NCBI GenBank assembly: GCA_029267825.1
Contig: JAJUHO010000004.1
Coordinates: forward strand, 1-41,257
DNA: 41,257 nucleotides
Source: Oscillospiraceae bacterium
GTDB lineage: Bacteria; Bacillota; Clostridia; Oscillospirales; Ruminococcaceae
Direction: 5' to 3'
Below, piece by piece: positions 1-41,257 of the stretch. The stretch's first letter is position 1. The number at the start of each line of letters is the position of its first letter. The notes beneath the pieces were generated by a model. That model was not told the origin of the DNA and did no database searches. It saw only the letters and a list, made by a program, of their open reading frames with translations. The position numbers were made by a program, and so were the translations under genes.

Positions 1-1
1 A

Positions 2-196
2 GCCGAGGAAAGCGCTGCCGCAAGCGAAGAGCTTTCCGGACAAGCCGACACCTTAAAACAGCTTATTGCGGTATTTAAGTTTAAAGAAATCCATTCCGGA
101 CAAGCCCAAAACAGCAAGTCCAACATAATAAACCTTGATTTTAATGAAAATTTTCCCGCCGCATCAAACTTTGAATTTGCAGGGGAAAAGTATTAA
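2..196 (+). CDS. Methyl-accepting chemotaxis protein, C-terminal fragment (cut by window start)
   Basis: Only the last 64 codons are present; the frame is open from base 2 to the TAA at 194-196. The visible part begins AEESAAASEELSGQA and continues into LKQLIAVFKF. This is the classic end of the MCP signalling domain: the membrane-distal coiled coil of methylation helix 2, followed by a short amphipathic segment. A variable, polar tail of about 35 residues follows. Chemoreceptors of this kind pass ligand signals to CheA/CheW. Ligand domain, membrane segments and start lie outside the window, so the ligand cannot be guessed. A strong terminator follows at once, so this is the last gene of its transcript. 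Confidence 0.85.
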   Translation, partial: AEESAAASEELSGQADTLKQLIAVFKFKEIHSGQAQNSKSNIINLDFNENFPAASNFEFAGEKY

Positions 197-219
197 AAAT
201 ATAAATATTAACTTTCAGG

Positions 220-250
220 TCCGCCCTTTTTAGGGCGGATTTTTTCTTTT
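220..250 (+). terminator. Intrinsic terminator after the MCP gene
   Basis: An 8-bp stem (220-227 with 232-239, core CCGCCC/GGGCGG) closes a 4-nt T loop and runs directly into a T-rich tract at 240-250. It separates the chemoreceptor gene from ccdA. Confidence 0.93.
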
Positions 251-302
251 GGGCAGTATTCCTTTTGTTTTTTAGGAAAAACTAACCCCAAAGGAGGACT
301 TT

Positions 303-950
303 ATGGAATATTTTATTTTGTTTATTGAAGGTATAACGGCATTTATTTCGCCCTGCATGCTGCCGATGCTTCCGGTTTATCTGGGATATTTTGCAGGGCA
401 AAATCCAAAGGGCGGCAAAACCATTTTAAACGCAATCGGCTTTGTATGCGGATTTACTCTTGTTTTTATCCTGCTTGGGGCATTTTCCGGCAGCCTTGGC
501 GTATTTGTCTTTAAAAACAAAAGGATTATAAACACAGTTTTTGGAGTGCTTCTTATTCTTTTGGGACTTAATTATGCCGGAATTTTAAGGATAGGCTTTT
601 TAAATTCGATTTTAAACCCATCTTTTGCCCACAAAAAATCAAATTTAAATTTCTTTTCAAGCCTTTTGTTTGGAATTTTATTTTCGGCAGGCTGGACTCC
701 ATGCGTGGGAACTTTCCTCGGTTCTGCGCTGATGCTTGCGGCAAATTCGCAAACCGTTTTAAAGGGCGTTCTTATGCTTTTTGTATTTTCAATGGGACTT
801 GGCATACCATTTATTCTGTCAGCGCTTATTGTGGAAAAGCTCAAAGTCGCCTTTGATTTCATCAAAAGAAATTACCGCATAATAAACCTTTTTTCGGGAA
901 TTCTTCTCTCAATTCTGGGTATCCTTATGATTGCGGGGATATTCGGATAA
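303..950 (+). CDS. ccdA: CcdA-type transmembrane thiol-disulfide transporter
   Basis: A 215-residue, highly hydrophobic protein with about six membrane segments, the usual size for CcdA (short DsbD-like family). Two cysteines sit in the expected family motifs: Cys18 in ISPCMLPMLP of the first helix and Cys134 in GWTPCVGTF of the fourth. In the family these two cysteines carry electrons from cytoplasmic thioredoxin across the membrane to extracytoplasmic thioredoxin-like proteins. The start is well set, with AAAGGAGG at 290-297 just upstream of the ATG. The next gene encodes a membrane-anchored thioredoxin, the natural partner. No cytochrome c assembly gene is nearby, so a role in general extracytoplasmic thiol reduction is more likely than cytochrome maturation; that part is inference. 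Confidence 0.92.
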   Translation: MEYFILFIEGITAFISPCMLPMLPVYLGYFAGQNPKGGKTILNAIGFVCGFTLVFILLGAFSGSLGVFVFKNKRIINTVFGVLLILLGLNYAGILRIGFLNSILNPSFAHKKSNLNFFSSLLFGILFSAGWTPCVGTFLGSALMLAANSQTVLKGVLMLFVFSMGLGIPFILSALIVEKLKVAFDFIKRNYRIINLFSGILLSILGILMIAGIFG

Positions 951-975
951 TATTCTTTTGAAAGGAAGGATTTTT

Positions 976-1746
976 ATGAAAAAAAGGACTCTTGCGGCAA
1001 TAATCATAGGATTTATCAGCCTGCTTGGCGCCTCAACACTTATTTACAGCGCATTTACTCCCGATTCTGAAAATTACAGTGCAAACGAAAGCGGCTCTGT
1101 AAGCACTTATTCGGAAAGCACACCGCTTTTTGAAACAACCCCGTCATCCACCACATCCACTTCTCCTGAAACGATAATCGACGGGGCGACAAACAAAACT
1201 TCTCCGCAAACTACACGGGCAACAACCAAACCTCAAACAACCCAAACCCCCGCAACAACCTCGACAGCTCCGCCGCTTACAACAGCTTCAACAGCACAAA
1301 CGACGGTTAAAACCACACGCCCCTCCGGAAACGCACCTGATTTTACGGTTTATGATGCATCCGGCAATCCGGTAAGCCTTTCGGACTTCTTTGGCAAGCC
1401 GGTAGTTTTGAATTTCTGGGCAAGCTGGTGCGGGCCTTGCCGAAATGAAATGCCCGAGTTTCAGGAAATGTACGAAAAATACTCCGGAGAAGGAGTGGTT
1501 TTCATGATGATAAACCTCACAGACGGTTCAAGAGAAACCCAAAGCAGCGCATCATCATTTATAAACTCCTCCGGTTATACTTTCCCCGTTTATTTTGATA
1601 CAAAAACCAGCGCTGCAAACGCCTATAACATCTCCTCTATCCCGACAACATTTTTCATTTCAAAAAACGGCGACATATCGGGCAAAAATATAGGTCAGAT
1701 TTCAAAAACATCCCTTGAAAACGGAATAGCAAGCATAATGGAATAA
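976..1746 (+). CDS. Membrane-anchored thioredoxin-fold protein, TlpA/ResA family
   Basis: I place the start at the ATG at 976, behind AAAGGAAGG at 961-969, rather than 931, which would overlap ccdA and add 15 residues. The 256-residue protein has a Lys-Lys-Arg N-terminus and one hydrophobic anchor (residues 5-27, no lipobox cysteine). Residues 30-118 form a Ser/Thr/Pro-rich linker. The thioredoxin domain spans about 119-256: catalytic WCGPC at 151-155 in [14 protein letters not shown], and the cis-proline Pro223 in SIPTTFF. It should be tethered outside the membrane as a disulfide reductase fed by the adjacent CcdA. The linker resembles a wall-spanning stalk. The substrate is unknown; ResA-like cytochrome or methionine sulfoxide reductase partners are possible but not seen here. 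Confidence 0.88.
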
Positions 1747-1780
1747 AAAAATTCCCGACGAATTGTCGGGAATTTTTTTA
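1747..1780. terminator. Bidirectional terminator between convergent genes
   Basis: The stem ATTCCCGAC (1751-1759) pairs with 1765-1773 around a 5-nt loop. It is flanked by A-tracts on the left and a T-tract on the right, so it can end both the ccdA-tlpA transcript (+) and the germination operon (-), whose last stop codon is at 1778. Confidence 0.88.
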
Positions 1781-1996
1781 TTCGTAACTTAAATGCAGTA
1801 CATCGCCTATTATAAATTCAAAGAATTTTACTGGGGATGGAATCTCCACCCCAAAAACCAAAAGCATTGACATGACAAGCGCCAAAACGAAAAACACTGA
1901 ATAAACAATGATTTCCTTTATGTTCTTTTCCTTTATAAGGCTTGGCAAATCCATAAGCGCCAAAAAGGAAAAAACGCCAACCAAAAGCACCACCAT
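1778..1996 (-). CDS. Small two-TM protein, likely D subunit of the Ger receptor
   Basis: A 72-residue protein with two predicted membrane segments (about residues 2-16 and 30-49), a short charged loop (KEKNIKE) and a polar tail. Its ATG overlaps the stop of the upstream gerKB gene by one base (TAATG), and a GGAGG lies inside the end of gerKB, so the two are translationally coupled. Small two-helix proteins encoded in or beside gerA-type operons are known as D subunits and modulate receptor function. Position, length and topology fit that class. There is no diagnostic motif, so the assignment rests mainly on context. It is the last gene of the operon. Confidence 0.6.
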   Translation of the reverse strand: MVVLLVGVFSFLALMDLPSLIKEKNIKEIIVYSVFFVLALVMSMLLVFGVEIPSPVKFFEFIIGDVLHLSYE

Positions 1997-3105
1997 TAAA
2001 CAGCCGCCTCCTTTTCCTTTTTAAATCCCCTTAAAAGCGCCACAACAAGAGTAAGCATCGGGAGTACAACCTCCAAAAACAGCGAATAAAACGGTCCGGC
2101 CGTGCCTTCCCAAGAGTTTGTGTCAATTGAAGAATCGAAAGATACAAGTGTAAGGCAAAGTATTATCGCACCCGCAGGGAGCACTAATGATTTATACGAC
2201 TTTATCTTTAAAAGCTGCTGAACCGCCCTTAAAAAAGCAAAATAAAGTATGGACACTTTAAAAAACAAAAGCATTATAAGCACAAATGCGTAAAATAGCT
2301 CCATCCTTGTAAATACGTTTGCTATGTTTATAAGCCTGAACGCCTCAAAAGCAGGAGCAGTCACAAGCGAAATAAAACTGCCAAGAACGGCAATATTCCT
2401 TGCTTCAACTATGAGTATCGTTAAAGAACCTATTAAAAATCCAAAAAAGAAAGATTTTTTAAGCTCCTTTGGCTTTTTAAGGTCCGGAAAGACCATAAAA
2501 AACACCACCAACTGGCTGAACGAAAGCGTTATCTGCGAATGTATCCCCTGCACATATTTTATCGGCCTGAGCGAAAACACAGGCATAAAGTTTTCAAGCT
2601 TCATATCCTTGCCCATTAAAATTAAATTTGCAACCATTACCAAAAGCACTATGACAACAAAAACCGCACTGTACCTCGTCATGGTTTCAAGACCCTTTCT
2701 TATGGCATAGGCACACACCGCCAAAAAGAGAAAAAGTATTGCTGCGGCAGGGGTTTCCGGCATAAGAGCACCTGAAATAAAGTTATCAAGTATTCTCGTA
2801 TTAAATGTTGAAAGAAACAGAAAGTGTATAATGTATAAAACTGAAACCACTCCGCCTAAGACTTTGCCGAAAACTTTTTCATTTATCTCAATAAGACTTT
2901 TTCCGGGGAACAAATCCGACAGCTTTATATAAATCCAAAACAAAGGAAGAAACAACAATATCGCAGCCAAAATAACAAGCCACGAATCCTGCTTTGCTAT
3001 TGCGCTCATGTTCCCCATCATCAGCACCGAGCACTGCAAAAAACAGCCGACTGCAAACATAAGCGCCATTGAGGAAATTCTTTCTTTTGCATTTTCTTTG
3101 TTCAT
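1996..3105 (-). CDS. Spore germination receptor permease subunit, GerAB/GerKB family (second copy)
   Basis: A roughly 369-residue membrane protein with about ten hydrophobic segments, matching the GerAB family (APC superfamily fold, 360-370 residues). B subunits bind the germinant in the spore inner membrane and act with the A and C subunits. It shares extended similarity with the neighbouring permease; compare FTRMELFYAFVLIMLLFF here with FTRMEILYAVVLIMLFFF there. Two ATGs are possible (3111 and 3105). The AAAGGA at about 3114-3119 is only 2 bases from the first but about 8 from the second, so I prefer 3105. It lies 21 bp downstream of the first permease. A second B subunit in one operon may give the receptor another specificity or form an alternative complex. 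Confidence 0.87.
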   Translation of the reverse strand: MNKENAKERISSMALMFAVGCFLQCSVLMMGNMSAIAKQDSWLVILAAILLFLPLFWIYIKLSDLFPGKSLIEINEKVFGKVLGGVVSVLYIIHFLFLSTFNTRILDNFISGALMPETPAAAILFLFLAVCAYAIRKGLETMTRYSAVFVVIVLLVMVANLILMGKDMKLENFMPVFSLRPIKYVQGIHSQITLSFSQLVVFFMVFPDLKKPKELKKSFFFGFLIGSLTILIVEARNIAVLGSFISLVTAPAFEAFRLINIANVFTRMELFYAFVLIMLLFFKVSILYFAFLRAVQQLLKIKSYKSLVLPAGAIILCLTLVSFDSSIDTNSWEGTAGPFYSLFLEVVLPMLTLVVALLRGFKKEKEAAV

Positions 3106-3126
3106 AAGCATTTTCCTTTCAGGATT

Positions 3127-4233
3127 TTAAGACAAGGGCAGGCTTGAACGTTTTCCCACAAGCTTTTTTATAAAAATTGCCGCAAGCGTAATAAGCGGCA
3201 GAACAGTATCAAAAAAGGTTGAAAATACCGCCGCATAGTTTTCTCCCCAAAACGCATGCTGTGCAGAAGACTCAAACGAAATTAAAGAAAAGCACAAAAC
3301 AAGTATTCCTAAGGGGCATAAAAGCATTTCGTAGCATTTCAAAGAAAATACTTCGGCAATAGTCGCGGCATTGCAGTACATCGTGGTGCTTATCTGGAAA
3401 AAGAAAAGCATTATTAAAACAACAGCATACAAAATTTCCATGCGCGTAAAAAAAGTTCCCACGTTTATCATTTTTATCGTTTCAAAGGTCGGGTTTTCAA
3501 AGACTTTTATTGCCCCACCTAAAATGGCAATATCACGGAGTATTATAAAAACCATTACCGCCCAGCCGATAAAAGTTCCTTTTATAAGTGCCTTTTTAAC
3601 ATTTTTAAAATCCTTCACATTTGGCATATACATAAGCAATAAAAAGGTCCCCGACGCAGGAATCACCCCTTGCGTATGAGTGGCTTTCAAATACTCTTTG
3701 ACCGGATATGAAAATACGGGCAAAAAATTTGTGAGCTTTACGTCTTTTAATAAAAGCACGCTGTTGAATAAAATCGCCCCCAACGAAACCATAAAAAACA
3801 CTTCGGCATATTTAAGAAGCACCTCCGGCCCTTTTTTTGCCGCATAACAGCAAACAGCAAGAAAAAGCGCAAGAATTGCCGCCGGAGGGGTATATGTCAG
3901 TACGCTTCCGGTTACGAAGCCGCTAAGCACATTCATATTTAAAAACGCATATGAAAAAAACAAAACAAAATAAAGCAATCCAAAAATTCTTCCTACAATG
4001 TTGCCAAAGACTGCTATGCTTATTTCAATGATATTTTTGCCGGGAAAGTTTTTTATAAGCATTATATAAATCCATATGTGAAAAAGGTTTATAAGAATTG
4101 CAAATACTGCCGAAAACCAAGCCTCATGCCCAAGAACTGCGGTTGAAAAGGATGAAAGCAAGCTTGTTCCGCCATAATAAGCCGCAATGGAAAATATCAG
4201 CGTCCTTGAATCAATAAATCCTTTTTTATACAT
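3127..4233 (-). CDS. gerKB: Spore germination receptor permease subunit, GerAB/GerKB family (first copy)
   Basis: 368 residues, about ten membrane-spanning segments, typical length for the GerAB endospore germination permease family. As the B subunit of a GerA-type germinant receptor it would sit in the inner membrane of the dormant spore and recognise a small nutrient or other germinant. The start ATG has AGGGGAAG upstream and lies 2 bp after the stop of the gerKC-like gene, so it is surely co-transcribed and probably coupled. The next gene is a paralogue of the same family. Germinant specificity cannot be read from sequence by eye. Confidence 0.88.
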   Translation of the reverse strand: MYKKGFIDSRTLIFSIAAYYGGTSLLSSFSTAVLGHEAWFSAVFAILINLFHIWIYIMLIKNFPGKNIIEISIAVFGNIVGRIFGLLYFVLFFSYAFLNMNVLSGFVTGSVLTYTPPAAILALFLAVCCYAAKKGPEVLLKYAEVFFMVSLGAILFNSVLLLKDVKLTNFLPVFSYPVKEYLKATHTQGVIPASGTFLLLMYMPNVKDFKNVKKALIKGTFIGWAVMVFIILRDIAILGGAIKVFENPTFETIKMINVGTFFTRMEILYAVVLIMLFFFQISTTMYCNAATIAEVFSLKCYEMLLCPLGILVLCFSLISFESSAQHAFWGENYAAVFSTFFDTVLPLITLAAIFIKKLVGKRSSLPLS

Positions 4234-4235
4234 TT

Positions 4236-5411
4236 CTACTTCCCCTGCTCTTTTTCTTTAGGCTCTGGATAATCCGGTCTTGAAAGCCTTCCCATTCCGA
4301 CTATTTTTACATTTGCCTCAACCTCTACCTTCATATTTGGGTAAATTTTATCCCATTCTCCTTCAAGCGTTTTCCATGCTTTTGGATTTGTCTGATGAAT
4401 TTTTTCGCCAAACCCGAAAATATCCGCCCCAAGCTCTTGTGATTTTTTTACCACAGCCTCAATTTGTTCCTTTATTATTTTTTCGGTTTCGCTTTTAACA
4501 AGGTCAAGATTTTCCTTGCCGCCCAGATTCTCGGCACCTGTTTGGCTTGCAATTGAGCTTAACTGCTTTATTTTTATTTTTGCGGTAATGCTCCCATCAT
4601 CACCAACCTCTACCTTTACGTCGGAACTTGCCTGCATTATTTCTATCGTGACGGTTTCAGCTTTAATTTCGTCAATAATTATTCCGCTTTTAACTTTTCC
4701 CATAACCCACATAAAGGCTCTGGTCTGCTCCTTGTCAAGCTGGCCAACCATCTTATCTTCCTTAAAAACCGCTCCGCCGGAAACATATGCAACCATTTTT
4801 CCGTTTTGGTCTTTAAGCTCAACCATAGGCGCAAGCACATCCTTTGTCTTGCTTGAAAGACAACCCATAAACTCAAAAAGGTTCACTGTCGCCGTTTCGG
4901 AAGTGGCTCCTTGCGCCTCGACAAGCTGGCCTATGTCTATTGCGGGAATTTTTGAAAACTGTGGGGAGCATTTCAGTATGTCAGCAGCTTTTCCTTTTGC
5001 CACAAAGATATTTACTGTAAGCCTTGATTCATGGTCACGCATGAAAAAATCCAAAACATCGTGAACTCCCTGCTCAGCCATGTCCTCTCCGAAAATTATA
5101 ATTTGATTATGAGGGATATAGAGCTTTCGGCTTATTTCATGCGTAAATCCCCTGAAAATGCTCATTATGTCCTCGCCTTCCTCAGTGAGGTTTATATATG
5201 CCGAGCCTTGCGAATCCCCCGTTTTTGATGCCGATTCCATGTTGTTTGTATCCACAAGCTGAGCGGTGACTTTTATATTTCCAAGCTTTACACCTTCATC
5301 CACGCCAACCCCCATGACAATACCAAGGGTATTAAGCTCTCTCCTGTTCCAACAGCCTGTAAGGCTCATGGCAACCGCCGTTATCAAGGCAATTTTAGAA
5401 ATTTTTTTCAA
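4236..5411 (-). CDS. gerKC: Spore germination receptor lipoprotein subunit, GerAC/GerKC family
   Basis: I start this gene at TTG 5411, not at an in-frame ATG at 5471 that would overlap gerKA by 38 bp. From TTG the protein opens with a textbook lipoprotein signal: two lysines, a hydrophobic stretch and lipobox LTGC with Cys20. A GGGGAG ribosome site lies 8 bases upstream. The mature part begins CWNRRELNTLGIVMGVGVD, a hallmark of the GerAC family, and the 391-residue length is normal. The C subunit is lipidated on the outer face of the spore inner membrane and is needed for receptor assembly. It lies 22 bp after gerKA and 2 bp before the first permease gene. Confidence 0.9.
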   Translation of the reverse strand: MKKISKIALITAVAMSLTGCWNRRELNTLGIVMGVGVDEGVKLGNIKVTAQLVDTNNMESASKTGDSQGSAYINLTEEGEDIMSIFRGFTHEISRKLYIPHNQIIIFGEDMAEQGVHDVLDFFMRDHESRLTVNIFVAKGKAADILKCSPQFSKIPAIDIGQLVEAQGATSETATVNLFEFMGCLSSKTKDVLAPMVELKDQNGKMVAYVSGGAVFKEDKMVGQLDKEQTRAFMWVMGKVKSGIIIDEIKAETVTIEIMQASSDVKVEVGDDGSITAKIKIKQLSSIASQTGAENLGGKENLDLVKSETEKIIKEQIEAVVKKSQELGADIFGFGEKIHQTNPKAWKTLEGEWDKIYPNMKVEVEANVKIVGMGRLSRPDYPEPKEKEQGK

Positions 5412-5433
5412 AAATCCCACTCCCCAGAAAAAA

Positions 5434-7041
5434 TCAGTCTTCCTTTTTGTCGGTAATTGTCGCCGGAACAAAATCTGCCTGTCTTCTTGAATCTCCCTTT
5501 GCCATTCCGTTCGGCCTTGTGCGCATAAGCCATAGAGGCGCCCTTACAATGCTGTCTTTTATGTCCTTTATCTCAACAGGAGCCAGCGGCGCAAGATATG
5601 AAAATCCATAGGATTTAAGGGAAGCAAGATGAACCATTATCGCCAAAAGGCCCATAGCTATCCCATATCCGCCCATTGCCGCAGAAAGCAAAAGAAGAAG
5701 AACCCTTAAAATTGCCGCCGCATCCGCCTGCATGGGTACGGCAAAAATAGACACCGCAGTTATGGCTATTACTATTACCATTGGCGCTCCTATAAGCCCT
5801 GCCGAAACTGCAGCCTCTCCCATAACAAGCGCACCGACAATGCTCATTGCTTGTCCGACCGGTCTTGGAAGCCTTACTCCGGCTTCACGCAATATTTCAA
5901 ACGCAAGTATCATTATAAGAGCCTCCACCGCCGAGGGAAAAGGAATCCCCTCCCTTGCGGCAACCATTGTAAACAAAAGGTCAGTTGGAATCAGCTCTTG
6001 GTGGAACGTGCTTATTGAAACGTAAAACGCAGGGGCAAGTATTGAAATAAGGAACGCAGTGCAACGTATGAACCTAAGCCCCGTCATAAACCACGGCCTT
6101 GAATAATAATCTTCGGCAGTCTGAAAGCTTTCAAGAAAAAGCATCGGCACCGTAAGCACAAAAGGCGTGCCGTCAACGATTATTGCAACCCTGCCTTCCA
6201 GCAGTTTTGCCGCCACAACATCCGGTTTTTCAGTATATCCGGTAGTTGCAAAAATTGAAAAGGGAGCATCCTCTATATATTGTTCTATATACCCCGATTC
6301 AAGTATAGCATCTGTATTTATCACCCTAAGCCGCCTTTTTATTTCGGCAATAAGCTCCTCGTTTGCAAGACCTTTGATGTATGCAATACAAACCGGAGTT
6401 TTTGTTTTTTCGCCCATTATAAAAACCTCGGTAGTAAGCGCCGGATGCTTTATCTTTCGCCTTAAAAGAGCGGTATTTGTCCTTAAATTTTCTGTAAAGC
6501 CCTCCCTCGGCCCTCTTATGACCGATTCCGTTATAGGCTCGCTCACGCTTCGTTTTTCCCAGCCCCTGCAGCTTATCACAAGCGCCTTGTCAAATCCGTC
6601 CAGCAAAAGCACGGCATCTCCGGAAAGGAACGCATAAATCGTATCGTCAAATGTAACCGCATCCTTTACCTCGCTGACCGAAAGCATGGCTCTCTTTATT
6701 TCGTCAAGGTCGTTTTCATACATCCCCTCGCCGAAATCAATAAATGAATATTTGTACATGAGCGGTTCTATAATGCTTTTGTTTATTATATCGGTATTTG
6801 CAAGCCCATCCACAAAAACAAGTGCCGCTTTCATGCTCTGGTTCTGCCCGAATGAAAATTCCCTTATAATCACATCGTTGCTGTCATGCACATCGCTTTT
6901 TATTTTTTTTACGTTTTCGCAAAGCTTTTCGTAAAGCTTTTTTGCCTCCGGTTCTTTTAAAGGCGCGCCTTCCTCCGGATTTTTTTCCTTTTCTTTTTTA
7001 TCGGCAAAAAAGCGCGCTTTTTTGATGAATTTTTCCAGCAT
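5434..7041 (-). CDS. gerKA: Spore germination receptor subunit A, GerAA/GerKA family
   Basis: 535 residues, first gene of the operon. The charged N-terminal third is followed by the cytoplasmic GerA domain and, from about residue 325, a set of five or six membrane segments. The stretch with VDGTPFVLTVPMLFLESF just before the membrane region is highly characteristic of GerAA proteins. The ATG follows a GGGAG site about 7 bases upstream. The A subunit forms, with B and C, the germinant receptor (ion-channel-like in current models) of the spore inner membrane. Upstream, a sigma-G-like promoter can be proposed, which would fit forespore expression. Confidence 0.92.
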   Translation of the reverse strand: MLEKFIKKARFFADKKEKEKNPEEGAPLKEPEAKKLYEKLCENVKKIKSDVHDSNDVIIREFSFGQNQSMKAALVFVDGLANTDIINKSIIEPLMYKYSFIDFGEGMYENDLDEIKRAMLSVSEVKDAVTFDDTIYAFLSGDAVLLLDGFDKALVISCRGWEKRSVSEPITESVIRGPREGFTENLRTNTALLRRKIKHPALTTEVFIMGEKTKTPVCIAYIKGLANEELIAEIKRRLRVINTDAILESGYIEQYIEDAPFSIFATTGYTEKPDVVAAKLLEGRVAIIVDGTPFVLTVPMLFLESFQTAEDYYSRPWFMTGLRFIRCTAFLISILAPAFYVSISTFHQELIPTDLLFTMVAAREGIPFPSAVEALIMILAFEILREAGVRLPRPVGQAMSIVGALVMGEAAVSAGLIGAPMVIVIAITAVSIFAVPMQADAAAILRVLLLLLSAAMGGYGIAMGLLAIMVHLASLKSYGFSYLAPLAPVEIKDIKDSIVRAPLWLMRTRPNGMAKGDSRRQADFVPATITDKKED

Positions 7042-7080
7042 AACATCACTCCCGCCAAAAGCTCATTATTTTTCAAAATT

Positions 7081-7110
7081 TATTATCTCTTTGTCAAGTT
7101 AAATTATTCA
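7081..7110 (-). promoter_or_regulatory. Possible sigma-G (forespore) promoter for the ger operon
   Basis: Reading the minus strand, TGAATA (7110-7105) is followed after 17 bp by GATAATA (7087-7081). This resembles the sigma-G consensus (GNATR and CATANTA-like boxes), with the first base of the -10 box differing. It lies 40 bp upstream of the gerKA start. A TTGACA also occurs inside the spacer (plus 7092-7097) but has no good -10 box at the right distance. Forespore control is what is known for ger operons; the exact site is inference. Confidence 0.45.
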
Positions 7111-7197
7111 AAACCGTGCTTCTGTAAAACAAGAATACAAAATGTGTAAAAAATAATAATTTTTTATTTTTTACATATTATTTGTTAAATTTTGTAA

Positions 7198-7226
7198 TTG
7201 AATTTATTAAAAAAGTGGTATATAAT
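7198..7226 (+). promoter_or_regulatory. Sigma-A promoter of the glgP operon
   Basis: TTGAAT (7198-7203), a 17-bp spacer, then a perfect TATAAT (7221-7226). Transcription should begin near 7233, giving a leader of about 48 nt before the glgP start at 7281. The region upstream is very AT-rich. Confidence 0.8.
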
Positions 7227-7280
7227 AATGCTATAAAACGTAATTTTTAAGTGCTTTCAGTTTTAGAGGGAGGAATGGAT

Positions 7281-9683
7281 ATGGCGGAAACAATCTCAAG
7301 GGAAGAATTTAAAGAACAATTTATCGCAAAGCTCAGCATGGATTTTAACGTAACCCCGGAAGAAGCATCGGATAAACAAATTTACAAAGCGCTTTCGTCA
7401 GTGGTCGTTTCAATGCTTAGAGCAAAAAGGCGCGCTTTTATGAACGAAACCCATTCCCAGGGCAAAAAACAGGTCTATTACCTCAGCATGGAGTTTTTAA
7501 TGGGCCGCTCATTAAAAAACAGTCTTCATAACCTTGGAATTGCCGGCATGGCATCCTCTGTCTTAAAAGAAATGGATATCAGCCTTGACAGGATTTACGA
7601 ATGCGAGCCCGACGCAGGACTTGGCAACGGCGGCCTTGGAAGGCTTGCGGCATGCTACCTTGATGCGCTTGCAACCAGAGGCTACCCTGCCATGGGCTAT
7701 TCGATATGCTACGAATATGGAATTTTCAAGCAAAAAATTGAAAACGGCTGGCAGATTGAACTTCCTGACAACTGGCTTCCCGGTGGAGAAGTTTGGCTTG
7801 TTCCCAAAAACGACAAAGCAATAGAGGTGCGCTTTGACGGCGAACTTCATGAATACTGGGACGAACATTATCATCATGTTTCGCTGTCAAATTACACCAC
7901 CGTTTATGCTGAACCTTACGATATGTATGTTTCCGGATACGGCGGCAAAGGAGTTTCTGTCCTCAGGCTTTGGGCGGCAAAGACTCCGGCCTTTGACATG
8001 GCAATGTTCAATCAGGGTGATTACGCAAAAGCGCTTGGGCAAAACAATATCGTACAGGCGATTTCAAAGGTGCTCTATCCTAACGATAACCACTTTGAGG
8101 GCAAATCGCTGCGGCTAAGACAGCAGTATTTTTTAAGCGCCGCATCTGTTGGAGATATAGTAAATCATCATGTATCGGTTTACGGAACCCTTGACAACCT
8201 TCATAAAAAGGTTGCCATACACATAAACGACACCCATCCGACTCTTGCCATACCCGAACTTATGAGGATACTCCTTGACGACTGCGGATATTCGTGGGAA
8301 AAAGCATGGCATATAGTGCAAAACACCTTTGCCTATACAAATCATACGGTAATGTCCGAAGCGCTTGAAAAATGGGATGTAAACCTTGTAAAGCAGGTCA
8401 TTCCGCGAATTTACTCGATAATAGTTGAAATAAACAACCGCTACTGCCGCTCAATGTGCGAACGGCTTGAAGACCAAGACAAAGTCCGTCGGATGTCCAT
8501 AATACAGGACAATATGATACACATGGCAAAGCTTTGCATTGCCGCCTCGCATAGCGTAAACGGAGTTTCAAAGCTGCATTCCGAAATTTTAAAGCATGAG
8601 GTGTTTAATGATGAGTACAGCGACGCTCCGTATAAGTTTAAAAACGTAACCAACGGAATTGCATACCGCCGCTGGCTATTGCAGTCAAACGAAGAACTGA
8701 CCGACCTTTTGCGTGAAACAATAGGTGACAAATTCATGTACGACGCCTCTGAACTAAAAAAATTCTCAGTTTTCAAAGACAACAAAAACGTGCTTGAAAA
8801 GCTTGAAAAGGTAAAGCTTATAAATAAAGAGAATTTTGCAAAGTACGCAAAACACCTTGGCTTTGACATAGACCCGCAAAGCATTTTTGATGTTCAGGTA
8901 AAGAGGCTGCATGAATATAAAAGACAGCACCTTAATGCGCTTAATATAATTGCGCAATACAATTACCTGCTTGAAAACCCAAATGCGGATTTTTACCCAA
9001 AAACTTATATTTTCGCCGCAAAGGCCGCACCGGGATATTACCTTGCAAAGCAAATAATAAAGCTTATTTGGGCTATCTCGGAAGAAATAAAAAGGAATCC
9101 GAATATAAGAGAAAAACTCTGCGTATGCTTCCTTGAAGACTATCGGGTTACGCTTTCGGAAATCTTAATGCCTGCAAGCGAAATTTCCGAACAGATTTCT
9201 CTTGCGGGAACGGAAGCCTCCGGCACCGGAAATATGAAGCTTATGCTCAATGGAGCGGTAACTCTTGGCACCCTTGACGGAGCAAATGTTGAGATACTTG
9301 AGCAGGTCGGCGAGGAAAATATCATAACTTTCGGCATGACAAAGGATGAAGTTATAAACCGCCGCGCACAAGGCTACCGCCCGGAAAACTACTACAATCA
9401 AAACATGGTTATAAACGCCGCCATAGAAAGGCTTTACAGGGGGATAAACGGCTGTACCTTTGAGGACATAGCAAATTCGCTCAGATACAACGACCCGTAT
9501 ATGGTACTTGCTGATTTTGACTCATATCAGGCGGCGCAAAGATACTCAACGGAATGCTACAAAGACCGCATGAAATGGAACAGAATGTCGCTTGAAAACA
9601 TCGCCGGCGCAGGAGTTTTCTCCGCCGACCGCGCAGTTGAGGATTATGCAAGGGATATATGGAACCTTTCAAAAATAAGGTAG
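7281..9683 (+). CDS. glgP: Glycogen/starch (maltodextrin) phosphorylase
   Basis: An 800-residue GT35 phosphorylase, full length for the family. It releases glucose 1-phosphate from alpha-1,4-glucan ends using phosphate and pyridoxal phosphate. The cofactor lysine is Lys653 in the family signature EASGTGNMKLMLNG. Other conserved stretches include YYLSMEFLMGRSL near residue 75 and GNGGLGRLAACYLD. I place the start at ATG 7281, seven bases after GAGGGAGG; an in-frame GTG at 7251 and an ATG at 7275 have worse spacing. It is followed after 25 bp by a GH13 hydrolase, so the pair probably degrades stored glycogen or imported maltodextrin. No glycogen synthesis gene is in the window. Confidence 0.97.
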   Translation: MAETISREEFKEQFIAKLSMDFNVTPEEASDKQIYKALSSVVVSMLRAKRRAFMNETHSQGKKQVYYLSMEFLMGRSLKNSLHNLGIAGMASSVLKEMDISLDRIYECEPDAGLGNGGLGRLAACYLDALATRGYPAMGYSICYEYGIFKQKIENGWQIELPDNWLPGGEVWLVPKNDKAIEVRFDGELHEYWDEHYHHVSLSNYTTVYAEPYDMYVSGYGGKGVSVLRLWAAKTPAFDMAMFNQGDYAKALGQNNIVQAISKVLYPNDNHFEGKSLRLRQQYFLSAASVGDIVNHHVSVYGTLDNLHKKVAIHINDTHPTLAIPELMRILLDDCGYSWEKAWHIVQNTFAYTNHTVMSEALEKWDVNLVKQVIPRIYSIIVEINNRYCRSMCERLEDQDKVRRMSIIQDNMIHMAKLCIAASHSVNGVSKLHSEILKHEVFNDEYSDAPYKFKNVTNGIAYRRWLLQSNEELTDLLRETIGDKFMYDASELKKFSVFKDNKNVLEKLEKVKLINKENFAKYAKHLGFDIDPQSIFDVQVKRLHEYKRQHLNALNIIAQYNYLLENPNADFYPKTYIFAAKAAPGYYLAKQIIKLIWAISEEIKRNPNIREKLCVCFLEDYRVTLSEILMPASEISEQISLAGTEASGTGNMKLMLNGAVTLGTLDGANVEILEQVGEENIITFGMTKDEVINRRAQGYRPENYYNQNMVINAAIERLYRGINGCTFEDIANSLRYNDPYMVLADFDSYQAAQRYSTECYKDRMKWNRMSLENIAGAGVFSADRAVEDYARDIWNLSKIR

Positions 9684-9708
9684 CCTTTGGCCTTAAAGGA
9701 GCTTTTTT

Positions 9709-11595
9709 ATGATAAAAATTTTTGACAGTTGGGACAGTTCATACAAATCAAAATTCGGCGCATTAAAAAAGGGGGAATCATGCCGTTTTTCGGTAAGGAT
9801 TCCAAAGGAAACAAAAAACGACCTTCCGCCGATAATGGTAATCTTCCGCGTGGGATTTAAAGAGCGATTCCTCATAATGGAGGAAACCGCCTCAAACGAT
9901 GAGTACACGGTTTATTCGGTTGAATACACCCCGACCAACGCAGGCATACATTATTACTATTTTACCGTTGTGTGCAGCGAAAAGCGCGAATTTATAAAGC
10001 GCAAAGGCTGCAACGAGGGCGTTTTCGGCGACGGCGGAATGTTCCAGCTCACCGTATACGAAGATGATTTTACAACGCCTAAATTCCTTAAAGGCGGGAT
10101 AATATATCAGATTTTCCCGGACAGATTTTGCAAAAGCGGAGAAGTCCACGACAATGTCCCTTTTGACAGGATAATGCACGAGGATTGGTATGAGCTTCCC
10201 TACTACAAGCCTGATGAAAAAGGAGTAATCCGAAACAACGATTACTTTGGTGGAGATTTTAAGGGTATAATTCAAAAGCTGGACTATTTGAAAAGTCTGG
10301 GAGTGACCTGCATTTATTTAAATCCCATTTTTGAGGCTCACGAAAATCACCGCTACAATACTGCAAACTATCTTAAAACGGACCCTCTGCTTGGGAGCAA
10401 TGAAGATTTTAAAATGCTCTGCGAAAAGGCTCACGAAGCCGGCATAAAAATTATTTTGGATGGAGTTTTCAGCCATACCGGAGCAGACAGCATCTATTTC
10501 AACAAATTCGGCAGATACGATTCTGTCGGAGCCTATAATTCAAAAGAAAGCCCTTATTATTCTTGGTATACCTTTACCAACTATCCTGATTCATACGAAT
10601 GCTGGTGGGGATTTAATACCCTGCCAAACGTAAACGAAAACAATGAAAGCTATACAAATTACATCTGCGGTGAGGGCGGAGTAATAGATTATTGGCTTTC
10701 GCTTGGCGCTGACGGCTTCCGGCTTGACGTCGTCGACGAATTGCCGGATGAATTCCTTGACAATTTAAGGATTGCAGTTAAAAGAAACGGCCCCGAAAAA
10801 ATAATCATAGGCGAGGTTTGGGAAGATGCCTCAAACAAAATAAGCTATGGGATAAGGCGGCGCTACCTCATCGGCTCACAGCTTGATTCGACCATGAACT
10901 ATCCGTTCAGGGACGCAATAATAGGCTATATCCTTGGAATGGATTCAAAGGATTTTGAAAACCGCATAATGACAATACTTGAAAACTATCCAAAGCCGAC
11001 CATCGACGTTTTAATGAACAGCTTGTCCACTCATGATGTGGAAAGGGCAATAAACATTTTCGCAGTGGGAAGCTGTGAGGGCAAAACCCGCGACTGGCAG
11101 GCGCAAAGGGCCCTTTCTCCCGAGGAATATGAGCTTGGCAAAAAAAGGCTTAAATGTGCAATGGTGCTGCAATTTTTCCTTCCGGGGGTGCCATGTATTT
11201 ACTATGGCGACGAAGCGGGGCTTGACGGCTTTAAGGACCCTTTCAACCGCAAATGCTATCCTTGGGGCCGCGAAGACAAGGAGCTTATTGAATTTACAAA
11301 GCTGCTGGCAAAAATTAGACGCCGCTGCTGCATTTTTTCCGAGGGCGAGTTGAAATTTCTTTTTTCAGACAATGAAATAATCGTATTTTCGCGCATTTGC
11401 AGGGAAAAAAACAGCGGTGCGGTAATAATACTCAACAAAGGGCCTAATTTAAGGCGCATTTGGAGAAATTCCGACATTGCCAGAAAATTTGAATTTTACG
11501 AAATAATCCGCGGCAAGCTTGACGGCGAAGCGCTTGAAATTCCACCGTACGATTTTGCTGCTATAATGATTTCAAAAAACTGCGAAATGAATTAA
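9709..11595 (+). CDS. GH13 alpha-amylase-family glycosidase (neopullulanase/cyclomaltodextrinase type)
   Basis: 628 residues. An N-terminal beta-sandwich-like domain (about 1-125, as in CBM34-bearing enzymes) precedes a (beta/alpha)8 barrel starting near GGIIYQIFPDRF at residue 129. All four GH13 regions are intact: DGVFSHTG (Asp251-His256), GFRLDVVDE with the nucleophile Asp340, IIGEVWED with the acid/base Glu369, and STHDVER with His442-Asp443. It should hydrolyse alpha-1,4 and possibly alpha-1,6 links in maltodextrins, pullulan or cyclodextrins. No signal peptide is visible, so it works in the cytoplasm. AAAGGAG lies ahead of the ATG. Pairing with glycogen phosphorylase suggests processing of branched limit dextrins. 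The exact GH13 subfamily is uncertain. Confidence 0.92.
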   Translation: MIKIFDSWDSSYKSKFGALKKGESCRFSVRIPKETKNDLPPIMVIFRVGFKERFLIMEETASNDEYTVYSVEYTPTNAGIHYYYFTVVCSEKREFIKRKGCNEGVFGDGGMFQLTVYEDDFTTPKFLKGGIIYQIFPDRFCKSGEVHDNVPFDRIMHEDWYELPYYKPDEKGVIRNNDYFGGDFKGIIQKLDYLKSLGVTCIYLNPIFEAHENHRYNTANYLKTDPLLGSNEDFKMLCEKAHEAGIKIILDGVFSHTGADSIYFNKFGRYDSVGAYNSKESPYYSWYTFTNYPDSYECWWGFNTLPNVNENNESYTNYICGEGGVIDYWLSLGADGFRLDVVDELPDEFLDNLRIAVKRNGPEKIIIGEVWEDASNKISYGIRRRYLIGSQLDSTMNYPFRDAIIGYILGMDSKDFENRIMTILENYPKPTIDVLMNSLSTHDVERAINIFAVGSCEGKTRDWQAQRALSPEEYELGKKRLKCAMVLQFFLPGVPCIYYGDEAGLDGFKDPFNRKCYPWGREDKELIEFTKLLAKIRRRCCIFSEGELKFLFSDNEIIVFSRICREKNSGAVIILNKGPNLRRIWRNSDIARKFEFYEIIRGKLDGEALEIPPYDFAAIMISKNCEMN

Positions 11596-11597
11596 AA

Positions 11598-11636
11598 TAA
11601 AAATCCCGCCCGCAAAAATGCAGGCGGGATTTTTTA
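11598..11636. terminator. Bidirectional terminator between the GH13 gene and feoB
   Basis: Stem 11603-11610 (ATCCCGCC) with 11623-11630, extended after one mismatch by GC/GC, loop AAAAAT. A-tracts lie on the left and T-tracts on the right, so it can end transcripts from both convergent genes. Confidence 0.9.
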
Positions 11637-13751
11637 TGTAAAAATTTTTGATAAGGTTGAAATCAGCAGACACATTAAAATTCCTGCCGCAGTTGGAATT
11701 AAAGCTGCAAGCAGAGTCCACTTTCCCTTTCCGGTTTCTTTTTTTATTGTAAGCATTGTAGTGGCACAAGGCCAATGAAAAAGTGAAAAGATAATTGCGC
11801 AAAGAGCGGTCCAAACGGTCCAGCCATTTGAAACAAGCAGCTCTTTAAGCTCAAAAAGTCCGGAAAGCTCAAGGATTTCTCCCTTTGACATATAAGCCAT
11901 TATCATTATGGGAACGACTATTTCATTTGCGGGAAAACCAAGTATAAAGGCAAGAAGAATTACTCCGTCAAGCCCTATAAGTCTGCCGGCGGGCTCAAGA
12001 AATGCCGCGCAAAAAGACAAAAGGCTTTTCCCTCCGACGGAAACATTTGCAAGCAGCCATATCAGCGCACCTGCGGGGGCCGCCGACAAAACCGCCCTGC
12101 CAAGCACAAAAACAGTCCTGTCAAGAACGGAGCGGATAATTACCTTTCCTATCTGTGGCCTGCGGTAAGGCGGAAGCTCTAGCGTAAAGCTTGACGGCAC
12201 CCCTTTTAAAACCGTTTTTGAAAGGATTTTTGAAACTAAAAACGTCATAATGGCGCCAAGGAAAATCACTCCTGTAAGCATAAGAGCCGACAAAGCGGAA
12301 TTTGAAACCGACGCCGACATTCCCGCAAAGAACATTGAAATCATTGCAATTATGGTTGGAAATCTTCCGTTGCAAGGCATGAAATTGTTTGTCAAAACAG
12401 CAATCAGCCTTTCGCGGGGAGAATCTATTATCCGGCATCCAGTAACTCCCACAGCATTGCAGCCAAATCCCATTGCCATTGTAAGTGATTGCTTTCCGCA
12501 GGCGCAGGCACGCTTAAAGTATTTGTCAAGGTTAAACGCCACGCGCGGAAGATAACCGGAATCTTCAAGGAGGGTAAAAAGCGGAAAAAATATTGCCATA
12601 GGCGGAAACATTACTGACACCACCCATGCCAAAACCCTGTAAACACCATGTATCAAAAGCCCATTAAGCCACTCGGGAGCATTAAGGTTTTTAAAGCAGG
12701 AATCAAGATAATCCCCAAAGGAAAACAAAACATCTGACAAAAATTCGGAAACATAATTGGCTCCTGAAATGGTAATCCAAAACACAAGCGCCAAAAGCAA
12801 AAGCATTATCGGAATTCCCAAAAGCCGGTTGGTAAAAATTCTATCAAGGCGCCTGTCACGTTCAAAGCAATCTTCCTTTTTAAATTTTACCGCATTTCCG
12901 GCAATTTTTCCCGCCTGCTCAATTATGCTACTTGCAATTATATCGCAAAGTTCTTTTTGTCCCACCCCGTTTTCTTCAAGAAATTTTCTTGCAAGCGCAA
13001 CGGAATCCATTGTATCCTCATCATCAAGCTCAAAGCCAAGAAAGTTATTTGTCTTTTTTATTGCTTCCACATCGCCTTCAAGCAGCTTTATTGCCACCCA
13101 GCGTGCCGAAAGCCTTTCACCCGTTTTAGGGATAATCATGAGCGTCAAAAAATTTACCGCTCTTTCTATAACAGGAGGATACAAAACGGGGAGAGCTTTT
13201 GTTTCTCCCCGTTTTAAAATGACCTCTTGCGTTTTTTCAAGCAATATGTCAAGTCCCCTTTTGCTTCTTGCCGAAATTCCCGCAACAGGAACTCCAAGGC
13301 CTTTTTCTAAGGCGGAAAAATCAATCTGAATTTTTTTCTTTTCAGCTTCATCAAGCAAATTTACGCAAACGACCACATTCGGCGTTATTTCGGTTATCTG
13401 CAAAACAAGCCCAAGATTTCTTTCAAGACAAGTGGAATCGCATACAACAATAACCGCATCAGCCCCGCCGAAGCATATGAAATCGCGTGCCGCCTCCTCT
13501 TCTGCAGAATTTGCTTTAAGTGAATACGTGCCCGGAATATCAACAAGCATATACTTTTTGCCGTTGAAAACAAATTCCCCCCTTGCGTTTTCAACGGTTT
13601 TCCCCGGCCAGTTGCCGGTATGCTGCCTAAGTCCTGTAAGAGCGTTAAACACCGTTGATTTTCCTACATTGGGGTTTCCGGCAAGAGCAACAATCCCGCT
13701 TACCTCACCTCCCAAATCCTTTGCCCCTTTTGGTTTTGACCTGCGCCCCAT
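11634..13751 (-). CDS. feoB: Ferrous iron transporter FeoB
   Basis: 705 residues with an N-terminal G-protein domain joined to a multi-span membrane permease. G1 is GNPNVGKST (residues 25-33), switch I contains HTGNWPGKTV, G3 is DIPG (71-74) and G4 is NLLD (131-134). The membrane half contains the FeoB gate and core segments, including GFGCNAVGVTGCRIIDSPRE and PFNxP-like MPCNGRFPT. It imports Fe2+ across the cytoplasmic membrane, which fits an anaerobe. GAGGTGA precedes the ATG. Unusually for the family, no feoA or feoC lies beside it: tRNA genes are upstream and a terminator is downstream, so it is monocistronic. Confidence 0.95.
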   Translation of the reverse strand: MGRRSKPKGAKDLGGEVSGIVALAGNPNVGKSTVFNALTGLRQHTGNWPGKTVENARGEFVFNGKKYMLVDIPGTYSLKANSAEEEAARDFICFGGADAVIVVCDSTCLERNLGLVLQITEITPNVVVCVNLLDEAEKKKIQIDFSALEKGLGVPVAGISARSKRGLDILLEKTQEVILKRGETKALPVLYPPVIERAVNFLTLMIIPKTGERLSARWVAIKLLEGDVEAIKKTNNFLGFELDDEDTMDSVALARKFLEENGVGQKELCDIIASSIIEQAGKIAGNAVKFKKEDCFERDRRLDRIFTNRLLGIPIMLLLLALVFWITISGANYVSEFLSDVLFSFGDYLDSCFKNLNAPEWLNGLLIHGVYRVLAWVVSVMFPPMAIFFPLFTLLEDSGYLPRVAFNLDKYFKRACACGKQSLTMAMGFGCNAVGVTGCRIIDSPRERLIAVLTNNFMPCNGRFPTIIAMISMFFAGMSASVSNSALSALMLTGVIFLGAIMTFLVSKILSKTVLKGVPSSFTLELPPYRRPQIGKVIIRSVLDRTVFVLGRAVLSAAPAGALIWLLANVSVGGKSLLSFCAAFLEPAGRLIGLDGVILLAFILGFPANEIVVPIMIMAYMSKGEILELSGLFELKELLVSNGWTVWTALCAIIFSLFHWPCATTMLTIKKETGKGKWTLLAALIPTAAGILMCLLISTLSKIFT

Positions 13752-13810
13752 TCAATCACCTCGCTGCAATGGATTATTAAAACTATATGCCCCCTGCAAG
13801 GTTTTTATGA

Positions 13811-13842
13811 AAAATAAAAAAGCCGTATCAAAAGATACGGCT
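13811..13842 (-). terminator. Terminator of the tRNA operon
   Basis: A perfect 9-bp stem, AGCCGTATC (13821-13829) with 13834-13842, loop AAAA. On the minus strand the hairpin is followed by a T-rich tract (13811-13820). It lies 6 bp beyond the 3' end of tRNA-His. Confidence 0.9.
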
Positions 13843-13848
13843 TAAATA

Positions 13849-13926
13849 TGGGGTGGATAATCGGATTCGAACCGATGATCTTCAGTGCCACAAACTGACG
13901 CGTTAACCAACTACGCTATACCCACC
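13849..13926 (-). tRNA. tRNA-His (anticodon GTG)
   Basis: A cloverleaf is readable on the minus strand: 5' GGTGGGTA with the extra G-1 typical of tRNA-His, and 3' TATCCACC followed by encoded CCA. The anticodon arm is TCAGT-TTGTGGC-ACTGA, with GTG at positions 34-36. The T arm contains GGTTCGAATCC. It is the last tRNA of the three-gene transcript. Confidence 0.96.
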
Positions 13927-13935
13927 ATGTATAAA

Positions 13936-14012
<77 letters not shown>

Positions 14013-14044
14013 ATTAAAACCCAACTGACATCCAGTCAAAAAAA

Positions 14045-14118
14045 TGGAGCGGGTGATGGGAATCGAACCCACGCGACCAGCTTGGAAGGCTGGGATTCTA
14101 CCATTGAACTACACCCGC
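14045..14118 (-). tRNA. tRNA-Gly (anticodon TCC)
   Basis: Acceptor GCGGGTG pairs with CACCCGC, discriminator T and encoded CCA. The anticodon arm is CCAGC-CTTCCAA-GCTGG, giving TCC. The T arm contains GGTTCGATTCC. It is the first gene of the tRNA transcript, about 38 bp downstream of a consensus promoter. Confidence 0.96.
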
Positions 14119-14156
14119 ATAATATTTATTTTGTCATCTCTCCGACGACGAAGTTT

Positions 14157-14185
14157 ATTATATCATACAACAAAAATATTGTCAA
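14157..14185 (-). promoter_or_regulatory. Perfect sigma-A promoter for the tRNA-Gly-Arg-His operon
   Basis: On the minus strand: TTGACA (14185-14180), a 17-bp spacer, then TATAAT (14162-14157) with a TGA just before it (extended -10). Both boxes match consensus exactly, as expected for stable RNA genes. Transcription should start near 14150. Confidence 0.92.
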
Positions 14186-14219
14186 TAGCTTTTTATAAAA
14201 ATTTTGCGGGATTTTTTGC

Positions 14220-14251
14220 CGCCACACACCGGTTGAAGCCGGTGCATGGCG
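14220..14251 (-). other. Hairpin at the 3' end of the amino-acid ABC operon
   Basis: Two stacked stems: CGCCA (14220-14224) with 14247-14251 and, after a 2x2 mismatch, CACCGG (14227-14232) with 14239-14244, loop of six. It starts 2 bases past the stop of the ATPase gene but has no T-tract on either strand. It may be a 3'-stabilising structure or a weak terminator. Confidence 0.5.
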
Positions 14252-14252
14252 A

Positions 14253-15038
14253 TTATAAATCACTTTCGCTGAATCTTTTCAAAAATGCTTTTGTCCTTTC
14301 ATTCTGCGTATTTGAAAAGATTTCGGCCGGCGTTCCCTGCTCCACTATAACTCCGCCGTCCATAAAGATAACCCTGTCTGCCACATCTCTTGCAAACGCC
14401 ATTTCGTGGGTAACTATGACCATTGTCATCTTTTCTTTTGCAAGCTCTTTTATGACTTTTAGTATTTCGCCGGTAAGTTCAGGATCCAAAGCGCTTGTAG
14501 GTTCGTCAAAAAACAAAATCTGAGGATTTAATGCAAGCGCCCTTGCAATTGAAACTCTTTGCTGCTGACCGCCGGAAAGCTCACAAGGATAAGCCTGCGC
14601 CTTTTCTTTAAGTCCCATTTTTTCAAGTAGCGCCATAGCCTTTTCAACGGCCGCCTGCTTGTCCTGCTTTAAGACACTAACCGGAGCATCAATTATATTT
14701 TTTAACACGTTAAAATGAGGAAAAAGATTAAAATTTTGAAAAACCATTCCCACATTTAAACGAATTCTCCTAAGCACATCCGGCGATGCGTAAACCGGCC
14801 TCCCCACACCATTTTTGTCGGTTTCATAACCTGTTATCATTTCATCGCCGCAAACGGAAATCATTCCTCCGTCAACTTTTTCAAGACGGTTTATGCACCT
14901 TAACAGCGTTGATTTTCCTGACCCTGACGGGCCTATAATCACAAGCACTTCACCTTTGTTTACTTCAAAGGAAATGTCCGAAATCACTTCAAGCTCGCCA
15001 AAGCGCTTGCATAAATTCCTAACTTCCAAGACAGCCAT
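14253..15038 (-). CDS. glnQ: Polar amino-acid ABC transporter, ATP-binding protein
   Basis: 261 residues with Walker A GPSGSGKS (residues 36-43), the ABC signature LSGGQQQR, and Walker [15 protein letters not shown], all intact. The sequence is of the GlnQ/HisP branch (PAAT family), which drives uptake of polar amino acids such as glutamine, cystine or arginine. AGAGGTG precedes the ATG, 11 bp after the permease gene. As last gene of a three-gene operon (binding protein, permease, ATPase), it supplies the energy subunit; with a single permease gene the channel would be a homodimer. Substrate cannot be fixed from sequence. Confidence 0.95.
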
Positions 15039-15049
15039 TTAGGCACCTC

Positions 15050-15700
15050 TTATCTGTAATAATTTAGCTTCTTTTCAATATATCCGAATGTTCCCGAAAC
15101 CACAAGGTTAAGGATGTAATAAAACACTCCCGCAACAAAAAGCGGCATTACTGAAAAGACAAAGCTCGATTGCTTTTGCGCCAGCGAAAAAAGCTCTATT
15201 ACGCCTATGGTCTGCGCCAAAGCGGTATCCTTTATAAGCGTTATCACCTCGTTTGCGCTTGCGGGAATAACCCTTTTAACAACCTGCGGCAGAATAATCC
15301 TAAAAAACGTCTGCGATTTTGTGTATCCAAGCACGGCAGCAGCTTCATATTGCCCAAGCGGCATGGACTCCATTCCGCCCCTGAAAATTTCCGCAAAATA
15401 AGCCGCATAATTGATTGAAAAAGCAATAATTGCCGCCGTAAAACGGTCATAAGTAACATTGAAAATATAATAAGGGCCAAAGTAAATGAATATGAGCTGC
15501 AAAATCAGCGGCGTGCCCCTCATTATTGAAATATAAACCTTTATGGGAAAATTTATAATAAGATGTTTTGACATTTTGCCCATTGCAACAATCATACCCA
15601 GCGGTATTGAAAAAATAAGCGTAAGGGCAAAAACTTGAAGCGATGTGCCCATCCCTTCAAGCAATATAAACAGCAGTTTAATCAAGTATTCAAAATCCAC
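15050..15700 (-). CDS. glnP: Polar amino-acid ABC transporter, permease
   Basis: 216 residues from a GTG start at 15700, which has GGAAGGGGG about 7 bases upstream and begins DFEYLIKLLFILLEG, the usual opening for this family. Extending the frame to 15769 would translate through the palindrome next to the binding-protein gene and is unlikely. About five membrane helices are visible. The HisM/GlnP permease hallmark EIFRGGMESMPLGQYEAAAVLGY is present, containing the EAA loop that contacts the ATPase. It forms the membrane channel for the amino acid delivered by the binding protein encoded just upstream. Confidence 0.93.
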   Translation of the reverse strand: MDFEYLIKLLFILLEGMGTSLQVFALTLIFSIPLGMIVAMGKMSKHLIINFPIKVYISIMRGTPLILQLIFIYFGPYYIFNVTYDRFTAAIIAFSINYAAYFAEIFRGGMESMPLGQYEAAAVLGYTKSQTFFRIILPQVVKRVIPASANEVITLIKDTALAQTIGVIELFSLAQKQSSFVFSVMPLFVAGVFYYILNLVVSGTFGYIEKKLNYYR

Positions 15701-15729
15701 ACATACGCCCCCTTCCAAAGCACAGAAAT

Positions 15730-15760
15730 AAACGGCTTTGCCGCAGCGGCAAAGCCGTTT
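15730..15760 (-). other. Perfect 31-bp palindrome between the binding-protein and permease genes
   Basis: AAACGGCTTTGCCGC (15730-15744) is exactly complementary to 15746-15760, giving a stem of about 13 bp with a 5-nt loop. On the minus strand it is followed by TTTATTTCTG before the permease gene. It begins 13 bp past the binding-protein stop. Such hairpins commonly give partial termination or 3' protection, so that binding protein is made in excess over permease. Confidence 0.8.
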
Positions 15761-15773
15761 GCCCATCAAGCAA

Positions 15774-16580
15774 TCATTTTACAATTGTAACGTCTTTGCC
15801 AAACCATTTTGTTGAAATTTCCGCAAGCTTGCCGTCCGCCTTCATTTCAGAAAGGATTTTTTGCACCTCGTCCCGCAAAGCCTGGTCGTTTTTTCTAAAT
15901 CCTATTGCATACTCCTCATCAGCAAAAGCGCTGTCTTCAAGCACAAGGTAATTTTTGTTCTGCTGGACTATAAAGTTGTTTGCAACCACTTCGTCCACGC
16001 AAAGTGCATCAATGCCCTTTGCCTCCAAATCCATAAATCCCTTTACATTGGTGTCATAGCTTATTATTTCCTTAACCGTCTTTGCAAAATCAGAATTTTC
16101 AAGGGCCTCCTGTGCGGAAGAGCCGTTCTGCACGCCTATGCTCTTGTCCTTTAAGTCATCCTTTGAGGCATATCCGGAATCTTTAAGCACAACCAAAACC
16201 ATGCGGTTTTTCATATAGGGTTCGGAAAGGTTCATTGCCTTTTTTCTTTCTTCGTTTATCGACATTCCGTTCCAGATGCAGTCTATGTTGCCGCTGTTAA
16301 GCTCCTGCTCCTTGGCGTCCCAAGAAATAGGCTGAAGCTTAAGTTCAATGCCCATCCGCGTGCAAACTTCCTTTGCCACATCAATATCAAAGCCAACGAT
16401 TTCGTTGTTTTCATTCCTGTACCCCATTGGCGGAAAGCTGTCGTCAAGTCCCAAAACAAGTTCTCCCTTATCCTTAACCTTTTTAAGGGATTCATCAGCC
16501 CCGCTGTTTGACTTTGCACATCCCGCAAAAACGGCAGCGCAAACAAGTGCCGACAAAAAAACAGATATTATCTTTTTCAT
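15774..16580 (-). CDS. glnH: Polar amino-acid ABC transporter, substrate-binding lipoprotein
   Basis: 268 residues with an N-terminal lipoprotein signal (MKKIISVFL..., lipobox FAGC, Cys21). A family-3 solute-binding domain follows; it opens GELVLGLDDSFPPMGYRNENNEIVGFDIDVAKE, shown here in part only as GFDIDVAKEV, the family signature. It captures a polar amino acid outside the membrane and hands it to the permease. AAAGGAGA precedes the ATG. A TATTATAATAATG stretch about 25-35 bases upstream is a likely -10 region (near 16610-16622), but the -35 box is weak. First gene of the operon. Confidence 0.94.
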   Translation of the reverse strand: MKKIISVFLSALVCAAVFAGCAKSNSGADESLKKVKDKGELVLGLDDSFPPMGYRNENNEIVGFDIDVAKEVCTRMGIELKLQPISWDAKEQELNSGNIDCIWNGMSINEERKKAMNLSEPYMKNRMVLVVLKDSGYASKDDLKDKSIGVQNGSSAQEALENSDFAKTVKEIISYDTNVKGFMDLEAKGIDALCVDEVVANNFIVQQNKNYLVLEDSAFADEEYAIGFRKNDQALRDEVQKILSEMKADGKLAEISTKWFGKDVTIVK

Positions 16581-16678
16581 AACTTTCTCCTTTTGTTTTT
16601 ACTGCATTATTATAATACCTTATTATCAAGCTAAAGTAAAGAGAGTTTTTTATTCCATTTTTAAAAATTTCATTTCAA

Positions 16679-16715
16679 ATAAAAAAAGAGGCTGCATTTT
16701 CAGCAAACCTCTTTA
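16679..16715 (-). terminator. Terminator after the iscU-like gene
   Basis: On the minus strand AAAGAGG pairs with CCTCTTT. An inner TGC/GCA lies after a small internal loop, and the hairpin is followed by a run of T (plus-strand A-tract near 16681-16687). It lies about 12 bp past the stop at 16727. Confidence 0.7.
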
Positions 16716-16726
16716 ATTCTTTTATT

Positions 16727-17155
16727 TTAATGCAGGCCGCAAGCCTCGCAATCGCCTATTTTACCAACAATCGGTTCTGGGTCTATCCCCTGCCTCTTAT
16801 AGTAATCCGCAAGCGCCGCCTTTATTGCCTGCTCGGCAAGCACAGAACAATGTATTTTTACCGCCGGCAGCCCGTCAAGAGCCTCAATCACAGCCTTGTT
16901 TGTTATCTTTAAAACCTCGTCTATCGGCTTTCCCAAAATCATTTCCGTAGCAATAGAAGACGTCGCCACAGCCGCCCCACAGCCGAAAGTCTTAAACTTA
17001 ACATCAGTTATAACATTGTCCTTCACTTTAATGTACATTTTCATTATATCCCCGCATTTTGCGTTGCCAACTTCGCCGACGCCGTCCGCGTCAGGAATTT
17101 CTCCAACGTTTCTCGGGTTTGAAAAATGGTCCATCACCTTTTCACTGTAAAGCAT
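16727..17155 (-). CDS. Iron-sulfur cluster scaffold protein, NifU/IscU-like
   Basis: 142 residues from the ATG at 17155, preceded by GAGGAGA; a longer frame to 17188 would overlap nifS and is unnecessary. The three scaffold cysteines are present: Cys34 in GNAKCGD, Cys59 in FGCGAAVA, Cys103 in IHCSVLAEQA, with Asp36 nearby. Clusters form here from iron and from the persulfide delivered by the cysteine desulfurase encoded 2 bp upstream. A short tail ends GDCEACGLH, adding two more cysteines seen in the short NifU-like scaffolds of Clostridia. The pair is a minimal Fe-S assembly unit; no hscA, ferredoxin or iscR gene accompanies it. Confidence 0.93.
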   Translation of the reverse strand: MLYSEKVMDHFSNPRNVGEIPDADGVGEVGNAKCGDIMKMYIKVKDNVITDVKFKTFGCGAAVATSSIATEMILGKPIDEVLKITNKAVIEALDGLPAVKIHCSVLAEQAIKAALADYYKRQGIDPEPIVGKIGDCEACGLH

Positions 17156-17157
17156 TT

Positions 17158-18339
17158 TTATTTCTCCTCTTTTACGATTTTTTCCCACAGTGGCGACATG
17201 GCCCTTAACCTTTCAACTATCTGCGGGATAACTTCAAGTATATAATCAATTTCTTCATCCGTATTTTCTTCCGAAATGGAAAGCCTTAACGAACCGTGCG
17301 CAACCTCATGCTTCAGTCCCAGCGCCAGCAGCACATGTGACGGGTCAAGCGACCCTGATGTGCACGCCGAACCGGATGATGCGCAAATGCCCTTCATATC
17401 AAGCATTAAAAGCAAGCTCTCGCCTTCTATTCCTTCTATTGAAACATTTACGTTTCCGCAAAGGCGTTTTTCCCTGTCGCCGTTAAGTCTTGTCCTTGGA
17501 ATTTTCAAAATCCCGTCTATAAGCCTGTCGCGCATTTTTGAAACCTTTTCAATCTTTGCAGGAATATTTTCAACCGCAGCCTCTATTGCCTCGGCAAGTC
17601 CCACGATTGCCGGAAGGTTTTCAGTTCCCGCGCGCCTGCCTCTTTCCTGTCCTCCGCCGAAAATAAGGTTCGGGATAACTATTCCCTTTTTAATATAAAG
17701 CAGTCCTATTCCCTTTTGCGCATGAATTTTATGCCCGGAAAGGGAAAGCATATCAATGCCCTGCTCCTTTACGTTTATGGGAACATTTCCTATTGCCTGC
17801 ACAGCGTCGGTATGGAAAAGCACTCCCGCCTCATGGCATACCTTTGCAATTTCCTCTATCGGCTGGATAGTGCCTATTTCATTATTTGCATACATTATTG
17901 TAACCAAAGCCGTATCCGGACGTATTGCTTTTTTAACATCCTCCGGATTTATAATTCCGTTTGCATTTACCGGAACATAAGTTACCTCATATCCGTTTTT
18001 TTCAAGGTATTCGCATACATGCAGCACTGCATGATGCTCAAACGCGGAAGTTACAATATGCTTTTTGCCCTTTGCGCCAAGTCTTTCGGCAACTCCTTTT
18101 ATAGCCCAGTTATCCGACTCTGAACCTCCGCTTGTAAAATAAATTTCCGATGCTTCGGCCCCAAGAGCTTTTGCAATTCTTTCCCTTGCGTCTTCCAAAG
18201 CCCTTTTTGCGTTTCTGCCCAGCGAATATATACTTGACGCATTGCCGTAATTTTCAGTAAAATACGGCATCATTGCGTCCAGCACCCTTTGTGAAACCCT
18301 TGTGGTCGCAGCATTGTCCGCATATATTATATGACTCAT
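17158..18339 (-). CDS. Cysteine desulfurase, NifS/IscS family
   Basis: 393 residues, full-length class V aminotransferase fold. The PLP lysine is Lys204 in [11 protein letters not shown]. The persulfide cysteine is Cys326 in [17 protein letters not shown], the longer loop of group I (NifS/IscS) enzymes. It converts cysteine to alanine and passes sulfur to the scaffold encoded 2 bp downstream. AGAGGTAG precedes the ATG, and a consensus promoter lies 27 bp further upstream. Whether it also feeds tRNA thiolation cannot be told. Confidence 0.95.
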
Positions 18340-18365
18340 AGCAACTACCTCTATTTTTTGATTTT

Positions 18366-18394
18366 ATTATATATCCTTATCCTTGCTTTATCAA
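18366..18394 (-). promoter_or_regulatory. Sigma-A promoter of the nifS-iscU operon
   Basis: TTGATA (18394-18389), 17-bp spacer, TATAAT (18371-18366) on the minus strand. Transcription should start near 18359, about 20 nt before the nifS start codon. Confidence 0.85.
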
Positions 18395-18417
18395 TAGATA
18401 TTATAAAAACTATTTTT

Positions 18418-18861
18418 TTAAAGCTGCTTATACTTCAATGTTTGTGCAACTGCAAGCTCATCGCAGCGTTCGTTTTCAGGATGCCCCGCATGTCCCTTAA
18501 CCCATCTGAACTCAACCTTATGAACATCCAAAAGTTTAAGGAGTCTTTCCCACAAATCGGAATTAAGCGCCGGCTTCTTATCCGATTTTATCCAATTGTT
18601 TTTTTGCCATTTTTTTGCCCATCCGTTTGTCACCGCATCATAAACATACTTGCTGTCGGTAGTGACAACCACTTCGCATGGATATTTCAGTGCTTCAAGT
18701 CCGGAAATCACGCCCATAAGCTCCATACGGTTGTTAGTGGTATTTGCTTCTCCGCCGGAAAGCTCCTTGTACAGTTCGCCGCACCTAAGTATCACTCCAT
18801 ATCCTCCCGGGCCGGGATTGCCGCTGCAAGCGCCATCGGCAAAAATCTCAATCTTTTTCAG
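18418..18861 (-). CDS. rnhA: Ribonuclease HI, probably starting at CTG
   Basis: From CTG at 18861 the protein has 147 residues and opens [20 protein letters not shown], the universal RNase HI N-terminus. The catalytic set falls at Asp9, Glu47, Asp69, His124 and Asp134, nearly identical in spacing to E. coli RNase HI. The first ordinary in-frame start (GTG 18795) would delete Asp9 and strand 1 and give a dead enzyme. No in-frame ATG, GTG or TTG lies between the promoter at 18890-18918 and the conserved Asp. AGGGGG sits 6 bases ahead of the CTG. It removes RNA from RNA-DNA hybrids. The late [18 protein letters not shown] motif is intact. Confidence 0.92.
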
Positions 18862-18889
18862 AAAAATCCCCCTTATTCTTTATGATAAT

Positions 18890-18918
18890 ATTATACCATC
18901 CTTGTATGAATTATGCAA
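18890..18918 (-). promoter_or_regulatory. Sigma-A promoter of rnhA
   Basis: TTGCAT (18918-18913), 17-bp spacer, perfect TATAAT (18895-18890) on the minus strand. The predicted start near 18883 leaves a 22-nt leader carrying the AGGGGG ribosome site, which constrains where rnhA translation can begin. Confidence 0.82.
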
Positions 18919-18967
18919 GCTTTGATTCTACAAGAAATATAATGAAAAATCCGATTTTTTGTCTAAA

Positions 18968-19113
18968 ATGATAAAAGCCCCGCAATAGCGGAGCCTTTAC
19001 CATAAAATTTTGAGAAGAAGAATATGAAGTGCAAAAAATTGCACATTATGAAAAAGCAGTTACCGACTGGCAGCAAACTTTTTAAAATAGTTTACTTAAA
19101 TTTCAACTATCTT
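18968..19113 (-). ncRNA. Candidate stand-alone small RNA (about 146 nt), family unknown
   Basis: The 390-bp gap between rplQ and rnhA holds a complete non-coding transcription unit on the minus strand. It has a perfect promoter (19120-19148), a predicted start near 19113, and an intrinsic terminator ending near 18968. Between them three hairpins can be drawn: 19089-19096 with 19072-19079 (8 bp with one G-U), a small CAGU/ACUG hairpin near 19057-19069, and GTGCAA/TTGCAC (19029-19034 with 19039-19044). It does not look like 6S, 4.5S/SRP, tmRNA or RNase P RNA. rnhA has its own promoter beyond the terminator, so this is not simply its leader. A 27-codon frame inside lacks a ribosome site. Confidence 0.6.
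18971..18998 (-). terminator. Terminator of the candidate small RNA
   Basis: On the minus strand a 10-bp stem (one bulged G, one G-U pair) closes a TATT loop and is followed by TTTTATCATTTT. The G-U pair makes the stem better on the minus strand than on the plus strand, supporting that direction. Confidence 0.75.
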
Positions 19114-19119
19114 GATTAT

Positions 19120-19148
19120 ATTATAACGTTTTCGCGCCTTATTGTCAA
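19120..19148 (-). promoter_or_regulatory. Perfect sigma-A promoter of the candidate small RNA
   Basis: TTGACA (19148-19143), exactly 17 bp, TATAAT (19125-19120) on the minus strand. It matches consensus at all 12 positions, equalled here only by the tRNA promoter. Confidence 0.88.
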
Positions 19149-19195
19149 CTTTCATAATTGCAGAAAAAAACGCGCATTTTAACGATTTTTTAGTA

Positions 19196-19232
19196 CAAAA
19201 AATCCTGCCCCACAAAAGGTGGCAGGATTTTT
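19196..19232 (-). terminator. Terminator of the ribosomal supercluster (after rplQ)
   Basis: AATCCTGCC (19201-19209) pairs with 19221-19229, extended by AC/GT past a small bulge, followed on the minus strand by six T. It begins about 22 bp past the rplQ stop. Confidence 0.88.
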
Positions 19233-19253
19233 TGTTTATATTTTGTATAGCTT

Positions 19254-19595
19254 TTATACCAACTGGATTATAGCCATCTCTGCTGCGTCGCCGCGGCGCG
19301 GGCCTATTTTGATTATCTTTGTATATCCGCCTGCGCGGTCTGCGTATTTAGGCGAAATTTCATCAAAAAGCTTCTTTGCTACGTCTTCTTTTGTGACATA
19401 AGCAAGAACCTGACGCTTGGAGTGCAGGTCGTTGGTCTTGCCGAGGGTTATCATCTTCTCGGCCATTGAACGTACCTCTTTTGCTCTTGTTACAGTTGTT
19501 TCAATCTTGCCGTTTTCAAGCAGATATGTTACCATAGCCCTAAGCATAGCCTTTCTATGGTCTGTTGTTCTGCCTAACTTTCTGGTACCTGGCAT
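19254..19595 (-). CDS. rplQ: Ribosomal protein L17
   Basis: 113 residues, the short bacterial form. It opens [19 protein letters not shown], the conserved L17 N-terminus that lies near the exit of the peptide tunnel in the 50S subunit. The start has AAGGAGTGAA upstream. It is the last gene of the supercluster, 44 bp after rpoA, and is followed by a terminator. In many Firmicutes ecfA/ecfT transporter genes, truA, rplM and rpsI come next; here they are absent. Confidence 0.97.
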
Positions 19596-19639
19596 CGAAA
19601 TTCACTCCTTACCAAATGCAACCAAATGTTGCGTCTAAT

Positions 19640-20593
19640 TTATTCCTCTTCGGAGCTAAGGTTAAAGCCCAGTGAACGGAGCTTTTCCTTAACTTCGTCA
19701 AACGATTTTTTCCCAAGGTTTCTTACCTTCATCATTTCCTCTTCGGATTTGTTGATAAGGTCATCAACCGTGTTAATTCCTGCGCGCTTCAAGCAGTTAA
19801 AAGAACGTACGGATAAGTCAAGTTCCTCAATGGTCATCTCAAGGATTTTTTCTTTGCCCTTTTCATCCTTTTCAACCATTATTTCGGGGAGCACTCCCTC
19901 CTCCGAAAGGTCTATAAACAATTTCAGATGCTCGTTGAGGAGATTGGCTGCCTGTGACAAAGCTTCCTTGGCAGAAACCGTTCCGTCGGTCCAAACCTCA
20001 ATAGTAAGCTTGTCATAATCGGTCACCTGACCGACACGCGTATCCTCAACCTTATAGTTCACTTTAAGAACCGGGGTATAAATGCTGTCAACTGCAATTA
20101 CATCCACTCCAAGGTTGAGAATCTGCTTGTTTTTTTCGGCGGGAACATAGCCTCTGCCCCTGTCTATGGTTATTTCCATATAGAGCTTGGCGTCTTTCCC
20201 AAGTGTTGCGATATGCATTCCAGGGTCAAGAATGTCTACTTCCGAATCGGTTTTTATATCGCCAGCGGTTACTTCGCATTCGCCTTCTGCTTCAATATAA
20301 ACCGTTTTTGGCCCTTCACCGTACATTTTTGCCGTTAAGCCCTTAATGTTAAGGATGATTTCAGTTACATCCTCCTTAACTCCAGGAATTGTCGAAAACT
20401 CATGGTGAACCCCGTCAATCTTTACCGAAGTGACGGCAACACCGGGAAGCGAGGAGAGCAGCACACGCCTGAGGCTGTTGCCGAGCGTTGTGCCATAGCC
20501 GCGCTCAAGGGGAGAAACAACAAATTTGCCGTAAGTCCCGTTGGTCTTAAGCTCGACCGTTTCTATTTCCGGCTTTTCTATTTTTTCAAGCAT
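19640..20593 (-). CDS. rpoA: RNA polymerase alpha subunit
   Basis: 317 residues with the two alpha domains: the N-terminal assembly domain ([25 protein letters not shown] near residues 25-53, cited by its core [15 protein letters not shown]), and the C-terminal DNA- and activator-binding domain from about 245 ([17 protein letters not shown], then [14 protein letters not shown]). A dimer nucleates the polymerase core. ATAGGAGGG precedes the ATG. It keeps its ancestral place between rpsD and rplQ, which ties transcription capacity to ribosome synthesis. Confidence 0.98.
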
Positions 20594-20641
20594 TCAAAAC
20601 CCTCCTATTATCGCATAAAATGCAAACCGAACCGGTGTGTA

Positions 20642-21271
20642 TTACTTAGAATACAACTCAACTATGAGGTGCTCTTCAACGTCAACATCAATTTCGTCGC
20701 GGTTAGGCAAACGCGCAACCCTTGCGCTGAGATTTGTCTTGTCGCTTTCAAGCCACATCGGAACGGGACGGCCGCTGTTGGATTCAATAATTGACTTTAT
20801 GCTGTCGAGGGCCTTGCTCTTGTCGCAAATTGCAACAACATCGTTTTCCTTAACAAGGTAGGAAGGGATATTTACCCTTACGCCGTTTACGGTAAAGTGC
20901 CCGTGAGTAACGAGCTGCCTTGCCTGAGACCTTGAGCTTGCGTATCCAAGCCTGTAAACAACATTGTCAAGACGGGACTCAAGTATCTTCAAGAGATTTT
21001 CGCCCGCCATACCGGGTCTGCGTTCTGCAAGCTCAAAATAATGATAGAACTGGCCTTCCAGAACTCCATAATAACGCTTTGTCTTTTGCTTAGCGCGGAG
21101 CTGAAGTCCGTATTCGGAAATTTTCTTACGGTTTTGTCCATGCTGACCGGGAGCGCCTTCTTTTCTTGATACAAGCGCGCATTTGTCGCTGTAGCATTTT
21201 TCTCCTTTAAGGAAAAGCTTTTGGCCTTCACGTCTGCACTGTCTGCAGTTTGCACCTGTATATCTTGCCAT
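20642..21271 (-). CDS. rpsD: Ribosomal protein S4, zinc-binding form
   Basis: 209 residues. It opens [19 protein letters not shown] with Cys9, Cys12, Cys26 and Cys31, the four-cysteine zinc site of C+ S4 proteins. An S4 RNA-binding domain follows ([27 protein letters not shown], core [14 protein letters not shown]). S4 starts assembly of the 16S 5' domain and in other bacteria represses its own operon. Here it sits inside the alpha operon, unlike B. subtilis, where rpsD is separate. AGGAGGTG precedes the ATG. Confidence 0.97.
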
Positions 21272-21295
21272 TCAATACACCTCCTAAGTAATAAA

Positions 21296-21706
21296 TCAGA
21301 CACGTCTTCTCTTCGGAGGACGGCATCCGTTGTGGGGAATTGGAGTAACGTCCTTAATAAGCCTTACTTCAAGACCCACTGTCTGCAATGCTCTTATAGC
21401 GGCTTCACGTCCGGCGCCGGGGCCCTTTACGAAAACCTCAACGGTTCTGAGTCCATGCTCCATAGCGGCCCTTGCTGCTGTTTCGGCAGCGCTCTGTGCG
21501 GCAAAAGGAGTGGATTTTCTCGAACCCCTGAAACCAAGTCCTCCTGCGCTTGCCCAAGAGATTGCATTGCCCTGCATATCTGTAATGGTAACTATCGTAT
21601 TGTTAAAAGTGGACTGGATATGAACAGCGCCGTTTTCAATGTTTTTTCTTTCGCGGCGTCTTCTTACTACAGTCTTTTTTGCTCCTGCGTTTTTAGTAGC
21701 AGCCAT
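21296..21706 (-). CDS. rpsK: Ribosomal protein S11
   Basis: 136 residues. A basic, variable N-terminus is followed by the conserved core beginning [18 protein letters not shown]-like [13 protein letters not shown], then [19 protein letters not shown], and the end [17 protein letters not shown]11 lines the mRNA exit region of the 30S platform next to S18 and S21. It lies 24 bp upstream of rpsD, with a clear GGAGGG ahead of the ATG. Confidence 0.98.
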
Positions 21707-21720
21707 TGTTCATTCCCTCC

Positions 21721-22089
21721 TTACTTCTTCTTGTTAGCAATTGTCTTTGCGGGACCCTTGCGTGTTCTTGCGTTTGTCTTTGTTCTCTGTCCGCGTACAG
21801 GAAGCCCCTTGCGGTGGCGTATTCCGCGGTAGCAGTTTATTTCGACAAGCCTCTTAATGTTCAAAGCAACATTTCTTCTAAGGTCGCCTTCAACTTCCAA
21901 ATTCTTATCGATATAATCACGTATTTTAGCAACGTCATCTTCTGTCAAATCCCTTACGCGTGTGTCGGGGTTGATGCCCGTTGCTTTGAGGATATTCTCA
22001 GCGGTTTTGCGACCGATTCCATATATATAAGTCAAACCGATTTCGATTCTCTTATCCTTTGGAAGGTCAATACCAGAAATTCTTGCCAT
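21721..22089 (-). CDS. rpsM: Ribosomal protein S13
   Basis: 122 residues, opening [19 protein letters not shown], with the helix-two-turns-helix region [12 protein letters not shown] and the basic tail [17 protein letters not shown] that reaches toward the P-site tRNA. S13 is at the head of the 30S subunit and contacts L5 in the intersubunit bridge. A GGAGGT lies upstream; the gene is 35 bp after rpmJ and 14 bp before rpsK. Confidence 0.98.
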
Positions 22090-22124
22090 TTTGTTAGCTG
22101 CACCTCCATTATTAGGTTTGCATT

Positions 22125-22238
22125 TTAGCCTTGACGTTGTTTATGCTTGGGGTTGTCGCAAATTACCATGATTTTGCCTTTGCGCTTAATAACCTTGCAT
22201 TTTTCGCAAATAGGTTTTACTGAAGGTCTTACTTTCAT
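22125..22238 (-). CDS. rpmJ: Ribosomal protein L36, zinc-ribbon form
   Basis: A 37-residue protein, too short for routine ORF calls. It begins [20 protein letters not shown] and ends NPKHKQRQG. The zinc ligands Cys11, Cys14, Cys27 and His32 are all present, so this is the C+ type. L36 binds 23S rRNA near the base of the L7/L12 stalk and completes late 50S assembly. AGGAGGG precedes the ATG. It is separated from infA by an unusually long 150-bp gap with several hairpins. Confidence 0.97.
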
Positions 22239-22388
22239 TTAAATTCCCTCCTTAACAAGCGGCGTGGCGGCAAACTGACGCCGCGCCTTTTGCCGCTTTA
22301 AAACCTTGCGGCAAATAAAAACTCTTTATCCTTGCACCGCGCTAATCCTGCAGCCGCTTTAAGACTTCGCGCGGATTAAAAAAGCTCG
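22239..22388 (-). other. Structured infA-rpmJ intergenic region
   Basis: This 150-bp gap is far longer than the usual 1-65 bp inside the supercluster and is rich in inverted repeats. GCGGCGT (22259-22265) pairs with 22278-22284. TTTGCCGC (22289-22296) pairs perfectly with 22308-22315. CCGCGC (22337-22342) pairs with 22369-22374, while the adjacent TAATCC (22343-22348) can instead pair with GGATTA (22373-22378). The motif TTAAAGCGGC occurs twice on the minus strand. None of the hairpins has a proper T-tract, so a processing or regulatory leader for rpmJ is more likely than a terminator. Confidence 0.55.
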
Positions 22389-22607
22389 CTACTTGGCCCT
22401 CCAAGTAATTCTGCCCTTTGAAAGGTCATAAGGGGACATTTCCACGGTTACCTTATCCCCCGGAACTATGCGGATATAGTTCATCCTGAGCTTTCCTGAA
22501 ACATGGGCAAGTATTTTGTGTCCGTTCGAGAGTTCTACTTGGAACATTGCGTTCGGAAGAGCTTCAAGCACCGTGCCTTCAACTTCGATTACGTCTTCTT
22601 TAGACAA
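22389..22607 (-). CDS. infA: Translation initiation factor IF-1
   Basis: 72 residues from a TTG start at 22607, which lies 8 bases after GGAGG and gives the standard IF-1 opening (M)[12 protein letters not shown]. The longer frame to 22640 overlaps the preceding gene and breaks homology. The single S1-like OB fold is complete, with core [16 protein letters not shown] and [15 protein letters not shown]-1 occupies the 30S A site during initiation. The rare start codon is notable because start-codon choice is itself sensitive to initiation factors. Confidence 0.96.
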
Positions 22608-22629
22608 ATTCCATACCTCCCTGGCAGTG

Positions 22630-22884
22630 TCAGGATTCAAAAACGTCGTCGGAATTAAATCCTGACAAAGCGTTTCTAAGCTCCTTGTTTGTACGAATGT
22701 CCGATTCTACAACAGTATTGGCAGGTTTTAGGTGTTTTAAACTTTTCTTCTTAGGTTTTTCAATTTTCCGGCGTTTTCCGTCAGCAATAAGAGCATATCC
22801 GTTGTTAACTTCAAGGGCGACATAGAAAAACCCTTTGTCATGCCCGGCAACAGATTTTACTATTTGTCCTTTTTTAATTTCCAC
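22630..22884 (-). CDS. KOW-domain RNA-binding protein (L14e/L6e-like)
   Basis: 84 residues from a GTG start with GGAGG 6 bases upstream. The N-terminal half is a KOW-type segment ([20 protein letters not shown]), then [18 protein letters not shown], a very basic stretch, and a short acidic C-terminus. Such proteins, resembling eukaryotic L14e/L6e/L27e, are a regular but poorly studied resident between map and infA in Clostridia. RNA binding, probably rRNA or ribosome-linked, is inferred from the fold and position; no experimental function is assumed. Confidence 0.8.
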
Positions 22885-22904
22885 AATGTGCCTCCGTTAT
22901 CATC

Positions 22905-23651
22905 TTACGGCAGGGTAAGTATTTCCGCGCCGTTTGATGTTATGGCTATTGTATGCTCAAAGTGTGCCGAAAGCGAACCGCTTTTGGTTACCACCGTCCA
23001 CTTGTTCGGCATAACCTTAACTTCTTCTCCGGCAATGTTAACCATTGGCTCAATTGCTATCGTCATCCCCGGAACAAGCTTAGGCCCGTGTCCTGCCTTC
23101 CCGTAATTCGGCACTTCCGGGTCCTCATGGAGCGCTCTCCCCACGCCGTGACCCACATATTGCTTTACCACAGCAAAGCCCTTTGAAAGGATGTACCCTT
23201 CGATAGCGGCGGAGATATCCCCCACCCTTGCGCCGGGTTTTGCGGCCTTAATGCCTATATAGAGGCTTTCTTCGGTCGCTTCAAGCAATGCTTTTGCCTC
23301 GCTTGAAATTTCGCCCACCGCAAAGGTTTTGCAGGAGTCGCCGTGATAGCCGTTTATAAAAGCTCCCACGTCAACGCTTACGATATCGCCGTCCATAATC
23401 TTTCTGCTGCCGGGAATTCCGTGGATTACCTCGTTGTTCACAGAAATGCACGCGCTTGCTGGAAATCCGCCGTACCCTAAAAACGACGGAACCGCGCCCT
23501 GCGAAACTATATAGTCATGAATTATTTTGTCAAGTTCCTTTGTTGTCATTCCAGCATGGATTTTTTCCCCCGCAATCTTTAAGGCTCCGGCGGTAATTTT
23601 GCCGGCAAGCCTCATTTTTTCGATTTCGGATGGGGATTTTATGCTAATCAT
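22905..23651 (-). CDS. map: Methionine aminopeptidase, type I
   Basis: 248 residues with the full pita-bread metallopeptidase site: Asp94 and Asp105 (SVDVGAFINGYHGDSC), His168 (GHGVGRALHEDP), Glu201 (IAIEPMVN) and Glu232 (HFEHTIAI), plus the substrate-contacting His77. It removes the initiator methionine from new proteins when the second residue is small. The start ATG lies 2 bp past the adk stop, so the two are probably translationally coupled. Confidence 0.97.
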   Translation of the reverse strand: MISIKSPSEIEKMRLAGKITAGALKIAGEKIHAGMTTKELDKIIHDYIVSQGAVPSFLGYGGFPASACISVNNEVIHGIPGSRKIMDGDIVSVDVGAFINGYHGDSCKTFAVGEISSEAKALLEATEESLYIGIKAAKPGARVGDISAAIEGYILSKGFAVVKQYVGHGVGRALHEDPEVPNYGKAGHGPKLVPGMTIAIEPMVNIAGEEVKVMPNKWTVVTKSGSLSAHFEHTIAITSNGAEILTLP

Positions 23652-23653
23652 CT

Positions 23654-24286
23654 TTACGCCTCGATTGCTTTTAAAGTAAGCTTTGTCGTGTCAGCAACTT
23701 CTTCCTGTCCTTCAACGACCGTAAGCTTTCCTTTTTTAGCATAGAAATCTTTAAGCGGAGCGGTCTGCTCATGGTAGACTCTAAGTCTTTCCTTTATGGT
23801 TTCCGGCTGGTCGTCCTTGCGCTGAACGGTTTTGCCGCCGCACTTGTCGCAGACTCCCTCGATTTTTGACGGCTTATATTCCACATGATAGGAAGCGCCG
23901 CAAGATTCGCAGACTCTTCTTCCGGAAAGCCTTTGTTCTATTTTTTCATCCGGCACAAAGATTTCTATGACCTTGTCAATAACTACACCCATATTTTCAA
24001 GCGCCTGCGCCTGAGGCACCGTTCTCGGGAAACCGTCAAGGATAAATCCGTTTTTGCAGTCGTCCTCAGCAATCCTGTCCTTTAAGATTCCTATTACGAC
24101 TTCATCAGGAACAAGGGCTCCACTTTCCATATAGCCCTTTGCCTTTACCCCAAGCTCGGTTCCGTTTTTAACTGCCTCACGCAGGATATTTCCCGTTGAA
24201 ATTGCGGGGATTTTCAGCTTGTCGCAAATAACCTCTGCCTGTGTGCCTTTGCCGGCTCCGGGAGCCCCAAGCAAAATAAGGTTCAT
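23654..24286 (-). CDS. adk: Adenylate kinase, zinc-lid form
   Basis: 210 residues. The P-loop is GAPGAGKGT (7-15), with the NMP-binding helix ISTGNILREAV and DGFPRTVPQAQ. The LID carries four cysteines (Cys126, Cys129, Cys146, Cys149), so it is the zinc-bearing, long-lid type common in Gram-positive bacteria. It equilibrates ATP + AMP with 2 ADP. GGAGGG precedes the ATG. Placed between secY and map, as in most Firmicutes. Confidence 0.97.
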   Translation of the reverse strand: MNLILLGAPGAGKGTQAEVICDKLKIPAISTGNILREAVKNGTELGVKAKGYMESGALVPDEVVIGILKDRIAEDDCKNGFILDGFPRTVPQAQALENMGVVIDKVIEIFVPDEKIEQRLSGRRVCESCGASYHVEYKPSKIEGVCDKCGGKTVQRKDDQPETIKERLRVYHEQTAPLKDFYAKKGKLTVVEGQEEVADTTKLTLKAIEA

Positions 24287-24305
24287 GTTATTCCCTCCGT
24301 TCGGT

Positions 24306-25619
24306 TTACTCTAAGAATCCCTTGTGGTGACGCATCATCATCTGGGATTCAAGAGTGCGGACTGTTTCAAGCGCAACGCTTACTATAATGAGCACCGTTG
24401 TTCCTCCCATTGCAATGTTCAAATTCGGCAGCGCCGCATTGAACATTATCGGGAAAATGGCAATAATTCCAAGGAAAACGGCTCCCACAAGAGTTACTTT
24501 TGACAGAACCCTCTGGATGAAATCCGATGTCGGTTTTCCGGGCCTTATTCCCGGTATACCGCCGTTGCTCTGGCGGAGATTGTTTGCTATTTCAATGGGG
24601 TTGTAAATCATTGAAACATAGAAATAGTTAAATGCGATAATCAAAATAAAGTAAAGTATCGCATACCATATGCTGTCGTAACGGAAGAAGTTAAGGAATC
24701 CCACATAGAAGTTATGCCAGAATCCCGAACCGTTTGCATCCGGCGGGAAGAACATTCCCAGCGTTGACGGAAGCGACATAAAGGACATTGCAAAGATAAT
24801 CGGCATAACGCCGCTCATAAGAACCTTTATCGGAATATGAGTGCTTTGTCCGCCGTACTGTCTTCTTCCCACAACTCTTTTGGCATATTGAATGGGAATT
24901 CTTCTTTCCGAATTGTTCATCAAAACGATGAAAGCTATCATCAAAACGAAAATTACTATTACCACCGGAACCACAACGGCATATTTTGCCGGGTCGGAAG
25001 CCACAAGGGTTACAAGCTTTAAGAAAGCGGACGGTCCCCTTGCTATAATTCCGGCAAAAAGGATTATTGAAATCCCGTTGCCTATGCCATGCTCGTTGAT
25101 TTGGTTGCCGAGCCACACGATAAGCGACGCTCCGGCCACAAAGCTGACTACTATAACCACTGCGGCAAAAATTCCTGTTGCGCCGCCGGTATGCGTTACC
25201 GCACCGGCATTTTTAAGCGTAAGGTAATAAGCAATCGCTTGGAAAAGCGCCAGCACAAGACCGGTCACATCGGTTATTTTCTGCAGCTTTTTTCTTCCGA
25301 CCTCTCCCTCTTTTTGAAGCTGTTCAAGCGCAGGGATTGCATAAGTCAGAAGCTGAATAATAATTTGTGCATTGATGTAAGGCGTTATGGACATTGCAAA
25401 AAGTGTTGCTTTTGAAAGCGCACCACCTGAAAGAATATCCATATAGCTCAAAAAGTTTCCGGTTCCGTTTTGCGTCATCCAGTTTGCCATTACTTCTGCA
25501 TCAAGAAATGGCGCCGGAATTGCGGAACCTATCCTAAAGACAATAATTATGAATAGTGTGAATAAGATTTTTTTCCTTAGCTCAGGAGTTTTCCAAGCAT
25601 TTTTTAAGGTTTCAATCAC
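24306..25619 (-). CDS. secY: Protein translocase subunit SecY
   Basis: 437 residues with ten membrane helices. It opens (M)IETLKNAWKTPELRKKILFT, and contains the plug region following SGGALSKATLFAMSITPYINAQIIIQL (core GITPYI-like SITPYINAQI). The cytosolic loop RRIPIQYAKR and the end near TLESQMMMRHHKGF (shared with most SecY proteins) are present. It forms the SecYEG channel for export and membrane insertion. The start is GTG at 25619, with AGAGGTGA upstream and only 1 bp after the rplO stop. Confidence 0.97.
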   Translation of the reverse strand: MIETLKNAWKTPELRKKILFTLFIIIVFRIGSAIPAPFLDAEVMANWMTQNGTGNFLSYMDILSGGALSKATLFAMSITPYINAQIIIQLLTYAIPALEQLQKEGEVGRKKLQKITDVTGLVLALFQAIAYYLTLKNAGAVTHTGGATGIFAAVVIVVSFVAGASLIVWLGNQINEHGIGNGISIILFAGIIARGPSAFLKLVTLVASDPAKYAVVVPVVIVIFVLMIAFIVLMNNSERRIPIQYAKRVVGRRQYGGQSTHIPIKVLMSGVMPIIFAMSFMSLPSTLGMFFPPDANGSGFWHNFYVGFLNFFRYDSIWYAILYFILIIAFNYFYVSMIYNPIEIANNLRQSNGGIPGIRPGKPTSDFIQRVLSKVTLVGAVFLGIIAIFPIMFNAALPNLNIAMGGTTVLIIVSVALETVRTLESQMMMRHHKGFLE

Positions 25620-25620
25620 A

Positions 25621-26061
25621 CTATATCACCTCTGCCTTCCCGCCTGCCTTTTCAATTTTTTCCTTTGCAGCCTGTGAATACGCAGCAACTTTTACGGTAA
25701 GGTTCTTGGTGAGATCGCCGTTTCCTATAATCTTCACGCCGTCGTTTACTTTCTTGATTATTCCGGCAGCAATGAGAAGTTCGGTGTCAACCGTTGTTCC
25801 TTCCTTGAAAATTTCAAGCCTTGAAACGTCAACGGCAGTATATTTTGTTGCATGGATGTTGTTGAATCCCCTCTTAGGAATTCTTCTGTGCATAGGCATC
25901 TGGCCGCCTTCAAAGCCTGCCCTGAGAGAGCAGCCTGCACGTGCCTTCTGGCCCTTGTGGCCCTTGCCCGCAGTCTTTCCGTTTCCGGAGCCGTGTCCGC
26001 GTCCTTTGCGCTTTGGAGCGGTCTTTGAGCCGGGAACAGGAGATAATTCAAACAATTTCAT
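25621..26061 (-). CDS. rplO: Ribosomal protein L15
   Basis: 146 residues from ATG 26061 (AAGGAGGTG upstream). A GTG three codons earlier lies inside that ribosome site and is rejected. It opens MKLFELSPVPGSKTAPKRKGRG and continues with the Gly-rich, basic extension SGNGKTAGKGHKGQKAR typical of L15, which threads into 23S rRNA. It is the last r-protein of the spc part and is followed by secY after 1 bp. Confidence 0.97.
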   Translation of the reverse strand: MKLFELSPVPGSKTAPKRKGRGHGSGNGKTAGKGHKGQKARAGCSLRAGFEGGQMPMHRRIPKRGFNNIHATKYTAVDVSRLEIFKEGTTVDTELLIAAGIIKKVNDGVKIIGNGDLTKNLTVKVAAYSQAAKEKIEKAGGKAEVI

Positions 26062-26082
26062 CTTTCGCACCTCCTTAAAGTT

Positions 26083-26259
26083 TTAAGCTTCAACTACCTC
26101 TACGAGGTGGGATATTTTGCGTATTTTGCCCCTTGTCTGTTCATTGTCTGGCTGGATAACTTCAGCACCGACTTTTTTAAGTCCAAGGGAATGCGCGGTT
26201 GCAATCTGCTTAGCCAATCTGCCGTTAAGGCTCTTGACCAATTTGATTTTAAGTGCCAT
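26083..26259 (-). CDS. rpmD: Ribosomal protein L30
   Basis: A 58-residue protein not covered by longer frames: MALKIKLVKSLNGRLAKQIA at the start and KIRKISHLVEVVEA at the end, standard for bacterial L30. GGAGGAT lies upstream of the ATG. It fits exactly between rpsE (13 bp) and rplO (21 bp), its conserved place in the spc operon. Confidence 0.97.
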   Translation of the reverse strand: MALKIKLVKSLNGRLAKQIATAHSLGLKKVGAEVIQPDNEQTRGKIRKISHLVEVVEA

Positions 26260-26272
26260 GGGTTATCCTCCT

Positions 26273-26773
26273 TTAGCCTAAGATTTCCTTTACGGTTTTG
26301 CCTCTTTTTTCAGCGGCTTCCTTTGCGGAAACGCATTCGGCAAGGCCGTTTATTGTAGCCCTTACAACATTGCAGGGATTGTTTGAACGAAGCGATTTTG
26401 TTCTTATATCCTTAATGCCTGCCATTTCGATAACGGCACGCACAGGTCCGCCTGCGATAACTCCGGTACCGGGTGCCGCGGGCTTCATAAGAACCCTGCC
26501 TGCTCCGAATTCGCCTATAACGTCGTGCGGGATTGTTGTGCCTTTAAGGGAAACCTTGATAAGGTTTTTCTTTGCGTCTTCAATTCCCTTGCGGATTGCA
26601 TCGGGAACTTCTCCCGCTTTGCCCATTCCAAAGCCGACGATTCCGTTTCCGTCGCCAACAACCACAAGAGCTGCAAACTTGAAAATACGTCCGCCTTTAA
26701 CCGTTTTGGATACGCGGTTTATAGCTACAACCTTTTCCGACAGGTCAAGCTTTGAAGCATCTATCATTGCCAA
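26273..26773 (-). CDS. rpsE: Ribosomal protein S5
   Basis: 166 residues from TTG 26773, which has GGAGG 8 bases upstream; the ATG two codons later would be 14 bases away. The double-stranded RNA-binding N-terminal domain ([18 protein letters not shown]) is followed by the S5 C-terminal fold with [22 protein letters not shown] (core [14 protein letters not shown]). S5 acts in mRNA entry and decoding accuracy on the 30S subunit. Confidence 0.97.
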
Positions 26774-26789
26774 AAGTATTACCTCCTCA

Positions 26790-27149
26790 TTAGAACTTGA
26801 GTCCGTTTTCGCGAGCGGCCTCGGCCAGCTCTTTCACACGGCCGTGATAAAGGTAGCCGCCACGGTCAAACACAACTGTGGTAATTCCCTTTTCGGCAGC
26901 ATGCTTTGCAATAAGCTCTCCGACCTTGCGGGCGCCTTCAATGTTTCCTCCGTCGCCCTCAAAGCCCTTTTCAAGGCTCGATGCCGACACAAGCGTCACG
27001 CCGTTTACGTCATCTATAATTTGAGCATAAATGTGCTTTGCGGAGCGGAATACGTTCAAACGTGGGCACTCAGGAGTGCCGGAAATTTTGGAACGCACTC
27101 TGGCGTGCCTTTTCATTCTTGATTTGTTTTTATCAAGCTTTGTTACCAT
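26790..27149 (-). CDS. rplR: Ribosomal protein L18
   Basis: 119 residues. The Arg/Lys-rich start ([19 protein letters not shown]) is followed by [18 protein letters not shown] and the C-terminal [23 protein letters not shown] region (core [13 protein letters not shown]), which are L18 signatures. L18 bridges 5S rRNA and the large subunit with L5. AAGGAGTGAA precedes the ATG. Confidence 0.97.
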
Positions 27150-27167
27150 TTCATTTCACTCCTTTAA

Positions 27168-27713
27168 TTACTTCTTGCCCTTGCCGGCCTTGCCTTCTTT
27201 GCGGATTATATACTCGCCGGTGTAGCGGATACCCTTGCCCTTATAAGGCTCCGGCGGTTTCTTTTCGCGGACTTCGGCGGCAAACTGACCTACGGCTTCC
27301 TTGTCTATTCCGCTGATTATAATTTTGTTTGGTGCAGGAACATCAATCTTAATTCCGTTTGCTTCCGGAACGATAACCTGATGTGAGAAACCAAGGTTCA
27401 TCACAAGGTTTGTTCCCTGCTTTGCAGCACGGTATCCGACGCCCTCGATATCAAGCGACTTGGAATAGCCGTTTGTAACGCCCTCAACCATGTTTGCGAT
27501 AAGAGTTCTTGTAAGACCGTGAAGCGCCTTGTGGTTTGCTTCATCGGAAGGACGCTTAACTACGATTTGACCATTTTCAAATGAGATAAGCATATCCTTT
27601 GCAAATGTTTTTGTAAGTGTACCCTTAGGTCCCTTTATGGTAACGGTTGTTCCGTCAATCTTGACGTCAACGCCTGAAGGAACACTAACCGGTTTGTTGC
27701 CTATTCTTGACAT
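27168..27713 (-). CDS. rplF: Ribosomal protein L6
   Basis: 181 residues made of the two repeated L6 domains. It opens [20 protein letters not shown] and ends with the signature [28 protein letters not shown] (core [12 protein letters not shown]). L6 sits by the sarcin-ricin loop near the elongation-factor site. AGGAGG-type site upstream; 12 bp after rpsH. Confidence 0.98.
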
Positions 27714-27725
27714 ATCGTGTCCTCC

Positions 27726-28124
27726 TTACCATATGAATGCAAGGATTTCGCCGCCGACATTAAGTTCGCGCGCCTTCTTATCAGTCATGATTCCCTTTGA
27801 TGTGGAAACCACGGCGATTCCAAGGCCCTTTCTAACCTTCGGCATATCCTCGCAGCTTGAATATATGCGCAACCCGGGTTTTGAAACCCTGCGCAAGCCT
27901 GTAATAACCTGGGACTTGTTCTCTCCGTATTTGAGAGTAATCCTGATTATGCCCTGCTTGCCGTCTTCAATTACCTGATAGTTTTTTATATAACCCTCTT
28001 CAAGGAGAATTTGTGCGATAGCTTTCTTCATGTTTGAAGCGGGAATGTCAACCGTTGCGTGCTTTGCCGAATTCGCGTTGCGAATTCTTGTAAGAAAATC
28101 TGCAATTGTATCAGTGATTTGCAT
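27726..28124 (-). CDS. rpsH: Ribosomal protein S8
   Basis: 132 residues, opening [21 protein letters not shown] and ending with the invariant [20 protein letters not shown]-type block (core [11 protein letters not shown]). S8 binds the central domain of 16S rRNA and in enteric bacteria is the spc repressor; no such site was recognised here. GAGGTC-type site ahead of the ATG. Confidence 0.98.
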
Positions 28125-28148
28125 GCCGCTGACCTCCTTCTCTGTGAT

Positions 28149-28334
28149 TTACCAGCTTGCTTTCTTAACGCCGGGGATTTGTCCGTCATGAGCCAGCTCT
28201 CTGAAGCAAATACGGCAAATGCCGAATTTTCTCATATAAGCATGGGGTCTTCCGCAAATTTTGCACCTGTTGTAGGCACGTGTGGAAAACTTAGGCTCCC
28301 TTTGCTGTTTGATAATCATTGCCTTTTTAGCCAT
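28149..28334 (-). CDS. rpsZ: Ribosomal protein S14, zinc type
   Basis: 61 residues, the short zinc-binding form of Gram-positive bacteria. The two CxxC pairs are Cys24/Cys27 ([16 protein letters not shown]) and Cys40/Cys43 ([16 protein letters not shown]). It folds onto the head of the 30S subunit. GGGGGG lies upstream of the ATG. The zinc-free longer paralogue is not in the window. Confidence 0.97.
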
Positions 28335-28348
28335 TGCTCAAATCCCCC

Positions 28349-28888
28349 CTATTTTGCAAACGGAGCGCCCATAAGTTCAAGCAGCTCTTTTGCTTCCTCA
28401 TCAGTTTTTGCGGTAGTTATGAAGTTTATGTCCATACCGCGAACCTTGTCAATTTTATCAAATTCAATTTCCGGGAAAATAATTTGTTCCTTTATACCGG
28501 TGGAGTAATTTCCCCTGCCGTCGAAAGAATTAGCGCTGATTCCTCTGAAGTCACGCACACGCGGGAGTGCGACATTGAAGAACCTGTCTACGAATTCATA
28601 CATTCTTTCGCCCCTGAGAGTAACCTTTACACCTATCGGCATGCCTTCCCTGAGCTTGAAGTTAGCAACGGACTTCTTTGCGCGGCATACAACCGGCTTT
28701 TGTCCGGTAATTGCTGCAATATCAGCCATAATAGCGTCAATTACCTTTGAGTTTCCGATAGCGTCGCCTGCGGCAACATTCACTACAACCTTTTCAAGCT
28801 TTGGAATCTGCATTACGTTCTTGTAGCCGAATTTCTTCATCATAGCAGGAGCTACGCTGCTAATGTAATAATCTTTCAATCTAGCCAT
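28349..28888 (-). CDS. rplE: Ribosomal protein L5
   Basis: 179 residues from ATG 28888 with AGGAGGAGA upstream. The frame runs on to 28978, but that part overlaps rplX and is not conserved. Opening [20 protein letters not shown], then [37 protein letters not shown] (core [12 protein letters not shown]), and C-terminal [20 protein letters not shown]5 binds 5S rRNA and touches P-site tRNA. Confidence 0.97.
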
Positions 28889-28904
28889 ATCGTTTCTCCT
28901 CCTG

Positions 28905-29228
28905 TTAGAATGTGTGTCCGCAGTCAGGATTTTTGCAAACCCTTGACTTTGTGCCGTCGGCTTCAATTTTGTGTGCAAGACGTGTCGGCTTGCCGCACTT
29001 AGGGCATACCGCCATAACCTTGCAAGCGTAAATCGGGGCTTCAGCCTTTACGATTCCGCCCTGCTGGCCCATTCTTGTAGGCTTTACATGCTTTGTAACG
29101 ATGTTAAGGCCTTCTATGATAACCTTTTGTTCCTTGGGGCTTACCTCAAGCACCTTTCCTTTTTTACCCTTGTCCTTACCGGAAAGGATAACGACGGTGT
29201 CGCCGGTTTTAACATGCAATTTGTTCAT
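28905..29228 (-). CDS. rplX: Ribosomal protein L24 with C-terminal zinc ribbon
   Basis: 107 residues from ATG 29228; the frame's first ATG (29246) lies over the ribosome site GGGAGGTG. A KOW motif ([20 protein letters not shown]) opens the protein, followed by [20 protein letters not shown]. The C-terminus has two cysteine pairs ([10 protein letters not shown] and [10 protein letters not shown]), a zinc-ribbon present in only some L24 proteins. L24 starts 50S assembly near the tunnel exit. Confidence 0.96.
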
Positions 29229-29245
29229 TTCTACGACACCTCCCA

Positions 29246-29614
29246 TTAAAGAACTTCCGGAGCAAGGCTGAGTATCTTAAGATAGTCCTTGTCGCGGAGC
29301 TCCCTTGCCACAGGCCCGAAAATACGGGTTCCTCTTGGATTCTTGTCTTCCTTTATAATAACAGCAGCGTTTTCGTCGAAGCGGATGTATGTTCCGTCCT
29401 CACGGCGAAGACCCTTTGCTGAACGAACGATAACTGCTTTTACAACGTCACCTTTTTTAACCACGCCGCCTGGTGTCGCTTTCTTAACGGAAGCGATAAC
29501 CACATCTCCGATGTTGGCATATCTTCTGCGTGTTCCGCCGAGCACCCTTATGCACATAAGCTCCTTGGCTCCGGTGTTGTCGGCGACTTTAAGATAAGTT
29601 TGCATCTGTATCAC
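29246..29614 (-). CDS. rplN: Ribosomal protein L14
   Basis: 122 residues, opening (M)[20 protein letters not shown] from a GTG start, with GGAGG 8 bases upstream. Core blocks [20 protein letters not shown] and [20 protein letters not shown] (end cited as [16 protein letters not shown]) identify L14, which forms intersubunit bridges with 16S rRNA. The 62-bp gap before it marks the S10/spc operon junction. Confidence 0.97.
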
Positions 29615-29676
29615 AGTACGTTCCTCCTTTCAAAATCATAGGTTTGGAAATTTGGGTATTGTTTATTTTCAAAAGA

Positions 29677-29949
29677 CTATTTTGCTTTTTCAATAATCTG
29701 AACAAGACGCCATCTTTTTTCTTTTGAAAGAGGCCTTGTTTCCATAACCTCAACGCGGTCGCCGATGTTGCACTCGTTGTTTTCATCATGCGCCTTGAGC
29801 TTAACTGTTCTCTTAATTATTTTTTTGTAGAGAGGGTGTCTTACGTTGTCTTCGATAGCAACAACTATAGTTTTGTCCATTTTGTTGCTGACAACCTTGC
29901 CGACTCTTGTTTTTCTCATATTTCTTTTGTTTTCAGAATTTGCAGCCAC
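29677..29949 (-). CDS. rpsQ: Ribosomal protein S17
   Basis: 90 residues from a GTG start at 29949 (GGGAGG 10 bases upstream). After a short polar leader, [20 protein letters not shown] begins the S17 OB fold, with [20 protein letters not shown] and the end of the family block [21 protein letters not shown] (core [12 protein letters not shown]). S17 is an early-binding 30S protein. Confidence 0.97.
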
Positions 29950-29970
29950 AGCCCTTTATCCTCCCTTCGC

Positions 29971-30174
29971 TTATTGCGCGCCCGACTTGAGCTCTTGCTC
30001 TCTTATGATGGTCTTTATGCGGGCAATGTCTTTCTTGACTGCCTTTAAACGCATCGGGTTGTCAAGCTGGTTTGCAGCAAGCTGAAAACGCAGAGCAAAA
30101 AGTTCTTTTTTCAAATCGTCAAGCTTGAGCGCAAGCTCGTTGCTTGTCATATCGCGTATTTCTTTTGCTTTCAT
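29971..30174 (-). CDS. rpmC: Ribosomal protein L29
   Basis: 67 residues, two long helices: [20 protein letters not shown] at the start and [20 protein letters not shown] then [14 protein letters not shown]29 sits at the tunnel exit with L23 and contributes to the docking site for signal recognition particle and trigger factor. Its ATG overlaps the rplP stop by one base (TAATG). Confidence 0.97.
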
Positions 30175-30599
30175 TATTGCTCGCCTCCCTGTGCTTCCCT
30201 TGCAACAAATTTACACTTGATAGGCAGCTTGTGCATTGCAAGACGCATAGCTTCTCTTGCGGTTTCTTCGCTGACGCCGCCAATTTCAAACATGATTCTT
30301 CCGGGCTTTACAACGGCAACCCAGTATTCCGGAGAACCTTTACCGGAACCCATTCGAGTTTCGGCCGGCTTTTCGGTAATGGGCTTGTCGGGGAATATCT
30401 TAATCCAAACCTGACCGCCACGCTTGATGTAACGTGTCATGGCGATACGAGCGGCCTCAATCTGGTTTGAAGTTATCCATGCCGGTTCAAGGGCTTGAAG
30501 CCCGTACTGTCCGTTGGTAACGGTATTGCCGCGCGTTGCCTTGCCCTTCATGCGTCCTCTTTGTACCCTGCGGTACTTTACTCTCTTTGGAAGAAGCAT
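30174..30599 (-). CDS. rplP: Ribosomal protein L16
   Basis: 141 residues, opening [20 protein letters not shown], with [29 protein letters not shown] (core [16 protein letters not shown]) and [22 protein letters not shown]16 organises the A-site region of the 50S subunit. It overlaps its neighbours on both sides by one base (TAATG), a strictly coupled rpsC-rplP-rpmC block. Confidence 0.98.
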
Positions 30600-31297
30600 T
30601 ACTTGTTACCTCCTTCGCTGCGGTTTCTCCTTGGTCTGTTTGTGTTTGTCCTTTCGGAAGAAGCTGAAGATTTCAAAACCTCTCCCTTGTAAATCCAAAC
30701 CTTAACGCCTATGCGTCCGTATGTCGTAGCAGCTTCAGCCGTGCCGTAATCAATGTCGGCTCTTATTGTCTGAAGCGGAATTGTTCCTTCATGATAGCTT
30801 TCAGCCCTTGCAATTTCGGCGCCTCCAAGACGTCCGGAAACCCTGATTTTGATTCCCTTTGCATTGAGCCTCATAGCCCTGCCGATTGCCTGCTTCATAG
30901 CGCGGCGGAACGAAATGCGGTTTTCAAGCTGTTGTGCAATGCTTTCCGCAACGAGCTGCGCGTCGAGGTCAGGCTGCTTAACTTCAATAATATTAAGCGA
31001 TACATCCTTTTTCATCATTGCTGCAAGCGCAAGACGAAGCTTTTCAACTTCTGCTCCGCCCCTTCCGATTACTATACCGGGCTTTGCGCAGTGAATGTGT
31101 ATCCTTACCTTGTCTGCAAACCTTTCGATTTCTATTTTAGGAACGCCGGCGGCGTACAAGCTTTTCTTTATGAAATTGCGGATGTTGTAATCCTCAACCA
31201 AAGTATCGCCGAAAGTTGCCTTGTTTGCAAACCAGCGGGAATCCCAGTCCTTGATTACGCCTACACGGAGTCCGTGCGGATTTACTTTTTGTCCCAT
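30599..31297 (-). CDS. rpsC: Ribosomal protein S3
   Basis: 232 residues, opening [20 protein letters not shown], with the type II KH domain ([19 protein letters not shown]) and the C-terminal block [24 protein letters not shown] (core [14 protein letters not shown]). It ends in a basic Ser/Asn/Arg tail. S3 lines the mRNA entry tunnel with helicase activity. Stop overlaps the rplP start by one base. Confidence 0.98.
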
Positions 31298-31318
31298 AGT
31301 TTACCTCCTCTTTCAGCA

Positions 31319-31654
31319 CTATTCCATTTCCCTGAGGACAAGGGTTATATGTGACGTCCTCTTTAAAATACGGAACGCCCTTCCCTGTGCTCTGGGCATA
31401 ATTCTCTTCATTACGGGTCCCGGGCAAACGAAGCATTCTGCAACGTAAAGATTATCTCTGCTCATGTTGTGATTGTTTTCGGCATTTGCGATAGCGGATT
31501 TCAGAAGCTTTTCCAAATATTCGCAGGCAGCCTTGGGTGTTGCTTTAAGTGTTGCCATAGCCACGTCAACCGGTTTGTTCCTTATAAGGTCAAGAACAAT
31601 CTGAACCTTTCGCGGAGCTATGCGAGCCCTTCTCAAAATAGCTCTTGCTTCCAT
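31319..31654 (-). CDS. rplV: Ribosomal protein L22
   Basis: 111 residues, opening [20 protein letters not shown]. The beta-hairpin that lines the peptide exit tunnel (region [24 protein letters not shown], core [13 protein letters not shown]) is complete, so the macrolide-relevant tip has normal length by eye. AGGAGG precedes the ATG. Confidence 0.98.
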
Positions 31655-31672
31655 TCTGAATTCCTCCTTCCG

Positions 31673-31957
31673 CTATTTCTTTCCGTTGTTGGATGTTTTT
31701 GACCCCGCATGTCCCTTAAAGGTCCTTGTGGGGGCAAACTCTCCGAGCTTGTGCCCTACCATATCCTCCGTGACATAAACGGGAACGTGCTTGCGGCCGT
31801 CATGAACCGCTATTGTATGGCCTACGAAATCAGGGAATATTGTTGAAGAACGGCTCCATGTTTTAAGAACCTTCTTTTCTCCCACTTCGTTCATTTGCTG
31901 TACTCTCTTTAAAAGAACCTCTTGTACAAAAGGCCCCTTCTTTATGCTTCTGCTCAT
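31673..31957 (-). CDS. rpsS: Ribosomal protein S19
   Basis: 94 residues, opening [20 protein letters not shown], with [29 protein letters not shown] (core [17 protein letters not shown]) and [15 protein letters not shown]19 forms a heterodimer with S13 in the 30S head. GGGAGGC site upstream of the ATG. Confidence 0.98.
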
Positions 31958-31981
31958 ATTTTCATCTGCCTCCCTTCAGCA

Positions 31982-32815
31982 TTACTTAGCGTTTCTGCGC
32001 TTTACGATAAACTTATCGGAGCGATGATGCTTCTTGCGTGTCTTGTAGCCAAGAGCAGGCTTGCCCCAAGGAGTAACAGGTCCGGGACGTCCGATAGGCG
32101 ATTTACCTTCACCGCCTCCGTGCGGGTGGTCACACGGGTTCATGACAGAACCTCTGACTGTCGGTCTCCAACCCATATGGCGGCTTCTTCCTGCTTTTCC
32201 TATATGCACGTTTTCGTGGTCGATATTGCCTACCTGGCCTACTGTAGCCATGCAGTCAATAGAAATCTTTCTAAGCTCTCCGGAAGGAAGACGTACAAGT
32301 GCGTAAACGCCTTCTTTTGCCATAAGCTGAGCCATATTTCCGGCTGCACGCACAAGCTGCGCGCCCTTTCCGGGATAAAGCTCGATATTGTGGATGAAAG
32401 TACCAACCGGTATGCTTGAAAGCGGAAGCGCATTTCCGGGCTTAATGTCGGCATCTGCGCCGGCACGAACAGTATCTCCTACTTTAAGTCCGTACGGAGC
32501 GATGATGTAGCGCTTTTCTCCATCTTCATACTGAACAAGCGCAATATGTGCCGAACGGTTCGGATCGTACTCAATCGTAAGAACGTTTGCGTTCATAAGC
32601 TGCTTGTCGCGTTTAAAATCTATTATACGGTATTTCCTTCTTGCGCCGCCGCCCCTGTGACGAACGGTGATTCTTCCGTAGCTGTTGCGTCCGGAATTCT
32701 TTTTAAGCGGCTCAAGCAGGCTCTTTTCAGGTTCAACCTTTGACAACTCTGTATAGTCGGTAACAGTCATATGACGTCTCGACGCGGTTGTCGGCTTGTA
32801 GCTCTTTATAGCCAT
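31982..32815 (-). CDS. rplB: Ribosomal protein L2
   Basis: 277 residues, opening [20 protein letters not shown]. The conserved segment around the peptidyl-transferase-linked histidine is intact: [20 protein letters not shown]. The C-terminal end [17 protein letters not shown] is typical. L2 is required for subunit joining and peptide bond formation. GAGGAGTG lies upstream of the ATG, and a 65-bp gap separates it from rplW. Confidence 0.98.
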
Positions 32816-32880
32816 TATGTTTCACTCCTCAATTAGGTTTCGCGGGTTTCCCCATACTTTCCTGCGCAATTTTTCAGCGC

Positions 32881-33174
32881 TTACATCATGCCGTCAAAGA
32901 ATTCAATAGTCTTTGAACCCTCGGCAAGTGTGATGATTGCCTTTTTCCAGTCGGGCTGACGGCCGGCATTAAGTCCAACGCGCTTTGCCCTTCCGCGGCA
33001 ATTCATTGTGTTTACTTTTGCAACCTTTACGCCGAAAAGCTCCTCGGCCGCATGTGCAATTTCAATCTTGTTTGCATCTTTTGCAACCTTAAAGGTGTAT
33101 TTGCCTTGTTGAAGGCCTTCCATGCTCTTTTCGGTAATTATGGGCTTCAAAATAATATCCTGTGCAGCCTTCAT
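32881..33174 (-). CDS. rplW: Ribosomal protein L23
   Basis: 97 residues: DIILKPIITEKSMEGLQQGK at the start, then YTFKVAKDANKIEIAHAAEELFGVKV (core VAKDANKIEIAHAAEELF) and NTMNCRGRAKRVG. L23 is the main docking point for trigger factor and SRP at the tunnel exit. Its ATG overlaps the rplD stop by one base (TAATG). Confidence 0.97.
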   Translation of the reverse strand: MKAAQDIILKPIITEKSMEGLQQGKYTFKVAKDANKIEIAHAAEELFGVKVAKVNTMNCRGRAKRVGLNAGRQPDWKKAIITLAEGSKTIEFFDGMM

Positions 33175-33797
33175 TATGCATACACCTCCTCAATCTTTGC
33201 AACGGCATCCGTTACAACGATGAACTTGTCATAATTGAGAATATCATAAACATTGAGCGTGTTTACAAGGGTGGTCTTAACCCCCGGAATATTTGCCGCG
33301 CTCTTTATAACCTTTGTATCAACAGCAGGCATTACGATAAGTGCCTTTCCGTCAACCTTAAGGGATTTAAGCATGTTTACGATTGTCTTTGTCTTAAATT
33401 CGTCCATAGAAATCTTGTCAAGAACAAGGATGTCATTGCTCTGTGCCTTTGAAGAAAGAGCCGACTTCATAGCAAGCCTTCTTACCTTCTTGTTGAGAGC
33501 GTATCTGTAATCGCGGGGCTTAGGTCCCAAAGCAATACCGCCGTGAGTCCACTGCGGAGCACGGATGGAGCCCTGCCTTGCGTGGCCGGTTCCCTTTTGC
33601 CTCCACGGCTTTCTTCCGCCGCCGCGAACTTCGGCGCGCGTAAGGGTGGACTGTGTGCCCTGGCGCTGATTTGCAAGATAGTTTACAACCATTGCGTGCA
33701 TAACGGCTTCATTGGGCTTTATGCCGAAAACCTTGTCGGAAAGTTCGGTTTCGGAAACCACCGCACCTGTCATATCGTATACTGGAATTTTTGACAT
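33174..33797 (-). CDS. rplD: Ribosomal protein L4
   Basis: 207 residues. The extended loop rich in basic residues, [20 protein letters not shown] followed by [17 protein letters not shown], identifies L4 and reaches into the exit tunnel. In gamma-proteobacteria L4 represses the S10 operon; whether the structured leader here is an L4 target is unknown. AAGGAGGAAG precedes the ATG. Confidence 0.98.
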
Positions 33798-33815
33798 AAA
33801 CGCTTCCTCCTTCCG

Positions 33816-34451
33816 TTAAGCCTTTTTAACGCAGTCAACTATGGTCACAATCCCGTTCTTAGGACCGGGAACAGCTCCCTTAACTGCAATAAGATTATGT
33901 TCGGCGTCAATCTTTACAACTTCAAGGTTTTGGATTGTCACCTTTTCGGCGCCCATGTGTCCTGGAAGCGCCTTGCCCTTGAATATACGGGACGGCGAAG
34001 AGTTCGCACCCATTGAGCCGGCATGTCTGTGAACAGGGCCGGTACCGTGGGTTTCCTTGAGCCTCTGGTTGTTGTTTCTCTTAATTGTACCCTGGAAGCC
34101 CTTACCTTTTGATGTTCCGCTTACGTCAACGATATCGCCCACAGCAAAAGTATCTGCCTTTACGATGTCGCCAACATTAAGAGCGTCCGCATTTTCAAGT
34201 CTAAATTCTTTAAGAGTCCTCTTCACTCCGGCGCCAGCCTTTGCGAAATGGCCCTTCATAGGTTTGTTTGCGCGTTTTTCGCTCATGTCGCCGAATCCAA
34301 GCTGAACCGATGCATATCCGTCGTTTTCAACGGTTTTCTTTTGAACAACAACGCACGGGCCGGCTTCGATTACGGTTACGGGAATAACTTTCCCGGTTTC
34401 GTCGAAAATCTGCGTCATGCCGATTTTCTTGCCGATGATTCCTTTTTGCAT
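33816..34451 (-). CDS. rplC: Ribosomal protein L3
   Basis: 211 residues, opening [20 protein letters not shown], with [16 protein letters not shown] and the central loop block [20 protein letters not shown] near the peptidyl transferase centre. L3 nucleates 50S assembly. AGGAGGAGA lies ahead of the ATG; a 67-bp gap with two small hairpins separates it from rpsJ. Confidence 0.98.
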
Positions 34452-34518
34452 TTTTTCTCCTCCTAATTCAGGTTATTGGTTGGTGTTCCCAACTTGACCG
34501 TAAGCGCGGCTTTTACGC

Positions 34519-34833
34519 TTACTTGATCTCCATTACAATGTCCACTCCCGCAGGAAGTTCAAGGCCTTGGAGTGCCTCTGTGGTCTTTGCGGTGGGCCTT
34601 ATAACATCGATAAGCCTCTTGTGGGTTCTCATTTCAAACTGCTCACGGCTGTCCTTGTATTTGTGAACGGCGCGGAGTATTGTAATGATTTCCTTTTCGG
34701 TCGGAAGCGGTATCGGACCGGACACCTTTGCCCCCGAACGCTTTGCGGCCTCCACGATTTTAGCTGCCGCCGAATCTACTACGGCATGCTCATAACCCTT
34801 GATTTTGATTCTGATTTTTTCATTGACTGCCAC
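34519..34833 (-). CDS. rpsJ: Ribosomal protein S10
   Basis: 104 residues from a GTG start at 34833, 8 bases after AAGGAGG. The chain opens (M)[20 protein letters not shown] and contains [20 protein letters not shown] and [20 protein letters not shown], which define S10. In the ribosome it is at the 30S head; in other bacteria it also works with NusB in antitermination. First gene of the supercluster, about 325 nt from the predicted transcription start. Confidence 0.98.
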
Positions 34834-35159
34834 TTATATCGCCTCCTTGACAAATTTGGTTGAGGACGACACTGATTATAATGACACGCTACCGTGTGTA
34901 TCGCGAAGTCTTAATAAAAAAACTCGAAAAACCGCAGTTTTCCGAGTTGACCATCAAAAACGACACAAAAACATGCTCATGCCAAAAGCCACACAAAAAG
35001 CATGGCAATCGCCAAGTGACACAAAGCACATACCGTGTTCATTATTACAGCCGCCCGGTTTAAAATCGGACATACTCCACGAAAATTCCCCGGCGCACCG
35101 CCGGCAACCTTTCGCTTCATCGCATATCATGCTATCCAAAATAGCAGTGCAGTCACGCA
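34834..35159 (-). other. Long structured leader of the S10 operon (possible riboregulator)
   Basis: Between the predicted transcription start near 35159 and the rpsJ start lie about 325 nt without a credible gene. Visible hairpins include GCTAT/ATAGC (35131-35135 with 35141-35145), CCGGCG/CGCCGG (35090-35095 with 35099-35104) and a strong intrinsic terminator at 34912-34948. RNA leaving the promoter must therefore pass a terminator before rpsJ. After the terminator a TATAAT occurs near 34875-34881 but lacks a -35 box. The upstream part matches no riboswitch or T-box motif that I recognise. It could be an attenuator or a separate small RNA of about 245 nt. Confidence 0.6.
34909..34948 (-). terminator. 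Strong intrinsic terminator inside the S10 leader
   Basis: On the minus strand a 12-bp stem (AACTCG at its base, one G-U pair) with a TGCG loop is followed by seven T, then ATT. It ends about 75 bp upstream of the rpsJ start and faces the same way as rpsJ. Confidence 0.88.
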
Positions 35160-35165
35160 AGAATT

Positions 35166-35194
35166 ATAATACCACATCTACCGTTTTTTTTCAA
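35166..35194 (-). promoter_or_regulatory. Promoter of the S10 leader
   Basis: On the minus strand TTGAAA (35194-35189), 17 bp, TATTAT (35171-35166); a perfect TATAAT overlaps 3 bases further on. A-tracts just upstream (about 35195-35240) could act as an UP element, as at other stable-RNA and ribosomal promoters. Confidence 0.7.
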
Positions 35195-35202
35195 GCATTT
35201 TT

Positions 35203-35237
35203 TAAAAATATCTCTTGTAGAAAACAGAGAATTTTTA
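35203..35237 (-). terminator. Possible weak terminator after the lipoprotein gene
   Basis: AAAAAT-TCTCT pairs with AGAGA-TATTTTT (one bulge, about 11 bp, AT-rich) around a loop of about 11 nt. It lacks a clear downstream T-tract, so read-through into the S10 leader is possible. Confidence 0.4.
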
Positions 35238-35240
35238 AAT

Positions 35241-35927
35241 TTATTTTTGTACATTATCTACAATCGGGTTTTCTACCTTGTCCACAGCATTCCTGTCAAG
35301 GATTTCAACGCTGTAAGTATGAACCGCCTCTCCGAAAGTGCTTATTTCGTACAGCATGGAAAAATTGCCGTCCCCGTCAAACACATAGCGTGTTTCAAAG
35401 GCTGTCATTTTCCCCTCGGACGTAAATGTCTGCATTTTCTTCGAAAGTGAGTCCACATTGTATTCATAATCAACCATTGTTCCATTTCCGGACGGATTGA
35501 CGCTTACCTTTGAAATACAGGACGGCTCGTAGAAAAATATCCCTCCCGAAGCATTGGGATGAGTCTTTGAGCGCTTGTACTTTTTAAAATTCCCGCTCGG
35601 CCACTTGTACGTCTTGACTTCTCCGTTGTTTTCAATCTGCAAACTTTTCCCGTCATTATACTCATAGTATACACCGCTTGCTGAAACACTCTTGAAGGAA
35701 TAAGTCAAAACATCCCCCTCATAGCGAAAGACAAATTCCTGCTTTACTTCTCCTGAATCGCAATCCTTTATTACAAGCCTTGCGCTGTCAAGGCTTTCAT
35801 AGGCCTCTTTTGCAGATTTTATAAGTTCTGCCCCGGGGGCGTCCTCCTGCTTTTTTCCGCAGGAAGACAATACGAAAGGTATAATTATCGCAATAAATAC
35901 TAAAAGTATTTTATTAAAAGTTTTCAT
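35241..35927 (-). CDS. Lipoprotein of unknown function, coupled to proS
   Basis: 228 residues from ATG 35927, which overlaps the proS stop (TGATGA). The longer frame to 35984 lies inside proS. N-terminus is a lipoprotein signal ([17 protein letters not shown], lipobox LSSC, Cys23). The mature protein is rich in beta-prone, polar sequence such as SLDSARLVIKDCDSGEVKQE and YEYNVDSLSKKMQTFTSEGK, suggesting a beta-sheet domain like LolA/LppX-type or sporulation/membrane-anchored folds, but I recognise no family. It should be anchored outside the cytoplasmic membrane. The link to proS looks like operon economy rather than a shared pathway. Confidence 0.75.
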   Translation of the reverse strand: MKTFNKILLVFIAIIIPFVLSSCGKKQEDAPGAELIKSAKEAYESLDSARLVIKDCDSGEVKQEFVFRYEGDVLTYSFKSVSASGVYYEYNDGKSLQIENNGEVKTYKWPSGNFKKYKRSKTHPNASGGIFFYEPSCISKVSVNPSGNGTMVDYEYNVDSLSKKMQTFTSEGKMTAFETRYVFDGDGNFSMLYEISTFGEAVHTYSVEILDRNAVDKVENPIVDNVQK

Positions 35928-37366
35928 CAATATGCCTTGCCCCAAAGCACCATGCTCTTTGCCGGCTTTCCGCAGCAAACGCACTTGTCGGAGATTTTTT
36001 CCTGCTCAAACGGCATGCAGCGTGATGAAACCCCGGCAACTTCCTTTAATTTATCCTCACATTCGGGGTCGCCGCACCACATAGCCTTTATAAATCCGTT
36101 GTTTTCGGCGGAAATTTTCTTCATTTCCTCCAAATCATGCGCCGCCCAAGTCCTGTTTTCGCGGTTTTTAAGCGCTCTTTCATAAAGTCCGTCGCGCACT
36201 TCTCCAAGCTTTGCGGCAATTTCCTCTTTAAGGCTGTCAAGCTTTGCAAAGCTCTTTGTGCGGTTATGCCTTGTAACAAGGACGCATTGTCCGTTTTCAA
36301 TATCCTTAGGGCCTATTTCAAGTCTAAGCGGAACGCCTCTCATTTCGTATTCGGCAAATTTCCAACCGGCAGTATTTTCGCTATCGTCAAGTTTTACCCT
36401 GAAATCCTTTTTAAGGCTTTCAAAAATTTCCCTCGCCTTTTCAAGCACTCCATCTTTATGCTGAGCGACAGGAATTATAACCACCTGAACAGGCGCCACT
36501 GCCGGAGGCAGCATAAGGCCGTTGTCATCTCCGTGCGTCATTATTATTCCGCCTATAAGCCTTGTTGAAACCCCCCACGAGGTTTGGTGCGGATAATGGA
36601 GTTGGTTATCCCTGCCGAGGAACTGTATTCCGAACGCTTTTGCAAAGCCGTCGCCGAAATAGTGCGATGTTCCGCTTTGCAGCGCCTTTCCGTCGTGCAT
36701 AAGCGCCTCTATGGTATAGGTGGCCTCAGCACCGGCAAATTTTTCGCTGTCGGTTTTTCTTCCCTTTACAACGGGGATGGCAAGGTATTTTTCGCAAAAT
36801 TCCGCATAAACGTTAAGCATCTGTTCTGTTTCTGCAATAGCCTCCTCCGGCGTTTCATGCAGAGTATGTCCTTCCTGCCAGAGGAATTCTCTTGAACGCA
36901 GGAACGGGCGGGTAGTTTTTTCCCATCTTACCACAGAGCACCATTGGTTATAAAGCTTTGGCAAGTCCCTGTACGACTGCACCACATTTGCATAGTGGTC
37001 GCAGAACAGCGTTTCGGATGTCGGGCGCACACAAAGCCTTTCTTCGAGCTTTTCGCTGCCTCCATGAGTAACCCATGCAACTTCGGGAGCAAATCCCTCC
37101 ACATGGTCCTTTTCCTTTTGCAGCAAGCTTTCCGGAATAAACATAGGCATATATACATTTTCATGCCCAAGCTCCTTAAACATTCCGTCAAGGATTTTTT
37201 GTATGTTTTCCCATATTGCATATCCATAGGGCCTGATTATCATGCAGCCCTTTACGCTTGAATAATCGCTCAGCTCCGCTTTTTTAACAATATCGGTATA
37301 CCATTTTGCAAAGTCCTCATCCATAGGTGTTATGGCATCAACCATTTTTTTATTTTCATTTGCCAT
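35927..37366 (-). CDS. proS: Prolyl-tRNA synthetase, archaeal/eukaryal-like type
   Basis: 479 residues from ATG 37366, the length usual for the short clostridial ProRS without the INS editing domain. It opens [20 protein letters not shown]. Class II motifs are visible: motif 2 around [22 protein letters not shown] (core [20 protein letters not shown]) and the dimer region [12 protein letters not shown]. The C-terminal zinc module has [10 protein letters not shown] and [10 protein letters not shown], then the terminal KAY residues of this type. It charges tRNA-Pro. Starts further upstream are in frame but lie inside the preceding small gene; the chosen start overlaps that gene by 11 bp. Confidence 0.95.
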
Positions 37367-37607
37367 CTTTGTTTTCATCTCCGTTATTCTCATCGTTTTC
37401 GCCGGAAAGCTGCGCATCGTAAATTCCCTTGACATCCGGAAAATCATTTCCTTTTTTTGCGTTTAAATCATCCTTTTTAAACAGCTTGTCAACTTTTTTT
37501 GCCAATACCGGGGTAAGCAATGCCAAAATAAAAACAACAAGCAGAATTCCAAGCATTGCTCCGGCAAATTTAAGCATCATAAAAAGGGACTCATAATTTA
37601 CGTTCAT
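37356..37607 (-). CDS. Small single-pass membrane protein, unknown
   Basis: 83 residues from ATG 37607, which has GGAGGAAGAG upstream; an earlier ATG at 37694 lies before the promoter and is rejected. One hydrophobic helix (about residues 9-36, [20 protein letters not shown]) is followed by a basic patch [11 protein letters not shown] and an acidic, Asn/Asp/Glu-rich tail. The layout loosely resembles OadG-type small subunits of sodium-pump decarboxylases, but no partner genes are present, so this is only a possibility. First gene of the proS operon, overlapping proS by 11 bp. Confidence 0.7.
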
Positions 37608-37635
37608 CGCTCTTCCTCCAAGCATATTTAACATT

Positions 37636-37663
37636 ATTATATCATAATCAGGATTTTTTTCAA
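37636..37663 (-). promoter_or_regulatory. Sigma-A promoter (extended -10) of the proS operon
   Basis: TTGAAA (37663-37658), 16-bp spacer, TATAAT (37641-37636) preceded by TGA on the minus strand. The predicted start near 37629 gives a 22-nt leader for the small membrane protein. Confidence 0.83.
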
Positions 37664-37675
37664 CAATAAATTTTT

Positions 37676-37728
37676 GCGCAAAAAAATTACGCATTGTATT
37701 GCTTTGAAAGCAAATAACAATGCGTAAT
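37676..37728 (-). terminator. Terminator of the sugar ABC operon
   Basis: A long hairpin. ATTACGCATTGT (outer 12 bp, 37686-37697 with 37717-37728) and an inner 6-bp stem (37699-37704 with 37708-37713) are followed on the minus strand by seven T. It begins 4 bp past the malG-like stop. Confidence 0.95.
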
Positions 37729-37731
37729 GAG

Positions 37732-38637
37732 CTATGCTTTGTTTGCTCCGGCCATAATTCCCTGAATCAGGTATTTTTGCAGGCAAACATATAAAATTGT
37801 AATCGGCACTGCAACCAATACCGCGCCTGCGGCAAAGGTTGTAAAGTTATTGTTTGTGTCGCTTGAAATCATATCATAAAGGCCTATTGCCAAAGTCATT
37901 TTCTTTGAGCTTGACAAAATGAGCCTCGGGAAAATGAAATCCATCCACGGCGCCATAAATTGCGAAAGTGCCACAAATGTCAAAATCGGTTTTGAAAGCG
38001 GGAAAATAACCTGAACAAAAATCCTTGTGTTGCTTGCCCCATCCAGCTTTGCGGCTTCGTCCAAGCTTTTAGGGATGTTTGACAAATACCCTTTAATCAG
38101 CCATGTGTTATAAGGAATTTGCCCCACCGCATAGGTCAAAATCAATCCCAAATGCGTATCCAACAGATTAAGCTGCCACAATATGTTGTAAAGGGCCATC
38201 ATGCCCATAAAGCTTGGGAACATTTGAAGGATAAGGATTGACAAAAGCCCTGCTTTTTTGCCCACGAAATGGAACCTTGAAAAAACGTATGCCGTAAGCA
38301 TGGACAAAATCACAGAAACCACCATGTTTATGCAGGCAATTTTAAAAGTGTTTGCATACCAATACGGAAATTTTGTTTTCGTAAACAATTCCACATAATG
38401 CGAAGCCGTCGGATTTTTAGGCAAAAACGTAGCCGAAAGCAAACTGCTTGCATTGTTGAACGAGGCCCCGATAATCCATACAATAGGCAATGTTACAAAA
38501 AGCGCCATAATGCAAAGCAGGGCATATGTCAAAATCGTTTTAATGACTTCCGCAACGGCATGGCTTATTGAAAAAGCCGATTGCCTTTCCATGTTATATG
38601 CCGGAGGACTTTCTATTTGTGCTTTTAAAGTATCCAT
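37732..38637 (-). CDS. malG: Maltose/maltodextrin-type ABC transporter permease, MalG-like
   Basis: 301 residues with six membrane helices and an N-terminal cytosolic leader. The EAA loop that binds the ATPase is EAAKLDGASNTRIFVQVIFPL. Blocks such as LFTKTKFPYWYANTFKIA and GQIPYNTWLIKGYLSNIPKS are typical of MalG in Gram-positive bacteria. Its ATG overlaps the malF-like stop (TGATG). It is the last gene before a strong terminator; no ATPase gene is in the operon, so a shared MsmK-type ATPase encoded elsewhere is likely, as usual in Firmicutes. Confidence 0.92.
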   Translation of the reverse strand: MDTLKAQIESPPAYNMERQSAFSISHAVAEVIKTILTYALLCIMALFVTLPIVWIIGASFNNASSLLSATFLPKNPTASHYVELFTKTKFPYWYANTFKIACINMVVSVILSMLTAYVFSRFHFVGKKAGLLSILILQMFPSFMGMMALYNILWQLNLLDTHLGLILTYAVGQIPYNTWLIKGYLSNIPKSLDEAAKLDGASNTRIFVQVIFPLSKPILTFVALSQFMAPWMDFIFPRLILSSSKKMTLAIGLYDMISSDTNNNFTTFAAGAVLVAVPITILYVCLQKYLIQGIMAGANKA

Positions 38638-39938
38638 CAGCTCATCATATCCTCCTCTTTAAATGCTCTTGTCCGCAGGAAATTAAACGTGGAAATTGAT
38701 GCAATCACAACAAACACAAGTATGGACATAACCGAAGCCATCTGGAACTGCCTGTTGTCTTTTGTCAATTTGTAAATCCACGTGATAAGTATATCGGTTG
38801 AGCCTGCAAACTTGTATGACGGATTGATAGGATTTCCGTTTGTTAAGAAATAAATCACGTTGAAGTTGTTGAAATTGCCCGCAAAGGACATAATCAGCAA
38901 AGGTGCCGTGCTGTATAAAACAAGAGGCAGGGTTATTCTGCGGAACTCATCTTTTGCCGTAGCGCCGTCAATGCGTGCGGCTTCAAGCAGTTCGTTTGGG
39001 ATGCTTGTCATAACTCCCGTCATCATAGCCATGAAATACGGGAACCCAAGCCAGAAGTTGACGATAAAAATTACTATTTTGGCCATCAGCGCATCAGAGA
39101 GCCATGGTATGTTCTGCTCTATTATGTTTGCCTGACGCAGGAAGGTATTTATCGGCCCGAACTGTCCGTTGAACATATTCCTGAATATCAAAAGCGAAAC
39201 CATTCCAGGCATTGCCCATGGCAGAATGTATATTGACCTCCAAAAGCGCTTAAACCTAACACGCCGGCTGTTGACCAGGCAGGCCATCAAAAGTCCGCCG
39301 AAAAAGCATGTGAACGTGGATATAAACGCCCAAATGATAGTCCAAAGCAAAACCCCTCCGAAAGTATCGTTCCACATAGGCAGCTTGAACATATCGATGA
39401 AGTTCTGAATACCCACCCAGTCAATTAAATTTTTGGGAGGAAGATGGTCCGGCGCAGAATAATTGGTAAAAGCTATTAAAAAGCCAAAAAGGATTGGCAG
39501 CACGACAAAAATAAAAACCAAAATTATTGTCGGCAGCAAAATCAAATACGGAAATGAACGGTCAGTTACTTTGTTCCACCATTCCCTAACCTTTAAAGGC
39601 GTTTTGCCCTCATCACGCAGCCTACCGTTTTTAACCGCATCGCGTATATTGAATATGTACAGCAGCAAAAAAGCCGCCGCCACAAAAAACCATAGTATCC
39701 CAAAAATCATCAGTATAATGGAATTGTCGCCCATTACCACTTTTGAACCGTTAACAACCATTTTGGTTTCGCCAAGGGTAAACAGCCCGTAAATCCCGCT
39801 GCAAACCGACGGAAAAAAGAACAAAAGCATAAGTTGACCTGCAAAGAAAATAACTGCCTTTGCCCATTGACCATTTGCAAGCTGGCCGCTTCCCCAAACA
39901 ATTGCCGACATAATCCCTGCCCGCGTTGATTTTTTCAT
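38637..39938 (-). CDS. malF: Maltose/maltodextrin-type ABC transporter permease, MalF-like
   Basis: 433 residues. The MalF core begins near residue 125 (RSFPYLILLPTIILVFIFVV) and ends with the EAA loop EAARIDGATAKDEFRRITLPL. Ahead of it lies an extra membrane domain of about 110 residues starting AIVWGSGQLANGQWAKAVIFF, with the GQ-x-x-NGQ pattern seen in small membrane modules attached to clostridial sugar permeases. GGGGGCAGAGGG lies ahead of the ATG, 35 bp after the binding-protein gene. With MalG it forms the heterodimeric channel. Confidence 0.92.
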   Translation of the reverse strand: MKKSTRAGIMSAIVWGSGQLANGQWAKAVIFFAGQLMLLFFFPSVCSGIYGLFTLGETKMVVNGSKVVMGDNSIILMIFGILWFFVAAAFLLLYIFNIRDAVKNGRLRDEGKTPLKVREWWNKVTDRSFPYLILLPTIILVFIFVVLPILFGFLIAFTNYSAPDHLPPKNLIDWVGIQNFIDMFKLPMWNDTFGGVLLWTIIWAFISTFTCFFGGLLMACLVNSRRVRFKRFWRSIYILPWAMPGMVSLLIFRNMFNGQFGPINTFLRQANIIEQNIPWLSDALMAKIVIFIVNFWLGFPYFMAMMTGVMTSIPNELLEAARIDGATAKDEFRRITLPLVLYSTAPLLIMSFAGNFNNFNVIYFLTNGNPINPSYKFAGSTDILITWIYKLTKDNRQFQMASVMSILVFVVIASISTFNFLRTRAFKEEDMMS

Positions 39939-39973
39939 CCCTCTGCCCCCTTGCTGAAAAAATGTATTGACGT

Positions 39974-41257
39974 TTATTTAAGCGAACTGTTAAGTGTGCT
40001 GTTAAATTCATCCATAGCGGCTTTCAAAGCTTCTTCAGGAGTCTGAACCTTATCCCATACTGCAACAAATGCTTTTGCATAAGGAGTCCATACATTTGAC
40101 ATTTCCGGAATGTATGGCATAGGTATACTGTAATCAAACTGTTCCGAAACTGCCGGCAGATACGGGTCGTTCTTGATGAAATCATATTCGGCTGCGGCCT
40201 TGCTTGCCGGAAGTTCATTTTTGGTTTCGTAAAGCAATTTCAGCGTATCCTGGTCTTCGGCTATCATCTGGGCGAGCAGCATTGAAGCAATCGGATACTT
40301 GGTAAACGAGCTTACGCAAACCGTATCCACCGTTGAGAAGGTAATCGGATGATTTCCGTTTGGAAGTGTGGGAAGTTCTACCACTCCAAAATCCACTCCG
40401 GCTTTTTTAAAGTCCGAAATTGACCACGGTCCGGTTATAGCATACGGAGCCTGACCCGATGAAAACATAGAGTTCATAGCATCCCACGATGCGTCCTGCG
40501 AAGCCACGGGATAAATATCCTTAAGCGTTGCATAAAATTCCATTCCTTTTACGGCTTCCGGAGTATCCCAGTTGATTTTTGTTTTGTCGTTATGATTTTC
40601 GCCAAAAATCTGATACCCGTATCCGGCAAGGAAACCATGTGCAAAGTAAGCGTCCGTAGCCTGCCAAACCAAGGCAAACTTGTTGTTTTTGGGATCGTTG
40701 TATGTCTTTGCAAATTCCCTCATTTCATCCCAAGTTTTCACCGGATTTGAAACAAGTGCTTTGTTATAAAACAAAACTATTGTCTTTACGCTTAAAGGAA
40801 AGGCGTATATTTTGCCGTTGTATGTAACCGCATCGACAGCGTTTTCTTTAAACTTTTCCTTTATTTCGTCCGTAAACTTATCCAATTCCAAAAACAATCC
40901 CGATTCGGCGGCAACCGAAACATGGTCATGCGGAACTATAAGCACATCTGCGCCCTGCCCTGCCGGCCCGTCCGTTTCAAGTTTTCCCCTTGCGTCGGTG
41001 GTTCCTACCTTTTCAACCGTCAGCTCAACATTCGGATACTTTTTGTTCCAAAGCTCAACGATTTTTTCGTTGTACTCCTCATTGTCATACCACAACTTCA
41101 AAGAAGCACCTTCTTCGGGAACCAACTCCTCAGCTTTTGAGCTTTCACTTTGCGCCGAAGATGTTTCAGCTTCCGATGAGCTTGATTCCTCGGCTTTGGA
41201 GCTTTCCTCCTTTTGCCCGCAAGCTGTAAATCCCATTAAAAGAGATGCTCCCAAAAA
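39974..41257 (-). CDS. Sugar ABC transporter substrate-binding lipoprotein, MalE-like (5' end cut)
   Basis: At least 427 codons; the frame is still open at the window edge, and a TTG at 41254 is not needed as a start because the signal peptide is incomplete. The lipobox MGFTAC is visible, followed by a Ser/Glu-rich spacer of about 35 residues (EESSKAEESSSSEAETSSAQ). A family-1 solute-binding domain follows, with LKLWYDNEEYNEKIVELWNK, GADVLIVPHDHVSVAAESGL and AITGPWSISDFKKAGVDFGV, all typical of maltose/maltodextrin binders. It captures oligosaccharides outside the cell. First visible gene of the operon; promoter lies beyond the window. Confidence 0.93.
   Translation of the reverse strand, partial: FLGASLLMGFTACGQKEESSKAEESSSSEAETSSAQSESSKAEELVPEEGASLKLWYDNEEYNEKIVELWNKKYPNVELTVEKVGTTDARGKLETDGPAGQGADVLIVPHDHVSVAAESGLFLELDKFTDEIKEKFKENAVDAVTYNGKIYAFPLSVKTIVLFYNKALVSNPVKTWDEMREFAKTYNDPKNNKFALVWQATDAYFAHGFLAGYGYQIFGENHNDKTKINWDTPEAVKGMEFYATLKDIYPVASQDASWDAMNSMFSSGQAPYAITGPWSISDFKKAGVDFGVVELPTLPNGNHPITFSTVDTVCVSSFTKYPIASMLLAQMIAEDQDTLKLLYETKNELPASKAAAEYDFIKNDPYLPAVSEQFDYSIPMPYIPEMSNVWTPYAKAFVAVWDKVQTPEEALKAAMDEFNSTLNSSLK

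Follow-up and report, generated by a model that had tools for sequence, protein, structure and literature searches.

A probable small RNA gene between rplQ and rnhA in one Oscillospiraceae genus, with a proposed mRNA-pairing mechanism

Described small RNAs and the rplQ-rnhA gap

Among Gram-positive small RNAs (sRNAs), RoxS of Bacillus subtilis is described in two papers (PMC5419742, PMC10433868), the second of which states that sRNAs typically pair with ribosome-binding sites. For the Clostridia, PMC10267692 describes SpoX and SpoY, which are among the sRNAs bound by Hfq in Clostridioides difficile, a species in which Hfq seems, according to PMC8406224, to have a wider role than in other Firmicutes. 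Finally, the L17 downstream element (RF01708) is placed by PMC2864571 in potential 3' UTRs of Lactobacillales and Listeria.

We analysed a window (the whole stretch of DNA under study, 41,257 nucleotides) from an Oscillospiraceae bacterium. On its minus strand, a predicted small RNA of about 148 nt (18966-19113) lies between rplQ (19595-19254, minus strand) and rnhA, which starts near 18861 on the same strand. The start of the RNA was placed 7 nt past a -10 box and its end at a terminator. We consider it highly probable that this is a real, transcribed sRNA gene. Its own promoter, its own terminator, the lack of a convincing reading frame and a conservation exceeding that of the flanks very probably make it a stand-alone gene. 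For the fuller reading, an independently transcribed intergenic sRNA of ~148 nt, confined as far as searched to one Oscillospiraceae genus and acting by the pairing mechanism proposed below, we lean slightly towards acceptance.

Like the L17 downstream element, this RNA lies downstream of rplQ, a position that would suit a part of the rplQ 3' UTR. Unlike that element, however, it has its own promoter, a perfect one, beyond the rplQ terminator, which by sequence signals places it outside the rplQ transcript. The rplQ terminator, a strong one (19197-19236, minus strand) recognised in the sequence and by a scan, keeps its stem in the sister species G001 while its loop is changed, and as read from these signals it sets the RNA gene apart from the rplQ transcript. 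An Rfam covariance search of the locus returned no family at threshold, and at E values up to 10 the 381-base region gave 41 matches, all under the gathering score and none of them to the L17 downstream element. We therefore hold a 3' UTR of rplQ to be very improbable. These results bear out the preliminary description, in which the RNA resembled no common housekeeping RNA and was set apart from the L17 downstream element; a match showing it to be an rplQ 3' UTR or an rnhA leader had been named there as contrary evidence, and Rfam gave no match of either sort.

6S RNA (RF00013) is likewise encoded by a small RNA gene and falls in a similar size class, but its model has no match at the locus and the two ends of the small RNA are unpaired with each other in the predicted fold. 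A sub-threshold match to GcvB (RF00022) covered the whole length with 22.2 bits against the 42 needed (E 0.0062); being below threshold and to a family of far taxa, it was taken as a chance resemblance of architecture. SpoX and SpoY are also small RNAs of Clostridia, and the host here likewise has an Hfq gene, Hfq being encoded both in the window's genome (G000) and in G001. RoxS is likewise a Gram-positive sRNA. The pairing feature of RoxS is a C-rich motif; unlike it, the proposed pairing region of the present RNA is UUCUUCUUCUC, and no Rfam family was matched. Lineage-specific sRNAs are common in bacteria and the kind of gene is ordinary; the particular sRNA is one that matches no Rfam family. 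Since our literature search on Oscillospiraceae intergenic sRNAs with promoter and terminator found no paper, a locus with comparative support is a concrete one to test.

Promoter, fold and conservation of the predicted transcript

The sRNA gene is preceded by a sigma-A promoter, TTGACA and TATAAT separated by 17 bp (19120-19148, minus strand), matching the consensus at 12 of 12 positions; our scan thus recovers the promoter of the preliminary description. Base composition predicts ~0.01 sites of this perfect type, spaced by 17 bp, for the window, and two are present, the second being that of a tRNA operon (14185-14157, minus strand), in agreement with the earlier claim that the two promoters are on a par. 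On promoter quality only, the RNA may be abundant, as had been suggested. Genome-wide counts of perfect sigma-A sites came to 60 for the genome that contains the window and to 71 for G001, against one and one for the reversed pattern, a 60-fold and a 71-fold excess, indicating that in this lineage a perfect site is a genuine sign of a promoter. Perfect promoters lying far from genes in these two genomes could reveal further RNA genes. As a separate observation, three tRNA genes (14185-13852, minus strand) follow the one further perfect sigma-A promoter that the window has when spacers of 16-18 bp are counted.

The predicted fold of the transcript contains three hairpins on the minus strand: a 5' hairpin of nine pairs with a 12-nt loop (hairpin 1, 19084-19113; 8 of 200 shuffles as good), an imperfect one that is the weakest of the three (hairpin 2, 19051-19083; 29 of 200), and GTGCAA-TTTT-TTGCAC (hairpin 3, 19029-19044; 4 of 200). 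They are followed by an unpaired linker of 25 nt, UUCAUAUUCUUCUUCUCAAAAUUUU (19004-19028, minus strand), which is the proposed mRNA-pairing region; it is pyrimidine-rich, identical in G001, and has a predicted unpaired probability above 0.7 at every position. The intrinsic terminator hairpin (18967-19002, minus strand) folds well only when read from the minus strand, at -23.5 kcal/mol (z -7.0) as against -10.7 kcal/mol for the plus strand, and a G-U pair in the stem of one strand reads as a C-A mismatch on the other, as had been claimed in favour of the minus strand. The full RNA reaches -44.9 kcal/mol (z -6.35), mostly owed to the terminator; without it, the RNA body has moderate structure only (z -2.2, 5 of 200 shuffles as good). 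The three hairpins described earlier between promoter and terminator are thus all found in the fold, but the body that they form goes only moderately beyond shuffled sequences.

Conservation was assessed in a two-species comparison with G001, the only genus mate among the genomes searched. The two species are well separated, since rnhA carries 24 synonymous changes in 86 codons, next to four non-synonymous ones (29 substitutions in its first 260 nt). Over 199 nt, G001 and the window share 95% identity. From the end of rplQ to the -35 box, 12 of 104 positions are substituted and there is one gap. The -35 and -10 boxes are unchanged (0/12) and their 17-bp spacing is kept, whereas 4 of the 17 spacer positions differ; that the boxes stay fixed around a variable spacer suggests that transcription is under selection. 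The six nucleotides after the -10 box (0/6) and the RNA body up to the terminator hairpin (0/111) carry no substitution. Two of the 36 positions of that hairpin differ, both in the loop, the stems being identical in both copies; beyond it, substitutions rise to 18 of 79, with 3 of 26 from near the rnhA -10 box up to the start.

With 2 substitutions in 147 positions, RNA and terminator hairpin together differ from the flanking non-coding DNA (34 in 200; Fisher p 2.9e-7, pooling the first flank, the spacer and the last flank and omitting the promoter boxes, the six nucleotides after them and the 26-nt stretch), and also from the first 260 nt of rnhA (p 9.7e-5). They do not differ from rplQ (6 in 342, p 0.55), the RNA being as slow-changing as this gene, not slower. 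This comparison supports strong purifying selection acting along the entire length of the transcript. A promoter without conservation in relatives, which would have told against the gene, is not what we found in the single genus mate, where promoter and RNA are kept far beyond their surroundings.

Downstream, rnhA has an extended -10 promoter of its own, TGG-TATAAT with a weak -35 box TTGCAT (18890-18918, minus strand; TTGAAT in G001). The extended -10 at 18895-18890 is identical in G001, and the promoter region 18914-18885 carries 0 substitutions there, though the surrounding stretch varies. Because rplQ has its terminator and rnhA this conserved promoter, the RNA sits between two separate units, and a 3' UTR or a leader is unlikely; both signals had been proposed before, and G001 keeps the rnhA promoter and the terminator stem. 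If the RNA nevertheless served rnhA as a 5' leader or attenuator, transcription from the promoter at 19148 would continue into rnhA through a regulated terminator. Promoter, structured RNA, terminator and rnhA do follow one another in one direction, also in the sister species, with about 104 nt from the terminator of the small RNA to the rnhA start. However, the rnhA promoter comes after this terminator with its 30 nt unchanged in the sister, pairing between the upstream RNA and the 5' arm of the terminator is at chance level (equalled by 42% of 300 shuffles), an alternative fold that we tried comes out ~20 kcal/mol worse, and 28 loci around rnhA in other genomes yielded nothing convincing by the covariance model described below. 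We find a leader improbable. Independently of this question, rnhA apparently begins at a CTG (18861-18859, minus strand), 6 nt past the Shine-Dalgarno sequence AAGGGGG in both species of the genus, and the aligned position holds an ATG in 13 of 20 relatives inspected.

We also considered whether the transcript could be the mRNA of a very small peptide, such as a hydrophobic peptide resembling type I toxins. Two short hydrophobic frames are indeed present on the minus strand: one of 37 aa starting at TTG, whose stop is lost in G001 to give 53 aa, and one of 15 aa starting at GTG inside the invariant part, for which conservation alone does not exclude coding. But no Shine-Dalgarno sequence is visible by eye in the 20 nt before either start, and the 111-nt body has 0 synonymous changes against 24 in the 86 rnhA codons. 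Two further frames begin at ATG: one of 30 aa at the terminator edge has equal length in both species with many residues differing, and one on the plus strand, with a purine-rich stretch ahead of it, has 52 aa in one species versus 82 aa in the other and differing far ends; the scan gave no plus-strand promoter above 9/12 near it. The earlier view that no gene fits inside is upheld, in that no convincing ORF was found within the small RNA, and a peptide mRNA appears quite improbable.

Proposed pairing with mRNAs and protein sequestration

As the likeliest mode of action we propose full trans-acting pairing with mRNAs, on which we stand evenly balanced between belief and doubt. Sigma-A would drive strong transcription of the small RNA, which the 5' hairpin and the terminator would protect. 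The exposed 25-nt pyrimidine-rich linker would then pair, possibly aided by Hfq, with target mRNAs at their purine-rich ribosome-binding sites, and this pairing would block their translation. The complement of the linker contains GAGAAGAAGAATATGAA, which resembles a ribosome-binding site plus start codon and suggests pairing at translation starts.

Candidate targets were sought among 328 gene starts, taken from 400 kb of G001 and the window by a simple finder that retained a frame if its two stops were at least 120 codons apart and its Shine-Dalgarno match was 4 or more, and dropped other genes. Over these starts, 3 of 40 shuffled linkers had energies as good as the real one, and the same 3 of 40 did at 150 nt inside genes. 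The segment CUUUUUCAUAAU, picked after looking, beat 40 of 40 shuffles at starts and 38 of 40 inside genes, a result that a sliding test did not repeat (z 1.1 and -1.6 for overlapping windows). Compared with coding interiors, the most start-biased of 17 12-mers was that at 19023-19012 (AUUCUUCUUCUC), with 7 of 25 permutations as good; for the 12-mer at 19089-19078, which has no pairing role in our model, 0 of 25 were. The best target, galU of G001 at -20.3 kcal/mol, was reached by 23 of 300 shuffled linkers, and this energy was unmatched in 20 shuffled gene-start sets (best -19.8). With the 54-nt 3' half of the RNA, the best real energy (-31.8) fell short of the average best energy over 60 shuffles (-32.5), and galU ranked fifth. 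Thus, among the 328 gene starts sampled, no target was supported beyond shuffled linkers. We note in passing that the galU start of G001 (L196:7807-7850) could pair with the 25-nt linker over almost its full length; the galU start of the window's genome falls off a contig end.

Allowing up to three mismatches, the linker complement occurs at 51 places including two self matches (23 in G000, 28 in G001) versus 10 and 15 for a reversed control, an excess that purine-rich coding and ribosome-binding sequence may explain. Of 30 such loci examined, some coincide with a gene start in one of the species. The pair L092 and L101 (~1501-1533) precedes the gene of the same 332-aa protein in both species; its 17-nt site, partly complementary to the linker sequence, stops 15 nt short of the ATG and gives -15.2 kcal/mol in both. 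This conservation says little, because the DNA there is identical at 240 of 250 positions (96%). Searching for complements of hairpin 2 gave 7 and 8 places versus 12 and 6 in controls.

The result that no mRNA target reached significance would also fit a protein-binding RNA, whose conserved hairpins would sequester a protein that regulates or processes RNA, much as 6S RNA or Csr-type sponge RNAs do, mRNA pairing not being its main job. The invariance spans the whole transcript including the hairpins, beyond any short seed, although at the divergence of G001 such whole-length invariance fits the sequestering and the pairing readings alike. Against a role as 6S RNA, each genome has its single 6S match elsewhere (contig 220 of G000, contig 18 of G001). 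CsrA binds to a GGA motif, and GGA is absent from the small RNA, making a CsrA sponge unlikely. Altogether, we regard sequestration as an unlikely main function, and pairing through the linker remains our preferred reading. A bolder view that takes in either function would be that of a young, genus-specific RNA under near-absolute constraint over its whole length, expressed at the level of the tRNA operon and serving as a protein-binding regulator or as a broad repressor at ribosome-binding sites. This appears to us unlikely; if true, a young RNA without a recognisable counterpart in any of the other Oscillospiraceae searched would have come under the same degree of constraint as a ribosomal protein gene.

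Distribution of the RNA and gene order

A sequence search of 61 genomes gave four with a match at E of 0.001 or less: the window's own, G001 and two others. The latter two (E 2.0e-4 and 2.7e-4), one covering a terminator and the other located in a long low-complexity stretch, were taken as chance. We built a custom covariance model from the two copies, those of the window and of G001, and searched 297 genomes of the family. At E up to 0.1, 11 genomes matched, the two genus members with 188 bits and nine others with at most 34.1 bits. Seven alignments of weak matches were inspected and rejected as relatives, resting mainly on the terminator and loose pairing. Relaxing the model search in 34 genomes changed nothing in this respect (12 genomes matched at E 1, G001 included), and 56 loci with rplQ or rnhA of other genomes gave one match, at E 0.058. 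The covariance check suggested earlier gave no convincing relative in other genera.

A 19-mer scan of genome contigs from 84,980 species, a collection from which the window's own record may be missing, returned three records where ~2 are expected by chance: a sister Oscillospiraceae MAG (JAIHAL010000012.1) and two from other phyla. Phage and plasmid collections gave no match, and a 22-mer was absent from viral contigs. A relative keeping the structure alone could escape these searches; as far as searched, with no convincing relative outside the genus, the RNA appears restricted to one Oscillospiraceae genus.

One weak model match deserves description. Located between other genes in a genome of another genus (L040:1464-1604, genome G169, genus 63; E 0.009), it shares a stretch of 14 identical letters with the linker, placed directly ahead of a terminator, and a poor promoter-like site (9/12) ends 9 bases ahead of the match. 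In a second genome of that genus (L045), the best match lies at a different kind of place, without the 14 letters. We lean to chance for L040, which could be a distant relative.

The order rplQ-RNA-rnhA is kept in G001. Among 29 genomes outside the genus with both an rplQ and an rnhA place, many of them fragmentary assemblies, comparison by eye put the two genes on separate contigs in 26 cases and 16 kb or more apart in the other 3. This order therefore looks special to the genus. More generally, a promoter, a terminator and a gap read by eye can reveal a probable non-coding gene that is unlisted in Rfam. Elsewhere in the window, an S10-Clostridia ribosomal protein leader is present at 35129-35048 on the minus strand, with 44.5 bits versus a gathering score of 35.1.
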